This document shows, piece after piece, positions 1 through 64,000 of a stretch of 64,000 nt of DNA. The position numbers and the translations under genes are program-made. The DNA is from Thermococcus thioreducens (lineage in GTDB: Archaea > Methanobacteriota_B > Thermococci > Thermococcales > Thermococcaceae): positions 1,116,001-1,180,000 of the forward strand of contig NZ_CP015105.1 of assembly GCF_002214545.1 (NCBI RefSeq), given 5' to 3'. Below the pieces are notes generated by a model. That model saw only the letters and a list, made by a program, of their open reading frames with translations. It was not told the DNA's origin and searched no databases. Numbering within the stretch: the first letter of the stretch is position 1; the number at the start of each line of letters is the position of its first letter.

Positions 1-693
1 GAACCTGCACTGCCGGAGTTTGGGGAGATAATCAGGCGCGCCAAGCTCCTCGGCGAGGAGCTGAACAAGATGCCAATCAAGGAACTCGTCATCGGTGAAT
101 CAACGCCTGGCGGAACTACAACTGCCCAGGCCGTTCTGTGGGCGCTCGGGTATGAAGCTAAGACGAGTTCGGCCTCGCCCAATAACCCTCAAAGCCTGAA
201 GGAGAAGGTAATCAGCGAGGCCTTCAAGAGGGCCGGAATCGAGAAGGGCCAGCTCAGAGACAATCCTCTCGAAGCTCTAAGGCAGTTCGGCGACTCTATG
301 CTGGCGACGGTGATAGGTGTCTCCCTCGGCTTCAGGAAGAACGTCGTCCTGGCTGGAGGAACGCAGATGCTGGCCGTCTCAGCGCTCCTAGGGGCCCTCG
401 GCGAGAGCCTTGATAGGTTCATGATAGCCACAACAAAGTGGGTGGTAAACGACAAAAGCGCAACCTTCCTCGAAACGGCGAGGGAAATCGGGATAGTAAG
501 CTACGCCGCAGACCTGGACTTCTCGAAGAGCGAGTTCAAGGGATTAAGGGACTACGAGAGGGGCTACGTCAAGGAAGGAGTTGGAGCGGGAGGGGCGACG
601 TGGCTGGCCGTTAAAGCCGGTTTTTCGCCAGAAGAAGTCAGCAAAAAGGTCGAGGAGCTTTACGGAAGGCTCATGGAGATGAAATCCACCTGA
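1..693 (+). CDS. CobT-like phosphoribosyltransferase, 5' end missing
   Basis: The reading frame is open from the first base of the window to the stop at 691-693, so about 230 C-terminal residues are visible and the start lies to the left. The sequence contains a Gly/Thr-rich loop ([11 protein letters not shown]), [20 protein letters not shown] and GVGAGG. These fit the archaeal CobT-related family (nicotinate mononucleotide:dimethylbenzimidazole phosphoribosyltransferase type, TIGR00303-like), which activates the lower-ligand base in cobamide synthesis. The cobamide-salvage gene cbiZ lies 0.7 kb downstream on the other strand, which supports the role. Its 3' end overlaps the convergent VapC gene by 23 bp. 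The family assignment is fairly secure; the exact base substrate in archaea is not. Confidence 0.8.
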
Positions 694-1132
694 GGAGCTC
701 TGCCCTAATTCCAGCTTTTACCGCTTTTTCGTACATCTTTTTGTCGTCGGTTATCAGCTTGGCATCGGCTCTTTCTGCACATGCTAGGAAAAGGACGTCA
801 AAACCGCTTGCCTTTGTAGTAATTCCCAGGTCAATGGCGGTTTCAAGGAGATAAACGTCCGAGTACAGCAGGGAATGCTCGGTGATAAAACTAACCGCGA
901 GCCTAGAAAGGGCAGGATTGTTGGAGAGGCGTGAGACAACGGAAGCCGTCTCCACAAGCATAACAACCGGCTCGTGTAGCAGTATCCTACCCATGGTCAC
1001 TTCATCGAGAATGGACTTCGCTTTTCTGTGAAGCGCGAGCCGGGAGTAGTAAACTTCGTCCCTTTTCTTCCGCTTTGGTGGAACAAAGCCCTTCACGAAG
1101 ACGCTCGTGTCAAGGACGAGGTCAGTAGTCAT
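671..1132 (-). CDS. PIN-domain ribonuclease toxin (VapC type)
   Basis: A 153-residue PIN-domain protein. The first acidic residue is in LVLDTSVF (Asp8), a conserved Glu lies in MLVETASV, and the C-terminal acidic pair is in [11 protein letters not shown] and LITDDKK. PIN domains use these residues to bind metal and cleave RNA, and VapC toxins usually cut tRNA or rRNA. The small gene at 1122-1328 is directly upstream on the same strand and overlaps it by 11 bp, the usual antitoxin-toxin order. A toxin role is inferred from this arrangement. Confidence 0.85.
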
Positions 1133-1328
1133 AGTCTCTCTCCCTCATCTCCCGTACCATCTCGGTTATGTCTTCCACCTCTTCTGTATACTCCGTCTGC
1201 TCTTCTGCAAGTTGAATTAGCTCCTCAAGAGTAACCTTGCTCTTACGAAGTCCCTTTAACCGTATTTTCAACAGGAGATTCTGTGCATCGAGGAAGAGCC
1301 TTTCGACTTGGGCCTCCACGTCCTCCAT
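1122..1328 (-). CDS. putative antitoxin partner of the PIN protein
   Basis: A 68-residue, highly charged and probably helical protein with a long acidic C-terminal half (TEYTEEVEDITEM). No DNA-binding motif is obvious. It is identified as a VapB-like antitoxin only from size, charge and its overlap with the downstream PIN gene. The acidic tail is the kind of segment that wraps a PIN active site. The start at 1328 fits the spacing to the divergent promoter region near 1340. Confidence 0.65.
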   Translation of the reverse strand: MEDVEAQVERLFLDAQNLLLKIRLKGLRKSKVTLEELIQLAEEQTEYTEEVEDITEMVREMRERDYDY

Positions 1329-1357
1329 TCTCTCACCAACTTTAATAGGGGTTGAAG

Positions 1358-1951
1358 CTATTTAACACTTCTTGTCCTCTCCCACTTCCTCAGGCTCTCC
1401 GCGAGGGCTTTCCTGACGGCTTTCCCGATGTTTATTCCCAGCTCCGTCGCCGTTCCCGCCCACTCAATTTCGCCTTCAAAGGCAAAAACGCCTATCCCAT
1501 CGCTTGTCGTTCCCGTCGCGTTGTAACCGAGGCTGAGGAGAGTGTATGTCTTTGCCTCCGTTGCCGTCATTATTGCGTTGGCCATAGCACCGACGGCCAG
1601 GCCTTCCCGTATGACAAGGGCAATGTTTATCGTCCCCGGCTTCCAGGGAGGCGGCACATCGCCTGCTATCGCTGGGTTTGTGATTCCTGCGGTGACATAG
1701 GCAGTAACGCTTCCACGCCTTGAAACCGCGAGTACCTTTTTGACGTCGGCCGCCGTCATGAAGCCGACAAAGTTTTTGATTCCATGCTCCTCCTCAAATC
1801 TCGCGCAGTCCCGCCTGTAGTTTCCAGAGTAGTCCCTGGGAACCATCATGAAGAAGAAGCCGTTCGCCTTTGCCAGGCCCCCGCGGTGGGGTGCGTTGCT
1901 GAGGGCCAGCATCGGCTCGTCAAAAGGCCTGATAAAGTGCTCAAACTCCAT
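1358..1951 (-). CDS. cbiZ: adenosylcobinamide amidohydrolase CbiZ
   Basis: A 197-residue protein with the CbiZ pattern: LSNAPHRGGL near residue 20, FVGFMTAADV, TAGITNPA, and a C-terminal GTTSDGIGVF followed by WAGTATELG. CbiZ cleaves adenosylpseudocobalamin or adenosylcobinamide to adenosylcobyric acid, so the cell can rebuild salvaged cobamides with a different nucleotide loop. It fits with the CobT-like gene 0.7 kb away. The promoter is a TATA-like element just upstream (about 1972-1980 on the opposite strand), close enough to give an almost leaderless mRNA. Confidence 0.9.
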   Translation of the reverse strand: MEFEHFIRPFDEPMLALSNAPHRGGLAKANGFFFMMVPRDYSGNYRRDCARFEEEHGIKNFVGFMTAADVKKVLAVSRRGSVTAYVTAGITNPAIAGDVPPPWKPGTINIALVIREGLAVGAMANAIMTATEAKTYTLLSLGYNATGTTSDGIGVFAFEGEIEWAGTATELGINIGKAVRKALAESLRKWERTRSVK

Positions 1952-1957
1952 GTATGC

Positions 1958-1977
1958 ATATCCGCGGATGGGGATAT
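1958..1977. promoter_or_regulatory. dyad over the cbiZ promoter
   Basis: ATATCC at 1958-1963 pairs with GGATAT at 1972-1977 around a perfect ATCCGCGGAT palindrome at 1960-1969. The dyad overlaps the cbiZ TATA region, so it could be an operator or just a composite of promoter bases. There is no direct evidence for a bound factor. Confidence 0.35.
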
Positions 1978-2052
1978 AACGCTTGCGCCGTTAAACGCTT
2001 CCGTTTGCTGAAAGGTTATTAAGTTCAGGGACAAGCTTAATCGGGTGATGGT

Positions 2053-2568
2053 ATGGGAGCGGAAGAACACAAAAAGAAGGCCCCACGGAAGTTCAAGTTC
2101 GCGGTCATAACTGTGAGCGACACCGCGAGCAGGGGCGAGAAGGAGGATAAGAGCGGGAAGTTCCTCGTTGAGGAGCTTAAAAAGGCCGGGCATGAGAGGG
2201 TGCTCTACAAAATCGTCCCCGACGAGAAGATAGAGATAATTGGCGCCGTTGTCGAGGCCTTTGAGAGGGGAGCTGAAGTTGTCGTTACCTCCGGCGGAAC
2301 CGGAATAGCGAGCAGGGACGTTACGATAGAAAGCATCAGACCGCTGTTCGACAAGGAGCTGACCGGCTTCGGTGAGATTTTCAGGCTTATGAGCTACGAG
2401 GAGATAGGCACCGCGGCGGTCATGACGAGAGCAACCGCAGGGATAATCAGAAGCTCCGGAAGGGCAATGGCAATCTTTTGCCTGCCGGGGAGTCTAGGCG
2501 CGGCGAAGACTGGGATCAGGATAATTCTGAACGAAGCAGGTCACGTCCTCAAGCACGGGAGGGAGTGA
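2053..2568 (+). CDS. moaB: MoaB/MogA-type molybdopterin adenylyltransferase
   Basis: A 171-residue MoaB-family protein. The N-terminal strand FAVITVSDTASRG and the loop VVTSGGTGIASRDVTIE are the family's pterin-binding signatures. The family adenylates molybdopterin ahead of metal insertion. In Thermococcales the metal is usually tungsten, which fits the AOR-family gene at the right end of the window. A GGTGAT ribosome binding site sits 4 bases before ATG. moeA starts 1 base after this gene's stop, so the two form an operon. Confidence 0.93.
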   Translation: MGAEEHKKKAPRKFKFAVITVSDTASRGEKEDKSGKFLVEELKKAGHERVLYKIVPDEKIEIIGAVVEAFERGAEVVVTSGGTGIASRDVTIESIRPLFDKELTGFGEIFRLMSYEEIGTAAVMTRATAGIIRSSGRAMAIFCLPGSLGAAKTGIRIILNEAGHVLKHGRE

Positions 2569-2569
2569 G

Positions 2570-3760
2570 ATGAGGGAGTTCAAACGCCTCACACCCTATA
2601 AAGAAGCTTTAAGCCTGCTCCTCGATGATTTAAGCGAGATTGATGAAGTTGAAGAAATTCCGCTGAAAGAGGCACTCGGACGGGTCTTGGCCGAGGACAT
2701 CGTTTCTCCCATGGACAGTCCCCCCTTCGACCGTTCCGCTGTGGACGGCTATGCCCTCCGCGCCGAGGACACATTCCCTGCGAGGGAATACAGTCCGGTC
2801 GAGCTTGGGGTTATAGACGAGATAGTCGCAGGTGAGGAGAGCAAAGCCAAGGTGGAACCCGGAACGGCGGTAAAGCTCATGACCGGCTCAAAGATGCCGA
2901 AGGGGGCAAACGCCGTCCTCATGCAGGAGATGGCAGAGCGAGATGGGGACATTATAAGGGTCCTCCGTCCGGTTGCCCCAGGCCAGAACGTGGCATTCAA
3001 GGGGGAGGACGTTAAGAAAGGTGAAGTGGTTCTGAGAAAAGGCCATATCCTCAGGCCACAGGACTTAGCGCTCCTAAAGAGCCTCGGCTTCAAGAGTGTG
3101 AAAGTCAAGAGAAAGCCCCGTGTTGGGATAATAGTTACCGGCGACGAGCTGATTGAGGAGTTTGATGAGGACGCGCTGAAGGCAGGAAAGATTATGGAGA
3201 GCAACTCGATTATGCTTATGGGGCTGGTGCGGCAGTACTTTGGGCAACCGGTTTTCTACGGGGTCGTGCCAGACGACGAGGAGAGGATAAGGAACGTCAT
3301 TGAGACGGCAAAAGAAGAATGCGACCTCGTTCTCGTCACCGGCGGCTCTGCCTTCGGTGACAGGGACTTCGCTCACCGCTTCGTCAAGCTCCTCTTCCAC
3401 GGAACGACGATAAAGCCCGGAAGGCCAGTTGGTTACGGCGAAAGGGCCTTCATAATGAGCGGCTACCCAGCGGCGGTTTTTACTCAGTTCCACCTGTATG
3501 TCAAACACGCCTTAGCGAAGCTGGTGGGGGCTAGGAACTACGAGGTGAAGGTTTACGCCCGACTCACCGAGCGCGTTCCAAGCCAGCTCGGGAGACACGA
3601 GTTCGTGAAGGTCTGGTATGAGAACGGAGAAGCCAGACCAATCAAGAAGAAGGGCAGTGGCATAATAAGCCCGCTGGTGGAGAGCAACGGCTATATAGTT
3701 ATTCCGGAGGACAGTGAGGGATATCTGGAAGGGGAAACCGTGGAAGTCGTGCTCTACTGA
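2570..3760 (+). CDS. moeA: MoeA molybdopterin molybdenum/tungsten transferase
   Basis: A 396-residue MoeA, close to the normal 400. It has the N-terminal SPPFDRSAVDGYAL motif around residue 50, the MoCF-domain VTGDEL and GGSAFGDRDF, and KPGRPVGYG. MoeA inserts the metal into adenylated molybdopterin. Its immediate partner moaB lies upstream and moaC lies at 29.1-29.6 kb. The common GGVSVGD signature reads GGSAFGD here. Archaea often have two MoeA paralogues, one assigned to tungsten; I cannot tell which this is from sequence alone. Confidence 0.93.
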   Translation: MREFKRLTPYKEALSLLLDDLSEIDEVEEIPLKEALGRVLAEDIVSPMDSPPFDRSAVDGYALRAEDTFPAREYSPVELGVIDEIVAGEESKAKVEPGTAVKLMTGSKMPKGANAVLMQEMAERDGDIIRVLRPVAPGQNVAFKGEDVKKGEVVLRKGHILRPQDLALLKSLGFKSVKVKRKPRVGIIVTGDELIEEFDEDALKAGKIMESNSIMLMGLVRQYFGQPVFYGVVPDDEERIRNVIETAKEECDLVLVTGGSAFGDRDFAHRFVKLLFHGTTIKPGRPVGYGERAFIMSGYPAAVFTQFHLYVKHALAKLVGARNYEVKVYARLTERVPSQLGRHEFVKVWYENGEARPIKKKGSGIISPLVESNGYIVIPEDSEGYLEGETVEVVLY

Positions 3761-3761
3761 G

Positions 3762-4028
3762 CTATGCCTCCTGGAGAAAAGACTCAAGATGGACGAACTT
3801 CAATATAGAGCGGACGTCTTCAGGAATATCCTCAAGCCTGCGGGGGTCTGCGAGCATCTCAAGTACCTCAATAATTTCCGTGGTCTCCCTTTTCTTCCTC
3901 TTCCTCGGGGGATATCCCTGCCATGGGGGATAGTACTTGAGGAGTATCACCCACTTGTTTCTTCCTGCGATTATCATGGTACCACTCATGTGAATCTTGT
4001 TCATGTTCTTAATAAATCTTTTCGGCAT
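3762..4028 (-). CDS. hypothetical protein, 88 aa
   Basis: I do not recognise a family. The protein has a basic N-terminus, a possible strand-rich core (MIIAGRNKWVILLKY), a basic linker PPRKRKKRE, and a C-terminal helical segment with LADPRRLEDIPEDVRSIL. It converges on moeA with 1 base between stops. It follows the H/ACA RNA on the same strand, and no good ribosome binding site precedes the ATG. A second possible start lies 14 codons in. Confidence 0.5.
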   Translation of the reverse strand: MPKRFIKNMNKIHMSGTMIIAGRNKWVILLKYYPPWQGYPPRKRKKRETTEIIEVLEMLADPRRLEDIPEDVRSILKFVHLESFLQEA

Positions 4029-4067
4029 ATTGACTCCACAGCTGGCAATGTTTTGACAAAATCTGGC

Positions 4068-4282
4068 TATGGCCCGCCCGTAACCCCCGCCCCCATCGGT
4101 GCCTCACGGCGATCTCGGGCGGGTTAACCCAGGCGGGCCTGGGCTGTACTCGGCCTGGGTTTCCCACGGTCATTGTGCTCCGTAACGCGGAAGGCCCTCC
4201 CGCGGGGACCTCGCTGAGGCCGAGCTGTAGCCCCCGCATCGCCCCCCGGTTCATTCTCCCCGGGGTCCTCGCGCAGGGGCAG
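4068..4282 (-). ncRNA. three-hairpin H/ACA box guide sRNA
   Basis: A very GC-rich block without a gene. On the minus strand it folds into three hairpins, each with a two-strand pocket and an ANA box exactly 15 nt after the top of the 3' pocket. Hairpin 1: lower stem GCCCCUGC/GCGGGGGC (4280-4273, 4237-4230), upper stem CCCCGG/CCGGGG with a GA..UGA apical K-loop, ACA at 4228-4226. Hairpin 2: lower stem GCUCGGCCU/AGGCCGAGU, upper stem CCCGCGG/CCGUGGG, then ACA. Hairpin 3: lower stem GGCCCGCCU/GGGCGGGCC, upper stem CCCGCCC/GGGCGGG, AUA at 4070-4068. H/ACA RNAs guide pseudouridine formation with Cbf5-Nop10-Gar1-L7Ae. Hairpin 3 pocket strands (GGGUUA and GUUAC) complement conserved 23S helix 69, pointing to U1915 in E. 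coli numbering. Confidence 0.86.
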
Positions 4283-4302
4283 TATGTGGTAGAAAAGAGG
4301 AG

Positions 4303-4312
4303 GTATATAAAG
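4303..4312 (-). promoter_or_regulatory. TATA box of the H/ACA sRNA
   Basis: The minus strand reads TTTATATACC. It lies just after the stop of the upstream DUF835 gene and about 25 bp before the predicted RNA 5' end near 4281. Confidence 0.75.
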
Positions 4313-4318
4313 CTGTCC

Positions 4319-5416
4319 TCACTCCATGAGCTTCCTGAGCTGAGCGTAGAGCCTGTTTTCAAGGCTCTCCTTCTCAATAACGAGTATGAGAGTACCCTTA
4401 TTGACTATAACAAAGTCCCTGAGCTTTGAAAGGAACTTCATGAGGCTCTCCCAGGAGTTGTAGACTGTCAGGTACTCAAGGCAGTCGATTACAATTACGC
4501 CCTGCTCTCCCATCCGGGCAGACTCTTCCAGATACTTGTACGAGAGTTCGGTCATCCTTGCAAGGTTTGTCGGGTTTATGGTGTTCTTGAACCTTCCCTG
4601 GAAAGGTATGGTCGTAACGAAGTAGTACTGCCACCCATCGGGAACCTGGGTAACGTCCCTGACGAAGGCCAGAACCGGCCTGTCCTTGAGTTTCTCCTTG
4701 AGCTTCTGGTATTCCTTACCATTGACCACTATAACACCCGGCTTAAGGTCAACGGGCTGCACAGTTTTGCCTTCTCGGGGCATGAAGAACTCCGATGAGG
4801 TGAGCTTTACCATAGCCACTACCATGCTTATTATGAGGGCAGTGGAGAGAGTGAAGCCTATAGCCTTGTACCAATCGGTGTTGCCGAAAAGTGCCGCAGG
4901 GATTAGGTGAACTCCAAACAGTATGATGCTGATATAGAGGTATCTGATGGCACTTTTATAAATCTCCACGGTCTCCCTAAGCAGAAGCCCTCCAGCTATG
5001 ACAAAGATGCCGGTTATGCCGAGGGTAGCGGCGCTGGTTACTGACCAGACTGCATCCCCGGTGTAAATGTATACTCCAATCATATATATCATAAAGGCAA
5101 CCGGCATCACTGCAAGCATTGAGAGAGTTCTGTACCTGACGGTTATCGACTCTTCTTCAAGGAACTTCACCGCTCCATAAAAGATGAGAGCAGAGAACGC
5201 CGGAAGAAGGAGCATGCCCACCATCTGAAACGTCGGGTTCGTGAGAACCGTCGAGAGGATCGCTAGAAAGTCAAACACCCATGCAAGAGAAAAGGCCAGG
5301 GCAGATCTCCGTCGGTTATGGAGGTATATACGGAATATCCAGCCTGCCGCCACCAAGTCCGCTATCAGAACCATCAACGCCTCAGCAAACACAATTGCCT
5401 GGATACCGTCCAACAC
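4319..5416 (-). CDS. multi-spanning membrane protein with C-terminal DUF835 domain
   Basis: A 365-residue protein. The N-terminal half contains about six or seven hydrophobic segments (from residue 5 to about 215). A cytoplasmic domain of about 130 residues follows, with the DUF835 pattern (VLAFVRDVTQVP, YYFVTT, GVIVIDCLEYL). DUF835 domains are common in Thermococcales, often attached to membrane regions, and have no settled function; a RecA/KaiC-like fold has been suggested. The stop of the upstream adenylate-forming enzyme is 3 bases away, so the pair is probably cotranscribed. Confidence 0.8.
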   Translation of the reverse strand: MLDGIQAIVFAEALMVLIADLVAAGWIFRIYLHNRRRSALAFSLAWVFDFLAILSTVLTNPTFQMVGMLLLPAFSALIFYGAVKFLEEESITVRYRTLSMLAVMPVAFMIYMIGVYIYTGDAVWSVTSAATLGITGIFVIAGGLLLRETVEIYKSAIRYLYISIILFGVHLIPAALFGNTDWYKAIGFTLSTALIISMVVAMVKLTSSEFFMPREGKTVQPVDLKPGVIVVNGKEYQKLKEKLKDRPVLAFVRDVTQVPDGWQYYFVTTIPFQGRFKNTINPTNLARMTELSYKYLEESARMGEQGVIVIDCLEYLTVYNSWESLMKFLSKLRDFVIVNKGTLILVIEKESLENRLYAQLRKLME

Positions 5417-5419
5417 AGT

Positions 5420-6478
5420 TCACCCCACTTTCCTTTCGGGGTCTCCGAACCCATCCCATTTAAACGGTCCGTGGGGGGGTGTTCTAAATGCCGTTTCATC
5501 CTCGAACTTAACGACTAAAACTTCGGGTCTGGCTATTATTATTGCAACCCGTCCGCGTTCATGACGCCTGACTATCCGGTATCCCCCGTCTCCGTGCTTC
5601 ATGGGGAATATAATTGTGAACGGGTAGTTGGGATAGTACCAGAACCCCCCCTCCATGTGCACACCCACCAGATCCCCAAATAGATAATACCCATAAAGAG
5701 GTATAAGCTTTGTGCCTTCAAACTTTTCACGGAGCATCTCAAAGAAGGACTGATTTATACCAACCCCACTTATTATTGCCGTCTCAATGTTCTCGCTGTA
5801 AGGTTCGAAAAGCGCCATGAGCGGGGGTGCAGAGCGTACCGTGTTTATCCTGTCCTTCTCCATGACGCGGGCGGTGTATCTCACGAGCGGATTCAGTATC
5901 TTCAAAACCGCTTCCAGTCCCTGATTTTCATAAACTTTTTTTAGACCGTCCGTTTCCATGCCTATAAAGTACAGAACACCTCCGTAGCTCCATACGAGCT
6001 CGCTTATTTCCTCCTGGAACCATCCGTACGGGCCGTGGGCTATTGCCCTCATCTGGTGGGCATCGTTGTAAAGCTCGTCCAGACCGTAGATCTCGTCGAG
6101 GGCTTCCCTCAGATACCGGTGGCTTGCCAGGAGATACTCCCGATCCCAGTGCCCGATGGCCCTCTCCCGGGTCGTTCCGGAGGACTGATAAAACCTTATC
6201 CTGCCGGAGTATCCATCAGGCACGAATTCCAGCCAGTTGTGCCTGAGGTAGTCTTCGTCCACGATCAATCCAGAATTGAAAATCTTCTCGAAAACCTCCT
6301 CAAGTCCACCTTGAAAGATCTCATCGAGGTCGGGCCTCAGCTTCTCAGAAACCCTCCTCCAGTAAGGGGTCGCCCGCAGGTGAAAGTCGAAGACCTCCCG
6401 GAGGTACTCCACCAAATCAGCGCGGTCAACGCTCAGAGGGTCATCATAGAGTTTATCCAACACTTCCCCATAGTTCAT
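5420..6478 (-). CDS. short adenylate-forming (acyl ligase-like) enzyme
   Basis: A 352-residue protein with the adenylation-domain phosphate loop QSSGTTRERAIG at about residue 117, IISGVG about residue 240, and LYGYYLFGDL where the A5 motif should be. It resembles phenylacetate-CoA ligase/LuxE-like acyl-activating enzymes but lacks the mobile C-terminal subdomain with the usual catalytic lysine. It may therefore only adenylate, or may use a separate acceptor. A TATA box about 26 bp before the ATG (6501-6508) predicts a leaderless message. It is divergent from a full-length relative at 6598. Confidence 0.7.
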   Translation of the reverse strand: MNYGEVLDKLYDDPLSVDRADLVEYLREVFDFHLRATPYWRRVSEKLRPDLDEIFQGGLEEVFEKIFNSGLIVDEDYLRHNWLEFVPDGYSGRIRFYQSSGTTRERAIGHWDREYLLASHRYLREALDEIYGLDELYNDAHQMRAIAHGPYGWFQEEISELVWSYGGVLYFIGMETDGLKKVYENQGLEAVLKILNPLVRYTARVMEKDRINTVRSAPPLMALFEPYSENIETAIISGVGINQSFFEMLREKFEGTKLIPLYGYYLFGDLVGVHMEGGFWYYPNYPFTIIFPMKHGDGGYRIVRRHERGRVAIIIARPEVLVVKFEDETAFRTPPHGPFKWDGFGDPERKVG

Positions 6479-6522
6479 GGGGTTAATTTAACCGGGACGG
6501 TATAAAAACCTTTCCTATTGGA

Positions 6523-6544
6523 ATCCATCCAAAAATGGTTGGAT
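6523..6544. promoter_or_regulatory. dyad between the two divergent acyl-adenylate genes
   Basis: ATCCATCC at 6523-6530 and GGTTGGAT at 6537-6544 are inverted with one mismatch around AAAAAT. The dyad sits between the outward-facing TATA boxes at 6501-6508 and 6556-6564, where one bound factor could control both genes. It is a putative operator. Confidence 0.5.
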
Positions 6545-6597
6545 AAACCCCAACAATTATATACTATGAATTCTATTTACTAGTTCGGTGAGCGTCC

Positions 6598-7881
6598 GTG
6601 ACCTTGATTGTTGGAAGAACTGACAAAAAGGGGGTCGAGGATTTTAGGTACACCCTCAGCAAGAGCCTGGAAACGACCGAATTCTGGCAGGAGAAGTTCT
6701 CCGGAATCGATCCCGATGGGATAACCATCGATGACCTTGCTGCCCTTACTGATAGGGTGACGATAACGCCCCATGATCTCTACGATATTGGCAGGGTGTG
6801 GCCCGATTACATCCAGAGGGCTCAGGTATTCCATACCGTGATGCGGACGAGCGGAACAACCGGGAAGCCCAAGAGAATAGCCTACACCAGGGACGACCGC
6901 TTCCGAACAGCCCGGCAGGTAGAGCCGTGGATCAGGGAGTACATGGACAAAGGGGATAGAATCGCCTCGTTTTTCCCACCGCTACCATCTTCATCAGGAA
7001 TGTTTGCCTTCGGGAGCTTTGAAGCGCTCAACGCAAAGTCCGCATACTACCAGATCCCCATCCAGTACCTGCTCGACAGGGAGATGCTCCTCAAAGAGCT
7101 CAACTACATCAAGCCCACCGCACTCTTCTGTCTGACGGCGACTGCCTACAATCTCGGCCTCGTTCTTCCGGAGTCCATAAAGAAGGACATCCAGACGATA
7201 GTGGTCGGCGGCGAGACACTTACCCCCGAGCTCGCGAGGGCGACCCTTGAGCTGTTTGAAAACGCCGTGATAATAGACAACTTCGGCTCGACTGAGGACG
7301 CCATAACCGGTTACCGTGTCATCACGAGGAAGAAGGCCACAAGGTTCAACTTCGAGGAGTCTATAGTCGTCCTCAAGGACAACGGCGACGGCTACGACGA
7401 CTACAAGCGCATCTACATAACCAAGGTCATGAGGGAGGGAGAGCTTACCGGTCTGCCCCTATTCAACTACGACATAGGCGACCTCGCGAGGATCGAGAAC
7501 GGCGAGGTCAGGAACATAATCCGCATTAAGGACGTCGTAACACTCGCGGGAGCCAAGCTCCACATCGATCAGGTGATGGAGATAGTCTACGACCATCCGG
7601 CCCTCCTCGACTTCGTGATAATCTACCACCCGCTCTCACCTGAGAACCCCAAGCCGAAGGCCGTACTCCGCGTCGCCTACAGCGGTGAAAAGCCGGCCGG
7701 AATAGAGGACGAGGTCAGGGAGCTCATCTACGAGGCCAACAACCCGGTTCGCTACGAGGTGGAGGAGTCCAAGCAGGCCGAGCTGATCATCGAAGCGGTT
7801 CCCATTGAGAAGCTCAGGGCGGACCTCCCGAAGAGGCTCGGCAAGACCAAGAGGATATACATCGTCGGCAAGGATCTCTGA
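6598..7881 (+). CDS. adenylate-forming enzyme, phenylacetate-CoA ligase-like
   Basis: A 427-residue member of the acyl-adenylate superfamily. The phosphate-binding loop is MRTSGTTGKPKRIAYT, GGETLTP and NFGSTEDA follow as the core adenylate-binding motifs, and YDIGDLARIENG is the hinge region. The C-terminal part (from about residue 320) has the extra subdomain lacking in the divergent neighbour. The acid it activates is unknown; archaeal relatives are often labelled coenzyme F390 synthetase, for which nothing here gives support. A GTG start is chosen because GGTGAG (6587-6592) lies 5 bases upstream and a TATA box (TTATATAC, about 6557-6564) fits. Confidence 0.75.
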   Translation: MTLIVGRTDKKGVEDFRYTLSKSLETTEFWQEKFSGIDPDGITIDDLAALTDRVTITPHDLYDIGRVWPDYIQRAQVFHTVMRTSGTTGKPKRIAYTRDDRFRTARQVEPWIREYMDKGDRIASFFPPLPSSSGMFAFGSFEALNAKSAYYQIPIQYLLDREMLLKELNYIKPTALFCLTATAYNLGLVLPESIKKDIQTIVVGGETLTPELARATLELFENAVIIDNFGSTEDAITGYRVITRKKATRFNFEESIVVLKDNGDGYDDYKRIYITKVMREGELTGLPLFNYDIGDLARIENGEVRNIIRIKDVVTLAGAKLHIDQVMEIVYDHPALLDFVIIYHPLSPENPKPKAVLRVAYSGEKPAGIEDEVRELIYEANNPVRYEVEESKQAELIIEAVPIEKLRADLPKRLGKTKRIYIVGKDL

Positions 7882-7964
7882 TTCTGCCGTTCTTTCCCTT
7901 CCAATTTTGTCACAATGCCGAAAATTTATATAAGACTCTTCTCAAACTTTCAGCGGTGGTGTTA

Positions 7965-9215
7965 ATGGATGGGAAGATTATTCACGACGGCGTTCATGGC
8001 AGCATGAAGCTTACCGGCATTATCCTAGACCTTGTCAAGACCCCCGAGTTCCAGAGGCTCAGGAACATAAGACAGCTCGGCCTGGCCTACCTCGTCTACC
8101 CGGGTGCCAATCACTCCCGCTTTGAGCACTCCCTCGGAGCGTGGCACCTCGCCCGGAGGCTCTCGCAGGAAGTTGGTCTGGACGAGAGCGAGAGCATGCT
8201 CCTTCAGGTGGGGGCTTTACTCCACGACATCGGGCACGGGCCCTTCAGCCACACCTTTGAGAGCATCTACAAGCACTACGTGAAGGAGCGCGACCACATG
8301 CGCCTAGGCCAGGATATAATCCTCGGACGGATAAACATAACCGAGAGCGAGAACGGGGGAATGATCCCGGAGATAATAGAGCGCTACGACTACGACTTCA
8401 CCCCCAGAGACGTCGCAGACCTGATCCTCGGAAAGCACGAGAAGCGCTACCTCGGTCAGATGCTCCACGGCGACGTCGACGTCGACCAGCTCGACTATCT
8501 GGTGAGGGACGCCCACTACACGGGGGTCGCCCACGGGATAATAGACCTTGAAAGGCTCATGAAGGTTCTGAGGGTTCACGACGGTGAGCTCGTGGTCGAT
8601 GAGAAGGGTGTTGAAGCGGTCGAGGGCATGATGGTAGCAAGATCCCTCATGTACTCCCGCGTCTACTTCCACCACACGGTCAAGATAGCCGAAGGGATGC
8701 TGACCAGAGCTTTGGAGTTCGCCTTGGAGGAGGGCCACCTCTGGGACTTCTGGAGGATGATAGACTGCCGCGTCCTTGTCGAGCTTGAAGACCTGGAGGG
8801 CCTTCCTGCGGAGATGGTGAGGAGGGTAAAGTACCGCGAGCTTTACAAGGCCGCCGTTCTGGCGGGTGCCGATGAACTAAGCACCGAGGAGAAAAGGGAG
8901 CTCCTGACGGCCTACAGGAACGTTAAGCGCAGGCAGGAGATAGAGAGAACTCTCGCGGAGATGGTCGGCGCGAGGGAGGGGGAGGTCATTCTGGAGTTCA
9001 GCATAGCGGACCTCATGCTCAGCGAGCCGAGGCTCAAGGCGACTGAAATAAACGTCCTCCTGGGCAACGGGGAGCTTCAGCCGCTTACCAAGGTCACCCC
9101 ACTTGCCAACGCCCTCAAGAGGAGACAGACACCACGCTGGGCAGTCCTTATAGCCGCGCCGAAGGAATACGTTCCAAAGGTAAGGGAGGTCTGGAGAAGA
9201 GTCATCTTCAGCTGA
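7965..9215 (+). CDS. HD-superfamily phosphohydrolase (dNTPase-like)
   Basis: A 416-residue HD-domain protein of the COG1078 type. Visible motifs are HSRFEHSLGAWHLA, the HD pair in LLHDIGHGPFSHTFE, and HGDVDVDQLDYLVRD for the last metal ligand. Relatives hydrolyse deoxynucleoside triphosphates or other phosphoesters; the substrate here is unproven. The ATG at 7965 is preferred over upstream GTG codons at 7956 and 7959 because GGTGGT (7955-7960) is then a ribosome binding site at 4 bases. A TATA box lies at about 7923-7932. It converges on the next gene with an 8-bp overlap. Confidence 0.85.
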   Translation: MDGKIIHDGVHGSMKLTGIILDLVKTPEFQRLRNIRQLGLAYLVYPGANHSRFEHSLGAWHLARRLSQEVGLDESESMLLQVGALLHDIGHGPFSHTFESIYKHYVKERDHMRLGQDIILGRINITESENGGMIPEIIERYDYDFTPRDVADLILGKHEKRYLGQMLHGDVDVDQLDYLVRDAHYTGVAHGIIDLERLMKVLRVHDGELVVDEKGVEAVEGMMVARSLMYSRVYFHHTVKIAEGMLTRALEFALEEGHLWDFWRMIDCRVLVELEDLEGLPAEMVRRVKYRELYKAAVLAGADELSTEEKRELLTAYRNVKRRQEIERTLAEMVGAREGEVILEFSIADLMLSEPRLKATEINVLLGNGELQPLTKVTPLANALKRRQTPRWAVLIAAPKEYVPKVREVWRRVIFS

Positions 9216-10167
9216 AGAGCTGCTTCTTTATTTCCTTCTTGAGCTCCTCAATCATCTCTATGAGCTCATCAGCGTCCCTGACCTCTTCAAGCCGCTCCTT
9301 CGGGATCAGGGGGACGTCGCCGACAATCTCGGTTCTCGCTTTCTCCAGTATGAAGACCCCGTCGCTGTTGATTATCCTGCTCACCTCGGTGACCATCTCG
9401 GCCCTCTTCACAGTCGAGCGGGTCTTTCTCTCGTCTATGCCCGTGAGGATGTTGAACTCATCCTCCTTTGACACTGCATTGAACGGTGCCTTCTTGACCT
9501 TGACGACACCGAGGCCGAGGCCCTTTAGGCGCTCGAATATCTCCCTCTCAAGCGGACTTTCGGGGATAACGTTGAGGTCTGCCTCCACAGTGGAGTGGAG
9601 AATGTCGATCGGCTCCGCAAGCGGCTCGTCAAACAGTTCCTCAAGCCGTATGGCGACCTCAAGGGAGACCGCCTGCTCGCCGCGCTCGTAGTTTATCAGG
9701 CTCTTGCGAGAAACTCCAAGGAGTTGGGCCAGCTCGTTCACGGAGTAGCCGTACTTCTCCCTCAGCTTCCGCAGTAGGGCACCGTTTATCCTTACGTAGA
9801 AGCCACCACGCTCGGCGAATATCGCCGGCAACTCGTTCTCGACGAGGACGTCGTATAGGGTCTCGGGCCTGAGCGCGTATATTCCAAACCTCTCGTAAAC
9901 TACACCCTCTTCCAGCTCAGCGTTCTTCGTCTTCAGCCCGACTATCAGAGGAGACGCCTTGAAAAACTTGGAGAGTCTCTTTAAGTCTTCGGCCTGCTCC
10001 TCGGTGACGGTGTCTATGTTTGTGGCCACCTTGACGAAGAGCAGGAGGAGTAACCTGCTCGCCACTATGTCGAAGCACGAGCCCTTGAAGTCCATCCGTG
10101 CCGTTTTGTATCCCGTGCCCCTGAGTATCGCCTCAACCGTTCTGATGAGCCTTTCCCTGTCCATCAT
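9208..10167 (-). CDS. archaeal XRE-family transcription regulator (COG1395 type)
   Basis: A 319-residue protein. Residues 1-100 resemble a nuclease-like fold of unknown role. A clear helix-turn-helix of the Cro/XRE kind follows around residue 135-185 (LREKYGYSVNELAQLLGVSRKSLINYERGEQ). The C-terminal part is a restriction-endonuclease-like or alpha/beta domain (VVKVKKAPFN, FNILTGIDER). This architecture is conserved in archaea as a putative HTH regulator with no defined regulon. It is divergent from the GNAT gene, and the two share an A/T-rich promoter region at 10168-10208. Confidence 0.8.
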   Translation of the reverse strand: MMDRERLIRTVEAILRGTGYKTARMDFKGSCFDIVASRLLLLLFVKVATNIDTVTEEQAEDLKRLSKFFKASPLIVGLKTKNAELEEGVVYERFGIYALRPETLYDVLVENELPAIFAERGGFYVRINGALLRKLREKYGYSVNELAQLLGVSRKSLINYERGEQAVSLEVAIRLEELFDEPLAEPIDILHSTVEADLNVIPESPLEREIFERLKGLGLGVVKVKKAPFNAVSKEDEFNILTGIDERKTRSTVKRAEMVTEVSRIINSDGVFILEKARTEIVGDVPLIPKERLEEVRDADELIEMIEELKKEIKKQLFS

Positions 10168-10208
10168 TTTTAAATACGCAAAGGGCTTAATAAAGTTAAG
10201 GTGTTCGC

Positions 10209-10739
10209 ATGAGGCCGATAATCCTCAAGGGCAACCTCGTTTCCCTGGGCGTGCTCCTCAGAGAGGATTTGAAGCACGTCTGGCTCTGGTACAACGACAG
10301 GGAGGTTAGAAGGTACCTGTCGTATCCTGAGGAAGTGTTCTTCTATGAAGACGAGCTCGAATGGTACGAGGCCCTGAGGCGGGAGAAGAAGCACGAAAAG
10401 GTCTTCGCGATCATAGAGAACTCCTCGCGGTCCCCCGTTGGGCTCATAGGCCTCCACAAGATAGACTACCACAACAGCAGGGCAGAGCTCGGCTACTTCT
10501 TAGCCAGGGAGTACTGGGGCCACGGCTACGCCAGCGAGGCAGTAAAGCTCGCCCTCGACTACGCCTTCGAGTGGCTCAACCTGCGGAAGGTCTACGCCCA
10601 CGTCTTTGAGACAAACGTGCCCTCCATACGGGTCTTGGAGAAGAACGGTTTCAGATTGGCAGGCCGCTGGAGGAAGCACCAGTACGTCCCGGGAGAGGGC
10701 TTCGTTGACGTGCTCTGCTATGAGAGGTTCAGGGAATAG
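10209..10739 (+). CDS. GNAT N-acetyltransferase, RimJ/RimL type
   Basis: A 176-residue GNAT protein of the ribosomal-protein-acetyltransferase subgroup. It has the N-terminal LREDLKHVWLWYNDREV, the acetyl-CoA loop region YFLAREYWGHGYASEAVKLAL (motif A), and NVPSIRVLEKNGFRLAGR (motif B), followed by the typical YERFRE tail. Its acceptor could be a protein N-terminus or a small molecule. AAGGTGTTCGC before the ATG supplies the ribosome binding site. Confidence 0.85.
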   Translation: MRPIILKGNLVSLGVLLREDLKHVWLWYNDREVRRYLSYPEEVFFYEDELEWYEALRREKKHEKVFAIIENSSRSPVGLIGLHKIDYHNSRAELGYFLAREYWGHGYASEAVKLALDYAFEWLNLRKVYAHVFETNVPSIRVLEKNGFRLAGRWRKHQYVPGEGFVDVLCYERFRE

Positions 10740-10797
10740 CGGTCCACCTTGACGGAACTCCGGTTGATTTTTAAACCCCCTCCCTTTTCTCTCAACG

Positions 10798-12084
10798 ATG
10801 AGGCTCCACATCGGAATCGACGATACAGACTCACCCAACGGCATGTGCACCACCTACCTCGGTGCCATCCTCTACCGCGAGCTTTCCAGGTTAGCCGAGC
10901 CCATAGACCTCCCCCGCTTGATCCGGCTCAACCCGAACATCCCATACAAGACGAGGGGCAACGGAGCGGTCGCGATGACCTTCGAGGTCGATGGGAAGCT
11001 GATCCCAGAAATCAAAGATACCGTCCTTTTCTACGTAAACCAGCTTTCCGACTTCACCCACGAGAACACCAACCCGGGAGTTGTCTTCTTGGAGGGGGAT
11101 ATTCCAGAAGAGCTCCGCGAGTTCTCGTTTAGGGCTTTGAGGGAGCACGTTACGATCGAAGATGCCGAAAGGGTCGCGAAAGATGTCGGGGCGGATGTCT
11201 TCAAGTTCAAGCTCGGCAGGGGAATAATCGGTGCCTTAGCTTCGATCGGCTACCCACTTAAGCGCTTCACCTACGAGCTGCTGGCCTACAGGGAGCTCAA
11301 CAACTGGGGGACGCCGAGGAGGGTAAACGCCGAGAGCGTCTTTCTGGCCGACCGCTGGGGCTACCCCTTCACCTACGACAACGTTGACCCCTACAAGAGG
11401 AGCGTCCTCATAACCCCTCACGGCAAAGACCCCGTTCTCGTTGGAATCCGGGGGATTGATAAGGGAAAAGTCCTCCAGACCTTCGAGCGGGTTAAGTTTG
11501 GTGAACCTATCGCTTTCTACCAGCTCTACAAGACCAACCAGAACACTGACGACCACTTAACTCCTAAAAAAATTGGCGAGCTGAAGCTCTACGACAGCGC
11601 GGTGGTTAGGGGAACGGTGGTTAAGCCCTACTGGGAGCGTGGGAGGCACGTCTTCTTCGAGCTGGAGGACGAGACGGGAAAAATCAGAGTAGCGGCCTTC
11701 GAGCCGACCAAGAAGTTCAGGAACTACGTGAGGAAGCTTTTGCCGGGCGATGAGATTATCGCGGCCGGAGGAGTGAAGGAGCACGAGGGCGTTCTGACGC
11801 TCAACCTCGAAAAGTTCTATCCGGTGAAGCTCGTCCCCAAAATCGAGTACCGAAAGCCCAGGTGCCCGCGCTGTGGAGGGACGATGAAGAGCAAGGGCGA
11901 CTACCTCAAGTGCAAGCGCTGCGGCTATAAGATGCCGAAGAAGCTCATTCCGGTTGAAGTCCCGCGCGAGCTGGAGAGGAAAGTCTATGAGGTTCCTCCC
12001 GATGCCAGGAAGCACCTGTCGAGGCCGCTCGTCCTGCCGGGTGGGGAAGATAGTATTCTGAAGCCTTTCAATCAAAAGGCTTAA
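10798..12084 (+). CDS. tiaS: tRNA(Ile2) 2-agmatinylcytidine synthetase TiaS
   Basis: A 428-residue TiaS. It has the N-terminal catalytic region [16 protein letters not shown], a ferredoxin-like domain, an OB-fold around residues 255-345 (VVRGTVV to FYPVKL), and a C-terminal zinc ribbon [14 protein letters not shown]. TiaS joins agmatine to C34 of tRNA-Ile(CAU) using ATP so that AUA codons are read as isoleucine. It is essential in archaea. The ATG lies about 30 bp after an A/T-rich promoter (TTTTTAAACC at 10769-10778). A perfect hairpin spans its last codons. Confidence 0.95.
12061..12082 (+). terminator. hairpin at the 3' end of tiaS
   Basis: AAGCCTTT (12061-12068) and AAAGGCTT (12075-12082) form a perfect 8-bp stem with a 6-nt loop covering the last tiaS codons. 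No strong T-run follows, so it may be an RNA stabiliser or a weak terminator. Confidence 0.45.
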
Positions 12085-12086
12085 GA

Positions 12087-12121
12087 ATGATAATTGCCAT
12101 TATCATAATGGTGATTATCAT
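12087..12121. promoter_or_regulatory. three ATTATCAT half-sites before the ATPase gene
   Basis: ATGATAAT (12087-12094) and ATTATCAT (12099-12106) form a perfect palindrome around TGCC, and a third ATTATCAT follows at 12114-12121, touching the ATG at 12122. A dimeric repressor could bind here, or the sites may reflect autoregulation. No separate TATA box is obvious. Confidence 0.5.
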
Positions 12122-13495
12122 ATGGGTCATTTTGTGGACAGGATAGAAGAGCTTAAAGCACTAAGGGAAAGAATCTCAAGCGATAATTTTGAGCTAATCG
12201 TCATCTATGGTAGGAGGCGCGTTGGGAAGACCCGTCTCGTCCTCGAAGCCGTGAAAGACGTTCCCCACGTTTACTACCTCGCCGTCGAGGGGGATAACCT
12301 GAGGCACTTCAGGGAGACTGCCGAGAGAGTTTTTCAGGAGGTGAGGTACGCCCGGGGAGACTGGGAGGGCCTTCTCCACGCCCTCAGAGGGAAAGTCATC
12401 GTTATTGACGAGTTTCCAAACCTGATAAAGGAAGACCCCACCGTTTTGAGCGTTTTTCAGAGGGCTATTGACACGGACCTTTCGGATTCAAAGGCAAAGC
12501 TAATTCTTCTTGGCTCTTCAGTGAGCATAATGACCGAGAAGGTTCTCAGCTACAAGAGCCCGCTCTACGGCAGGAGAACGGGCTCAATGAAGCTTAAACC
12601 CCTGAAATTTCTCCATCTACGGGAGTTCTTCCCCAATGCCGACTGGAAGGAACTCGTAGAGGTCTACGGCATGACCGATGGAATTCCTTTCTACATAACG
12701 CAGGTGAAGTTGCCCTTCTGGGAATGGCTTGATAGGGAGCTGAAAAACCCTGTAAGCTTTTTCCGCGATGAGGTTGATTTTCTGCTAAGGTATGAGTTTA
12801 CGGAGACGAGAACATACCGGAGAATCCTTGAGGCGATATCTCTTGGCAAAACGACGCCAAAGGAGATAAGGGACTTCATCGGCATGAGACACTCGGACGT
12901 AACACCTTACCTCAGAAACTTAATCGAAACCGGGCTCCTTGTGAGGGAAGTCCCAATAACTGAAAAGTCTAACTCAAAGAGGGGTCGCTACTACCTGGCC
13001 GACAACTTCCTCGCTTTCTGGTTCCGCTTCATCTACCCGAACCTCTCAGCTATAGAGGAAGGCATCTTTGATGTTGAAGAGATTAAGAGGGATTACAGCC
13101 ACTACCTCGGCCAAGTATTTGAAAAAGCCGCCAAACAGTTTTTAATCGAGCTTAACAGGGTTCAGAAATTACCCTTCCGCTTCACTAAGATCGGGCGGTG
13201 GTGGAGGAAGGGCGAGGAGATTGACCTCTTAGCGTTGAACGAACGTGAGAAGAAGGCTCTGTTTGTGGAAGTTAAGTGGAAAGAGCTAAGCGAGAAAGAT
13301 GCGAGGGGAGTTTTGAGAGACCTTGAGAGGAAAAGCGAGCTTGTGGAGCTTGAGAGCTGGGAGAAGAGCTATGGGATCGTTGCTAAGGTAGTGGAGGGCA
13401 AGGAGGGGCTTAGGGAAAAAGGATGGCTCGTCTGGGACTTGGAGAATTTCGAAAGGCTTATCACTTCTGAAACCCAAATTCAGAGAGGGGCATAA
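12122..13495 (+). CDS. archaeal ATPase with C-terminal DUF234 nuclease-like region
   Basis: A 457-residue STAND/AAA-type ATPase of the COG1672 group. The Walker A is YGRRRVGKTRLV (about residues 30-41), Walker B is VIVIDEFPNL, and LLGSSVS is the sensor region. A winged-helix segment lies around residues 240-290 (TPKEIRDFIGMRHSDVTPYLRNL). The C-terminal DUF234 region contains KGEEIDLLALN and ALFVEVKW, a PD-(D/E)xK-like arrangement. These ATPases are numerous in Thermococcales and often sit in variable regions; the function is unknown. The next 277 bp contain remnants of a different gene. Confidence 0.85.
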   Translation: MGHFVDRIEELKALRERISSDNFELIVIYGRRRVGKTRLVLEAVKDVPHVYYLAVEGDNLRHFRETAERVFQEVRYARGDWEGLLHALRGKVIVIDEFPNLIKEDPTVLSVFQRAIDTDLSDSKAKLILLGSSVSIMTEKVLSYKSPLYGRRTGSMKLKPLKFLHLREFFPNADWKELVEVYGMTDGIPFYITQVKLPFWEWLDRELKNPVSFFRDEVDFLLRYEFTETRTYRRILEAISLGKTTPKEIRDFIGMRHSDVTPYLRNLIETGLLVREVPITEKSNSKRGRYYLADNFLAFWFRFIYPNLSAIEEGIFDVEEIKRDYSHYLGQVFEKAAKQFLIELNRVQKLPFRFTKIGRWWRKGEEIDLLALNEREKKALFVEVKWKELSEKDARGVLRDLERKSELVELESWEKSYGIVAKVVEGKEGLREKGWLVWDLENFERLITSETQIQRGA

Positions 13496-13497
13496 CA

Positions 13498-13837
13498 ATG
13501 GTACTCACGCGGAAGAAAACAGGAATAGTAGTGGTGAAAGAAAAAAGAGATTCAGAACGGTAAAGAGGAAGGAACAGGTAGATGTATACACGGCACCCAC
13601 AGGGCGCAACAGCACAGTATTTGCCGAAATTGCCCAGATCGCCGCAGGATTGCCTGACCTGCACCCAACACACACTGGGCCAGCGATGGAACCAATTTTA
13701 TATCAGAAAGAGACACACCAACAGAGGTAGGATACGATTTTCTGATAGGCCTGCTCACTGGGTTGGCAAGAGATGGCGTCGGCGGCGCACACAAACCACG
13801 TAGAGTCCCGCTTCCACAACATACTCAAGGAAATCGG
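13498..13837 (+). pseudogene. frameshifted 5' part of a foreign-looking gene
   Basis: This stretch has no intact gene, but protein-like sequence runs through it in three frames in succession. The first is a short frame from ATG 13498 to a stop at 13561. The second runs about 13530-13727 and includes VYTAPTGRNSTVFAEIAQIA. The third is open 13658-13837 and includes DTPTEVGYDFLIGLLTG. The segments join sensibly to each other and then to the intact 278-codon frame at 13773. The simplest reading is one gene with two or three frameshifts. Codon choice (many ACA, CCA, CAA) differs from its neighbours. A sequencing error cannot be excluded. Confidence 0.5.
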
Positions 13838-14609
13838 TGAAGAAGTTGGAGAAATTCGTGGTTTAAGTGACATAAGACCGTTAGAGGACGTAACGTACCA
13901 AGAAGTGAGTATGGGCATAAAAGTGCCGAGGTTCAAGGACTTCATCCAGAAGCACAGAGAGAAGGTAATCGAAGAGATGACAGATGCTATCTACACAGCC
14001 TACAAAACGAGGGGAAGGATCATAGACAAAGAGAAAATCAGAAAGGCTGTAGAAAATGCTATCGAGATTTCCGACAAACTTGCGCATAACATATTCGATA
14101 ACCGAGCAGATCCGTACTGGATCGCCGTTAATCACTACAAAAACCTGTATGACCAACCGCCGCCAGGCCAGCTGACTGGAATATTTGACGGACTTCTCCG
14201 AGTACCGCGGGAAGAGGTGCTTGAAACAATAGGAGATCGCATAATCGAGCTGAAGAAGGTATTCCCAAACGTCGTGAAACCAGAGGAAGTGTATGGCGAT
14301 CTATGGTACGAATTCCTCAAGAAGAAAGGAATTGATCCAAAAACGCTGGAACCGATTGGGAAGAAACCAAAATTCCCTGAGGAGAAGAAAACCGCCACCT
14401 TTACCGAGCTTCTCGCCATAGCAAAGGCCCTCAAATACGCGGGATTCTCAAGTGAAGCGATAAAGCGAGCGGAGAGAGACTTACTTAACAGGCTCGATGG
14501 GCTTCTCGAAAACCCCGAAGAAAACGCCATCGAGATAGCCTATACGGTCAAGCTCCTCAGGCTCGTCCAGAGGAAGGAGATAAAGAAGATAGCGGAGTTC
14601 GCTAAGTGA
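13773..14609 (+). CDS. unrecognised protein, probably C-terminal part of a disrupted gene
   Basis: A 278-codon open frame with no family I recognise. It is mostly helical and charged, with a proline-rich turn (DQPPPGQLTG) near residue 125 and a C-terminal helical pair after residue 205 (ELLAIAKALKYAGF, AIEIAYTVKLLRLVQR). The start at 13773 has no good ribosome binding site, and homologous-looking coding sequence continues upstream in other frames, so the annotated N-terminus is doubtful. Codon use in the first two thirds is unlike the neighbours. It lies between an archaeal ATPase and a VapBC pair, a typical spot for acquired DNA. Confidence 0.55.
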   Translation: MASAAHTNHVESRFHNILKEIGEEVGEIRGLSDIRPLEDVTYQEVSMGIKVPRFKDFIQKHREKVIEEMTDAIYTAYKTRGRIIDKEKIRKAVENAIEISDKLAHNIFDNRADPYWIAVNHYKNLYDQPPPGQLTGIFDGLLRVPREEVLETIGDRIIELKKVFPNVVKPEEVYGDLWYEFLKKKGIDPKTLEPIGKKPKFPEEKKTATFTELLAIAKALKYAGFSSEAIKRAERDLLNRLDGLLENPEENAIEIAYTVKLLRLVQRKEIKKIAEFAK

Positions 14610-14688
14610 GAGAACGGGAGAAGTTCTACTTTAACGTCTGTACTCCCCTGCAAGGGGATTTAAAAGGAGTTTGCAGTGAGGATGCAAT

Positions 14689-15141
14689 CTATCTAATGAC
14701 CTCAATCGCGTTAATGCCCTCAAAGTCAGAATCAAAAGTCGCTATCCTTGGAATGCCGTGCTTTATGCAGGTCGCGAGAATCGTTGCATCGCTTGGCAGG
14801 AGACCGTACATGGCAACAACTTCTTTTATTATTTCGGCTCTATCTTCATCGGGGAGGATATCAATCCCAGCATCCCCGATGAGACCTAAGACCATGGAAA
14901 ACGCCGTTTCAATCAGTTTTAAACCATCTGTAGTCTTGACGAATCGCTTTACATCGTAGATGTTAGAAATTCCGCGTTTCTCTTTGGCGAGCTTCCTAAA
15001 AGAGACGTAAACTGCTTCGTTGATTGAAATCGGAGAAATGACCAGCTCGTCTTCTGAAGTCAGTATGCCCCTCGCTCTTGGAGTTAAGGATGTCGTGAAA
15101 AGAAAGTTGTAGATGATGTTGGCGTCAATGTATGTCCTCAA
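14689..15141 (-). CDS. PIN-domain toxin (VapC type), TTG start likely
   Basis: A PIN-domain protein of about 150 residues. The first acidic motif is TYIDANIIYNFL, the middle Glu is in INEAVYVSF, and the C-terminal acids are in LPSDATILATC and ATFDSDFEG. The frame extends upstream to an ATG at 15216, but that would put 25 unconserved residues before the PIN fold. A TTG at 15139-15141 places the start right at the PIN domain with a 17-bp overlap with the antitoxin. Its target RNA is unknown. Confidence 0.75.
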   Translation of the reverse strand: MRTYIDANIIYNFLFTTSLTPRARGILTSEDELVISPISINEAVYVSFRKLAKEKRGISNIYDVKRFVKTTDGLKLIETAFSMVLGLIGDAGIDILPDEDRAEIIKEVVAMYGLLPSDATILATCIKHGIPRIATFDSDFEGINAIEVIR

Positions 15142-15358
15142 AGCCCTCAGCCTCCAGAGCGTAGGTGTCAAGCTCCTCAACGGAAGCCTTTCCGAGTATT
15201 CCCATGTAGCTCTCAACGGGAAGTTTCTTACGTTTTTTCTTTAATTTTAATTCAAGGTAGATTCGAAGGGCTTCAAGCTCAAGCTCTCTTTCAATGGTCC
15301 GTTTGGTCTCCTCACTAACCTTACCGGGTAGTTTCACGCGAAGGGTTACCTCTTCCAT
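15125..15358 (-). CDS. putative VapB-type antitoxin, 77 aa
   Basis: A 77-residue basic/acidic protein starting with a strand-like segment (VTLRVKLPG) followed by helices rich in Glu, Lys and Leu (RTIERELELEALRIYLELKL) and an acidic C-terminus. The N-terminus resembles ribbon-helix-helix or related antitoxins (strand then two helices), and the tail would reach the PIN protein encoded next. The gene overlaps the toxin start. The antitoxin role is inferred from this arrangement. Confidence 0.65.
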   Translation of the reverse strand: MEEVTLRVKLPGKVSEETKRTIERELELEALRIYLELKLKKKRKKLPVESYMGILGKASVEELDTYALEAEGFEDIH

Positions 15359-15398
15359 ACTCCCACCGCTCTTAATTTGGGGTTCATTAGATATAACC

Positions 15399-16445
<1,047 letters not shown>

Positions 16446-17492
16446 TCAGCACTTACCGCTGAGAACCCCGGCTATAAGCCTGCCAGTCATAGCAACGGGA
16501 AAGACCCTGCGCGGTGCCTTCCTCAGGAGCCACTCCTCTATCCTCTCAGCGGCGGCCCTTCCCTCCCTCATGGCGGTGCCTATGTTCCTCGGGGTTATGA
16601 CGTCACCGGCGAAGAATATTCCCGCCTCCTCCAGCACCCTTTCGCTGGCGCAGACGATCTCTTTTATTGGACTCGTGGGAAGCTGGCCGATGGCATAAAC
16701 AACGGCGTCCGCGTCAAGGACAAAGCGCTCGTCCGTCGTCACGACGCTCCCCCCGACTATCTTTGTTTTAGCGAATTCAACGCCCTCTACTTTTTCCTCC
16801 CCCAGTATCCTGACGGGAGTCGCGTGCTCTATGAACTCGACGCCCTCTGCGATGAGCTTCCTTATCTCGGCCCTAGCGTAGCTGTGCTCGAGGGAGCGGC
16901 GATAGGCCATGGTTATTTTTTCCGCACCCAGAAGACGACCCTCCATAGCGACGTCAACTGCCGTGTAGCCGGCTCCGATCACTACGAGATGCTCCCCCTT
17001 AAGGTCAGGGATTCTTTCCCAGGAGTAATAGCCTATGCGGGCCATCTTTATGCCGTGGAGCAGGCTGAGGGCGTCGTAGACCCCCGGGAGCTCAACACCA
17101 GGAACCTTCAGTTTCCTCGGACGCCAGGCACCGGTCGCTATCAGAAGGGCATCGAACTCGCTTAGAAGCTTTTCAAGAGAAACGAAATGTTCGGCCCATT
17201 CGTCACCAAACTCTCTTGGTGAATCATAAACCACCTTAGTCCTGAAGTGAAAGCGGACACCGAGCCGCTCAAGGGCCCTAACACCATCTCTGACGGCCCG
17301 TATTGGAATCCTGGCCTCCGGAATTGCAAAGGCCACCATCCCTCCCCCTTCTGGCATCTTGTCGTAGACATGAACCTCGTAACCCCTGCATGCAAGGTAT
17401 CCTGCGGCGCTGAGTCCGGCGGGCCCCGCTCCTATGACGGCCACTCTAAACGGCTTTGGTTCGTGCGCCTCCCTGCATGTGTAGAACCTCAC
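16446..17492 (-). CDS. GltD-like FAD/NAD(P) oxidoreductase
   Basis: A flavoprotein of 348 residues if it starts at GTG 17492, or 356 from ATG 17516. It has an N-terminal FAD site VAVIGAGPAGLSAAGYL, EGGGMVAFAIPEARIP typical of the GltD family, a second nucleotide site VVIGAGYTAVDVAMEG, and the closing FAD motif GIFFAGDVITPRNIG. Relatives carry electrons between NAD(P)H and an iron-sulfur partner, as in glutamate synthase small subunit or NfnB. No partner gene is adjacent. The GTG start is favoured by GGTGAT at 17496-17501. The chain ends in a free Cys. Confidence 0.8.
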   Translation of the reverse strand: MRFYTCREAHEPKPFRVAVIGAGPAGLSAAGYLACRGYEVHVYDKMPEGGGMVAFAIPEARIPIRAVRDGVRALERLGVRFHFRTKVVYDSPREFGDEWAEHFVSLEKLLSEFDALLIATGAWRPRKLKVPGVELPGVYDALSLLHGIKMARIGYYSWERIPDLKGEHLVVIGAGYTAVDVAMEGRLLGAEKITMAYRRSLEHSYARAEIRKLIAEGVEFIEHATPVRILGEEKVEGVEFAKTKIVGGSVVTTDERFVLDADAVVYAIGQLPTSPIKEIVCASERVLEEAGIFFAGDVITPRNIGTAMREGRAAAERIEEWLLRKAPRRVFPVAMTGRLIAGVLSGKC

Positions 17493-17582
17493 GCCATCAC
17501 CCCCAAAATTTTTCAAGAAATCTGTCTAAAACCGAAGGTTTTGCACTTTAATTTATTTTCTCCAGAAGTGCTGACGACGAGA

Positions 17583-17604
17583 CGAATTAGGTTATCCTAA
17601 TTCG
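17583..17604. promoter_or_regulatory. perfect 22-bp dyad, metal-repressor-like
   Basis: CGAATTAGG (17583-17591) and CCTAATTCG (17596-17604) are perfect inverted arms around TTAT. The core TTAGG-N4-CCTAA resembles the DtxR/IdeR/MDR1 class of operators as I remember them. It lies between the divergent flavoprotein gene and the SDR operon, upstream of the SDR TATA element (about 17634-17642). Confidence 0.55.
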
Positions 17605-17662
17605 GGTAATCTTTGTCAGAATGACAGCCAACGTTTATTAATCCCGGGACAAAGAAACGATC

Positions 17663-18469
17663 ATGAGCGTGGAGATAGACCTCAAGGGCCTGGGTGTGAT
17701 AGTCACGGCCTCATCGCGCGGTATAGGCCTCAACGTTGCAAGGGAACTGCTGAAGAGGAACGCGAGGGTCGTTATAAGCTCCCGAAACGAGGAGAACCTG
17801 AAGAAGGCGCTGGATGAGCTTTCGAGCTACGGCGAAGTTTATTCCATTAGGACCAACCTTTTTGACCAGCACGATCTTGAGAACCTCATAAAAGAAAGCT
17901 GGGCGCTCCTTGGTGGAATCGACGCCCTCGTATGGAACGCTGGAAACGTCCGCTGTGAACCCTGTCTCCTCCATGAGGCGACCTATGTAGACTGGATTGA
18001 GGCTTCGGCCCTGCATACGGTCGCCCCTGGCTACCTGACGACCCTCCTCGTTCAGGCATGGCTTGAAAAGAAACGTCGGGGTGTTCTCGTTTACCTCAAC
18101 TCCGTCTCAATAAAGGAACCCATGCCACCTCTCATTCTGGCCGACGTAACGCGGGCCGGTCTCGTTCAGCTGGCGAAGAGTGTTTCGAGAACCTACGGAA
18201 AGCACGGAATAAGGGCCTACTCCGTCCTCCTTGGTAGCTTTGACACGCCGGGAGCGAGGATGAACCTCAAGGCGGTTGCAGAGGCGAGGGGCGAGACCTT
18301 TGAGGAGACCTGGGAGCGGGAGGTGCTCGGCAGAACGCCCCTCCACAGGACGGGAAGGTGGAGTGAGCTCGGCTCGCTCATTGCGTTCCTCCTGAGCGAG
18401 GAAGCGGAATACATGCTCGGCTCGACAGTGGTCATAGACGGCGCGATGACGAGGGGGATAGACATTTAA
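17663..18469 (+). CDS. SDR-family protein lacking the YxxxK catalytic pair
   Basis: A 268-residue Rossmann-fold SDR with the cofactor loop VTASSRGIGLNVA at about residue 15 and WNAGN around residue 92. The catalytic Ser is present in YLNSVSIKEP. The YxxxK site reads ADVTRAGLVQLAK, so Tyr is missing and Lys is replaced by Arg. This matches the BKR-like SDR subgroup that keeps the fold but loses the active-site Tyr. It may have a non-standard activity or only bind the cofactor. It heads a four-gene run; a TATA element about 25 bp upstream predicts a leaderless mRNA. Confidence 0.8.
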   Translation: MSVEIDLKGLGVIVTASSRGIGLNVARELLKRNARVVISSRNEENLKKALDELSSYGEVYSIRTNLFDQHDLENLIKESWALLGGIDALVWNAGNVRCEPCLLHEATYVDWIEASALHTVAPGYLTTLLVQAWLEKKRRGVLVYLNSVSIKEPMPPLILADVTRAGLVQLAKSVSRTYGKHGIRAYSVLLGSFDTPGARMNLKAVAEARGETFEETWEREVLGRTPLHRTGRWSELGSLIAFLLSEEAEYMLGSTVVIDGAMTRGIDI

Positions 18470-18492
18470 GGCCACCCTCCCTTCTCACACCC

Positions 18493-19125
18493 ATGAAGGA
18501 GGACTACTTCACCGGAGAATTTATAGTCGACATGAGGGAGATGTATTTTAGACTCAAGAAATGGGAGAAGGTCAAGCCGTTCCGAAAGGCGGCGGTTCTG
18601 GCGATAGACCTCCAGGCATATTTCCTCAGGGCAGAGAGCAGGGCGTTTCTACCTTCCGCGCCGCGCTTCGTACCGAGGCTGGTGGAGTTTTACAGGGAGG
18701 CAGAGAGGCTCGGAGTCCCGATAATCTTCACTCGCCACTTCCACCGGGACGACATAATGACCCTCTGGTGGGGCGGCGATATGCCAAAGGACAACCCGTT
18801 GAACGAACTTCTTGAAGAGTTCAAGCCCTTCACCGGAACCGTCATTGAGAAGAAGACCTACAACGCCTTTCACGGCACTAACCTTGAGGGCCTGCTGAGG
18901 GGGCTTGGAGTCGAGACGGTCATCGTAACCGGCGTCATGACTCACCTCTGCTGCGAGACAACCGCCCGGGAGGCCTTCGTGAGGGGCTTCAACGTGATTT
19001 TTCCAGTCGATGGGACGCTGACCCAGAACAGGCTCTTCCACGAGGCGACGCTCAGAAACCTTTCCCACGGCTTCGCGGTTACGCCGCTCCTCTCGGAGGT
19101 GTTGGAATGGCTCTCGTCGGAATAA
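18493..19125 (+). CDS. isochorismatase-family cysteine hydrolase
   Basis: A 210-residue cysteine hydrolase. The catalytic triad is visible as Asp in VLAIDLQAYFL, Lys in VIEKKTYNAF and Cys in MTHLCCETTAREAF; the preceding VTGVMTH gives the cis-peptide bond region. Family members cleave nicotinamide, isochorismate, N-carbamoyl compounds or related amides, so the substrate cannot be named. It overlaps the downstream FAD oxidoreductase by 19 bp and follows the SDR gene after 23 bp, so all are probably one transcript. Confidence 0.85.
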   Translation: MKEDYFTGEFIVDMREMYFRLKKWEKVKPFRKAAVLAIDLQAYFLRAESRAFLPSAPRFVPRLVEFYREAERLGVPIIFTRHFHRDDIMTLWWGGDMPKDNPLNELLEEFKPFTGTVIEKKTYNAFHGTNLEGLLRGLGVETVIVTGVMTHLCCETTAREAFVRGFNVIFPVDGTLTQNRLFHEATLRNLSHGFAVTPLLSEVLEWLSSE

Positions 19126-19931
19126 TCGGGGCCGGAGTCGGAGGCATAGCGACGGCCGTCCAGCTGGCGCGCTACGGCATTGAGAGTGTAATTTTCGAGC
19201 GCGACCGGATAGGTGGACTCATAAGGAACGCCTACTCCGTGGAGAACACCATGTTCTTTCCCGACGGAATCAAAGGCGAGAAGGTCGTCAAAATTCTTGA
19301 GGAGTACGTGAAAAAGTACGACCTGAAAATCCTCTACCAGGAAGTCAAGGCCGTGAGAAAAGCTGGTGGGCAGTTTGAGGTCGAAACAGAGGAAGGGACT
19401 TACCGCTTCAAGTACCTCGTGGTTGCGACGGGGACGAGGCCGAGAAAGCTTCCCTTCGAGGGGATAGTCTACCACGTCGCCGAAGTCCCGAGGCGGCACT
19501 ACGGAAGGGTTCTCATAATCGGCGGCGGCGATGTGGCCTTTGACTACGCGTTAACAGTGAGCGAGACCAGCGACGAAGTAATAATCCTCATGAGGAGCGA
19601 GCCGAAGGCCCTGCCCTACCTGCAAAAACTCGTGAAGAGCCGGCCAAACATCAGGACGCTGATGGGACAGGTTAGGGAAGTAAGACCCATAAACGGGAGG
19701 GGAAAGCTTTTAGCCAGGACCAGCGCTGGCGACTTTGAGGTTGACCTGATCCTTGGGGCCATCGGCAGGGTTCCGAACATCGAACTTGTGGAGGGCATGA
19801 AGGACGATAACCTTTTCCTGGTCGGGGACGTTAAGAACGGAATCTACAGGCAAACGGCCCTGGCCATAGCCGATGGAATCAAAACCGCGATGGTGATATG
19901 GAGGAGGGAGAGGTATGGAGATATTGAGTGA
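19107..19931 (+). CDS. thioredoxin-reductase-like FAD oxidoreductase
   Basis: A 274-residue two-domain flavoprotein. It has the FAD motif IGAGVGGIATAVQLA at the N-terminus, ATGTRPRKLP, the NAD(P) motif VLIIGGGDVAFDYALTVSE, and the C-terminal FAD motif LFLVGDVKNGIYRQTALAIADG. The redox CxxC of true thioredoxin reductases is absent where it would be expected, so a disulfide substrate is unlikely; ferredoxin, NAD(P)H or an organic substrate is more plausible. GGAGGTG precedes the ATG by 4 bases. It overlaps the genes on both sides. Confidence 0.8.
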   Translation: MALVGIIGAGVGGIATAVQLARYGIESVIFERDRIGGLIRNAYSVENTMFFPDGIKGEKVVKILEEYVKKYDLKILYQEVKAVRKAGGQFEVETEEGTYRFKYLVVATGTRPRKLPFEGIVYHVAEVPRRHYGRVLIIGGGDVAFDYALTVSETSDEVIILMRSEPKALPYLQKLVKSRPNIRTLMGQVREVRPINGRGKLLARTSAGDFEVDLILGAIGRVPNIELVEGMKDDNLFLVGDVKNGIYRQTALAIADGIKTAMVIWRRERYGDIE

Positions 19932-20862
19932 GGTTGGAGACCCCAACGTTGCGGTGGTTTATATAGGAAAGACCTCCAGGGGGAACATCGTCGAGTTCGT
20001 CGAATCGGTTCCCACCTACAACCCAGCCGAGAAGTGGGTGCTCATAGTCTCATCGCTCAACGGCTGTCCCGTCGGCTGTAAGATGTGCGACGCGGGCTTC
20101 TTTTACAGGGGAAGGCTGAGCGTGGACGAGCTGATGGAGCAGATAGAGTATCCAATCCAGAAGCGCTGGAACGGAAAGCCAAAGACCAGGAAGTTCAAGG
20201 TGCAGTTCGCGAGAATGGGCGAGCCGAGCTTCAACATGGCGGTGATAGAGGCGATGCGCATTTTGGGCGAGCGTTACGAGAACTTCTACCCCTCGCTCTC
20301 AACGATAGCCCCGATCGGGACGGACAGGTTCTTCGAGGCACTGCTGGAGCTGAAGAAGGAGGCCTTTCCGACCAACTTCCAGCTCCAGTTCTCGATACAC
20401 TCGACCAATCCCGAGCAGAGGGACGAGATAATTCCGGTCAGGAAGTGGGACTTCGAGAAAATCGCGGAGTACGGTAAAGCTTTCTACGACGATGGCGGCA
20501 AGAAGATTACGCTCAACTTCGCCCTCGCGAGGGAGAATGAGGCCGATGCAAGCATCATAGCTGAGTACTTCCCGAAAGAATACTTCCTCATCAAGATAAC
20601 GCCGCTCAACCCGACGGTGAGCGTGCTAAAGAATAGGCTCACCAACGACGTTGACCTTGAGACCGGCCTTCCGATGAAGCACAGGAAGTTCGTGGACGAT
20701 TTAAGGAGGCTCGGCTACGACGTCATTATATCGGTCGGCGACACGAGGGAGAACCTCATCGGCTCGAACTGCGGCCAGTACATCCTCAGGTTCCTCAAGG
20801 AGCGGCCAGAGCTTAGAGAAGCCTACACCTTCGCGAGGGGGTTCGATTTCAGGGTGAGCTGA
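19915..20862 (+). CDS. radical SAM protein, RlmN-like
   Basis: A 315-residue radical SAM enzyme. The cluster motif is GCPVGCKMCDAG (CxxxCxxC), followed by QFARMGEPSFN (the GEP motif) and IHSTNPEQRDEIIP. A conserved Cys sits near the C-terminus in GSNCGQYI, like the methyl-carrying Cys of RlmN/Cfr methyltransferases. RlmN methylates C2 of adenosine in RNA; RlmN-like proteins without the accessory domain exist and their substrates are unknown. It is last in the four-gene run and overlaps the flavoprotein by 17 bp. Confidence 0.8.
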   Translation: MEILSEVGDPNVAVVYIGKTSRGNIVEFVESVPTYNPAEKWVLIVSSLNGCPVGCKMCDAGFFYRGRLSVDELMEQIEYPIQKRWNGKPKTRKFKVQFARMGEPSFNMAVIEAMRILGERYENFYPSLSTIAPIGTDRFFEALLELKKEAFPTNFQLQFSIHSTNPEQRDEIIPVRKWDFEKIAEYGKAFYDDGGKKITLNFALARENEADASIIAEYFPKEYFLIKITPLNPTVSVLKNRLTNDVDLETGLPMKHRKFVDDLRRLGYDVIISVGDTRENLIGSNCGQYILRFLKERPELREAYTFARGFDFRVS

Positions 20863-20907
20863 CGAAAGGCTTATCTTCTTCTTTGTCTCAGTTTATACGG
20901 TGGTTCA

Positions 20908-21321
20908 ATGAAACTCATGGCAGGGCTCCGCAGGGACTTCCAAGAGTTCAAAGACTCGTGCATGGGGATTCTCCTCTACGGATCCCACGCTAAGGGCGAT
21001 GCTACAAGCAGAAGTGACATCGATGTATGCCTCGTTAAGCCAAAACCCGGCGTATATGGGGAAGTCCTCCAAAAACTCGGTGGAAAGTACGATATCAAAG
21101 TCTTCGAGGAGCTTCCGCTCTACCTCCAGATCGAGGTTATCAGGAACCACAAAGTAATTTACGGCGACGAGATTGAACTGTCGGAGTATTTCTACCGCTT
21201 CCGAAAGCTGTGGAAGGACATGGAGCACAGGATAAAGGAGAACCGGTTTGAGAGCGTGAGGGAGAAGATAAGACTCAGGAGGCGTGCCCGTGAGAAGGCA
21301 GAGGTACTTAGAGAAGCTTGA
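20908..21321 (+). CDS. MNT-type nucleotidyltransferase (antitoxin)
   Basis: A 137-residue minimal nucleotidyltransferase with the signature GSHAKGDATSRSDIDVCL, which gives the GS loop and the DxD metal ligands. In HEPN/MNT modules this enzyme adenylylates a Tyr of the HEPN toxin and so blocks it. The HEPN gene starts inside this gene's 3' end, the usual arrangement. Confidence 0.88.
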   Translation: MKLMAGLRRDFQEFKDSCMGILLYGSHAKGDATSRSDIDVCLVKPKPGVYGEVLQKLGGKYDIKVFEELPLYLQIEVIRNHKVIYGDEIELSEYFYRFRKLWKDMEHRIKENRFESVREKIRLRRRAREKAEVLREA

Positions 21322-21688
21322 GAGGTTTGAGGAGGAATACGAGTTCATAAAGAGCCATGAAATGAAGGACGATGTTACCCAGAGGGCCCTCTTTTATTCC
21401 CTTCAGCTCTGTGTGGATATCGCAATGGACATCGTTGCAATGCTTGTTAAGGACTTGGGCATGACCGTTGAAGATGATTATACAAACATCGAGCGACTTA
21501 GAAAGGCAAAAGTTATATCCGAAGGTGAAGCAGGACTTTTGAGGGCGTACAACGGACTTAGAAATGCCATTGTTCACAAGTACGACAGACTTAACTTTGA
21601 TGCTGTGAGGGAAGGCCTCAGCAGAATTGATGGATTATATGAGATTGTTATAAAGCTCGTGGAAAAGTATGAAAAGCTGGAAGACTAA
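21290..21688 (+). CDS. HEPN (DUF86/HepT) RNase toxin
   Basis: A helical HEPN protein of about 132 residues with the catalytic R-x4-H motif in LRNAIVHKYD, including the Tyr two residues later that MNT partners modify in HepT systems. GTG 21290 is chosen because AGGAGG (21277-21282) stands 7 bases before it; GTG 21284 would be too close. Its last 4 bp overlap the stop of the convergent amidohydrolase. Family knowledge predicts tRNA or mRNA cleavage; the target is unknown. Confidence 0.85.
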   Translation: MRRQRYLEKLERFEEEYEFIKSHEMKDDVTQRALFYSLQLCVDIAMDIVAMLVKDLGMTVEDDYTNIERLRKAKVISEGEAGLLRAYNGLRNAIVHKYDRLNFDAVREGLSRIDGLYEIVIKLVEKYEKLED

Positions 21689-22827
21689 AGCTCCGCCTCG
21701 TGAATCAGCTCGCCCTCCGCGAAGACGTGCGTCGGGTAGTTCTCAAGGCTGAAGGGGTCGCCGTTCCAGACGACGAGCGAGGCCCACTTGCCCTTCTCTA
21801 TGCTTCCAAGCCTGTCGTCAACGCCGAGTATTTTCGCGTTGTTGTGGGTGATTATCTTTATCGCTTCCGCCTTGCTCATGCCGAGCCTTATGAAGTGCCT
21901 GAGCTGGAGGTAGAGGTTGGCCTGAAGCGTGACAGGGTGGTCGCTCATGAGGCCGAAGAGGGGTTTTACCTCGAGCAGGTAGCGGGCGTTTTTCCAGTCC
22001 TCGTGCTTGAGTTCGACCTTGTAGGGGAGGCTGTCAAAGGGGCCATAAACTACCGGAACGCCTTCAGCCTTAATCTTCTCGAAGGTCTCCCTGCTGTGGA
22101 CGTCGCCGGCATGCTCGATTGTAATCCGCAGTCCGAACTTCCTCTTTATCATGAGGAGCGCCGCGATGTCGTCCTCCTTGTGGACGTGGACGCGGAGCGG
22201 GACTTCGCCCTTGAGGACTGGTATGAGTGCCTCGACGGTCGGCTCGACCTCCTCCGGCTCTTTCTTGCCCTTCTCGATGAGCGCTATTGTCTTCTGGGTC
22301 TTTATGAGCCAGTTGAGCAGGATTCCTATCGCGCCCATCCTCGTGCTCGGCCTCGTCCCCTTCCACTCCTTGGTGGAACGCGGGTTGTAGCCGAAGGCAG
22401 CTTTAACGCCGGCGTACTGTATGAAGGCATCCTCTATGTCGCGTCCGTAGTTCCTTATGAAGACCGCCTTTCCGCCGATTATGTTTCCGCTTCCCGGCAG
22501 AACTGACGAGTAGAGAACACCGAACTCTATCGAGTGTTTGAAGGCCTTGTCGTCCATGTAGATCGAGTAGAGGGCATCAACGAGCGGAAGAACCGCGTCC
22601 ATCTGCTCGTTGGCTTCGCCCTCCTGGTAGGGCTCTCCGTAGCGCTCCATTCCTATGTGGCTGTGGCCGTCTATGAACGCGGGTGTAACAACGCCCTCGG
22701 CTATAACTTCGGCTTCCTTCGGCTTTTCCTTCGTTACATCAACTATGTTCCTATCAAAAACGACGTACACATCCCTGAGAACGTTCCCCAGACCGTCGTA
22801 GAGAATGGTGGCTTTAACGGCCTTCAT
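21685..22827 (-). CDS. amidohydrolase (imidazolonepropionase/adenine deaminase-like fold)
   Basis: A 380-residue metal-dependent amidohydrolase. It shows the N-terminal beta-sandwich, the metal motif FIDGHSHIGMERYG, HVHKEDDI, ITIEHAGDVH and a final Asp in LMSDHPV, followed by ILGVDDRLGSIEKGKWASLVVW, typical of the superfamily's closing sandwich. The substrate is not evident. ATG 22827 is preferred over GTG 22839 because GGTGA lies 5 bases before it. A TATA element at 22856-22863 (minus strand) fits. Confidence 0.82.
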   Translation of the reverse strand: MKAVKATILYDGLGNVLRDVYVVFDRNIVDVTKEKPKEAEVIAEGVVTPAFIDGHSHIGMERYGEPYQEGEANEQMDAVLPLVDALYSIYMDDKAFKHSIEFGVLYSSVLPGSGNIIGGKAVFIRNYGRDIEDAFIQYAGVKAAFGYNPRSTKEWKGTRPSTRMGAIGILLNWLIKTQKTIALIEKGKKEPEEVEPTVEALIPVLKGEVPLRVHVHKEDDIAALLMIKRKFGLRITIEHAGDVHSRETFEKIKAEGVPVVYGPFDSLPYKVELKHEDWKNARYLLEVKPLFGLMSDHPVTLQANLYLQLRHFIRLGMSKAEAIKIITHNNAKILGVDDRLGSIEKGKWASLVVWNGDPFSLENYPTHVFAEGELIHEAEL

Positions 22828-22863
22828 GGTTGTCACCACTTAAGAGTCCGCCCGAACGTTTAA

Positions 22864-22950
22864 ATGCCTGTCGATGATGCAATTGCAGAATTAGATGATT
22901 ATAGAATTCAAGAACTTCACAATATCCACCTATTGGCAAAGGCAAGATAA
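22864..22950 (+). other. 28-codon open frame, possible remnant
   Basis: A short frame from ATG 22864 to TAA 22948-22950 encodes 28 residues that look protein-like (DDAIAELDDYRIQELH). It lies upstream of the amidohydrolase promoter on the other strand and has no ribosome binding site of its own. Its A/T-rich codon use differs from the neighbours. It may be the tail of a lost gene or a real small protein; I favour a remnant. Confidence 0.3.
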
Positions 22951-22968
22951 AAACAGAAGGGAAGGGCC

Positions 22969-23841
22969 TCAGAAGTATATGCCCATCTCCTCGGCTATCT
23001 TCCTGAGCCTCTCGATCCTCGCCTCGGTGGGAGGATGAGTCGAGAACAGGTTCGCTATGCTGGCGCCCCTGAACGGGTTGACGATGAACATGTGGGCCGT
23101 TGCCGGGTTCCCTTCCCTCATCGGTCTGTAGCGAACCGCCCCTTCAATTTTCATCAGGGCGCTCGCCAGGGCATGGGGCTTGCCGCTTATCTTCGCGCCC
23201 CCTTCATCCGCTAAGAACTCCCTGGAGCGGCTCACCGCGGCCTGTATCAGCATCGCCGCTATAGGTGCAAGGACCGCTATGAGGACCGCGGCGAGGATGT
23301 TGCCGGCGTCGTCCTCGTCCCTGCCGAAGCCGCCGAAGATGGCTATCCACCTTGCCCAGTAGGCGAGCTGGATTATGGCGCCGGCCATCGCGGCCGCTAT
23401 CGTCCCTATGAGGATGTCCCTGTTCTTTATGTGGGTCAGCTCATGGCCTATGACACCTTCAAGTTCATCCCTGTCGAGAATCCTGAGAAGTCCGGTGGTA
23501 ACGGCCACGACGGCGTGCTTGGGGTTCCTCCCGGTGGCGAAGGCGTTAGGCGTCTCGCTCGGGATTATCGCCACCCGGGGCATTGGGAGGCCTGCCCTCT
23601 CAGTGAGATCCCTGACTATGGCATAGAGCTCCGGGGCCTCGTGTTCGTCCACGATCCTCGCCCGGTACCAGCCCAAGACGATTTTATCGCTGTACCAGTA
23701 GGTGATGAAATTAAACGCCATAGCGAACAGGAACATCAGGAAGGCCACGTTCGGCCCGCCGAAGACGTAGCCGATGGCCATGAGCAGGCCCGTCAGCATG
23801 GCCATCAGCAGGCCGGTTCTCAGCCACATCAGCAGTCCCAT
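22969..23841 (-). CDS. htpX: membrane zinc metalloprotease HtpX
   Basis: A 290-residue HtpX protease. Two hydrophobic segments lie in the first 50 residues and two more after the active site (about residues 145-195). The zinc site is [13 protein letters not shown] near residue 132, with the third ligand Glu in [10 protein letters not shown]. The C-terminus has [15 protein letters not shown], characteristic of the family. HtpX degrades misfolded membrane proteins. GGGGTGA precedes the ATG. The neighbouring thermosome gene on the same strand is separated by 81 bp. Confidence 0.93.
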
Positions 23842-23922
23842 CTTTTCACCCCCTCAGGGGTTAAAATAACGATTTGGTATTAAAATCTTTTGGTGCCCAA
23901 ATTAAAGGGTAGAAAAGGGGCA

Positions 23923-25575
23923 TCACATGCCCATGTCCATGCCGCCCATTCCGCCCATACCGCCGGGCATTCCGCCACCGCTCTGCTCGGGCTTGCTTAT
24001 CTTTGCCGCGATGACGTCGTCAATGCGAAGTATCATTATCGCGGCCTCGCTGGCGCTCTTGATGGCCTGCTTCTTAACCCTCAACGGCTCGATGATGCCC
24101 TTGGCGAGCATGTCGGCCGGCTCGCCGGCGAAGACATCGATGCCTATGGCCCTGCCCCTGTTCTTGTGCTCGCTGATGACCTTGACGAGCATCTCAACGG
24201 TGTCGAGACCTGCGTTCTCTGCCAGGGTCTTCGGGATTATCTTAAGGGCCTCGGCGAAGTTCTCTATAGCGAGGGCCTCCTTGCCGCCGACCTGCTTGGC
24301 GTACTCGTCGAGCTTGATGCTGAGCTCTATCTCGCCGGCACCACCGGCCGGGAGAACGTAGCCGTCCTCCATGACGTCCTTGACGACCTTGATGGCGTCT
24401 TCCAGAGCGCGCTCAACCTCATCTATAACGTGCTCGGTTCCACCGCGGATGAGTATGGTTACGGCCTTCGGGTTCTTGCAGCCCTCAACGAAGATCATGC
24501 TCTCGCCGGCGATCTTGCGCTCCTCGACGATGTCGGCGTGGCCGAGGTCTTCACTGGTGAGATCCTTGACGTTGGTGACGACCTTAGCTCCAGTAGCTTT
24601 CGCGAGCTTCTCCATGTCGCTCTTCTTGACGCGCCTGACGGCGAGGATGCCGTACTTGGCCAGGTAGTGCTGGGCGAGGTCGTCAATGCCCTTCTGGACA
24701 AAGAGGACGTTCGCACCGGTGGCGGCTATCTTGTCCACCATTTCCTTTATCATCTGCTCTTCCTGCTCGATGAAGCTCATGAGCTGGTCAGGGCTGGTGA
24801 TGTTTATCTTCGCATCTGTCTCGGTCTTCTTAACCTCAAGGGCCTCGTTTATGAGGGCGATCTTGGCACCCTCGATCTTGGTGGGCATCCTCGGGTGGAC
24901 GCGCTCCTTGTCGACGACAACACCGCGAACGAGCTCGCTCTCCTCGACGCTCTCACCGGCCTTCTTCTCGATCTTGATGTTGTCGATGTCGACGGTGTAC
25001 CTGCCGTCCTTCTTCTCGGCGACCTGCCTGACGGCATCAACGGCGAGCTTGGCAAAGAGCTCCTTGTGGCTCTCGGCGTTCTTGCCAGTGATTGAGGTCA
25101 TGGCTATCTTCATAAGGGTCTCCTCGTCGTCCGGGGTGACCTCTATGGCGATCTCCTGGAGTATCTCCTGGGCCTTCTCTGCGGCCATGGTGTAACCTTT
25201 GACGATGATGCTCGGGTGGATGTTCTGGTCGAGGAGCTCCTCAGCCTTCCTGAGAAGCTCGCCAGCAATGACGACGGCAGTGGTGGTACCGTCACCAGCC
25301 TCCTTGTCCTGGGTCTTCGCAACCTCAACCATCATCTTGGCAGCGGGGTGCTGAAGGTCTATCCTGTCGAGAATAGTGGCTCCATCGTTGGTGACAACGA
25401 CGTCGCCAAGGCTGTCGACGAGCATCTTGTCCATTCCCTTCGGGCCGAGGGTCGTCCTGACCGTCTCGGCTATGATCCTCGCGGCGAGAATGTTGAGCCT
25501 CTGGGCGTCCCTACCAACGTACCTCTGGGTCCCCTCAGGCAGAATAACAACCGGCTGTCCGCTAAGCTGTGCCAT
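23923..25575 (-). CDS. thermosome subunit (group II chaperonin)
   Basis: A 550-residue thermosome subunit. The ATP-binding and hydrolysis motifs [21 protein letters not shown] and [13 protein letters not shown] are in the first 110 residues, and GAGEIELS and the second GIDVFAGEP region are in the C-terminal equatorial domain. The tail ends in repeated GGM units that project into the cavity. The subunits form double eight- or nine-membered rings that fold proteins with ATP. A TATA box at about 25627-25638 and GGAGG 8 bases before the ATG mark a strong promoter and leader. Whether this is the cold- or heat-induced paralogue cannot be decided here. Confidence 0.96.
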
Positions 25576-25751
25576 TTGACATTCCTCCTATCAAATTCCT
25601 TTTTGCAGAAACGCTTCGTCAGCGCTCTATAAAAAGTTTTGGGTCAAAAATTTCAAAGAATAGTAATATCTTTGAAAAAATGACAAAAACTTGAGCAACA
25701 AGCCAGGGAAAGGGCTAAAACCTTCAGCGGCGATAGATCAGTGTGGAGACA

Positions 25752-26063
25752 ATGAAGGCGGGGATATATCCCATAGACCCGGAAAAAGCTTTGGATATTT
25801 TTGATACCATAGCGCGCTATGGCATCGTGGGGGTAGACGTTGAGAACGCGGCCTCTATATTTGACAACATGCTTGATTCCAACGCGGAGAAACTCCACTA
25901 TGCCCGAAGGATCCTTGACAGCGGAAAGATTGATAGGGCCGTTTTAGTCCTCCGAGAAGACGGAGGCGTGTTCATTATCAAGGTGGAAAACGTCGTGGAT
26001 ATACGGATCACCATCCGAGACGCTCTAAGGCTGATTAAGGACTTTTCACTTAGCCAGGGGTGA
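25752..26063 (+). CDS. conserved hypothetical protein, about 104 aa
   Basis: A protein of 103-106 residues of no recognised family. A helical first part (DPEKALDIFDTIARYG, ENAASIFDNMLDS) is followed by LDSGKIDRAVLVLREDGGVFIIKVENVVDI, which looks like a beta-hairpin, and a final helix. The start could be ATG 25752 or GTG 25743; neither has a clear ribosome binding site. It is followed after 4 bases by bud32, so the two are probably cotranscribed. Confidence 0.6.
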   Translation: MKAGIYPIDPEKALDIFDTIARYGIVGVDVENAASIFDNMLDSNAEKLHYARRILDSGKIDRAVLVLREDGGVFIIKVENVVDIRITIRDALRLIKDFSLSQG

Positions 26064-26067
26064 TTCC

Positions 26068-26736
26068 ATGGAGCTGGTAAAACAGGGAGCCGAGGCGAAG
26101 ATCTACTTGGTGGACTTTGAGGAGTTCTTCGGCGTCGACCTCCTGCCCGGGGAGAAAGTTGTGATAAAGCACCGGATTCCGAAGCGCTACCGCATAAAGG
26201 AGATAGACACAAAGCTGAGAAAAGAAAGAACCGTCAGGGAGGCCAGGGTTCTTCATCGGGCGAAGAAGTTCGGTGTGAACTGCCCCTACGTCTACGAGGT
26301 GGATATGAAAGACATGAAAATAGCCATGGAATTTATAGACGGCGAACGTCTGAAGGAGCTTTTGGAGAGACTGCCGATGGAGGAGAGGCTTAAGCTGTGC
26401 AGGGAGATTGGGAGGCAGATTGGAAAGCTCCACGAGGCAGGCATAGTGCACGGCGATCTAACGACTTCCAACATGATACTCAGAGACGGGAAAGTCCACC
26501 TGATAGACTTCGGTTTAGCCGACTTTGACTCAACGCTCGAAGCGAGGGGCGTTGATCTGCACCTCCTCAAAAGGGCGATGGAGAGCACCCACTATACTTG
26601 GTTCGAGAGGGGCTTTGAGGCCGTTCTGGAGGGCTATGCCGAGGTTCGCGGTGAAGGGGCTAGGGAAGAAATCGAGGCAAAAATTGAGGAGATAGAAAGC
26701 CGCGGTAGGTACAGGGAGCGGAGCTGGGTGGGGTAG
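26068..26736 (+). CDS. bud32: Bud32 protein kinase/ATPase of the KEOPS complex
   Basis: A 222-residue small RIO-like kinase. The ATP-binding Lys lies in VVIKHRIPKRYR, the catalytic loop is VHGDLTTSNMIL and the metal-binding loop is LIDFGLADF. The C-terminus RGRYRERSW is the typical Bud32 tail. It acts in KEOPS with Kae1, Cgi121 and Pcc1 to make t6A37 in tRNAs that read ANN codons. Kae1 is not fused here and no other KEOPS gene is adjacent. The kinase converges on the MutS2-like gene with 11 bp between stops. Confidence 0.95.
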   Translation: MELVKQGAEAKIYLVDFEEFFGVDLLPGEKVVIKHRIPKRYRIKEIDTKLRKERTVREARVLHRAKKFGVNCPYVYEVDMKDMKIAMEFIDGERLKELLERLPMEERLKLCREIGRQIGKLHEAGIVHGDLTTSNMILRDGKVHLIDFGLADFDSTLEARGVDLHLLKRAMESTHYTWFERGFEAVLEGYAEVRGEGAREEIEAKIEEIESRGRYRERSWVG

Positions 26737-26747
26737 TTGTACAGGAG

Positions 26748-28475
26748 TCACTCCCTGAACGCCCTCAGAACCCTCTCGAATATCTCCTTCTCCTTCCCGC
26801 GCTTCTTCCGCGCGAGTCTTTCAACGATGAGCTCAGGCGTACTCCTGCCGAGCTTTCCGAAGACCGGCTGCCTATCGACGATGAGGTTGAGCTTCTCGTC
26901 AAGACCTTTCGCTTCGATACCATCGACCCTCGCGAAGGGAAGCTCCTTCCTGAGGTCTTCCCCTAGATGGGACACTATGAGGACGTAGAAGCCCTTTTCA
27001 TGGGCTATCTTCAAAAGTTCGCCGATTATCTTGACGGCCGCGCCGGGCTCGGTTATGGCCTCGAACTCGTCTATGAGGATGAGCTTTCTGCCCTCCCCAC
27101 GGAGGGCCCTGACAAAGGAACGCAGGGCCGTTTCGAAGGCGCCGGCACCGTAGGTGCTCCTCTTCCTCCTGAAGAAGAAGAGCTCATCGAGGGGCTCGAC
27201 CCAGGCCTTCTCGGCCGGAACTGGGAAACCCATATGAGCGAGAATTGTTATCTGCGTCATCAGTTCCAAGAGGCTGGTCTTTCCACCGCTGTTGGCTCCG
27301 GTGAGGATGACCACCCTCTCGCCGCCTATATCTCCAGCTCCCGGGACTAAGAACTCCTCGGGCGTTTTCCCGACAGCATAGCTGACCGGCTGGGGATTCT
27401 CAATGAAGAGGTGCCTCCCGCTGACGAACGCTATTCCACCCTCCCAGAGCTCAGGGAAGGAAAATCCTTCGATGAATTCTTTCACAGCCAGCAGGAAGTC
27501 AAGCTCATAAACCCTGCCGAGTTCTTCCTTGAGCTTGGGGAGAAGGGGCATTATCCTCTCAAGCACTTCCCTGCTCCTGATGTACAGCTCCACCTTAAGT
27601 TCTCTTTCGAGCTCCTCGCGGAGCATCTCTATCCTGTCCGGCGGCACGGTCACCGGGTACAGCCCCTCCCAAGAGAAGAGCTCAACGGTTATGCCAAGCT
27701 TTTCGTTCAGCTCGTCCTCGACGTCGTTTATTAGGTTCAGGATCTCCCCTTCAATCTCGCCGAAGTGCCTGAATATGGCCTCGTAGTTGCCGGCCCTGAG
27801 CTCCCCGAGGAAGTCCAGCAGCTCCTTTCCGCTCAGCGTCAGGCTGAACTTTTCAAGTTTCTCCGCTATTTCCTCGTTGAGCTCGCGCTCTTTCTCGGCT
27901 ATTAGTTCCTCAAGGCCGTCGAGGAGCTTCCGCTTTCCCATGACCTCCCCAAGTTCGCCCAGCTCGCTGAGTATATCTGGGGCGACGCTTCCTTCCCCTG
28001 TTAGCTCGCCAATTTTGGCCAGTGCCTCAAGCGCTTCTCTGTTCTCCCACAGGGGCATTATGTAGAGCTCCGGGGCTATCTGGGATGGGGTAAGTTCAAC
28101 ATCTATGCCGTAGCCGAGCGTGCTCAGGACAATTGGATACCCCTCCGCATCTTCGAGGGCTGTGGAAACCTCGCAGAGACCGAGGTTTTGGGCCCTTTCG
28201 AGCTCACTTTCGTCAACTATGAGAATCCTGTCGTGGAGGTAATCGCGCCGGAACTTTATCGGCTTGACTTTGGCTATCTGCTCCCTCAGCTCGGACCGGA
28301 TTTTGGGGAGGTTTTCACGGAAGTAATCCTGTCTGCGGAGGATTTCCTCGCGGTCTGAGGTGGGTTCAAACCCCTCAAGAAATGTTGAACTTCCAGGGAG
28401 AACTAACCGCTTCTTTATTTCCTCCCGGATTGAGCGGTATATCGCTTTAGCCTCGGGGTTCAGCTTGAGCGCCAT
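26748..28475 (-). CDS. MutS2-like DNA-binding ATPase
   Basis: A 575-residue MutS-family ATPase. The Walker A is LTGANSGGKTSLLELM at about residue 395, FETALRSFVRAL follows, and Walker B is LILIDEFEAITEPG; the Q-loop and H-loop (IVSHLGEDL) follow. It has no N-terminal mismatch-recognition domain and no visible C-terminal Smr nuclease, which places it with archaeal MutS2-type proteins. A long coiled-coil region spans about residues 170-260. Bacterial MutS2 works in recombination control and ribosome rescue, so mismatch repair should not be assumed. Confidence 0.85.
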   Translation of the reverse strand: MALKLNPEAKAIYRSIREEIKKRLVLPGSSTFLEGFEPTSDREEILRRQDYFRENLPKIRSELREQIAKVKPIKFRRDYLHDRILIVDESELERAQNLGLCEVSTALEDAEGYPIVLSTLGYGIDVELTPSQIAPELYIMPLWENREALEALAKIGELTGEGSVAPDILSELGELGEVMGKRKLLDGLEELIAEKERELNEEIAEKLEKFSLTLSGKELLDFLGELRAGNYEAIFRHFGEIEGEILNLINDVEDELNEKLGITVELFSWEGLYPVTVPPDRIEMLREELERELKVELYIRSREVLERIMPLLPKLKEELGRVYELDFLLAVKEFIEGFSFPELWEGGIAFVSGRHLFIENPQPVSYAVGKTPEEFLVPGAGDIGGERVVILTGANSGGKTSLLELMTQITILAHMGFPVPAEKAWVEPLDELFFFRRKRSTYGAGAFETALRSFVRALRGEGRKLILIDEFEAITEPGAAVKIIGELLKIAHEKGFYVLIVSHLGEDLRKELPFARVDGIEAKGLDEKLNLIVDRQPVFGKLGRSTPELIVERLARKKRGKEKEIFERVLRAFRE

Positions 28476-28581
28476 CGCTAAGGGAATGTCTAAAGGGCTA
28501 AAAAAGTTACCTGAAGCCCAGAAACGGCAAATTTTATAAACTCGTGAAGTAATATCTAAACAATGCCTTCGGGTGGGATAG

Positions 28582-29091
28582 ATGATAGTTGAGAGGCTCC
28601 TGAAGCCAAGCTACCGCATCGGAATCCTCAACATGAACAAATTTAAGCCCGAGGACGTAGTCGAGGCGCTCCGGGGAAAAGGTGCCCATGTCTCGGAATT
28701 TCAGAGGGACCTCGATATTGAACTCGCCATAGAGTCGTTCATAGCCTCAAGCTACGGCCCCTATGTTTATGTCCTGAAGTTCTCAAAGGGTAAACTGTTT
28801 CTCGCGAGGCACACTAACCGAATATCAAAGGATAACTGGCCAAACGCTACGAAGTACATGGTCCGCGATGAGAACGGACTCAAGCGTTTTCTCCTAAGGG
28901 AGGTTTCAAGAAAGTCAATGATCCTAATAGAGGCACCTCCAGTAATTATCTGGGGGGCCGTGTGGTGGCTCATCTGGAGCTACTTCGAGGAATACCCGCT
29001 CGGAACATTCCTGCTGTTCTTCCTTGGCTTTCTTCTGAACGACCTTGCCAAGGCCTTTGAGTACTTTGTCCTCGGCTACTGCAGGGAGTGA
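28582..29091 (+). CDS. hypothetical protein with C-terminal membrane anchor
   Basis: A 169-residue protein I cannot place. The first 105 residues look like a soluble alpha/beta domain ([34 protein letters not shown]). Two hydrophobic segments follow (about residues 112-134 and 138-158, rich in Trp and Phe), so it is probably anchored with the domain in the cytoplasm. GGTGGGATAG before the ATG is a good ribosome binding site. Its 3' end overlaps moaC, which converges, by 16 bp. Confidence 0.6.
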
Positions 29092-29558
29092 TCTTCCCCC
29101 TTTACCTTCTCGACCACGTGGATGCCCTCGATCCTCGTGAATGGATACTGACCTTTTTCGTCCTTCTCAACGGCCTTCACCATGTCCCATATCGTCAGCA
29201 GGGCGACGCTCACGCCTGTTAGGGCCTCCATCTCGACGCCGGTCTTGTAGTACGCGCGAACCTCACATGTCGCCTCTATGTAGTCCTCCCCGAATTCGAA
29301 GGTGATGTCAACGCCCGTGAGGGGTATCGGATGGCAGAGCGGAATTAGCCCTGGCGTTTTCTTGACGGCCAGGATACCCGCTATCTGGGCGGTGGCTATG
29401 ACGTTGCCCTTCTTCGTCTTTCCGGACTTTATGAGCCCTATAGTTTCCGGCCTGAGCCTTATCCTGCCCTTTGCCACGGCCCTTCTGAAGACTTCCCCTT
29501 TGTGGCCCACTTCGACCATCTTAACGCCCCTATCATCTACGTGGGTTAGTTCCTTCAT
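29076..29558 (-). CDS. moaC: MoaC cyclic pyranopterin monophosphate synthase
   Basis: A 160-residue MoaC of normal length. It shows VDVG-like N-terminal residues ([12 protein letters not shown]), [28 protein letters not shown] with the active-site His, and [18 protein letters not shown] with the conserved Asp. MoaC converts the cyclised GTP derivative into cyclic pyranopterin monophosphate, the first pterin intermediate. It completes the pterin set with moaB and moeA at the left end of the window. Confidence 0.95.
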
Positions 29559-29602
29559 ATGTCTTCCCCAGCGTTTATTGACCTCCTCCTTTAAAACTCT
29601 GT

Positions 29603-29624
29603 CCGTAATCCTTTTAAGTTACGG
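29603..29624. promoter_or_regulatory. dyad over the ABC transporter promoter
   Basis: CCGTAA (29603-29608) and TTACGG (29619-29624) are perfect inverted arms. The 10-bp spacer contains the TATA-like CCTTTTAAG, so a protein bound here would hide the promoter of the operon beginning at 29655. Confidence 0.5.
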
Positions 29625-29654
29625 TTTCCTTACCATCGGCAGGGGTGGTAGCCC

Positions 29655-30584
29655 ATGCCATCGCCGGCCATACTCATAGAAAACCTCACCAAGTCGTATG
29701 GAACTCTGAAGGCCGTTAACTCCCTGAATTTGGAGGTGAAGGAAGGGGAGGTCTTCGGATTCCTCGGACCGAACGGTGCCGGAAAAACAACGACTATTCT
29801 GAGCATGCTGAACCTCATCATACCAGACAGCGGAAGGGTTGAGATACTCGGTATGGATGTCTCCAAGGAACCCCTGAAGATAAAGGAGCGAATCGGATAC
29901 CTTCCAGAAAACGCCACGGTGTACGGTGAGCTGACGGCCTGGAAGAACCTTGAGTTCTTTGCCAACTTTTACAGGATGTCAAACGCTGAAAAGGAGAAGA
30001 GGATAACCGATCTCCTGAAAATGGTCGGCCTCTGGGAAGTCCGCTACAGAAAGGCCAAAACCTTCTCCAAGGGCATGAAGCAGAGGCTCCTTATAGCTCA
30101 GACATTCATAAACGACCCCGAACTGCTGATCCTCGACGAGCCGACGAGCGGCCTCGATCCCGAGGGGGCCCACCTCGTTAAGAGGCTGATAAGGGAAGCT
30201 CAATCCGAGGGGAGGACGGTCTTTTTCTCGTCACACATACTCAGCGAGGTCGAAGAGCTCAGCGACAGGGTTGGAATCATCGTGAGGGGAAACCTCAAGG
30301 CAGTGGGGACCGTAGGCGAAATAAAGAGACAGTTCATGGAGCTTGAGGGCTACGAGATAAAGGTGGAGACCAAGGAGCCCCTGCCGGCTATCGAGCACCC
30401 AGAGATAACGAGGATCGAGCTGGTTGAACCGAACCGGGCCATAATATTTGCCCGCACTGATATCAGGGAGGAACTGTCAAGGGCCCTCTCCGAGAAGGGA
30501 CTCACGATTCTGGGCCTTGATATCGAGGAGCCCAGCCTCGAAGACGTTTTCCTCAAAACCGTTTACGGGAGGGATGAGGAGTGA
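29655..30584 (+). CDS. ABC transporter ATP-binding protein
   Basis: A 309-residue ABC ATPase: Walker A LGPNGAGKTTTILSM, signature KTFSKGMKQRLLIAQ, Walker B LLILDEPTSGLDPEG and SSHILSEVEEL. The C-terminal 80 residues are the extension typical of ABC-2 type exporters. With the permease at 32704 and the surface protein between, it probably forms an ABC-2 exporter, perhaps for an envelope component. The next gene overlaps its stop by 4 bp. Confidence 0.9.
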   Translation: MPSPAILIENLTKSYGTLKAVNSLNLEVKEGEVFGFLGPNGAGKTTTILSMLNLIIPDSGRVEILGMDVSKEPLKIKERIGYLPENATVYGELTAWKNLEFFANFYRMSNAEKEKRITDLLKMVGLWEVRYRKAKTFSKGMKQRLLIAQTFINDPELLILDEPTSGLDPEGAHLVKRLIREAQSEGRTVFFSSHILSEVEELSDRVGIIVRGNLKAVGTVGEIKRQFMELEGYEIKVETKEPLPAIEHPEITRIELVEPNRAIIFARTDIREELSRALSEKGLTILGLDIEEPSLEDVFLKTVYGRDEE

Positions 30585-32707
30585 GGAAGCTTTTAGGAAT
30601 TCTCCTTTCTCTGGTTCTCCTTTCGTCTCTCGTAGTTGCCCAGCCGTACGTGACGGTGTTTGAGGGCAGGATCACCGCAGGACAGAGCCTTGTGGTGGGC
30701 AACTACACGGTAACCGTTGTCCAAGCCGCCGATGGAAGCTACTATCTGATGCTGAAGAACGGGAGCAGAATCCTGGAGCTGAAGCCATTCGCCTTTGGAA
30801 CGGAGATAGAGAGGGACGGCCTCAAAATCCTCCTCGGGAGCTACACCTCACAGGGAGGTTTTGTGATCGTGTCCGTGAAGCCGACTTTCATCACCTCCAT
30901 CAAGCCAGAGGTCGGTGCGAAGGCTCTCTTTAACGGCAACGTCGTCGAAGTAACGGCCGTTGGTAATAAGACTGTCGATGTTTCGATTAACGGCGTTGCA
31001 AGAACGCTTGAGACAAACGGAAGCGCTGTGGTTGACCTGATAGCCCTTGAGTACGACGGGAAGGAGATAAGGGTGTACGCTGCAAGCCCGGTCTCTGAAA
31101 CAGCCAGCCTGAACTACGTGGTCTTCTACCCCTACGGGAAAATAAGGGTCTCCGGGCCGGTTGATATTCCGATAACGATAACAAGTTCCTCCAACGAAGA
31201 GATGGGCCTTAACCTTACGGTCACCTCAATTCCCGAGGGCTGGAAGGCGAGCTTCCTGTACAATGGAATTGAGGTCGAGGAGGTAACGCTCCCGCCGATG
31301 GGCTCGATCACGGTTACCCTTCACATCGAGGCAACGGGGAGCGGAACGGTCAAGTTCTTGGTCGGGAACTTTCCCGGAAGCGTTGAGATAGAGGCTACGG
31401 GGGTTGAGCTCTCCATCCCGTACATTGCACTCGACGTTGAGGCCGGCCAGGTTCTCACGATCCCCGTAACCTTCAGTGGAAGCGGAAAGGTCGAGTTTAA
31501 GCCGGTGAACCTCCCTGTGGGCTGGAAGATGTACCTGACCGACGGCCAGTACAGGCTGAGGGGTTTTACCGTTTCCGGAAGACTCGATGCAGACCTCATC
31601 ATCGAGGTGCCCAGAAATGCCACCCTCGGGGACCACAGGCTGAGCTTTGAAGTAAACGGGAAGAAATACGGTTTGACGCTCCACATATACAAGACTTACC
31701 TCGGACAGCCGGCAAGGCTGACCGTGGTTCTGAGCGATGAGAGCGGAAATCCCCTGAAGGGATGGGTGAGCATAGGGGGGAAGAACATCACAACTTCCCC
31801 CACAGGTACCGCGGTTTTAGAACTCCCCCCTGGGGAGTATAAACTTACCGCCGGTGCTCCAGGAGCGGTCTCCAGGGAAGAGACCATAAAGCTGGGAGAT
31901 GGAGAGGAAAAGAGCCTCCAGGTGACCCTAACCAAGGCTCCATATTATTTTGAGGTAATGCTTCAGAACGATGTTCTGACCGTCCAGCCCGGGCAGAGCA
32001 CCAGCACGGAGATAAAGGTGACAAATCTGGGCTCAGACGAAGACGAGTACAGAGTGACCATTGAGGGACTTGAACCTGGATGGAGCTACGTGGTCAGCAG
32101 TGACCCCAAGGGCTTAACTCCGGTTGGAACCCTCAGGGCCGGCCCCGGTGGGAGCACCGATGTCTACTTAGTCGTGATTCCTCCCTTCAACGCCCCCACC
32201 GGAAAAGTCAATGCCAGACTTATAATCAGGGGCAGAGGAATGGAGGTAGAAAAGCCGCTGACGTTTATTGTGGAGAACCCGGCGTTCCTCAATCTCAACC
32301 CGGACAGCCCAAGTCTGGCGGTAAAAGCCGGAGGCTCAACGGCCACCAGCATATGGGTGGACGCCTCGGGAACAGTTACCAACGTCAAGTTCTCGGTTCA
32401 GGCTCCAGAAGGCTGGGACGTTAAAGTTGTCCCTGATACAATCCCAAGAATCGGCGTGATAGACCAGGGAAACGTCCAGGTGTATCCCGGCCCCACCACC
32501 GTTGAGCTGAGGATCAGGGTTCCGAAATCAGCGCCCGCTGGGACATACACCATAACCGTAACCGCTACGGGCGACCAGGGCAAAGCTGAGACTGTAATAA
32601 CCGTTAGGGTGACCCAGAGCTCGGGCAGTGCCTATCTCGGAATTTTGCTCCTCGTGATAGCCTTCGGCATCGTGATATGGCTGATGAGGAGGGTCGGGAG
32701 GAGATGA
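30581..32707 (+). CDS. secreted, membrane-anchored NEW3-domain protein
   Basis: A 708-residue surface protein. It has an N-terminal signal peptide (LLGILLSLVLLSSLVVA) and a C-terminal membrane helix followed by RRVGRR. The extracellular part is a chain of beta-sandwich domains: NEW3/Ig-like repeats (EGWKASFLYNG, VGWKMYLTDGQ, PGWSYVVSSDP, EGWDVKVVPDT) and a carboxypeptidase-regulatory-like domain near residue 380. These domains usually bind polymers or other surface proteins. Translation is coupled to the ATPase upstream (GTGA overlap) and the permease downstream, suggesting the exporter and this protein work together. Confidence 0.8.
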   Translation: MRKLLGILLSLVLLSSLVVAQPYVTVFEGRITAGQSLVVGNYTVTVVQAADGSYYLMLKNGSRILELKPFAFGTEIERDGLKILLGSYTSQGGFVIVSVKPTFITSIKPEVGAKALFNGNVVEVTAVGNKTVDVSINGVARTLETNGSAVVDLIALEYDGKEIRVYAASPVSETASLNYVVFYPYGKIRVSGPVDIPITITSSSNEEMGLNLTVTSIPEGWKASFLYNGIEVEEVTLPPMGSITVTLHIEATGSGTVKFLVGNFPGSVEIEATGVELSIPYIALDVEAGQVLTIPVTFSGSGKVEFKPVNLPVGWKMYLTDGQYRLRGFTVSGRLDADLIIEVPRNATLGDHRLSFEVNGKKYGLTLHIYKTYLGQPARLTVVLSDESGNPLKGWVSIGGKNITTSPTGTAVLELPPGEYKLTAGAPGAVSREETIKLGDGEEKSLQVTLTKAPYYFEVMLQNDVLTVQPGQSTSTEIKVTNLGSDEDEYRVTIEGLEPGWSYVVSSDPKGLTPVGTLRAGPGGSTDVYLVVIPPFNAPTGKVNARLIIRGRGMEVEKPLTFIVENPAFLNLNPDSPSLAVKAGGSTATSIWVDASGTVTNVKFSVQAPEGWDVKVVPDTIPRIGVIDQGNVQVYPGPTTVELRIRVPKSAPAGTYTITVTATGDQGKAETVITVRVTQSSGSAYLGILLLVIAFGIVIWLMRRVGRR

Positions 32708-33630
32708 ACCCGGCATGGAACATAGCACTCAAAGAGCTTTACACGGCAGTGAAGAGCAGGAGGTTCGTGGTTATCATGGTGTTCTACCTTCTCATTTTTA
32801 GCCTTGCGGTTTACGGCATTAAGGACTATTTGATCCGCATGGGAACGCCTAGGGTGGAGAGCAACGAGCTTTTCCTGTGGGGATCGGTCAGCGAGGTCTA
32901 CATGACACCGCTTGCCGCACTCTTCATGATAAACATGATGATAATCACTATCATAGGCGCTGTTCTGGGTGCAGCTCTGGGTGCTGATGCGATAAACAGG
33001 GAGGTGGAAACGGGGACGGCCAAGGTTCTCCTAGGGCATCCTGTTTACCGGGACGAGGTTATCAACGGCAAGTTCCTCGGCATGGGGCTGCTGATAGTCC
33101 TCACGAACTTCGTTGTCTACGTTGCCATAGTGGCGGTGATGCTTATACTGGGAATTCCACTGGACGGAGATTCACTCTTCAGGGGTTTTCTGGCGATAGT
33201 CGCCACGATACTCTACACCCTGGCGTTCCTCTCAGTTGGTGTGCTCTTCTCAACCCTCTTCAAAAAGCCCGAGACATCGATGCTTGCCGCAGTTGGACTG
33301 GCCATATTTCTTACCGTCTTTTACGGCATAGCGGTTGGCATAGCTGCCCCAAGGCTTGCCGGCCCAGAGCCGCCGTGGGGGACAAGTGCCCACGAGGTCT
33401 GGCAGGAAACGGTAAACACATGGATGGCAAGGCTGCACTTCCTCAACCCGGCACACCACTACGTCCAGCTCGTCCAGTACATATTTGGCGGCGACAGGTT
33501 CTTCAACTACTACATCCCGCTGGGCGACTCGTTCACCTACGGCTTCAACAACCTGGCCATGCTCCTCGTGATGCTCTTCCTGCCCTTCGCGATAGCCTAC
33601 GTTAGGTTCATGACCAGCGACATAAGTTAA
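32704..33630 (+). CDS. ABC-2 type transporter permease
   Basis: A 308-residue membrane protein with six hydrophobic segments (about residues 20-42, 78-105, 130-155, 165-195, 205-230 and 280-300). DAINREVETGTAKVLLGHPVYRDEV after the second segment is the usual ABC-2 cytoplasmic coupling region. The start ATG overlaps the stop of the NEW3 gene (ATGA), so the three genes form an operon. The transported substrate is unknown. Confidence 0.88.
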   Translation: MNPAWNIALKELYTAVKSRRFVVIMVFYLLIFSLAVYGIKDYLIRMGTPRVESNELFLWGSVSEVYMTPLAALFMINMMIITIIGAVLGAALGADAINREVETGTAKVLLGHPVYRDEVINGKFLGMGLLIVLTNFVVYVAIVAVMLILGIPLDGDSLFRGFLAIVATILYTLAFLSVGVLFSTLFKKPETSMLAAVGLAIFLTVFYGIAVGIAAPRLAGPEPPWGTSAHEVWQETVNTWMARLHFLNPAHHYVQLVQYIFGGDRFFNYYIPLGDSFTYGFNNLAMLLVMLFLPFAIAYVRFMTSDIS

Positions 33631-33675
33631 CCCATTTCTTTTTCTTTCTGAAGAATAGGGAAGGGAAAACCGGAA

Positions 33676-35115
33676 TCAGCCCTTGGCAACGCCCATCGGG
33701 CGCATTCTTGCAACCAGGTTCGCTATCCCCGCCTCGTGGACTACGTTGACGACGTTGTCAACGCTCTTGTAGGCTCCAGGTGCTTCTTCAGCCACAACCC
33801 TAAGGGAGGCCGCGCGGATGTAGATGCCCTGCCTTGCAAGCTCGTTCTTGAGCCTGTCGCCGCGGTACTGCCTGGTGGCGGCCTTCCTGCTGAGCAGTCT
33901 TCCGGCACCGTGGCAGGTCGAACCGAACGTTTCCCTCATCGAGCCTTCGGCTCCAGCTAAAACGTAGCTCGCGGTTCCCATCGAACCTGGAATCAGAACC
34001 GGCTGACCGACATCCCTGTAGGCCTTCGGAACGTCCGGGTGGCCGGCAGGGAAGGCCCTCGTGGCTCCCTTCCTGTGGACGACGACCTTGACCTTTCTGC
34101 CGTCAACGACGTGCTCCTCGACCTTCGCTATGTTGTGAGCGACGTCGTAAACGATGTGCATCTCCATGTCCTCGGCCTTCCTCTTGAAGACCTCCTCAAA
34201 GCTCTCCCTGACCCAGTGGGTTATCATCTGCCGGTTGGCCCACGCGAAGTTGGCAGCGGCCTTCATTGCGCTGAAATAGCGCTGTCCCTCCTCCGTCTGG
34301 AAGGGAACGCTCACCAGCTCGCGGTCGGGCCAGGGCACGCCGTACTTCCTGTTGGCCCTCTCCATTATCCTGAGGTAGTCGCTTGCGACCTGATGCCCGA
34401 GGCCCCTGCTGCCGGTGTGAACCATGACAACGACCTGCCCCTCGAAGAGACCGTAGGTCTCGGCGATTTTCTCGTCGAAAATCTTGTCGACAACCTGAAC
34501 CTCAAGGAAGTGGTTTCCTGAGCCGAGGGAACCGAGCTGTGGCGCTCCCCTCTGCTTCGCCTTCTGGCTGACTGCATCCGGGTTAGCGCCCTCCATCCTC
34601 CCGCCTTCCTCAAGGTGCTCTAAGTCCTCCTTCCATCCGTAGCCGTTGTCGACGGCCCACTTGGCTCCATCAGCCAAGACGTCATCGAGCTGGCTCCAGT
34701 GGAGCCTTACACGGCCCTTGCTTCCAAGACCGCTCGGAACGTTCTTGAAGAGCGTATCGACGAGCTCCTTTATCCTTGGTCTGACTTCTTTCTCAGTTAA
34801 ATTCGTTCTAATCAGCCTGACGCCGCAGTTAATATCGTATCCGACGCCTCCGGGGCTTATAACGCCCTCTTTGACGTCAAAGGCCGCGACACCACCGATT
34901 GGGAAGCCATAGCCCTGGTGACCGTCGGGCATCACTATGGAGTACTTGTATATTCCCGGAAGCATCGCAACGTTGGCGGCCTGCTCAAGCGTCCTATCCC
35001 CTCTCATCTTCTCTATCAGCTGGTCGTCAGCATAAACCCTGCCCGGAACTCTCATGCGCCTGTCGAACTTCGGGATTTCCCAGCGGATCTTGTCTATCCT
35101 CTTCAGCGGCACCAT
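33676..35115 (-). CDS. rtcB: RNA-splicing ligase RtcB
   Basis: A 479-residue RtcB of normal mature length and without an intein, which some Thermococcales RtcB genes carry. Motifs: [28 protein letters not shown] with the metal Cys, [24 protein letters not shown] and [16 protein letters not shown] with the guanylylated His. RtcB joins tRNA exon halves as a 3'-5' ligase using GTP and Mn2+. Its activator archease is encoded 1.4 kb upstream on the same strand. Confidence 0.96.
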
Positions 35116-35151
35116 CGTCCCACCTCCGTTTTAGATTGCCCTAACGTTATT

Positions 35152-35616
35152 TTAAGCTTTCGCGGAGCCTTCAAGCTTAAGCCTCCTCTCCTTTGGCACG
35201 TAGTTTATGAGCCTTCCTTCTTTCGCTTTGGCCGAGCCGAGGTAGTAGGAGCGCCACTTGACGATGACCCAGCCGTGGAGGTTCTTATCTTCAATCTCGA
35301 CGCTCTCACCCGCCAGGTACAGCCTCGCCCTCTCGTCGTCCAGCTCGACGACGTTCTTCGTGGCCTTTGGCCCAACGAGGAAGGAACCCTCGATGCTCAG
35401 CCTTATTCCATCGCTCTCTATCCTGCCGAAGTAGACGCCGTTCCTGTCCGGCCCGCTGACGTCGAGGGCACAGGGCTTCCAGGCGTAGACCTTGTGATAC
35501 CTGCCTCTTATCTCATAGAGAAGATCCGGCGCATATCCGTAGTTCTCCAGGAGAAGCCTTTTGACGAGTTCGGTGTCACTCGTTTTTCCTATTTCATCCC
35601 TCGGGTTTTCGCTCAT
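35152..35616 (-). CDS. PUA-like RNA-associated protein, about 154 aa
   Basis: A protein of 154 residues from ATG 35616; an upstream start at 35730 would lie inside the methyltransferase gene and is not used. It ends with a beta-rich region (GRLINYVPKERRLKLEG) and has YAWKPCALDV, FVGPKATK-like and WVIVKWRSYYLGSAKAKEG segments that resemble PUA/NIP7-type RNA-binding folds; this is a weak match. It overlaps the Trm4-like gene by 4 bp, so a role with that methyltransferase is likely. Confidence 0.6.
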   Translation of the reverse strand: MSENPRDEIGKTSDTELVKRLLLENYGYAPDLLYEIRGRYHKVYAWKPCALDVSGPDRNGVYFGRIESDGIRLSIEGSFLVGPKATKNVVELDDERARLYLAGESVEIEDKNLHGWVIVKWRSYYLGSAKAKEGRLINYVPKERRLKLEGSAKA

Positions 35617-36548
35617 GCCCCTCCCTCCGGCTTTACTATCTTCGCTATGAAGAAGGCCTCGGTGTCGTTGTCGTTTGGATGAATTCTGAGGGCTTTTTTC
35701 AGCTCTGCAGAGTAAGCTCTCCCCTCCCACTCAAGGACTGGCTCGCTGGTCTTCACCGGCAGATCTATCGGCTCAAGTCTCGCGTCGGTCTTCCTCAGGA
35801 GGTAATCAACGACCTCCTCGTTCTCCAGGGGGTCTATCGTGCATGTTGAGTAAACCAGCGTCCCGCCTGGCTTGAGCGCCCGGTAGGCGGCCAGGATGAG
35901 CCTCTTCTGAACCTTCATGTACTTGATGACGCCCCTCAGGCGCCAGCTCTCCAGGAACTTCCACTTCTTCCGTATCATTCCCACAGAAGAGCACGGGGCA
36001 TCGAGGAGAATCCTGTCAAAAGTATTTTCAAAACGGCCGAAGTAAGCCCCGTCCTTCGTAGTTACCCGGATGTTTAAGACCCCCATCCTGTTGAGGTTCG
36101 CTATGAGGACGTTCGCCCTGCTGAGCTTTGGGTCGTTTGCTATTATACATCCCTCGTTCTCCATGTACTGGGCTATCTGGCCCGTCTTCGAACCCGGCGC
36201 GGCGGCCATATCTAAAACTAGCTCGCCCGGCTTTGGCTCAAGCACAACCGGAGGAATCATAGAGCTCGCTTCCTGGCCGAAGATCAGGCCAAGACTGTGC
36301 TCCGGCACCTTCGCGAGGTTGTCAACGTTGATAAAGAAGCCCTCTTTAACCCAGGGGATTGGTTCGAGCTCGAATTCCTCCTTAAGCCTCTCAACAACCA
36401 CCTTAAGTGGGGCTTTCAGGGTGTTGACCCTTATGCTCTGCCTGAGCGGCCGAATTATGAACTCCCAGAACTCGTCGGTATCTTCGAGCATCGAATAGCG
36501 CTCGTAGAAAGCCGGGTTGGTCTCCCTAATCCTGTCCCTCGCGCTCAT
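35613..36548 (-). CDS. NOL1/NOP2/Sun-family tRNA m5C methyltransferase (Trm4-like)
   Basis: A 311-residue m5C methyltransferase. SAM-binding LDMAAAPGSKTGQIA, the first catalytic motif LDAPCSSVGMIRK and the second Cys in YSTCTIDPLENEEVVDYLL are all present. In Pyrococcus abyssi the matching gene is paired with archease, which improves its specificity. Here archease sits 9 bp upstream, which supports tRNA C49-like targets. It overlaps the downstream PUA-like gene by 4 bp. Confidence 0.9.
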   Translation of the reverse strand: MSARDRIRETNPAFYERYSMLEDTDEFWEFIIRPLRQSIRVNTLKAPLKVVVERLKEEFELEPIPWVKEGFFINVDNLAKVPEHSLGLIFGQEASSMIPPVVLEPKPGELVLDMAAAPGSKTGQIAQYMENEGCIIANDPKLSRANVLIANLNRMGVLNIRVTTKDGAYFGRFENTFDRILLDAPCSSVGMIRKKWKFLESWRLRGVIKYMKVQKRLILAAYRALKPGGTLVYSTCTIDPLENEEVVDYLLRKTDARLEPIDLPVKTSEPVLEWEGRAYSAELKKALRIHPNDNDTEAFFIAKIVKPEGGA

Positions 36549-36557
36549 GGAACCACC

Positions 36558-36995
36558 TCACAGGTCGGGAACCAGCTGGGCCATCCACCTGCCATCCGGC
36601 AGCTCCTCAATCCTCATGTCGTGGTAGGTTATCGCCTTCACCTCTTCCTTCGGCTCGTGCTTCTCGTAATCCAAGGGCTCGCCGCAGGCCTCTGCCCTGA
36701 GTTTGTAGCCGCCCCCGGTCTTCTCTATCTTGACCTTAACATCGCCGAAGACGAGGCCCTCCATGTCGTGAAGCACCAAAAGCTCCTCAAGGAAGTTGTA
36801 GAGGAGCGCCATCAGGTCCTCGCCCTCGGCCCCGACCTCACGGCATTCTTTGCTCTCGACCTTCCTCACATCAACCATCACGTCAAAGAGCGCCAGCGCA
36901 ACGGCCTCGAAAGCCTCCTCAAGGCTCTCGCCGTAGCCCCTGATGCCAATGTCGGCGGTGTGCTCGTAGTGCTCCCACTTCCTCACTTTAATCAC
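36558..36995 (-). CDS. archease
   Basis: A 145-residue archease. It has [30 protein letters not shown] near the N-terminus, where the Asp metal ligand sits, and the closing [10 protein letters not shown]. Archease activates RtcB by helping its guanylylation and turnover, and also modulates Trm4. Both client enzymes are encoded just downstream on the same strand, so this is a tRNA splicing/modification cluster. Confidence 0.93.
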
Positions 36996-37449
36996 CTCCG
37001 AGTAGTACAGCGCTTAGCCCCTCATCTATTGAGGCATTATAAAGCCTCTTGTCTGCGGTATAGAACCTCTCTGCACCGGCGTACTTTGCCGAGGCTATCT
37101 GCAGGGCGTCCGCCTGATAGAGGTGGTATTTTTCAATCAACTTCCAGGTATCCGCCAGAATGAGGGAGTGTACCGGAACCACTTCCAGCACTCCCAGCCG
37201 TGTGAACCTCTTAATCTCGGCCAAAAAGCCCTTTTTGAGAAAGTTGAAGTTTTTCTTGCTGAGTTCTCCCCGTCTGAGCTTTTTGTCAAATACTTCCAGC
37301 ACCTCCCCTATGTTCCAGAAGCTGAAGGCCAGCTTTATCTCTCCCCTGTATGCGTCCCTGAAGAGGTCCCTCACGACCTCGCTGTCCTTTTCGCTTATAT
37401 ACCTCTTCAGGATTGCACTACTGTCCAAGTAGACGTTTTTCCCTGTCAT
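36988..37449 (-). CDS. PIN-domain toxin (VapC type)
   Basis: A 153-residue PIN protein. Acidic residues are in [24 protein letters not shown] and [15 protein letters not shown], with a final YTADKRLY. It overlaps the ribbon-helix-helix antitoxin by 32 bp upstream and archease by 8 bp downstream. The target RNA is unknown. Confidence 0.87.
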
Positions 37450-37678
37450 CTCTCATCTCCCTCAGGAGCTTTTCAGTGCTCTCTCCACCAACTTTCAGCG
37501 GTTCAAACCACAGGGGAACCTCTGAGTCGTCAACATCCCTAAGGACTTCGTTTATTAGGTAGTTCACGAGGGCCTCCTCCAGGAGTTTGCTGACCTCACT
37601 CTTCTCCCTATGGGCGAGTTCCTTAAACTCCCCCCACAGTTCCTCATCGATATAAACGCTGGTCTTCACCCTGCCCAT
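37418..37678 (-). CDS. ribbon-helix-helix antitoxin (VapB type)
   Basis: An 86-residue protein beginning with a ribbon-helix-helix pattern (VKTSVYIDEELWGEFKELAHREKSEVSKLLEEAL) that dimerises and binds DNA, followed by a charged C-terminal tail that would block the PIN protein. It is very likely autoregulated: a GGTAATTACC palindrome (37691-37700) lies between its TATA box (37707-37716) and ATG. Confidence 0.87.
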   Translation of the reverse strand: MGRVKTSVYIDEELWGEFKELAHREKSEVSKLLEEALVNYLINEVLRDVDDSEVPLWFEPLKVGGESTEKLLREMRDDREKRLLGQ

Positions 37679-37690
37679 AATACCACCGTA

Positions 37691-37716
37691 GGTAATTACC
37701 GACTTAGGTATATAAA
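37691..37716 (-). promoter_or_regulatory. promoter and operator of the RHH antitoxin gene
   Basis: The minus-strand TATA box TTTATATACC occupies 37707-37716. The perfect palindrome GGTAATTACC follows at 37691-37700, between TATA and the expected transcript start near 37686. Ribbon-helix-helix antitoxins usually repress through such a site. Confidence 0.6.
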
Positions 37717-37769
37717 CCCATCGAAACCGTTAATTAGACCGGGATCTTTAATCTTCCAGAGGTGAGAAA

Positions 37770-38627
37770 ATGAGGGAGATAACGCCTCGGAAAATAATCG
37801 AGATGAAGGGGAAGGAAAGGATAGCCATGATAACCGCTTACGATTACCCCTCAGCGCTCATAGCTGACAGAGCAGGCATGGACATAATCTTCATCGGTGA
37901 TTCTCTGGGAATGGTTGTCTACGGAGAACCCAATACATTGAACGTCACGATGGATCAGATGATATTCCACACCAAGGCCGTGGCAAAGGCCGTCAAAAGG
38001 GCGCTCGTCCTGGCTGACATGCCCTTCGGCAGCTACGAGATCGATACCGACGAGGGCGTTAGAAACGCCGTAAGGCTCATTCAGGCCGGGGCGGATGCGG
38101 TGAAGATAGAAGGCGGTTACGACCACAGGAAGCTCGTGAGGAAGCTGGTCCGCATGGGCATCCCGGTGATGGGGCACACGGGACTCACACCGCAGCGCTA
38201 CCTCCGCCTCGGCGGCTACCGGCTGATGGGAGAGACTGAAGAGGAGATTGAGGAGATCCTCCGCGATGCCAGGGCACTTGAGAAGGCCGGCGCTTTTGCC
38301 GTCGTCCTTGAGTTTACCCTCGCAGATGTGGCCAAGCTCGTCACAGAAGAGGTCTCGATTCCTACCATCGGAATCGGTGCCGGGCCCTACGTTGATGGAC
38401 AGGTTCTCGTCTGGCACGACCTCCTGGGAATCTACGAAAACACGCCCCCCTTCGTGAAGAAATACGCCGACATCGGTGGGATGATAAGACTTGCCCTTGA
38501 GAGCTACCGCGAGGAAGTAAAAGATGGAAGATTCCCGGCAAGGGAACACTACTGGGAGTTCCTCGATAAGGACGACTTCCGGAGAAAAGCCCAGAGGGTC
38601 CTCGAAAGGCTCGGAGAGGATGAGTAG
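37770..38627 (+). CDS. panB: 3-methyl-2-oxobutanoate hydroxymethyltransferase PanB
   Basis: A 285-residue PanB of normal length. It shows [32 protein letters not shown] with the metal Asp, [32 protein letters not shown] and [17 protein letters not shown]. It makes ketopantoate for coenzyme A. Archaea use pantoate kinase and phosphopantothenate synthetase after this step; those genes are not in the window. GAGGTGAG precedes the ATG. Confidence 0.96.
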
Positions 38628-39293
38628 ATGCTGAAGGGCAGAATGATTCCCGTCATCATACCCGCCTACAACGAGGAGACGAGGCTCCCGAAGGTCCTTG
38701 AGAGTATTCCCGACTTCGTTGACGAGGTTATAGTCGTTGACGACGGCTCAAGCGATGGAACGTATAAGGTGGCCAAAGCGTTTTCCGAGAAGGACCCCAG
38801 GATAAAGGCCATCAGGCTGAAGAAAAACTGCGGCAAAGGCTGTGCAATGCGTGAGGGGATAAACCACTCCAGCGGCGACGTTGTGGTCTTTATGGACGCC
38901 GACGGCCAGCACAAACCTGGGGAGATAATCAAGCTCGTTGAGCCGGTAGTCTCGGGCAACGCGGATATGGTAATCGGCGCCAGAAAGGGGGACGTTAGCC
39001 AGAGGCCCATTCACAGAAGGCTCAGCAACATAATAACGACTCGCCTCATACGCCTCAAGCTGCGGCAGTACGTCTACGACACTCAGAGCGGCTTCAGGGC
39101 GTTCAGCAGGCAATTCCTTCCGGAGATAGAGAGCGACCGCTACGAGGTCGAAACCGAGATGCTGATAAAGGCCGCCAAGATGGGGGCCCGAATAAAAGAA
39201 GTGCCGGTGAGCATGATATATGACCCCAGCAGAGAGGGACGTTTCGGAATAAGGGATGTCTTTCGCTTCATTGGTGCCTTGCTCCGGTTCTGA
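38628..39293 (+). CDS. family 2 glycosyltransferase (dolichol-phosphate mannosyl/glucosyltransferase type)
   Basis: A 221-residue GT-A enzyme with IIPAYNEETRLPKVLESIP, VVDDGSSDGTYKVA, the metal-binding MDADGQHKPGEI and DTQSGFRAFSRQFL. It lacks membrane helices, like the short dolichol-phosphate mannose/glucose synthases. It probably loads a sugar on dolichol phosphate for N-glycans or surface polymers. The start immediately follows the panB stop. Confidence 0.85.
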   Translation: MLKGRMIPVIIPAYNEETRLPKVLESIPDFVDEVIVVDDGSSDGTYKVAKAFSEKDPRIKAIRLKKNCGKGCAMREGINHSSGDVVVFMDADGQHKPGEIIKLVEPVVSGNADMVIGARKGDVSQRPIHRRLSNIITTRLIRLKLRQYVYDTQSGFRAFSRQFLPEIESDRYEVETEMLIKAAKMGARIKEVPVSMIYDPSREGRFGIRDVFRFIGALLRF

Positions 39294-40125
39294 GTTCGCT
39301 CTCCACCTTTACCGCGCCCAGTGTTCCCAGGGTAATAAGGAGGAAACCGAGGGCGTGGTAAATGGTAAAGCTCTCGCCGAGCAGGACGCCCAGCCCTATT
39401 GCAACCGCAGGGGCGGGCGTTATTATGGCTGTGGCCTTGGATAGGTTGATGAGCTTTATCGACCTGTACCAGACCAGCTGGCCGAGGGCTATGACGAGGC
39501 CCTCTGCAATCACGAAGGCAGAAAACTCAAATCCCGTGACAACCGCCAGCGGGAATAGCAGGAGGAAGCCGAAGGTATTCCTAAGGGCCGCTATCATTGG
39601 CGGGCTGTAAGGCAGCCTTTTGGCTATAACGTGGCCGAGCTGCCAGAACAGCGGGACGAGGAGAAGAAGGAAATCTCCAAGATGGAGTTCAAGAGAGCGC
39701 CCCTGGAGTATCACGATGGCCAGCCCTGTGATGATAGCTAAGGAATAGGCGATAAGCCTCCGTGTTATCTTTTCCCCCAGGAACAGCCAGGAGAGAATGA
39801 AAGAGAACAGAACTTCGCTCCGGGTTATCAGGGCGGCGTTTATGGCCGTGCTCATCCGCGCTCCAAAGGAGTACGCCAGATAGGCGAGCGCAGTGCCGAA
39901 GAGCCCCATTAAAAATGCCCCCCATAGGTTACCCCTATTGTTACTTACCTCCCTCCATGTCCCTTTCCAGAAAAGACCGCCCCAGAGGAGAAGCGATGCA
40001 ACGAGGGCAGAGAACGCCGCGAAGCTTATTGGATTTGAGGGATTGGACTTTATCACCACGGGCTCAAGGCCGTAGATGAAGGTCCCGGTTATCGCAAAGA
40101 GTACTCCCGCGGATTCCCTTTTCAT
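39268..40125 (-). CDS. EamA-family drug/metabolite transporter
   Basis: A DMT transporter of 285 residues with ten hydrophobic segments in two EamA repeats (about residues 5-140 and 145-280). The frame extends to 40299, but ATG 40125 has GGTGAG 4 bases upstream and gives the normal family length. Direction and substrate are unknown. It overlaps the glycosyltransferase 3' end by 26 bp in convergent orientation. Confidence 0.85.
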   Translation of the reverse strand: MKRESAGVLFAITGTFIYGLEPVVIKSNPSNPISFAAFSALVASLLLWGGLFWKGTWREVSNNRGNLWGAFLMGLFGTALAYLAYSFGARMSTAINAALITRSEVLFSFILSWLFLGEKITRRLIAYSLAIITGLAIVILQGRSLELHLGDFLLLLVPLFWQLGHVIAKRLPYSPPMIAALRNTFGFLLLFPLAVVTGFEFSAFVIAEGLVIALGQLVWYRSIKLINLSKATAIITPAPAVAIGLGVLLGESFTIYHALGFLLITLGTLGAVKVESELRTGARHQ

Positions 40126-40368
40126 ATGCTCACCTTCGCCCTCCATCTTAAAAAATCCACGGAAAAATTTTTCAGAGCTGAGGGCCTTCCTGTCAACCGG
40201 AAGCAGAAGTAAGCCCCCCATATCTTGGATTTTGTCCAAGACCGTGGGTATGTTCCAGATTGTGGAAATAGTGGTAACAAAAAAGAATAAAACTAACACT
40301 TAAAGTCACAATGTTTAAATACATCGATAACAAGGTTAAAACTGGGGATGGGGGTGGCGGCGATAACA

Positions 40369-40785
40369 ATGGGCCCACTCACGATGAAGCGTATTGAAGC
40401 CCTGGGGTTCACGATTCTTGTTGTGGGGCTCATTTTGGTAGCCGCCACCCTATGGGGAGCCTCATACAGTTTTCAGGAAAACGTCGTCATATCCTCCGGA
40501 GGTTACTACGTTTACAAACTTGAGGGCTACGACTGGAGCGTAATTCAATTCTCGATAAAGTCCACCGAACCCGTAACGGTATGCATCACTGATGAAGTTG
40601 GGCTTAGAATACTGAAATCAGGGGACGGTGCTCTGTGCCTCTTCAAAGTGGACGACACGACCAGCGTTGAAAAGATCTGGCGGTTCCCCAAGGACGGACC
40701 CATGTACATGATCATCATCCCCGAGTCAAACGGGGGGCCAGTTTCTGTCTCCATCCATGTGAAGGGTGGACTGGTTCTCTGGTGA
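40369..40785 (+). CDS. small membrane-anchored protein with an external beta domain
   Basis: A protein of about 138 residues with one N-terminal membrane segment (LGFTILVVGLILVAATLWGA). The rest, about 100 residues, is beta-rich and probably extracellular (YYVYKLEGYDWSV, VTVCITDEVGLRIL, PMYMIIIPESNG). I know no family. Starts at 40348, 40369 and 40384 are possible; GGCGAT before 40369 and a TATA box (TTTAAATAC, about 40314-40322) favour 40369 or 40348. Confidence 0.6.
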   Translation: MGPLTMKRIEALGFTILVVGLILVAATLWGASYSFQENVVISSGGYYVYKLEGYDWSVIQFSIKSTEPVTVCITDEVGLRILKSGDGALCLFKVDDTTSVEKIWRFPKDGPMYMIIIPESNGGPVSVSIHVKGGLVLW

Positions 40786-40805
40786 TTCCCCCAACTGTGG
40801 GAACC
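40781..40805 (+). terminator. hairpin after the small membrane protein
   Basis: GGT..TTCCC and GGGAACC pair across CCAACTGT with a two-base bulge; the stem overlaps the stop codon. No strong T-run follows, so termination is not certain. Confidence 0.35.
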
Positions 40806-40882
40806 TAAAAAAGCACCCACCGAGATGCTGTTCTGGATAGGTTTTCACTCAGAACTGGCCGGAAAAACCGGAAGGACGATTG

Positions 40883-40959
40883 TGGAGCCGGGAGCGGGAT
40901 TTGAACCCGCGACCTGCGGATTACGAGTCCGCCGCCCTGCCGAGCTAGGCTACCCCGGC
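40883..40959 (-). tRNA. tRNA-Thr (anticodon CGU)
   Basis: The minus strand folds as a full tRNA from GCCGGGG at 40959. The anticodon stem-loop is GCGGA-CUCGUAA-UCCGC with anticodon CGU at 40925-40923, and the T arm is GCGGGUUCAAAUCCCGC. The acceptor strand is UCCCGGC with discriminator U and an encoded CCA (40885-40883). There is no intron. It reads ACG threonine codons. A TATA-like element lies at about 40984-40995, and a T5 run follows the 3' end at 40863-40867. Confidence 0.96.
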
Positions 40960-40998
40960 ACCCGATGTTAAGGTTCACGGGAAGTTTATAAGTTTTTC

Positions 40999-41814
40999 TC
41001 AGGGGGTAGGCAGGAGGCCGTTTATAATCTCCAGCCACCTATCGGGGCTGGTTGCAACTATAAGAACCAAAACCGCGAGGAGGAAGTTCACCACGGTTAC
41101 CTTTCTCAGGGAAGCAATTTCCAGGTTATAGAGTGTCTCCGGAATCCTGGTGTTTTTGCCCTCAGTAACTCTGGATATGAGAACGCCGAGAGCCATACCT
41201 GCCAGAACATCATAGATCCAGTGGTGGCCGAGAAAGAGTGTGGCAAAGGGTATCAGGGTGTTCACGAGTATAATCGCTTTTCCTCCGAGATTCTTCCTGT
41301 ACTTCCAGACGGTAATTATGTTTATCGTAATGATGGTGTTGTGGAGAGATGGCAAGACAAACTCCTGCCGGGTCAGGAGAGTGTTCGAGGAGTTGTAACC
41401 TGGAAGGTTATAGACGATGTGGGGGGCGTATATGTGGACAACGAGATATACGGCACCGGCTGTGATATAGGCCGCCAGATATCGGATGAACAGTTCATCG
41501 GATGCCGCCAAGTCCCCTTTATAAAGAAGCAGGTACGCAACTGCCAGTGCTATGGATCCAGTAAAGCCGAGGTAATAAACAGCCGTAAAGAAGGAGTACA
41601 TGAGGGGAATGCCCTTTGTAAATTCCACCAGTCCAACCACGAATTCCCTTGAGGTTAGGGGAAGTCTCAGAAACTCGTTCGTGACGTCAACGCTCCAGCG
41701 GCCGATGATTCCGTACAGAACTCCGAAGGCTATCCACCCAAAGTAGCTCAGGAAAAAGGCGTTGAGCCTGATGAGCACTTCCGGATCGTGGAGACGGCGC
41801 TGAAGCAGGTTCAT
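40999..41814 (-). CDS. PAP2-superfamily membrane phosphatase
   Basis: A 271-residue membrane protein with about six to seven hydrophobic segments. LPSLHNT (about residue 158) and LGHHWIYDVLAGMALG (about residue 206) match the second and third PAP2 phosphatase motifs; the first motif is not clear. Such proteins remove phosphate from lipid phosphates or transfer headgroups. Substrates in archaea would be isoprenoid or dolichol phosphates. It is divergent from the HAD gene. Confidence 0.78.
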   Translation of the reverse strand: MNLLQRRLHDPEVLIRLNAFFLSYFGWIAFGVLYGIIGRWSVDVTNEFLRLPLTSREFVVGLVEFTKGIPLMYSFFTAVYYLGFTGSIALAVAYLLLYKGDLAASDELFIRYLAAYITAGAVYLVVHIYAPHIVYNLPGYNSSNTLLTRQEFVLPSLHNTIITINIITVWKYRKNLGGKAIILVNTLIPFATLFLGHHWIYDVLAGMALGVLISRVTEGKNTRIPETLYNLEIASLRKVTVVNFLLAVLVLIVATSPDRWLEIINGLLPTP

Positions 41815-41922
41815 GCCTTTTACCCCCGAGTAGTCAAACCTTTAATTACCCGCTCTTGGATACACTACCGCCTTGGACTCCAACCCTTAAAAACCTTGCA
41901 CCCAATTATCACCGGTGGGAGC

Positions 41923-42369
41923 ATGGAGATACCAAACTACGGCAGGATTGAATTCCGGGCTGTTCTCTTTGACCTCAACGGAACCCTTGGAGAGAGCGGA
42001 AGGGTAGATGACGAAGTCAAGCATCTCCTTGAAAGGCTCGCAGACAGATACACGGTCGTCGTTCTGAGCGCCGATACATTTGGAACCCTGGAGGACGAGC
42101 TGAGGGGCCTTCCAGTGAGGATCGAGAGAGTTTCCAGCGGTACTGAGAAGGCCAGGATAGCCGAGGGCTACAAACCCTATGCCGCGGTCGGCAACGGCAA
42201 CAACGATGTGGCGATGCTTGAGGGGGCAGAGCTGGCTTTCTGCGTGATAGGGCCGGAGGGGGCGAGTATAGATGCCCTCCTCGCCAGCGACGTAGTGGTG
42301 AGGGACGTTAAGGACGCCATAGGCATGATCCTCGACGAGAAAAAGCTCATAGCTACGCTCAGAGGGTGA
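41923..42369 (+). CDS. HAD-superfamily hydrolase
   Basis: A small HAD protein of 148 residues from ATG 41923, which has GGTGGGAGC directly before it. The nucleophile motif is LFDLNGTLG (DxN rather than the usual DxD), then VVLSADTF and VGNGNNDVAMLEGAELAF with the acidic metal-binding pair. DxN-type HAD proteins of this size resemble soluble P-type ATPase-like phosphatases (COG4087). The substrate is unknown. The IMPACT-family gene follows after 7 bp. Confidence 0.75.
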   Translation: MEIPNYGRIEFRAVLFDLNGTLGESGRVDDEVKHLLERLADRYTVVVLSADTFGTLEDELRGLPVRIERVSSGTEKARIAEGYKPYAAVGNGNNDVAMLEGAELAFCVIGPEGASIDALLASDVVVRDVKDAIGMILDEKKLIATLRG

Positions 42370-42376
42370 GATAAAC

Positions 42377-43000
42377 GTGAAAACGCTGAGAGGAGTCGGG
42401 ACGGCGGAGCTGGTGATCAAAAAGTCGGTTTTCATAGGCTACGCCTCGCCCGCGAAGACGGAAGAAGAGGCCAAAGCCTTCATATCAAAAATCAAAGCCC
42501 ACCACAGCGACGCAACGCACAACGTCTCAGCATACCTCATCAACGACGGAAAGAACTTTGCGGTCAGATACGATGACGACGGCGAGCCCAAAGGCTCTGC
42601 CGGGAAACCGGTTCTCAAGGTTATCCAGAATAAAGGCCTGAGCAATGTTGTGGTCGTTGTTACCCGATACTTCGGCGGCATAAAACTCGGCTACGGCGGG
42701 CTTGTTAAGGCTTACAGCGACACTGCAAGCCTTGCCATCGAAAACGCTGATATCATCGAAGTTTACGAGACGGAGCGCTTCCAGGTTACATTCCCCTACA
42801 GCCTCTTTCACCCCGTCAGAGATACCGTTAAGAATTCCGGAGGAAGGGTCGTTGGGGAGGATTACGGCGAGCTGGTGACGTTCACCGTTGAGACGAGGAA
42901 GGGCGAAGCTGAGAAGCTGATGGAACTTTTGACGGAGAGGACGAAGGGGAGGGTAAGGCTGAGGAAGCTCTTCATGAGTTCGTTTGAGGGGAGCCTCTGA
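42377..43000 (+). CDS. IMPACT/YigZ family protein
   Basis: A 207-residue IMPACT-family (UPF0029) protein. The N-terminal domain has KKSVFIGYASPAKTEEEA, DDDGEPKGSAGKPVL and VVVTRYFGGIKLGYGGLVKAYSD, the family signature; the C-terminal 70 residues form the second ferredoxin-like domain. Bacterial YigZ and eukaryotic IMPACT bind nucleic acids or ribosomes and help in stress translation; the archaeal role is not established. Confidence 0.88.
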   Translation: MKTLRGVGTAELVIKKSVFIGYASPAKTEEEAKAFISKIKAHHSDATHNVSAYLINDGKNFAVRYDDDGEPKGSAGKPVLKVIQNKGLSNVVVVVTRYFGGIKLGYGGLVKAYSDTASLAIENADIIEVYETERFQVTFPYSLFHPVRDTVKNSGGRVVGEDYGELVTFTVETRKGEAEKLMELLTERTKGRVRLRKLFMSSFEGSL

Positions 43001-43005
43001 GTTTT

Positions 43006-43053
43006 TTACATGCCATGTAAATTACATGGGGTGTAAATTACATCCCGTGTAAA
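43006..43053. repeat. three tandem 16-bp palindromic repeats between convergent genes
   Basis: Three copies of TTACATNNNNTGTAAA lie head to tail at 43006-43021, 43022-43037 and 43038-43053. Centres are GCCA, GGGG and CCCG. The outer bases extend to T6 on the left and A5 on the right, so the array is itself an inverted structure flanked by T-runs for both incoming transcripts. It could be a bidirectional terminator or a protein-binding array. Confidence 0.7.
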
Positions 43054-43061
43054 AATCCAAG

Positions 43062-45758
43062 TCAGTCATCCTTGCTCTTGGAGGGGAACCTTTCCAGAAC
43101 TTTTTCCCAGACCCTTATCGCGGCCCACTTATCCAAAAACTCGTTGAAGGTGCCGCACTTCGGTGAGAGAACGCAGACGGGACAGCCGTCCTTACAAGGG
43201 CAGGAACGGAGATGTTCAAGGCTCTTCTCCATCAGCCTCTCGGCGTTCTCGTAGAGTATGGGAGCCAAGCCACTCCCCCCTTCGTTGCCGTCGTAGATGA
43301 ACACGACCGGCCTTCCAGCGTGAGGTAAACTAGGAAAGCTCGCATAGCTGTAGCCACCGAGCTCCCTGCTGTCCACGTAGGTGAATATGGGGGCAATTTT
43401 TATCATGTTGTGCTCTATCGCATGCAAAGCGGAGCCGATTCCGTCTTTGCTGTCGACCATCTTCTTTATCGCGAAGGCCAGCTCTTCATCGCTGATTCCA
43501 AGCCTCTGAAGGGTATCACCTATGGTTTTCCTTATGACGTGGGTGGTAGTGCCTAGGTAGAGCGGAAAGAGCTTCCTCCGGTCGAGGTTGCTGTAAAGGA
43601 TAAATGCAGGGTCTTCAAAGCCTTTCTCGATCGCCACGTTGAAGAACTCCCTGAACTCCTCACTCGCGACTTCCCTTATCGAGTCGGGAAAGACGAGCCA
43701 TATTCCCTCCGTCTCAAACTCCCTGACGTAGGGTTCCTTCAGCTCAACTTTCGCAAACTTCTCCCAGTTGAGGATCGAAAAGTCCTCCTCATTGACCCTC
43801 TCACCTGTCATTGGGGAATATATTTCGGCCCGAAGGATTCCGCTTTCCTTCAGCTTCAAGATCTCCTTAACGTAGTTCCCGGTGTCGGCCCCCTTGACGG
43901 CGAAGCCGGTGTAAACGTGTCTAACCCTCAGCCTGCCGAGGTGCACCTCAACTCCCCTGTAGGTTTTCTCCCCCCTGCTCTCCAGTATCTCGACCTCCTC
44001 CCTCTTGGCCACGAATGTTTCCACGTCCCAGAAGCGGTTTAAGGGCTTTGCAAAGACAAAGTGAAACTTTCCGAGCGCGAGTCTGTCCCTGGCCATGTAG
44101 AGCTCTCCCCTTGAGAAGTATGCCATTCCCGGGAGGAGAGAGCGGTGATATTCATCCGAATCAACTTCCTCGATTATATACCCCTTGAGCTTGAGCCAGT
44201 TTACGAAGTTGAGCAGCTCCCTGAGCGAGGATTTCTCCATCAGTTTGCCCTTTATCCATGGCTCATCCTTAACCAGGAAAAACGTTTCGTCGCTCGCCGT
44301 CCTCAGGGAGGAGTAGCTGAAAGCGGGCTTCCTCAGACGAACTTCAAGTTTGCCCGTGAGCGGATTTTTCTTCAGGTCCGCCTTCCGTTCGATAACAAGC
44401 TTCTCCATGACTTTCCTCTCGAACTCATCAAGCTCGTCCCAGTCCACTATTCCCAGCTCCGTGAGGAGGTAGTGGAGGTGCTTTTCCGCTATGCGCTCGT
44501 TCTCCAAGTTGACTGGCATGTACTCTATTATCCCCCTCCCCAGCCTCTCAACGAGCTCGTCGAAGTGTTCCCTGTAGTAGTAGTCGAGGCCGTTCTTCCT
44601 GAGGACTACGGCGTTCAAGGCTTCCCTTTCAGTCTTTCTCCCGGCCCGACCAAAGCGCTGAATCAGCGAAAAGAGCCCGTCCGGGGGAATTCCGTAGTTG
44701 ATGACGGCATCGAGGTCGCCGATGTCTATGCCGAGCTCAAGGGCGTTGGTCGTCAGGAGAACGAGCAGCTTGCCCTCCTTGAAGTCCCGTTCTATCTCCC
44801 AGCGGACGTTCCTGGGCAGTGTTCCTTTGTAGGTGGTCACCTTCGAGAAAACCTTTGAACCAAGGAGGAAGCGAAGGAGCTTCTCCGTCCCTTTACGCGA
44901 GTCGAAGAAGACGAGAGTCTTGATCTTCTTTTCGGCGAGCCTCTCCACAACGGCCCTCAAAAGCTGTCTCTCGTCAAGGTTCTTGGGCTCGAAGAGGATT
45001 AAGTACCGCCTCGGGAAGGGGTTGGTGGCGTGGCTTATTGCACTGAACCTCCTCCTGAAGAGCTTCTCGGCAAACCCCCGTGGGTTTCTTAGTGTCGCTG
45101 AGAGGGCCATTATTTGAGGCTTCGCGCCGAGGTGCTTGAGCCTGAAGTCGAGGCGGCGGAAGAGGTACGCAAAGTTGCTCCCGAAGACGCCGCGGTAAAC
45201 GTGGAGCTCGTCCACGACGAGATAGCGGAGGTTTCTGAGGAGCCACTCGTAGTCGCGCCATCTCCGCAAAATGTTGTAGTGGAGCATATCCGGCGTTGTA
45301 AAGATAACCCTCGGCTTCTCGCGGATTAAAGTTCTCCTCTCCTCCCACGGAATGTCTCCGGTCAACATCCTCGCGCTAACGAGCTTTCCGGTGAGACGGT
45401 AGAAGACGAGGTTCTGGAGGGAGAACTTTTCAAGCTGGTTGTTTATGAGGGCCCTCGTGGGGTATATGAGCAGATAAGTTGCACGGGGATCGGAGAGGTA
45501 GGAATCAAAAATGGCCAGCCGGAATATCTCGCTCTTGCCACTGGCGGTCGGGGTTGTTACAACGATGTTCCTCCCGGAGTACAGCCTTTCGAGGGCCTCG
45601 ACCTGGTGGCGGTAGGGCCTAAAGCCGAGTTCTCCAAGGAGGGCGTTAATCTCAGGGTTGTTGAATTGAAAATCGCCGAACTCACCGTCCTTTGGCGGAA
45701 AAACCTGAACCCTCGCTATCTCCGACTTGAGGGGTCTGAGGGTCTCGAAGAGTGACAT
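43062..45758 (-). CDS. DEAD/DEAH helicase of the Hrq1/MrfA (DUF1998) type
   Basis: An 898-residue superfamily 2 helicase. It has VTTPTASGKSEIFR (motif I), LVVDELHVYRG (a DELH box), SATLRNPRG, LLTTNALELGIDIGDLDA and QRFGRAGRKTER. The C-terminal DUF1998 region ends in a Cys cluster SCPCKDGCPVCVLSPKCG. This architecture is that of bacterial MrfA and fungal Hrq1, 3'-5' helicases that help repair mitomycin and cross-link damage. ATG 45758 is chosen because a TATA-like TTTTTTAG about 27 bp upstream predicts a leaderless mRNA; the frame extends to 45887. Confidence 0.88.
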   Translation of the reverse strand: MSLFETLRPLKSEIARVQVFPPKDGEFGDFQFNNPEINALLGELGFRPYRHQVEALERLYSGRNIVVTTPTASGKSEIFRLAIFDSYLSDPRATYLLIYPTRALINNQLEKFSLQNLVFYRLTGKLVSARMLTGDIPWEERRTLIREKPRVIFTTPDMLHYNILRRWRDYEWLLRNLRYLVVDELHVYRGVFGSNFAYLFRRLDFRLKHLGAKPQIMALSATLRNPRGFAEKLFRRRFSAISHATNPFPRRYLILFEPKNLDERQLLRAVVERLAEKKIKTLVFFDSRKGTEKLLRFLLGSKVFSKVTTYKGTLPRNVRWEIERDFKEGKLLVLLTTNALELGIDIGDLDAVINYGIPPDGLFSLIQRFGRAGRKTEREALNAVVLRKNGLDYYYREHFDELVERLGRGIIEYMPVNLENERIAEKHLHYLLTELGIVDWDELDEFERKVMEKLVIERKADLKKNPLTGKLEVRLRKPAFSYSSLRTASDETFFLVKDEPWIKGKLMEKSSLRELLNFVNWLKLKGYIIEEVDSDEYHRSLLPGMAYFSRGELYMARDRLALGKFHFVFAKPLNRFWDVETFVAKREEVEILESRGEKTYRGVEVHLGRLRVRHVYTGFAVKGADTGNYVKEILKLKESGILRAEIYSPMTGERVNEEDFSILNWEKFAKVELKEPYVREFETEGIWLVFPDSIREVASEEFREFFNVAIEKGFEDPAFILYSNLDRRKLFPLYLGTTTHVIRKTIGDTLQRLGISDEELAFAIKKMVDSKDGIGSALHAIEHNMIKIAPIFTYVDSRELGGYSYASFPSLPHAGRPVVFIYDGNEGGSGLAPILYENAERLMEKSLEHLRSCPCKDGCPVCVLSPKCGTFNEFLDKWAAIRVWEKVLERFPSKSKDD

Positions 45759-45929
45759 GAAGATAAATTCGGTGGGATAGCTAAAAAAGTAGCGGGCACC
45801 TGCCGTAGAAACATGACGTTTTGAAGCGGCTGTGATATGGCGAGGGGAACTGCCTGGACTTTCGGATAAGAAGGAAACAACCCGCAACCCTTTAAAAGGG
45901 CTTTCGGTAGGCTAAGTCGGTGGTGAGTG

Positions 45930-47705
45930 ATGAGGATAGCGGTCATCGATTACGATAGGTGCAACCCCGATAAGTGCGGCCACTTCCTGTGTGAGCGCGT
46001 TTGTCCAGTCAATCGAATGGGCGGAGAGGCGATAATCATAGACGAAGAAAACTACCGCCCGGTGATCCAGGAGGCGAGCTGTACCGGCTGTGGAATCTGC
46101 GTCCACAAGTGCCCATTCAACGCAATAACGATTGTGAACCTTCCGGAGGAGCTTGAGGAGGGCTGCGTCCACCGCTACGGCGTCAACGCCTTTGTGCTGT
46201 ACCGCCTGCCAGTCGTCAAGGACGGTATGGTCGTCGGAATCCTTGGGCCGAACGGAACGGGTAAGACCACCGCCGTTAAGGTTCTTTCGGGTCAGATAGT
46301 CCCGAACCTCTGCGGCTATAACGATAGCTGGGACGCCGTCATAAAGGCCTTCCGCGGCAACGAGCTTCAAAACTACTTCGAGAGACTGAAAAAGGGCGAG
46401 ATAAGACCGGTCGTCAAGCCGCAGTACGTTGACCTGATACCCAAGGCAGTCAAGGGTAGAGTTAGGGACCTGCTGAAGAAGGCCGACGAGGCGGGCAGGT
46501 TCGAGGAAGTTGTGAAGGAGCTTGAGCTTGAGAACGTCCTTGATAGGGATATAAGGCACCTCTCCGGTGGTGAGCTTCAGAGGGTTGCAATTGCGGCCGC
46601 GATGCTCAGGGATGCACATTTCTACTTCTTCGACGAGCCCTCAAGCTACCTCGACATAAGGCAGCGCCTCAGGGTGGCAAGGATAATCCGCAAGCTTGCC
46701 GACTCCGGAAAGGCCGTCCTCACAGTCGAGCACGATTTAGCCATACTCGACTACATGAGCGACATAATCCACGTGGTCTACGGCAAGCCCGGAGCGTACG
46801 GTATATTTTCCCAGCCCAAGAGCACGCGCAACGGCATAAACGAGTTCCTTCGCGGCTATCTCCGCGACGAGAACGTTAGGTTCAGACCATATGAGGTCAG
46901 CTTCACCAAGAAGAGCGAGAGGAAGAGCCAGGATGGCGAGATACTGGTCGAGTATCCGAGGCTGGTAAAGGACTACGGGGGCTTCAGACTTGAGGCTGAG
47001 GGCGGAACCCTCTACGTCGGCGAGGTGATTGGCATAGTGGGACCCAACGGGATAGGTAAGACCACCTTCGTCAAGATGCTCGCCGGTGTGGAGAAGCCAA
47101 CGGAGGGCGAGGTCGACTGGACGCTCACAGTAAGCTACAAGCCCCAGTACATCAAGGTGGACTACGAGGGAACGGTCTTCGAGCTGTTGAGCAAAATAGA
47201 CGCGGGGAAGCTGATGAACAGCTTCTACAAGACCGAGCTCCTGAACCCCCTCGGCATTCCCGACCTCTACGACAAAAAACTGGACGAGCTGAGCGGTGGA
47301 GAGCTACAGCGCGTTGCCATAACGGCCTGCCTGATTCGCGACGCGGATCTGTACCTTCTCGACGAGCCGTCAGCACACCTCGACGTCGAGCAGAGGCTGG
47401 CAGTCTCAAAGGCAATACGCTCACTCATGGCAAAGAACGAAAAGACTGCCCTTATAGTAGAGCACGATGTCATGATGGTTGACTACCTCAGTGACAGGCT
47501 CATAGTCTTCGAGGGTGAACCCGGAAGGAGCGGAAAAGCTTTGCCGCCGATGGGGATGAGGGAAGGCATGAACCGCTTCCTTGCCTCCGTTGGAATAACC
47601 TTCAGAAGGGACCCGGAGACTGGAAGACCGAGGGCAAACAAGGAAGGCTCCGTGAAGGACAGGGAGCAGAAGGAGAGAGGCGAGTACTACTACGTATCGG
47701 CATGA
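45930..47705 (+). CDS. ribosome recycling factor ABCE1 (Rli1)
   Basis: A 591-residue ABCE1 with two N-terminal 4Fe-4S sites (DKCGHFLCERVCPVNR and CTGCGICVHKCPF). Two ABC modules follow: Walker A GPNGTGKTT and GPNGIGKTT, and LSGGELQRVAI twice, each followed by a DEPS Walker B. ABCE1 splits the post-termination ribosome with aPelota or aRF1. It is essential. GGTGGT at 45919-45924 puts the start at ATG 45930. Confidence 0.97.
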   Translation: MRIAVIDYDRCNPDKCGHFLCERVCPVNRMGGEAIIIDEENYRPVIQEASCTGCGICVHKCPFNAITIVNLPEELEEGCVHRYGVNAFVLYRLPVVKDGMVVGILGPNGTGKTTAVKVLSGQIVPNLCGYNDSWDAVIKAFRGNELQNYFERLKKGEIRPVVKPQYVDLIPKAVKGRVRDLLKKADEAGRFEEVVKELELENVLDRDIRHLSGGELQRVAIAAAMLRDAHFYFFDEPSSYLDIRQRLRVARIIRKLADSGKAVLTVEHDLAILDYMSDIIHVVYGKPGAYGIFSQPKSTRNGINEFLRGYLRDENVRFRPYEVSFTKKSERKSQDGEILVEYPRLVKDYGGFRLEAEGGTLYVGEVIGIVGPNGIGKTTFVKMLAGVEKPTEGEVDWTLTVSYKPQYIKVDYEGTVFELLSKIDAGKLMNSFYKTELLNPLGIPDLYDKKLDELSGGELQRVAITACLIRDADLYLLDEPSAHLDVEQRLAVSKAIRSLMAKNEKTALIVEHDVMMVDYLSDRLIVFEGEPGRSGKALPPMGMREGMNRFLASVGITFRRDPETGRPRANKEGSVKDREQKERGEYYYVSA

Positions 47706-47787
47706 GGCATCCCGTGGTATTTTTCATATTTTCCGCTTTTCTGATGGTCCTTTCTCATTTCACATGAGCGTCGGTGCATCCGAAATC

Positions 47788-47830
47788 TTTTTAAACTAAA
47801 CTGGCATATGTAAGTTAAAACATACATATG
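47788..47830 (+). promoter_or_regulatory. promoter and 26-bp operator of the DUF4405 operon
   Basis: A TATA-like TTTTTAAACT lies at 47788-47797. CATATGTA (47805-47812) and TACATATG (47823-47830) are perfect inverted arms around a 10-bp A/T-rich spacer. The transcript should start near 47818, inside the dyad, which suits a repressor. The same layout recurs at 50326-50368. Confidence 0.72.
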
Positions 47831-47841
47831 TTGGTGATAGT

Positions 47842-47907
47842 ATGATTAGGTTCGGCGCGATCGCCGGAAAGCTCTACAGGATAAAATGCCGTGGGAGGTG
47901 CCGGTGA
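47842..47907 (+). CDS. 21-residue basic peptide, translationally coupled
   Basis: A very short frame from ATG 47842 with GGTGAT 3 bases upstream. It encodes 21 residues, seven of them Arg or Lys, with two Cys in KCRGRC. Its stop TGA overlaps the ATG of the next gene, and that gene's ribosome binding site lies within the small frame. It could be a leader peptide that controls translation of the DUF4405 gene, or a genuine small protein. Confidence 0.45.
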   Translation: MIRFGAIAGKLYRIKCRGRCR

Positions 47908-48614
47908 TGGCAAGGTGGACGGCTCCAGCATGGCTGAGGGGCACAATAGACCTCGTCCTCACCATAGTGTTTGTAATACTTGCCGTATCCGGGATAGCCC
48001 TCTACCTGGCACCATCGGGAAGGATAGCGGACACAATAGGATGGACGTTTCTGGGGCTGGACAAGGATACATGGACAAACGTACACACGTACATGGGCTT
48101 TGCCATGATAGGACTTATAGCGGCACACCTGATAATAGGCTTCAGAAGCATGCTCACCATGCTCAGAATGGGCTTCAGGCAGAGCAGGTGGAAGCCAGCA
48201 GTGGCTTTTCTGCTCACCATGGGGCTCGTCCTCGGCGGATTCCAGGCGTACAAGGCGTACTTCACGGAGGAAGACTCAACGGAGAGCACCGATTATGTCG
48301 CCTATCTCCCGAGTGAGACCAACGACACAACCTACACGTACGTGGAGATAACCGGCTCAATGCTGAAGACGTACACCCTCCAGCAACTGGCGGACATCTA
48401 CGGCGTCTCGGCCGATGAGCTGGCAGAGGTGCTGAAGGAGGACTACGGTATTGAGGCCAAGACCGACGAGCTGCTTGAGGTCATAGAGGCCAACAACGGA
48501 CTGGATCGCGAAGTGTTCAAGGAAGAACTGGCTTCGGCCATTGAAAAGCTCCTTGGAATAAGCAATGCTGAAACCAACACCACGTCGGAAACAGCGGAAG
48601 GGGGTGAAAGCTGA
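47907..48614 (+). CDS. DUF4405-type membrane protein with C-terminal soluble domain
   Basis: A 235-residue protein from ATG 47907, with GGGAGGTG 6 bases upstream. Residues 10-120 hold three hydrophobic segments with conserved-looking His in NVHTYMGFAMIGLIAAHLIIGF. This fits the DUF4405/cytochrome-b561-like group, where such His residues bind haem. The last 110 residues are soluble and helical (QLADIYGVSADELAEVLKEDYG, DREVFKEELASAIEKLLG) with a Thr/Asn linker before, so this part is probably external. Haem binding is inferred, not shown. Confidence 0.7.
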   Translation: MARWTAPAWLRGTIDLVLTIVFVILAVSGIALYLAPSGRIADTIGWTFLGLDKDTWTNVHTYMGFAMIGLIAAHLIIGFRSMLTMLRMGFRQSRWKPAVAFLLTMGLVLGGFQAYKAYFTEEDSTESTDYVAYLPSETNDTTYTYVEITGSMLKTYTLQQLADIYGVSADELAEVLKEDYGIEAKTDELLEVIEANNGLDREVFKEELASAIEKLLGISNAETNTTSETAEGGES

Positions 48615-48838
48615 TGGGACCATATTTCTCCCAGTACATCTACGCCGAGACACCTGGATATGTGGCATATCTGAGCATAGCCCTCTGGCTTGTCCTCCTC
48701 GCAGTGGTGGCCATCTCGATGTACAGCCTCAGCAAGAGCCTCAACTCCCTGCTCTGGGAGATGAGGGAGATAAACGCCGCCGCCCTTGAGCTGATGAACG
48801 AGACCAGCGACGTGGAGAAGATACTGGAGGAGGTGTAA
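48614..48838 (+). CDS. single-helix membrane protein with coiled-coil tail, 74 aa
   Basis: A 74-residue protein. A short N-terminus is followed by one membrane helix (LSIALWLVLLAVVAISMY) and a helical, heptad-like tail (SLNSLLWEMREINAAALELM to VEKILEEV). The start ATG overlaps the stop of the DUF4405 gene. A related 65-residue protein lies at 52098-52295, with the same order (helix, Met-rich turn, coiled coil, -LEEV end). These may form a heteromer with the other membrane proteins. Confidence 0.7.
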   Translation: MGPYFSQYIYAETPGYVAYLSIALWLVLLAVVAISMYSLSKSLNSLLWEMREINAAALELMNETSDVEKILEEV

Positions 48839-48839
48839 A

Positions 48840-48855
48840 GGGGGTATCTCCCCCC
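48840..48855 (+). terminator. G/C hairpin after the first envelope operon
   Basis: GGGGG (48840-48844) and CCCCC(C) (48850-48855) flank TATCT right after the stop. The U-run expected for termination is weak, so it may mainly mark the mRNA end. The rest of the gap to 49073 is A/T-rich with the next promoter (TTAAATAT, about 49031-49038) and nothing else I recognise. Confidence 0.45.
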
Positions 48856-49073
48856 ATTCTACCACAACTATTTTCAGAAAATCCGGTTTTCTATATTCTC
48901 CCCCCAAACCGCTTCTTAAACACAGATAAACGATGAATAACGTTGTTTAACGGTAAAAATCGAAAAAAGGCAGGAAAAGCCGCTTCAGTAAACAAGCATG
49001 AATTTAAGCACATGGTTTCGTGAAAAAAGCTTAAATATTGCTTTTCTCATAGAGACCATTGAGGTGAAGGGCC

Positions 49074-50261
49074 ATGATGTGGAAAAAAGGCGTTGCATTG
49101 CTCTTTGGTTTGATGCTCGTGGCAACCACACTCTCCTTCGGCAAAGTGATGGCCGAGGACACCTCAGTGACAGTGATACTTGTCAGCGACAACGAGGCTG
49201 ACTGTGCCTTGGCTCAGTATTTGGCTAATGTGACTGGTGCTGTGGTTGTGACGACCACGTGGGGCGTTTATGATCCTAACGTTACGGCGGAGATTATGAG
49301 CTACGCTCCGGACGAGGTCATCATAATTGGGGGACCAGATGCTGTGGTTGAGCAGTATGTGGCTGACCTTGAAGAGCTCGGCATAACCGTTGAGCGCTGG
49401 GGAGGTCAAAACAGATATGAAACAAACCTCATGGTAATGGAACAGGCAAAACTCAAATTCAAACTCATGTTCAACAACAGCGTGATAATAACCCCCGGAA
49501 ACGACAGCGCAGCCATCAGGGCCGCGCTCAGGATGGCAGTTCGCAGAAAGGCTATGATAGCCTTCGTCAACGACACCTCAAACATAACCAAGCTCATGCT
49601 GAAGCTCCAGTTAAGGAACGCCAACGTAACCATCGTGCAGACCCCGGTTATGAGCAAAGTGATGCTCCACATAAGGGAACAGCTTAGGGAGAAGATGAAC
49701 TGCAACTGCACCGAGATGGAGGTCAACATAACTGCCGAGACGGCACTTGAGGCCATCAACGCGAGTGAGGAGAGAATAACCACAGCCAAGGAGATGCTGG
49801 AGAACGTGACTCTAAGCCCACCCGAGGAGCGGCTCGCCACAAGGATGCTGAACCTTGCCGAAAAGGAACTGGAGAACGCCAAGGATGCCTACGAGATGGG
49901 AAGGTACGGGAAGGCATACGGACAGGCCATAGCGGCAAAGGCCCATGCAGAGTTCGTTATCAGAATGGCCTCTGACAGATGGAGCGTAGAGATACAGACC
50001 AACATGACTATGAGGGCAGAGATGTACGTCTGGAGGCTTGAGAGGCAGATTATGGTAATGGAGAAAAGCGGGTTCAACACCACCGAGCTCAGGGCACTGG
50101 TCGACCAGCTCAAGGAGGCCATAAAGAACGGCGACTACGATGCCATAGATTCAATAATGCAACAGATAAGGGAAAAGCTCCTTGAGCTCTATGCCAACGG
50201 CAGGGGCAAGTTTAGAGAGCGCATGGTGTTCCCCGCCCATGGCAGACACGGCAGACCGTAA
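49074..50261 (+). CDS. secreted cell-wall-binding-repeat protein with helical C-terminus
   Basis: A 395-residue exported protein. The signal peptide is MMWKKGVALLFGLMLVATTL with a cleavage region near residue 28. Residues 30-210 show the cell-wall-binding repeat 2 pattern (APDEVIIIGGPDAVV, VERWGGQNRYETNLMV, VIITPGND). The remaining half is helical with many N-glycosylation sequons (NVT, NDT, NCT, NIT). In archaea these repeats occur on surface-layer proteins. It has its own promoter and lies between the two dyad-controlled units. Confidence 0.78.
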   Translation: MMWKKGVALLFGLMLVATTLSFGKVMAEDTSVTVILVSDNEADCALAQYLANVTGAVVVTTTWGVYDPNVTAEIMSYAPDEVIIIGGPDAVVEQYVADLEELGITVERWGGQNRYETNLMVMEQAKLKFKLMFNNSVIITPGNDSAAIRAALRMAVRRKAMIAFVNDTSNITKLMLKLQLRNANVTIVQTPVMSKVMLHIREQLREKMNCNCTEMEVNITAETALEAINASEERITTAKEMLENVTLSPPEERLATRMLNLAEKELENAKDAYEMGRYGKAYGQAIAAKAHAEFVIRMASDRWSVEIQTNMTMRAEMYVWRLERQIMVMEKSGFNTTELRALVDQLKEAIKNGDYDAIDSIMQQIREKLLELYANGRGKFRERMVFPAHGRHGRP

Positions 50262-50325
50262 CACCTCTTCCCATTTCTTCTTTAGTTTGAATTGAACAAT
50301 TCCTCCGGGCTCTTCTAACCGAAAA

Positions 50326-50368
50326 CTTTATAAGATCTCGCACATATGTAATATTAAACTTACACATG
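50326..50368 (+). promoter_or_regulatory. promoter and 26-bp operator of the DUF2202 gene
   Basis: The TATA box CTTTATAAG lies at 50326-50334. CATATGTAA (50343-50351) and TTACACATG (50360-50368) are inverted with one mismatch. The dyad is the same length and half-site type as that at 47805-47830, and the transcript should start inside it (near 50355). Confidence 0.72.
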
Positions 50369-50383
50369 TAGGAGGTTGAGACC

Positions 50384-51196
50384 ATGAGGAAGATATGGTT
50401 CGGAATTGGGCTGATAGCCCTGCTGGTGGGAATGTCCATCGGGGCGGTTTCAGCGTACATGGGGACCCCAGGACCTAACCCGTACGCATCCCAAACAACC
50501 GCCCCGGCGACGAGCAGTACCCTTGACACTTACTACTCAGACCTGAGCCAGGAGGAGATAGATGGTCTCCTCTGGATGGTCGAGGAGGAAAAGCTCGCAA
50601 GGGACGTCTACCTGACGCTGTACGATCAGACTGGACTGGTGGTGTTCAGCAACATCGCCAACAGCGAGCAGATGCACATGGATGCCGTGTTGAACCTCAT
50701 TGAGAAGTACAACCTGACCGCTCCGGACACACTCGACCAAGTGGGCGTCTTCCAGAACGAGCAGCTCCAGAACCTCTACAACCAGCTTGTCGAGATGGGA
50801 AGCCAGAGCGTTGTAGATGCCCTCAAGGTTGGGGCACTGATAGAAGAAACCGACATAGTGGATCTTCAGGAGAGGATAGCCCAGACCGACAACGAGGACA
50901 TAAAACTCGTCTATGAGAACCTCATGACCGGAAGTGAGAACCACCTCAGGGCCTTCGCGGGCCAGCTTGAGGCCTACGGGGTGACCTATGAGCCGCAGGT
51001 TGTGAGTGAGGACTACTACCAGAGCGTTATCGGCACAACACCCAGCCACGGGTACGGAGGTCACGGCATGATAGCAGCCCAAGGGCAGGCGGGAGGAATG
51101 CAGGAATGGGGCATCATGGCGGGTATAGCCAGCGCCTTCAGGCACGCCTGGGCGTGGATGAACGGGCTCGCCCAGAGGATTGGAACGCCCATCTGA
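50384..51196 (+). CDS. secreted DUF2202 ferritin-like protein
   Basis: A 270-residue exported protein with signal peptide (FGIGLIALLVGMSIGAVSA). The DUF2202 four-helix domain spans about residues 50-205. Candidate metal ligands are in VEEEKLARDVY, NSEQMHMDAV, LIEETDIVDL and TGSENHLRAF, the E/ExxH spacing of ferritin-like proteins. The C-terminus is Gly/Met-rich and ends near AWAWMNGLAQR. DUF2202 proteins are thought to bind iron or act in redox stress; the activity has not been determined. A 26-bp dyad marks its promoter. Confidence 0.8.
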   Translation: MRKIWFGIGLIALLVGMSIGAVSAYMGTPGPNPYASQTTAPATSSTLDTYYSDLSQEEIDGLLWMVEEEKLARDVYLTLYDQTGLVVFSNIANSEQMHMDAVLNLIEKYNLTAPDTLDQVGVFQNEQLQNLYNQLVEMGSQSVVDALKVGALIEETDIVDLQERIAQTDNEDIKLVYENLMTGSENHLRAFAGQLEAYGVTYEPQVVSEDYYQSVIGTTPSHGYGGHGMIAAQGQAGGMQEWGIMAGIASAFRHAWAWMNGLAQRIGTPI

Positions 51197-51240
51197 AGCT
51201 TTCTTTTTATTCCTAACTAATCCACAATGGGGGGTTGGTG

Positions 51241-51543
51241 ATGGAAGCTAAAGCCTGGCACTTCGTTGAGTTTGGTGAGTTCCCAGTTGAAGAGATCGAT
51301 GTTGAGGAGGTGAGGGACGACGCGCTGGAACTTCTCGGGCGCGTGACCGTTGAGAGGTACGAGACATCACGCGGGACCGTCCTCAAGCTCGTTGATGAGC
51401 ATGGAAACTACATCGGAAAAGTTGTCGGGGGCTGCTCTTTGGAGAAGCTCTCCATCGGGAGTGCCTACCAGACCCCATTTGGGATAAAGGTGACGCTGGA
51501 CTGCGGCGAGAGCGTTGTTGGTTGGCTCTACCTGGAGGGATGA
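51241..51543 (+). CDS. hypothetical protein, 100 aa
   Basis: A 100-residue protein with no family I recognise. It is beta-rich in its second half (LKLVDEHGNYIGKVVGG, GIKVTLDCGESVVGWLYLEG), with an N-terminal WHFVEFGEF strand and a conserved-looking pair of Cys. No signal peptide. ATG 51241 follows GGTTGGTG; GTG 51235 is an alternative. It is part of the wHTH-linked cluster and could bind a ligand or metal, but this is unsupported. Confidence 0.55.
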   Translation: MEAKAWHFVEFGEFPVEEIDVEEVRDDALELLGRVTVERYETSRGTVLKLVDEHGNYIGKVVGGCSLEKLSIGSAYQTPFGIKVTLDCGESVVGWLYLEG

Positions 51544-51545
51544 CG

Positions 51546-51722
51546 ATGCCAAGATGGTTTGGAGGCCCAATGATGCGGCCCGGCTTTGGAAGAAGAGGAC
51601 TCTGGTGGATGTGGTGGGGCTTTGGAATATTTGCCATATTCCTTCTCTTCGCCCGCATTGCCCTACTGCTGCTCCCCCTCGTGCTCCTTGGTGCCCTGCT
51701 TTACGCCTTCCTGAAGCACTGA
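51546..51722 (+). CDS. small membrane peptide, 58 aa
   Basis: A 58-residue protein with an N-terminal Met/Gly/Arg-rich segment (PRWFGGPMMRPGFGRR), a Trp-rich patch and one long hydrophobic helix (WMWWGFGIFAIFLLFARIALLLLPLVLLGALL). GGAGG stands 7 bases before ATG 51546. Probably a single-pass membrane subunit of unknown partner. Confidence 0.6.
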   Translation: MPRWFGGPMMRPGFGRRGLWWMWWGFGIFAIFLLFARIALLLLPLVLLGALLYAFLKH

Positions 51723-51752
51723 TTCGAAAGCTTTTTATTTCTCCCCGCCAAC

Positions 51753-51760
51753 TTATGTAA
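51753..51760. promoter_or_regulatory. half-site TTATGTAA at the regulator's own promoter
   Basis: TTATGTAA lies about 25 bp after the TATA-like CTTTTTATTT (about 51731-51740), so it covers the predicted transcript start, as the full dyads do upstream. No second arm is visible. It may allow autoregulation. Confidence 0.4.
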
Positions 51761-51798
51761 GAGCCTGCTGCCCTATGGAAGGTCAAGAGTGATGTAAG

Positions 51799-52095
51799 AT
51801 GGTCGAGAGCATACAAGAGATAACAGTGATTGCAGAGGCCCTGAGCTCTCCCGTGAGGGTGAAAATACTCAAAATGCTCTGCGAAAAGGAGTGGTATGTC
51901 TATGAGCTGGCTAAGAGCCTCGGCATTTCTCGCCAGCTGCTCTACCTCCATCTCAAAAAGCTCGAAAAGGCCAACCTAGTCGAGAGCGAGCTCCGTCTGG
52001 AGCCCAACGACCCCAGGGCAAAGAAGTACTACCGGGCAAAGCCGTTTAAGTTCGTCGTTGATAATGAGACCATAAAGAACCTTAAGGAGGTGTGA
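51799..52095 (+). CDS. winged-helix (ArsR-like) transcriptional regulator, 98 aa
   Basis: A 98-residue winged-helix protein. EALSSPVRVKILKMLCEKEW is the first helix pair, ELAKSLGISRQLLYLHLKKLEKANLVESEL is the recognition-helix region, and a beta-wing follows (KKYYRAKPFKFVV). There is one Cys in helix 2 and no metal-binding Cys pair, so metal sensing by a classic ArsR site is not supported. It is the only regulator in the 47.8-52.3 kb cluster and thus the best candidate to bind the 26-bp dyads there. Confidence 0.85.
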   Translation: MVESIQEITVIAEALSSPVRVKILKMLCEKEWYVYELAKSLGISRQLLYLHLKKLEKANLVESELRLEPNDPRAKKYYRAKPFKFVVDNETIKNLKEV

Positions 52096-52097
52096 TG

Positions 52098-52295
52098 ATG
52101 CCATACGCATCGACCCCGAGCGGGTGGATAAGCATAATCCTCGGGCTCATTCTGATAGCGATAATGGTCTTCGCATTCTACCAGATGAACAAGACACTCG
52201 GGGAGCTCAAACTTGAGCTTGCCCAGCTGAGGAACACACTGGAGGAGACCAAGAGACACACCGAGGAAGTCAAGAAGAAGCTTGAGGAAGTCTGA
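52098..52295 (+). CDS. single-helix membrane protein with coiled-coil tail, 65 aa
   Basis: A 65-residue protein: one membrane helix (WISIILGLILIAIMVFAFYQM) and a heptad-patterned charged tail ending KKLEEV. ATG 52098 has GGAGGTG 5 bases upstream, and the ribosome binding site overlaps the regulator's stop. It resembles the 74-residue protein at 48614-48838. Its stop is 1 base before the next gene. Confidence 0.7.
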   Translation: MPYASTPSGWISIILGLILIAIMVFAFYQMNKTLGELKLELAQLRNTLEETKRHTEEVKKKLEEV

Positions 52296-52296
52296 A

Positions 52297-53289
52297 ATGC
52301 TGCCTCCAGGCAAAATCCCCCCGGAGAAGCTCAGGGAACTGGTCTTTAACCATCTAGGGGCTAGAGGGGAGAGGGTTATAATCGGCGCTGACCTCGGCAT
52401 AGATGCCGCCGCCATTGATTTCGGTTCTTCCATTCTCGTGGCATCGACAGACCCGATAACCGGGGCCGAAAAGGGGATAGGCTTCTACGCGGTTCACATC
52501 AACGCCAATGACGTAGCTACGTTTGGAGCCAGGCCAAAGTGGTTCCTGGTGAGCATACTCCTGCCGGAGAACGCGGATGAAAGCCTCTTGGCCGGAATAA
52601 TGGAGGAGCTGCATAAAAGCGCATCGAAGCTCGGGGTTGCCATAGTCGGCGGCCACACCGAGGTGACTCCCGGTCTTGAGAGGCCGATAGTGGTAGGAAC
52701 GATGCTCGGTGAGGTTGATCAGGAGAAGCTCGTAACCTCCAACGGGGCCAAGCCTGGAGATGCTGTTATTGTCACCAAATGGGCCGGCCTTGAGGGGACG
52801 TCGATAATAGCCAGCGAGAGAAGCGGAGAGCTGGAGAGGGCCTTTGGAAGAGAGTTCGTGGAAAAAGCCAGGTCTTTTATCGAGATGATAAGCGTTGTGG
52901 AAGATGCACTCACGGCCAACGAGGTCGGCGTCCATGCCATGCACGATCCTACTGAGGGAGGCATAGCCAACGGGCTCCACGAGATGGCGGATGCCGCTGG
53001 AGTAGGCTTCCGCGTTTACAGGGAGAGGATTCCCATCAGGGAAGAGACGCTGAAGATATGCGGGTTCTACAATCTAGACCCGCTGGCTCTGATAAGCTCC
53101 GGAACACTGATGGTAGCCGCCCCTAAAGAGCAAGCTAAAGCTGTCGTTGAAGCCCTGAGGGGGAAGGGCATAAACGCCGCGGTTATAGGTGAGTTCGTGG
53201 AAGACCCGGGCGTAAAGGTAATCGTCGAGAACGGAAAGGAAAGACCCCTTGAGAGGCCCGAAAGCGACGAGCTCTGGAAGGTAGTCTAA
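52297..53289 (+). CDS. AIR synthase-related (PurM/HypE fold) protein
   Basis: A 330-residue protein of the PurM/HypE/ThiL/SelD superfamily. It shows IIGADLGIDAAAI, the ATP-site DPITGAEKGIGFYAVHINANDVATFGA, IVGGHTEVTPGL, VTKWAGLEGTSIIA and MHDPTEGGIANGLHEMA. It lacks the C-terminal Cys of HypE, so it is not a hydrogenase maturation HypE proper. The phosphorylated substrate is unknown. ATG 52297 is preferred; the frame extends to a TTG at 52282 that would overlap the previous gene. It may be a separate unit from the envelope cluster. Confidence 0.82.
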   Translation: MLPPGKIPPEKLRELVFNHLGARGERVIIGADLGIDAAAIDFGSSILVASTDPITGAEKGIGFYAVHINANDVATFGARPKWFLVSILLPENADESLLAGIMEELHKSASKLGVAIVGGHTEVTPGLERPIVVGTMLGEVDQEKLVTSNGAKPGDAVIVTKWAGLEGTSIIASERSGELERAFGREFVEKARSFIEMISVVEDALTANEVGVHAMHDPTEGGIANGLHEMADAAGVGFRVYRERIPIREETLKICGFYNLDPLALISSGTLMVAAPKEQAKAVVEALRGKGINAAVIGEFVEDPGVKVIVENGKERPLERPESDELWKVV

Positions 53290-54158
53290 AGCTCCACGGC
53301 TATTCTCAGCTTTTCTTCTTCCTCAAGCTTCCGGAGTACCTCCAGTGCCGTTTTTGGGTCGAGCTTAAGCGTCCTGATGTGCTCGTAGGCCTTTCTTATC
53401 TCCTCCCGCTGGTAGCCAGACGATTTCTTCTCGATGTACAGCAGAACTGCAAGGAGAACGCCCTTGATGCTCTTCTCCGGCAGGGGCAGGAGTTTCCAGC
53501 CGTTGTCATAGACGTATGCCGCCTTCGGACTCTCGTCTCCACGGAGCTCCGTTACTGGAACCGTCGTGGAGCCCTCGCGGGAGGTCAGATACTCGACGAG
53601 GGTTTTTTCCGAATAGCCCTCCCTCCTCAGTCCCTCGAAGCTCAGCTCCAGCGCCTTGAGCAGGGAGGAAAGCCTCTCAATGTCCCTTATCCTTGCTTTG
53701 GAGAGCAGGGAGAGCTTGAGAACAGCCCTTTCAAGGGGCTCTTCCTCGACGTTTACTGCAACCAGAACCCTGTCCCAGAGGCGGGAGCCCTCCTCAAAGG
53801 CCTTGACAGCTATCCAAACGGTGCCGTTGGTGAGAATACCGTACCTCACGCCGGAGTTGAAGCAGTACCTCGCCAGCTGGCGGAGCGGCTCGTCCCTTTT
53901 CAGGATGTTCACACCCATGTTCTTCGCCTCGACGTAGGCGAAGACCCCTCCGTCCAGGATAAGGGAGTAGTCTGCCCTTCCATCCTCGGTTCTCTCCTCC
54001 GGCCGAACCTCCTCCGGGTTGTTCCAGTCCCAGCCGAGCGCCTGAAAGATCTCACCGATGAGGTGCTGCTTTACTGCCTCCTCATTCCTGACGTAGAGGT
54101 TTCTGTGGGCACGCACCTTCCTGAGGACGTTGATGATAGCGTTTCTGAGCTCCTCCAT
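53286..54158 (-). CDS. orphan HsdR-N-like PD-(D/E)xK protein
   Basis: A 290-residue protein whose first 150 residues resemble the HsdR N-terminal nuclease domain: NEEAVKQHLIGEIFQALGW, GRADYSLILDGGVFAYVEAKNM (the D..ExK core) and LARYCFNSGVRYGILTNG. No helicase, methylase or specificity subunit is nearby, so it is not a working type I restriction enzyme by itself. GGAGGT gives a ribosome binding site 6 bases before ATG 54158. The upstream gene ends 2 bp away, so the two are cotranscribed. Confidence 0.8.
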   Translation of the reverse strand: MEELRNAIINVLRKVRAHRNLYVRNEEAVKQHLIGEIFQALGWDWNNPEEVRPEERTEDGRADYSLILDGGVFAYVEAKNMGVNILKRDEPLRQLARYCFNSGVRYGILTNGTVWIAVKAFEEGSRLWDRVLVAVNVEEEPLERAVLKLSLLSKARIRDIERLSSLLKALELSFEGLRREGYSEKTLVEYLTSREGSTTVPVTELRGDESPKAAYVYDNGWKLLPLPEKSIKGVLLAVLLYIEKKSSGYQREEIRKAYEHIRTLKLDPKTALEVLRKLEEEEKLRIAVEL

Positions 54159-54160
54159 GC

Positions 54161-54901
54161 TCATACCTCCAGCACGTACTTTCTGCTCCCCGCCTCAAAA
54201 CCCCTGAAGGAGCCGAGTTTGAGCCTCACGATGGCGGATTCAACATCCACAACACTCATTGATGCGAGGTGCGTTACCCCAGTGCCCCTCAGGAAATCCG
54301 GGAGGAGCTGGGCGCTTGGGCCGGTAAGGACAAAGAGCCTGGCCCTCTTCGCCCTGTCCAGCATCATGCCAAGGGTTCCGTTGATTATTGCCGAGCCGCT
54401 GACTATGAGGGCATCCACCTCCGGAAGGAGCCAGTACTCAAGGGCATCGCTTAATGTTTCTCTGTCCCAGAGCTTGGGATTCCGCTCAAAAACCATAACC
54501 TCGAATCCGCTCTCACGGAGGCTCGAAACAACGGGGGGCATGTTTCCAACAACCGCGACTTTTTCAACGTCGTCCTCCAGAAGCTCAACAACATCCACCT
54601 TCGGGGCGTTTGATACGTCCAGGAGGTACTGGGAAAGGGCGTTTATGGCGGCGATTCCAAGGGTCCTTTCGATCACGTTGAGGCTGTCTGCCTTTTGAAT
54701 AAATCCCTCCAGCGAGGGCTCTCGGATGGAGTTTTGATACCTGCCCACCTCTCCGGGCAGTGTCATGGCCACGCCCAGCGCTGAACCGCGCTTCCCCTCG
54801 ATGAGAACGTAGCTGTACGGAAGTGCAAAGGAGAAGTCAAGTAGCCGAAAGTCCTCGTCTATTATATCCAGTGCCCTCCGTTTAATCTCCCTCAGCAACA
54901 T
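54161..54901 (-). CDS. DUF4213/DUF364 (putative heavy-metal chelatase-like) protein
   Basis: A 246-residue protein. The N-terminal part (residues 1-80) has FALPYSYVLIEGKRGSALGVAMTLPGE of the DUF4213 domain; the Rossmann-like C-terminal part has VAVVGNMPPVVSSLRESGFEVMVFERNPKL and VDALIVSGSAIINGT of DUF364. The family is often listed as heavy-metal chelation, with no proven reaction. A longer frame runs to 55228 but would cover the divergent amidotransferase; ATG 54901 has a TATA element about 26 bp upstream, giving a leaderless mRNA. Confidence 0.78.
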   Translation of the reverse strand: MLLREIKRRALDIIDEDFRLLDFSFALPYSYVLIEGKRGSALGVAMTLPGEVGRYQNSIREPSLEGFIQKADSLNVIERTLGIAAINALSQYLLDVSNAPKVDVVELLEDDVEKVAVVGNMPPVVSSLRESGFEVMVFERNPKLWDRETLSDALEYWLLPEVDALIVSGSAIINGTLGMMLDRAKRARLFVLTGPSAQLLPDFLRGTGVTHLASMSVVDVESAIVRLKLGSFRGFEAGSRKYVLEV

Positions 54902-54970
54902 GGGGTTTCTTACTCTCCGAGACCTAAAAGCTTTTGGGGATACCCGAGAATTAACATCTGGTGAAAAAAC

Positions 54971-55762
54971 ATGTGCCGGATACTCTTCGCCACCGGGGAG
55001 GGTAGGGAAATCGTCCCCCTCCTCGACGCGATAGTCAAAGCATCGGAAAACGACCCGTACAAGGAAAAACGTGGGAGGGGAAAGCAACACCGCGACGGCT
55101 GGGGCTACGTGCTCCTGAAAGATGGAACCGTGAGGCACTACCGGTCGATGAGGCCCATATTCGAGGACACCGGAGCCGTGAAGGCCCTGCGGGGTGAGCT
55201 CACAGGCTTTGTGACGCTTATGGTGCACTCCCGGGCGGCGTCTCAGGGCGTTAAGAGCCTCTTCAACGTCCAGCCCTTTGTCTTCTCCTCAAGGCACGGC
55301 TTTACATTCTGGCTCCTCCACAACGGCGACCTCGACAAGTCCCGCATCATAGAGCTGGCAGACCTCGATGAGAAGGAGCTTGAAAACGTCTCGGACACCT
55401 ACGTCTTCGGGACATACCTCTGCAGAAGGCTCCAGAGTCCGACATTGAGCAACCTGCTGGTTCACTACAGGACAATCGAGGAGACCACGAAGTCCCTCTT
55501 CAACACCGTGACACTCTTCCACCGCTCGGGGGGAGACTTCATCGCGTTTATCACGGCAAGGATGAGTGAGAGCTACATGGGGGATCCTCTGAACTACGAG
55601 TACGGCAAGCTTCTGCTCCTAAGAAGAGAGAATCTCTTCGCGGTGGTCTCCTCAACCCTGGAGCTCTACTATCCGGCGGAATACGAGGAGGTTCCAAACG
55701 AAACGGCATTCTGCGTGCGCATCCGCGGGGATGCGTTTGAAGTCGAGACAGTGCATCTGTGA
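54971..55762 (+). CDS. class II glutamine amidotransferase-like protein
   Basis: A 263-residue Ntn-type glutaminase domain with the N-terminal MCRILFATG (Cys2 as nucleophile), QHRDGWGYVLL, VHSRAASQGV and FWLLHNGDLDKS. It has no synthetase domain, as in YafJ-like proteins. The ammonia acceptor is unknown. It is divergent from the DUF364 gene, which might share its promoter region. Confidence 0.83.
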   Translation: MCRILFATGEGREIVPLLDAIVKASENDPYKEKRGRGKQHRDGWGYVLLKDGTVRHYRSMRPIFEDTGAVKALRGELTGFVTLMVHSRAASQGVKSLFNVQPFVFSSRHGFTFWLLHNGDLDKSRIIELADLDEKELENVSDTYVFGTYLCRRLQSPTLSNLLVHYRTIEETTKSLFNTVTLFHRSGGDFIAFITARMSESYMGDPLNYEYGKLLLLRRENLFAVVSSTLELYYPAEYEEVPNETAFCVRIRGDAFEVETVHL

Positions 55763-55806
55763 AACGTTATATACGATGTCTCCCCATTTTTATATTGGGT
55801 GGTGGG

Positions 55807-56214
55807 ATGGACACAAACGCCCCGATTAAAGTCTACATGACGAGAAAGCTCATCGGCGTTGAGCCAAACGATAGCATACGGCGGGCCTGCGAGGTCATGG
55901 TGGAGTTCGACATAGGCTCCCTCGTCGTCGTTGAGAATGGAAAGGTCGTCGGCTTCTTTACGAAGAGCGACGTTATACGGAGGGTCGTGATCCCAGGGCT
56001 CCCCAACACGACCCCCGTGAGGGAAATAATGAGCGGGGAGCTGATAAGCGTCGACTCCAACACTCCCCTCAGAGAGGTGCTCGACCTGATGGCGAAAAAG
56101 GGCATCAAGCACATGCTCATCGAGGAGAACGGGGAGATAGTCGGAATATTCAGCCTGAGCGACCTACTCACCGCCAGCAGGAGAAGGCTTGAGACAGCCA
56201 TAGCGGCTGAGTGA
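55807..56214 (+). CDS. two-CBS-domain protein, 135 aa
   Basis: A 135-residue protein with two CBS motifs (residues 8-60 and 70-125): VYMTRKLIGVEPNDSIRRACEVM..GSLVVVENGKVVGFFTKSDV and IMSGELISVDSNTPLREVLDLMAKKGIKHMLIEENGEIVGIFSLSDL. CBS pairs bind AMP, ATP or SAM and sense energy state. ATG 55807 has GGGTGGTGGG upstream; a TATA box (about 55764-55772) marks the promoter. The phosphoesterase start overlaps its stop. Confidence 0.85.
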   Translation: MDTNAPIKVYMTRKLIGVEPNDSIRRACEVMVEFDIGSLVVVENGKVVGFFTKSDVIRRVVIPGLPNTTPVREIMSGELISVDSNTPLREVLDLMAKKGIKHMLIEENGEIVGIFSLSDLLTASRRRLETAIAAE

Positions 56215-57755
56215 TGGCCATGATAAGGATAGCCCACATAAGCGACACCCACATAACGGGCGAGAGCGCCTACAAGGGGTACGCCTACGACCTCATAGTC
56301 AACGAAATAAACAGGGGCAACTTCGACTTCGTAATCCACACCGGCGACGTGACCAACCAGGGACTGCGGGAGGAGTACGAGAGGGCCGCCTACGAACTCC
56401 GGAAAATCCAGAAGCCGCTGGTTGTCATTCCTGGCAACCACGATGTCAGGAACGTCGGCTATACACTCTTTGAAAGGTTCATCGGGCCGCTGAACGGAGT
56501 CTTTGAGTTCAAAGACGGCGTCGTGATATGGGTCGACTCCACGATTCCGGACTTAAGCGATGGTCGCGTTGGCGGCCACAAGTTCAGATGGCTGAAGAAG
56601 AAGCTGGAGGAGTACTCGGACAGGAAGTTCAAGATAGTGGCCTCACACCACCATCTGGTGCCCCTTCCGGACACGGGAAGGGAGAGGAACGTGCTCTTCA
56701 ATGCCGGCGACGTCCTCGACCTCCTTCTCAGGCACGAGGTCAACCTCTACACCTGCGGACATAAACACGTCCCCAACGTTTACAGAATAGAGGACATGGT
56801 GGTGGACAACGCGGGCTGTACCTCCTGCAGGAAAACCCGCAAGGGCGACGTCAACAGCTACAACGTCATAACACTTTACGATGACGGGAGGATAGAGGTG
56901 AGGATAAAGCGCGTCACAGGCGAGCAGGTGGTAAAAGAGCACAGGCCAGTGAGGCCAAAGCTCTTCGTCCCAAAGGGTAAAAGGCTCATCAGGATAATCC
57001 AGATGAGTGAGAGCAACGTCTCGGACAGGATATACTTCAGGAGAAAGGTTCTGGAGAACGCTATCAGGACGATAAATGAAAAGCTGAAGCCGGACATTGT
57101 GATCCACTGTGGCGACGTCGTGGATATGGGGATAGAGCGCTACTATGAGAGGGCATACGAGTTCTACGAGATGATAAAGGCGGAAAAGCTGATCGTCCCG
57201 GGCCACAACGATATAACTTACCTTGGCTACGACCTGTTCCTTGAGTACTTTGGCGAGCCGGAGATAAAGGAGCTGGGCGGCTTCACGTTCATCCCGGTCA
57301 TAAGCGCTCAGTACGAGACGCCCATAGGCGTCGTGGGAAGGATAGGCCAGAGAAGGCTCGCAGTGCGTCTCGAAGAGTACAGGGAGAGCTTTACCGTCGT
57401 AGTCATGCACCACAACATAGTCCCCATACCCAAAAGCAGGGAGGTCGGCTTCCTGGAGGATGCCGGCGACGTCCTTCGCGTTATTACAAAGCGGGAAGCG
57501 AACCTTGTGCTGACCGGCCACGGCGGCAACTCCTTTGGGCTTAAGGTAGAGAAAACGCCAATCGTCAATTCAGGCTCCATAAGCTGGGAGCTCCACAGAA
57601 ATCCATACGGGAACACCTTCAATGTGATAGACGTCTACCGGGACATGGTCGTTGTCTTCGAGATCCAGGCAACGTGGGGCTCGGGGAGGCTGGTGGGGAT
57701 ATGGAAGATAAAGGCACCCTTTAGAATTTCATCTTCGCCTCCGTCCTCTCCATGA
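56214..57755 (+). CDS. duplicated calcineurin-like metallophosphoesterase
   Basis: A 513-residue protein made of two metallophosphoesterase-like halves (about residues 1-245 and 260-510). The first has all ligands: [39 protein letters not shown] and CGHKHVPN. The second is altered: IIQMSESN replaces Dx[13 protein letters not shown] has GHND instead of [13 protein letters not shown] is kept, and LTGHGGN lacks the final His. So the C-terminal half is probably inactive. ATG 56214 overlaps the CBS gene's stop; ATG 56220 is also possible. The last 35 bp overlap the convergent kinase gene. Confidence 0.85.
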
Positions 57756-58611
57756 GCCGTCCCATTATGTCCTCCATTATTTCATTGACGGTCTTTTCAA
57801 GCTCGACATTGTTTATAACGGGGATTCCGTGCTCCTTCGCCCTGTCCACGATAAATCCCTGTATCTCGATTATCGCGTCCAGGTGTTTCAGGTAGTAATC
57901 AGCGGGACGCTTGCTGTAGCGCGCCCTCTCGTAGAACCTGGCCTCCAAGTCCTTTCTCCCGCTGACCGTTATCACATACATGAAGCTGTTCTCCTTGAGC
58001 TCCACGTAGCCCGGGACAAGGTGAATGCCCTCGATTATTGCGTTGAAGCCCTCTTTATAGGCCCGTTCTAGGACAGCCGCTATGCCGACCGAAACGTGCC
58101 GGACCTGATTCTCAAAACCGTCTATTAGGGGAGACCGTCCGGTTCGGGGGCTGTGAAACGTCCTCCATGCAAGGAACGATGATGTATGCAAATCGGGCAG
58201 CAGTTCCGGGGCGATTATCTTCCTCATGACTTCCCTTATCGTGTCAGTGCCTATAACGCTCCTTATGCCGAGGCGGAAGGCCAGCTCGGTAGCTATCGTC
58301 GACTTGCCGACGCCCGTTGCGCCTCCGAGGAGTATGGTTATGGGTATCTTAAGCCTCCTGAGCTGGCGCCAGAAGAGGTAGCGCTTCGCCGCTTCGCTGA
58401 GGCCGTGCTCAAGGAGCTTCCTGTACGTCAGTTCTCTTATCTCCTCGGTTGTCACAAGTTTGCGCCTCTTCTCGTTGAGCTCCTTCTGAACTTCAGTAGC
58501 GATGATGTAGGCTATGCCCACCTCAACGCCCGCCAGGGTTATAGAGCGCGTAAGGATGCCCCTCGAAAAGGGCAGGCGTATCTTTCTCTCCGGGTCGGTG
58601 ACGATTATCAT
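57721..58611 (-). CDS. 2-phosphoglycerate kinase
   Basis: A 296-residue protein with an N-terminal ATP-cone domain (residues 1-85: [19 protein letters not shown]) and a P-loop kinase domain with [31 protein letters not shown] and [13 protein letters not shown]. This domain order and length match archaeal 2-phosphoglycerate kinase, which makes 2,3-bisphosphoglycerate. The next enzyme, cyclic 2,3-diphosphoglycerate synthetase, is just upstream with a 4-bp overlap. It converges on the phosphoesterase. Confidence 0.92.
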
Positions 58612-59915
58612 CTTCCTCCCTCCAGAATCGAACGTCCAAGTTTAAGGATGGCCTCCCGCAGGTCTTTCCCGTCCACGTTAACAGGCTCGTTGTCCAGATA
58701 TATTACCTCTATTCCGTTCTCCAGAGCCCATTTTGTGACAACATCAACGGCTGCAGCTTTGAGCTCAACCGCAACCGCATCTATCCCTCTGAAGGCCTGC
58801 AAATCCTTCAGGAGTAATCCTCTTCTGGACAGGTTGGCCGAAACCGCAACGACCTCCGCCCCCAGCTTCTCAAGCCATTCACCTGCCCTTGGGAGGGCAT
58901 CGCTGGAGGTCATGACGAGACCTAGCCTTTTTCCCGAGACGTCTCCCAGGGGCCTCGAGCGCAGGGTCGTCAGGTGAACGTCCGCGTCAGGATTTATCGA
59001 TCTCACAGCCTCCTTCAGCGCCCTGAGGCGTCCCTCACTCACAGAATCGGCCATGGTAACAACCACTACATCCGCGAGGCTCACCCTGAAGGAACCGAAG
59101 TAGCCCCTGATGAAGTCCAGCTTTCCCTTTGCGCTGGTTATCAGGATGTAGCCATCGGCGCGATAGGCGGGAAAAGTTGCCCCGCTGCCCTCCAGAATTA
59201 TGAGGTCGTTGGGGAGACTCTCGGCCAGCCGTATTCCCTCATCTATCACGTCGAAGAAGGAAAATCCAGCCATACCCCCTCCACAGCGACGGCAACCTAT
59301 GGTCGTCACCCTCGCAGTTAGTGCGTCCTCAAAGTGATCCGAGGCGGCGTGTTTTCCGCTCTGGGCAAGTTGCAGTAAAAATTCTGGTGTTATCTCAAAC
59401 CTTTCCCCATCGATCAGCTCCGGCTTCTCGGGACCGCCGCGCCCCATGGTTACTATCACCGGTCTGGCTATCTCCTTAAGCGTCCTCGCTATGAAGCCGC
59501 TCACTGCGGTTTTTCCGACCCTCTTTCCCGTGCCGATAACGGCCAGACTGGGCTTTCGAGTCCTTTTGAGCCTGCGGGGAGTAAAGTAGAAATCTGCTCC
59601 CCTGTAAGGGACGCCGTAAAGCATGCAGAGAGACGCTATTCTAAAGCGGTCTTCATAGTCAAGCACGGGCTCATCGCTTAAATCCACCACCTCTGTTATC
59701 TCGTTCTCCTCCAAGGCCCTCCTCAGGGACATCATGTAATCGTGACCGTAGTACACCCTAAGGCCGAGCTTCCTCCCTATCTCATCAATGCTACCAATCT
59801 TCTCACTCCCGCCGAGAAAAACGGCACAGCAGACATCACCCAGCTTTTCCACCGCCCAAGCGGTGACATCGGGGTAATGCTCGCCGTCGATCAGGACGAG
59901 CCTTCCCTTTTCCAT
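58608..59915 (-). CDS. cpgS: cyclic 2,3-diphosphoglycerate synthetase
   Basis: A 435-residue enzyme with [16 protein letters not shown] at the N-terminus and a P-loop-like [20 protein letters not shown] at about residue 125. [16 protein letters not shown] and [12 protein letters not shown] follow, then [18 protein letters not shown]. Family members cyclise 2,3-bisphosphoglycerate to the osmolyte and thermoprotectant cDPG. It is slightly shorter than the Methanothermus protein (about 460). GGTGGTGTT before the ATG is the ribosome binding site. It shares an operon with the kinase. Confidence 0.9.
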
Positions 59916-60030
59916 AACACCACCGTTAACTTCTATTCCCCAAGGGGATTTAACCTTTTGCAGGTGCCATCAAACGGACACCACTGGATTAGGTGTTGGA
60001 GCGGACACCGCCCAAGCAACCGTAGGAAGG

Positions 60031-60095
60031 GTTATAAACCCCGGAGGGGTAAAATAATTGGCAACCGCCAGAGGGCGGTGCCTGAGATGGAGGTG
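60031..60095 (+). promoter_or_regulatory. promoter and structured leader of the DUF1931 gene
   Basis: GTTATAAAC (60031-60039) is the TATA box, so the transcript begins near 60060. Its first bases fold as GGC-A-ACCGCC / GGCGGT-GCC (60060-60082) with an AGAG loop: 9 bp and one bulge. GGAGGTG (60089-60095) is the ribosome binding site. Upstream, ACCCC and GGGGT (60038-60050) also pair around GGA. Confidence 0.55.
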
Positions 60096-60102
60096 TATGG
60101 AA

Positions 60103-60282
60103 ATGGCTGAGCTGATAGTTAAGTCCAAGGTTAAGGAGGCCGTTAAGGCCATAGAGCCCGAGATGAGGGTTAACCCAGAGTTCTACGAGGCCCTTGAGGC
60201 CGAGATCAAGGCTCTCATCGAGAAGGCCGTCAAGAGGGCCAAGGACGAGGGCAAGAAGACCCTCTACCCGAGGCACGTCTGA
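60103..60282 (+). CDS. DUF1931 histone-fold-like protein, 59 aa
   Basis: A 59-residue protein with a pattern like a single histone fold: IVKSKVKEAV, a long central helix (EALEAEIKALIEKAVKRAKDEG) and the closing TLYPRHV that in archaeal histones reads TVKAEDI/L. It matches the DUF1931 group, which pairs like a histone but has no proven DNA-binding role. ATG 60103 lies 7 bases after GGAGGTG. The promoter and leader hairpin are described at 60031-60095. Confidence 0.85.
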   Translation: MAELIVKSKVKEAVKAIEPEMRVNPEFYEALEAEIKALIEKAVKRAKDEGKKTLYPRHV

Positions 60283-60356
60283 CTTCTCCCCCTCTTTTTC
60301 AGTCTTTGGTTCCGATGCTCTTTTATCCTCCTGCACCTAATCACTCCGGTGGTATC

Positions 60357-61235
60357 ATGGCGCTAAGGAAACTGGGTGATTCGGTTTACCTATATCCCGG
60401 AAGCCCTTCGACCCTCGTGAAGGTGATCGAAGGGGGAGCGGTCATCGTTGACCCCGGTCACGGAAGTGGGAGGCATAAAGATCTTAGGCGGGAGGTCAGG
60501 AAGCTTGGAGTCAAAATAGCCGCCCAGCTCGCAACGCATGGCCACGCGGACCACATCGCGGTGGCGCCCAGGATAAACGCCCCCCTCTTCATCCACCGCT
60601 TCGAGTTCTCCATCGCCGAGAGCCCTCTCAACAGGGAACTCCTCACCTTCGGCTCGAAGGCACCGGAGGGATTCTTAGCCTACCAGTTTCCTGAGGAGGT
60701 TAAAGTTCACGCAGTCTTCGAGTGGGGGGATGAGCCGTTCGGCCTAAAGGCCGTCAAGCTGAACGGGCATTCACCAGGAATGACTGGCTTTCTGGACGGG
60801 GAGAACGGCCTCGTATACGCGGGAGATGCCTTCTTCGGTGAGAGGGTGATAGAGGCCGTCGGCCTTCCGTACCTCGTCGATCCAGAGTTATTTAAAGCTT
60901 CAATTAAAGAACTACAGAATTATGCAGAAAAGGGCTTCCTGCTCATACCCTCCCATGGAAAGACCGTGAAGGGCGAGGAGGCGATTGAACTGCTCAACTT
61001 CAACCTTGGGCGCGTTGAGGAGATGGAGAGCATCATACTCGAACTCCTTAAAACCCCAATGAGCATCGATGAGCTGGCCCTCAGGATTATGGAGCACTAC
61101 GGCGTGAAACCCACTCCCCAGAAGCTCGCCCTCAACCTCGTCCCGCTGAGGGCCTTTATAGCCCAGCTCTACAACGAAGGGAGAGTTGAGGCCCTTGTTG
61201 AGAAGGGGCTGAAGTGGAGGGTTAGAGGGAATTGA
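60357..61235 (+). CDS. MBL-fold metal-dependent hydrolase
   Basis: A 292-residue metallo-beta-lactamase-fold protein. The metal motif is ATHGHADHI, with the other ligands in NGHSPGMTGFL, VYAGDAFFGE and PSHGKTV. A C-terminal helical/winged segment (about residue 220 on: SIDELALRIMEHYG) resembles the extra domain of some glyoxalase II-like proteins. The substrate is unknown. ATG 60357 has GGTGGT just upstream. Confidence 0.85.
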   Translation: MALRKLGDSVYLYPGSPSTLVKVIEGGAVIVDPGHGSGRHKDLRREVRKLGVKIAAQLATHGHADHIAVAPRINAPLFIHRFEFSIAESPLNRELLTFGSKAPEGFLAYQFPEEVKVHAVFEWGDEPFGLKAVKLNGHSPGMTGFLDGENGLVYAGDAFFGERVIEAVGLPYLVDPELFKASIKELQNYAEKGFLLIPSHGKTVKGEEAIELLNFNLGRVEEMESIILELLKTPMSIDELALRIMEHYGVKPTPQKLALNLVPLRAFIAQLYNEGRVEALVEKGLKWRVRGN

Positions 61236-61241
61236 ATATCC

Positions 61242-61304
61242 TGAGTTTGTGATTGCTATCCACAAACTTTCTCTGAAAGTTTGAGGTTGATAACCACAAA
61301 CTCA
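61242..61304. repeat. 63-bp imperfect inverted repeat between convergent genes
   Basis: The two 30-bp arms match at 24 positions. The outer 10 bp (TGAGTTTGTG at 61242-61251, CACAAACTCA at 61295-61304) and the inner 8 bp (AAACTTTC at 61264-61271, GAAAGTTT at 61275-61282) are perfect, around TCT. The right arm contains the stop codon of the Cas4-like gene. It probably works as a terminator for both genes, though its length is unusual and its ends look like transposon inverted repeats. Confidence 0.6.
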
Positions 61305-61943
61305 TTCCTCGTCCGGATAGCACAGATACCTGTACGGACAGAACCTGCAGGTATAGTTGTTCCACCCCTCCGGGGGCTTTCCTTTCTCGTACGCGCGCTT
61401 GACGGAGTAGAAGTGCTTCAATGTCTCCCTGAAGAGCTTGCCGTCGTAGGGAACCTCAAAGGCCTTGAAGTTCGGCCCCCTGACGATGGGGAAACGAGAG
61501 AAGTCTATCCTGCTGATAACCTTCATGGGCTCCTCGTGGAGCTTGATGTAGTAGAGGTAGCCGTACTCCGCCTCGGCCCAGCGGAGGTATATGTTGAGCT
61601 GGGCCAGATGATAGTCGTAGGGGTTCTTCGGAAGGCTCGTTTTTCCCTTTATCTCGATGGGGAAGTCCCGTATGGCATCGACCCTTCCGTGTATCTCAAA
61701 ACCAAGCCGGTTGGAGCGGAGTACCATGTGCTTCTCAAGCTCAAAGCCGAACCTTCTCTCCAGAATCTCCCCGAGAACGTTGTGGGTGTTTATTCCCTGG
61801 TTCAGCCTCACTCTAACGAACTCCGGCCACCTCTCGGGATAGCCCTTCAGTCTGAAGTATATCCTCCTCGGACAGGTCAATGCCTCGCTGGCGTAAAACT
61901 CGATGAACCCATCGTTTTCGTTGTGATTCCCATTGGCCCTCAT
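61302..61943 (-). CDS. solo Cas4-like (RecB-family) PD-(D/E)xK nuclease
   Basis: A 213-residue protein with Cas4-type features: LTCPRRIYFRL (first Cys), GRVDAIRDFPIEIKGKTS (the nuclease core D..ExK), QLNIYLRWAEAEYGYLYYI, and three C-terminal Cys in YTCRFCPYRYLC that could bind 4Fe-4S with the first. Cas4 proteins process DNA ends; those away from CRISPR arrays probably work in repair. There is no CRISPR array or other cas gene in the window. ATG 61943 has GGAGG 7 bases upstream; the frame extends to 61973. Confidence 0.82.
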   Translation of the reverse strand: MRANGNHNENDGFIEFYASEALTCPRRIYFRLKGYPERWPEFVRVRLNQGINTHNVLGEILERRFGFELEKHMVLRSNRLGFEIHGRVDAIRDFPIEIKGKTSLPKNPYDYHLAQLNIYLRWAEAEYGYLYYIKLHEEPMKVISRIDFSRFPIVRGPNFKAFEVPYDGKLFRETLKHFYSVKRAYEKGKPPEGWNNYTCRFCPYRYLCYPDEE

Positions 61944-61997
61944 TCCATTCCCTCCAGATACGGGGCAGGTCATCGGCCCGCGAACCTCGCCGCCCCT

Positions 61998-62055
61998 GCG
62001 TCAGCTAATACCGACGTCATCACCCATCAGACTGGGCAAGGGTCGTCATCCGCTT
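61998..62055 (-). ncRNA. C/D box methylation-guide sRNA
   Basis: On the minus strand the classic order is present. Box C AUGACGA (62049-62043), then a 12-nt guide (62042-62031), box D' CUGA (62030-62027), 3-nt spacer UGG, box C' GUGAUGA (62023-62017), a 12-nt guide CGUCGGUAUUAG (62016-62005) and box D CUGA (62004-62001). GCG and CGC flank it as a terminal stem. Both guides being 12 nt is the archaeal norm. The methylated target base would pair with position 5 before D or D'. L7Ae, Nop5 and fibrillarin assemble on such RNAs. Its targets are not assigned. Confidence 0.88.
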
Positions 62056-62076
62056 GGAGAGTTAAGGCTAACCCAG

Positions 62077-62085
62077 CATTTAAAT
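62077..62085 (-). promoter_or_regulatory. TATA box upstream of the C/D sRNA
   Basis: The minus strand reads ATTTAAATG centred near 62081, about 26 bp before the predicted RNA start at 62055. It may also serve the Cas4-like gene downstream, which would then have the sRNA in its 5' leader. Confidence 0.6.
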
Positions 62086-62121
62086 CTTTGGGGAAAGAAG
62101 GCCGGAATAAAGAGAACGAAA

Positions 62122-62466
62122 TCAGAGTATGATGCCCTTCTTCCTCTTGAGCGAGTAGCTCAGACCGTAAGCAGGCCAGAGGCTCGGCGGCTGCTCGTAG
62201 TGGTGCAGGTTGCGGAGTATTTTCTCCGCTGTCTTCCTGTTCCGGGCTTTAACACGCAGGACACCACGCTCAAGCTCAACTGTTCCGTTTGAGAGCCGGA
62301 TGGTGAGCTTTGAACCGTTAATTTCAGGCCTTGCTTTCATTAAAAGCTTCCTGTAGTCCTCGTATGCCTCACGGCTCAGCTTCTGCTCAAGAAGGGCGGG
62401 TTTTTCACGTGACTTAAACAGGCGGGAAAACCAACTACTTGAAGGCTCCTCATCCATACTCCTCAT
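62122..62466 (-). CDS. hypothetical basic protein, about 114 aa
   Basis: A protein of about 114 residues, basic and helical with a possible small beta sheet (GSKLTIRLSNGTVELERGVLRVKARNRK). It has no recognised family. The frame is open to 62709, but those bases belong to the divergent Taw2 gene; the likely start is ATG 62466 or 62457, since a TATA-like CTTAAAAACC (about 62502-62511) lies upstream. Confidence 0.55.
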   Translation of the reverse strand: MRSMDEEPSSSWFSRLFKSREKPALLEQKLSREAYEDYRKLLMKARPEINGSKLTIRLSNGTVELERGVLRVKARNRKTAEKILRNLHHYEQPPSLWPAYGLSYSLKRKKGIIL

Positions 62467-62584
62467 CGACCTCCGGAGGATTTCTCGGTTTAGACTCGTT
62501 CTCCAGGTTTTTAAGGATTTCTCATCGCTTTTTGCCGAAATGACGGGAGAAGGTTTTTTAAAGTTTCCGGCCCGAGTAAGGCCG

Positions 62585-63424
62585 ATGACGAGGACGCAGC
62601 TGATAAAGCCCCGCATCAGGGAGATGATCTCAGGGGAGCTCCCGGAGGGGCTCGTGAAGATGCTCCCAAAACACTGGGTTCGGATAGGGGACGTGCTGAT
62701 TATTCCCATCCGTCCCGAGCTTGAACCCTACAAGCACCGCATAGCGGAGGTATACGCGGAAGTTCTCGGCGCCAAGACCGTTCTCAGGAAGGGGCGCATA
62801 GGCGGCGAGTTCAGGGAGACCAACTATGAGATACTTTACGGAAACGATACAGTGACGATCCACATAGAGAACGGGATCAGGTACAAGCTCGACGTGGCAA
62901 GGATAATGTTCTCTCCGGCCAACGTCAAGGAGCGCGTTAGAATGGCAGAGGTCGCGAAGCCCGGGGAACTTGTGGTGGACATGTTCGCGGGAATCGGACA
63001 CCTGAGCCTGCCGATGGCCGTCCACGGGAAGGCGAGGGTCATAGCAATAGAGAAGAGCCCCTACACCTTCAGGTTTCTAGTCGAGAATATCGAGCTCAAC
63101 AAAGTCCAGGACAGGATGACGGCCTACAACATCGACAACCGCGACTTCCCCGGAGAGAACATAGCCGACAGGATTCTGATGGGCTACGTTGTTACAACCC
63201 ACGAGTTCATCCCCAAGGCTCTCAGCATAGCCAAGGACGAAGCGATAATCCACTACCACAACACCGTGCCCGAGAGGCTGATGCCGGATGAGCCTTTCAG
63301 GACGTTCCGGAACATAGCCCGGGAGCACGGCTATGAGGCTGAAAAGCTCAACGAGCTGGTCATCAAGCGCTACGCTCCCGGTGTCTGGCACGTCGTCGTT
63401 GACGTGAGGGTTTTTAAAAAATAA
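62585..63424 (+). CDS. taw2: Taw2/TYW2 tRNA wybutosine aminocarboxypropyltransferase
   Basis: A 279-residue Trm5/TYW2-family enzyme. It contains DMFAGIGHLSLPMA for SAM binding and IEKSPYTFRFLVENIELN. RILMGYVVTTHEF follows, where the GY differs from the NLP of Trm5 m1G37 methyltransferases and is typical of Taw2. Taw2 moves an aminocarboxypropyl group from SAM to the tricyclic imG-14 base at position 37 of tRNA-Phe. ATG 62585 is chosen because a TATA element (TTTTTTAAAG, about 62554-62563) lies about 26 bp upstream. An earlier ATG at 62540 would begin before the promoter. Confidence 0.88.
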   Translation: MTRTQLIKPRIREMISGELPEGLVKMLPKHWVRIGDVLIIPIRPELEPYKHRIAEVYAEVLGAKTVLRKGRIGGEFRETNYEILYGNDTVTIHIENGIRYKLDVARIMFSPANVKERVRMAEVAKPGELVVDMFAGIGHLSLPMAVHGKARVIAIEKSPYTFRFLVENIELNKVQDRMTAYNIDNRDFPGENIADRILMGYVVTTHEFIPKALSIAKDEAIIHYHNTVPERLMPDEPFRTFRNIAREHGYEAEKLNELVIKRYAPGVWHVVVDVRVFKK

Positions 63425-63428
63425 GTTC

Positions 63429-63584
63429 CTACCCTCTACGGCCCCACAGGGGTTCCCAGTCATCGCATACGAAGTTCATATGGACAGTTTTCACGTGCCT
63501 TCTGCACATCCCCTGCGTTGGGAAGTACGAATCTATCGCACCGAACCAGCGACAGTTTTTGCAGGCCTTCAGCTCCTCCTTCAT
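63429..63584 (-). CDS. small Cys-rich, probably zinc-binding protein, 51 aa
   Basis: A 51-residue protein with CKNCRWF, GMCRRHVKTVH and FVCDDWEP; the four Cys (with nearby His) are likely to bind zinc. The first start in the frame, at 63620, lies within the TATA region (GGTTTATGTG, about 63617-63628), so ATG 63584 with GGTGG 5 bases upstream is preferred. It converges on taw2 with 4 bp between stops. The function is unknown. Confidence 0.6.
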   Translation of the reverse strand: MKEELKACKNCRWFGAIDSYFPTQGMCRRHVKTVHMNFVCDDWEPLWGRRG

Positions 63585-63756
63585 TCCGTCCACCGGTGCA
63601 TCTTTGAGGGCAGGGCACATAAACCTTTGGACATATCTGCACCGCCGCGAGCAGTGCAGTTAACAAATGAACTTAACTCCATGTCGGGTATGAAACGCTT
63701 CCTTTTGCGAAGACCTTATATCCTTCAAGCCGAAAATCTTTCGAGGTGATTCTGAC

Positions 63757-64000
63757 ATGGCAATGAAAGGATGGTGGGGACGGATTCTCAGGGTTGACCT
63801 GACCAACAACAAAGTTTGGGTGCAGGAGTATTCTCCAGAGGTCGCCAAAAAGTTCATAGGCGGAAGGGGCCTGGCCGCCTGGATTCTCTGGAACGAGGCC
63901 AAGGGCGTTGACCCTCTCGGCCCCGACAACAAGCTCGTGTTCGCTGCCGGGCCTTTTAACGGCCTCCCGACCCCGAGCGGCGGTAAGCTCGTAGTTGCGG
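63757..64000 (+). CDS. aldehyde:ferredoxin oxidoreductase family (FOR-like), 3' end missing
   Basis: The first 81 residues of a tungsten enzyme of the AOR family run off the window's right edge. [32 protein letters not shown] and [15 protein letters not shown] are the N-terminal motifs that hold the tungstopterin. The start resembles formaldehyde:ferredoxin oxidoreductase more than AOR itself, as far as I recall the Pyrococcus sequences. The enzyme needs two pterins and a 4Fe-4S cluster, linking it to moaB, moeA and moaC. GAGGTGAT is 6 bases before ATG; a TATA box (CTTATATCC) lies near 63715. Confidence 0.85.

Follow-up and report, generated by a model that had tools for sequence, protein, structure and literature searches.

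A conserved 26-bp dyad joins a predicted envelope regulon of Thermococcales, with a winged-helix protein as its likely reader

A 26-bp inverted repeat of the form CATATGTAA-N8-TTACATATG stands at two promoters of a Thermococcus thioreducens locus and recurs across Thermococcales, where it is almost certainly a genuine and conserved operator. The genes that it precedes probably form one dyad-joined regulon, and the winged-helix protein of 98 residues encoded in the same locus (wHTH) is, to judge from sequence comparison, very probably the protein that reads it. This view, already advanced in an earlier note on the locus, is strongly supported by co-occurrence, operon linkage and conservation across phyla. 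Unnamed genes of hyperthermophiles are thereby drawn together into a defined regulon for which the operator is known exactly, a regulator can be proposed and a few targets are predicted. They also raise a puzzle, namely the presence of a haem-binding membrane protein and an exported ferritin-like protein in archaea without known haem synthesis.

The dyad and the genes of the locus

The window analysed here is a stretch of 64,000 nucleotides of the T. thioreducens genome. When up to three mismatches are allowed, it contains two dyads, against 0.06 expected from shuffled sequence; their positions and mismatch counts are exactly those first given. The features of the locus are listed below in window coordinates.

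47788..47795, + strand: TATA box TTTTTAAA of the DUF4405 promoter, read from the sequence, starting 17 bp before dyad 1
47805..47830, unstranded: dyad operator 1, CATATGTAAGTTAAAACATACATATG, with perfect arms, kept in the close relatives L007-L013
47842..47907, + strand: leader small ORF MIRFGAIAGKLYRIKCRGRCR of 21 codons at 47842-47904, the first ORF of the DUF4405 promoter, starting 11 bp past the dyad
47907..48614, + strand: DUF4405 (half b561-like) membrane protein with a C-terminal extension (Pfam DUF4405)
48614..48838, + strand: small transmembrane (TM) and coiled-coil protein, paralogue of the protein at 52098-52295 (shared blastp cluster)
49074..50261, + strand: secreted CWB2-domain protein (Pfam CW_binding_2, 29.6 bits, cut-off 24.9)
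50327..50334, + strand: TATA box TTTATAAG of the DUF2202 promoter, read from the sequence, starting 16 bp before dyad 2
50343..50368, unstranded: dyad operator 2, CATATGTAATATTAAACTTACACATG, with one mismatch
50384..51196, + strand: exported DUF2202 ferritin-like protein (Pfam DUF2202, 203.7 bits, cut-off 22)
51241..51543, + strand: c100 family protein, cytosolic form (family alignment); secreted forms are predicted regulon members elsewhere
51546..51722, + strand: GW57, a small Trp/Gly-rich membrane protein of conserved position in the locus maps, part of the ancestral operon
51753..51781, unstranded: tentative degenerate operator of the wHTH promoter, made up of two direct half-sites at a spacing of 20 bp, kept in split-operon relatives
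51799..52095, + strand: wHTH, a 98-aa winged-helix (ArsR-like) regulator and predicted dyad reader (Pfam HTH_5, dyad co-occurrence, operon linkage)
52098..52295, + strand: partner protein CC, with one TM (hydrophobic) segment and a C-terminal charged coiled coil, directly after the wHTH gene

The identities first proposed for the DUF4405, CWB2, DUF2202 and winged-helix (ArsR-type HTH_5) genes all lie above the Pfam cut-offs (DUF4405, 59 bits against 26.7; wHTH with HTH_5, 50.4 bits against 22). No dyad was found at the CWB2 promoter in a genome-wide scan, and this gene is therefore not a predicted regulon member. The scan, covering 2.07 Mb with at most three mismatches, gave eight dyad places. 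Four of these are strong (0-1 mismatch), two in the window and two outside it: at genome position 631316, a dyad precedes the gene of a 102-aa protein ('c105') adjoining gcvPB, and at 1221327 another precedes that of a secreted 153-aa protein ('c100'). A chance origin of the dyads is ruled out by the shuffles and by a reversed-pattern control.

Immediately past dyad 1 lies the leader ORF; its stop codon and the start of DUF4405 overlap (TGATG), and its distance from the dyad falls within the usual range of the regulon (8-24 bp). Leader ORFs of the window's clade have 21-36 codons and a conserved C-terminal IKC[RK]GRCR, and they too start 11 bp past the dyad; the overlap with the DUF4405 start is found in most members. 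Given this conservation, fixed distance and frequent overlap, the leader ORF is probably translated, and its product is possibly a metal-binding microprotein.

Conservation of the dyad and assignment of its probable reader

A survey of 94 Thermococcales genomes for CATRTGTA-N10-TACAYATG, with at most one mismatch, returned 127 dyads, spread over 64 genomes; the reversed-pattern control gave a single match. A wHTH orthologue is present in 61 of the 94. The conservation that the earlier note proposed to look for in other Thermococcales was thus found, and the dyad tracks the regulator: 59 genomes have both and 28 neither, with five having the dyad only and two wHTH only. Fisher's test gives p of about 1e-16 with genomes treated as independent and shared ancestry ignored; since genomes do share ancestry, this value is descriptive only, and since dyads and wHTH move as one linked module, part of the co-occurrence reflects linkage and shared descent. 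The dyad-only genomes were rejected as counter-examples: in G048, G049 and G058 the contig stops inside or just past the operon start, and in G077 and G080 the match is an asymmetric single-arm one (CAAGTGTATGGCACCGCTTACATATG), evidently due to chance. The two wHTH-only genomes (G010 and G064) are incomplete assemblies.

In 41 of 52 loci, wHTH lies within a dyad-led run of genes on the same strand, and in all 52 the CC gene is found directly 3' of it, mostly after a gap of 1-3 bp. The ancestral order, according to about 100 inspected regions, is dyad, DUF2202, c100, GW57, DUF4405, second DUF2202, wHTH and CC; the window's clade has it in split form, next to the RLI (ABCE) gene. Genes for an aldehyde:ferredoxin-oxidoreductase-like (AOR-like) protein and an aldo-keto reductase often stand beside the operon in relatives (L122-L178), without a dyad of their own.

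Outside Thermococcales, in four Archaeoglobales records, the dyad, matched at 15-18 of 18 positions, stands ahead of a gene for a c100-like secreted protein, with wHTH and CC further on; DUF4405 lies between the c100-like gene and wHTH in two of them, and a DUF2202-like gene takes its place in a third. Four records of Bathyarchaeota carry the dyad (14-15 of 18 positions) 37-82 bp upstream of wHTH and its TM partner. A single record of Thermoactinomycetaceae, from a metagenome-assembled genome (MAG; L239:1287-2319), shows a perfect dyad (18/18), then genes for a COX1-like haem-type membrane protein of 127 aa, wHTH and a TM coiled coil; this bacterial operon may reflect transfer or an ancient module, and contamination of the MAG is also possible. 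A core of the recognition region, HL[KR]KLEKA, is common to all compared wHTH homologues in the alignment. Because regulator and dyad occur together in other archaea and in one bacterium, wHTH is very likely the dyad reader. In Thermococcales, Archaeoglobales, Bathyarchaeota and a bacterium alike, regulator, operator and membrane partner are conserved, which suggests an envelope-sensing switch that is old or readily transferred.

Related pairs have dyads of other types. A paralogous wHTH/TM pair of Thermococcales, 38% identical, has dyads of the ATGTAAT-N6-ATTACAT type at its own promoter; some of these promoters (among L306, L307, L308, L313, L314 and L319) have a second inverted repeat, ATGTTATCAAGTGATAACAT, after the dyad. 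Actinobacterial pairs of wHTH and a small TM protein (L240, L242, L245, L246, L247) are preceded by another dyad, CATGCCAATAATAGTTGGCATG, about 60-69 bp before the match start.

The ArsR-type winged helix is common to wHTH and to regulators of the ArsR family (PDB 2p4w, BigR, SdpR). Unlike these, wHTH always has a TM coiled-coil gene next to it, falls below the curated metalloregulator cut-off (NCBIfam HTH_metalloreg, 47.6 bits against 55) and has no metal-sensing cysteine pair. Neither a metal- nor a thiol-sensing pair was found in the wHTH alignment; the one cysteine of the window protein is absent from the aligned homologues of Archaeoglobales and Bathyarchaeota and from the bacterial one. 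In a protein with no recognisable metal-sensing cysteines, the signal is not readable from the sequence.

Promoter geometry and predicted mode of control

The observation that each dyad begins about 17 bp past a TATA box was borne out by measurement (17 and 16 bp), and of 99 scored orthologous promoters, 86 have a TATA box that starts 16-17 bp upstream of the dyad. On the other side, the start codon generally follows the end of the dyad by 10-17 bp. Of the 105 distinct promoter sites, 97 have an in-frame start codon 8-24 bp past the dyad, and in 62 the distance is exactly 15 bp; among the eight exceptions, six belong to DUF4405 in the window's clade. The alignment of sites yields the consensus ACCgAAAAcTTTATAAA - about 8 nt - CATATGTAATATTaAAnTTACATATG - GAGGTGA - ATG. 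With the TATA box at such a distance, the transcription start would lie under any protein bound to the dyad, an arrangement that points to repression.

The wHTH promoter departs from this layout. The half-site previously noticed there (TTATGTAA, 51753-51760) is present, but it does not have the same spacing, lying about 21 bp from the TATA start and not 17. Two direct half-sites can be read at this promoter, TTATGTAAG at 51753-51761 and CTATGGAAG at 51773-51781, and a layout of this kind with a spacing of 20 bp is seen by eye in other lineages too. At wHTH promoters of split operons (L123, L168-L171, L222, L237 and the window), direct half-sites replace the dyad, where they would perhaps provide weak autoregulation.

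Taken as a whole, the model in which wHTH acts as a repressor that is dedicated to a small envelope regulon and also regulates itself, with signalling through CC and with iron or oxidant targets, has a good chance of being correct. A wHTH dimer would bind CATATGTAA-N8-TTACATATG over the transcription start and so block RNA polymerase; the comparative data argue strongly for the predicted binding, and the position of the dyad makes repression by covering the start likely. In most Thermococcales, the regulator is the last-but-one gene of the operon that it would control; the operon of the window's clade has split into DUF4405, DUF2202-c100-GW57 and wHTH-CC transcripts. The membrane-anchored CC, made together with wHTH, would bind it and relay a signal from the envelope; that CC holds or signals to wHTH is a tentative proposal, which their invariant adjacency suggests. 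Derepression would release the exported DUF2202 protein, the membrane DUF4405 b-type cytochrome and the small exported c100 proteins, which, judging by their families, may act on iron or oxidants at the cell surface. More speculatively, wHTH and its TM coiled coil could be a two-gene switch of transcription that is widespread in archaea and shared by some bacteria. In it, a cognate membrane coiled coil would hold or release a soluble ArsR-like repressor, in a sigma/anti-sigma-like manner and in response to the redox or metal state of the envelope; each pair would have a dyad of its own.

Other readings of the dyad are less likely. Another, unlinked transcription factor might read it, wHTH-CC being merely a member of the regulon, and the presence of only degenerate half-sites at the wHTH promoter of the window's clade would fit such a reader; this is improbable, however, as wHTH presence tracks the dyad, as the records of Archaeoglobales, Bathyarchaeota and Bacillota have wHTH-CC and the dyad without the whole gene set, and as related dyads stand at the own promoters of paralogous pairs. 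It is also unlikely that wHTH binds the dyad as an activator or as a dual regulator dependent on redox or metal: some archaeal regulators do activate transcription, but archaeal activators usually bind upstream of BRE/TATA, whereas the dyad lies downstream of TATA, over the expected start, at a nearly fixed spacing. An inverted repeat beside the start codon could finally work in RNA as a hairpin of the 5'-UTR, and this explanation is hardly credible: the bases themselves are fixed in the arms, not pairing alone, and a TATA box at -17/-16 places the expected start inside the dyad, so that the RNA would contain no more than its 3' half.

Targets, previous descriptions and possible function

Four families make up the predicted regulon: the ferritin-like DUF2202 proteins, the b-type cytochromes of the DUF4405 family, and c100 and c105, both of them small and new. 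Unlinked dyads precede only genes of DUF2202 paralogues (which at these sites often have lipobox-like N termini), secreted c100 and c105. Full-strength c100 matches (E < 1e-30) are confined to regulator-bearing genomes, except for G048, where the operon contig is truncated. The regulator-negative genome G032 keeps the c105-gcvPB synteny and has no dyad, and DUF2202 was not found in 19 regulator-negative genomes by a search run without an internal positive control. The c100 and c105 proteins are small and consist mainly of beta strands; their models are fairly confident (AlphaFold pLDDT 84.5 and 79.2, respectively), but no match to the PDB reached E 0.001.

Two histidines of DUF4405, H60 and H74, are conserved in 90% of 40 homologues, including those of Archaeoglobales, and are predicted haem ligands. 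DUF4405 proteins of other organisms, including a bacterial one, bind haem b, and FezC, related to the DUF4405 cytochromes, belongs to iron-storing ferrosomes (PMC11334425). The Pfam DUF4405 domain and conserved histidines are common to these proteins and that of the window, which differs in the half-size (two-helix) haem domain and in a host order without known haem synthesis. The haem b synthase AhbD falls below the cut-off in 94/94 Thermococcales genomes, and haem-synthesis genes are absent from the seven Thermococcales surveyed elsewhere (PMC3004389); a working cytochrome is hence hard to reconcile with these hosts unless haem is scavenged. The DUF2202 protein is related to the solved MJ0754 (E 5e-57; PDB 3q4o and related entries), with which it shares the whole DUF2202 domain and from which it differs by a signal-peptide-like N terminus and by dyad control. 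Among 91 sequences, at least 99% keep its residues E95, H98, E154, E155 and H187, and likewise E67-69, a motif that served to select these sequences; we infer that the conserved acidic and histidine residues act as ligands.

The gene set was thought to be undescribed, which does not hold, as its neighbourhood was published in 2015 by Makarova et al. (PMC5898192). In Thermococcus CL1, the DUF4405 (arCOG04002) neighbourhood CL1_0239-CL1_0246 includes two ferritin-like arCOG03957 proteins and the ArsR-family regulator arCOG01679, and iron-dependent electron transfer was proposed for it (PMC5898192). Genes for DUF4405, ferritin-like, secreted and coiled-coil proteins and an ArsR regulator are common to both loci; that of the window differs by its several transcripts and by the lack of AOR and aldo-keto reductase. 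An adjacent AOR and NADP-dependent oxidoreductase occur in many relatives but not at the window locus. The same paper reports no dyad or operator, regulon, unlinked targets, cross-phylum pairing of regulator and membrane protein, or bacterial occurrence (PMC5898192). In the freely searchable literature, neither the dyad nor the regulon was found described, and the same holds for the unlinked targets, the leader ORF and the wHTH/membrane pair. Searches for expression data by motif letters, locus tags and arCOG numbers led only to the 2015 paper (PMC5898192), and no DUF2202 or ferritin term occurs in a paper on the T. barophilus secretome, nor a ferritin, DUF or cytochrome term in one on cadmium.

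As to function, the envelope electron-transfer or metal/oxidant system suggested in the earlier note is plausible. From the families concerned, the best guess, a tentative one, is that the products deal with iron or oxidants at the envelope, ahead of, although not far above, other envelope redox roles. The main competitor is a chain in the envelope that would pass electrons to extracellular acceptors, for respiration or iron reduction, in place of stress or iron handling. Bacterial DUF4405 proteins work in transmembrane electron transfer (PMC11334425), AOR and aldo-keto reductase genes often adjoin the operon, and the published proposal is similar (PMC5898192). Such a chain is nonetheless doubtful, given that the mapped loci show no multihaem cytochrome or flavinylated partner (no ApbE flavinylation partner was seen there), that AOR is missing at the window locus and known haem synthesis in Thermococcales, and that DUF2202 genes are the most numerous targets.

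DUF4405 matches are interrupted by stops or split in six genomes (G005, G025, G044, G050, G089 and G090), a pattern which suggests that this member has decayed repeatedly.
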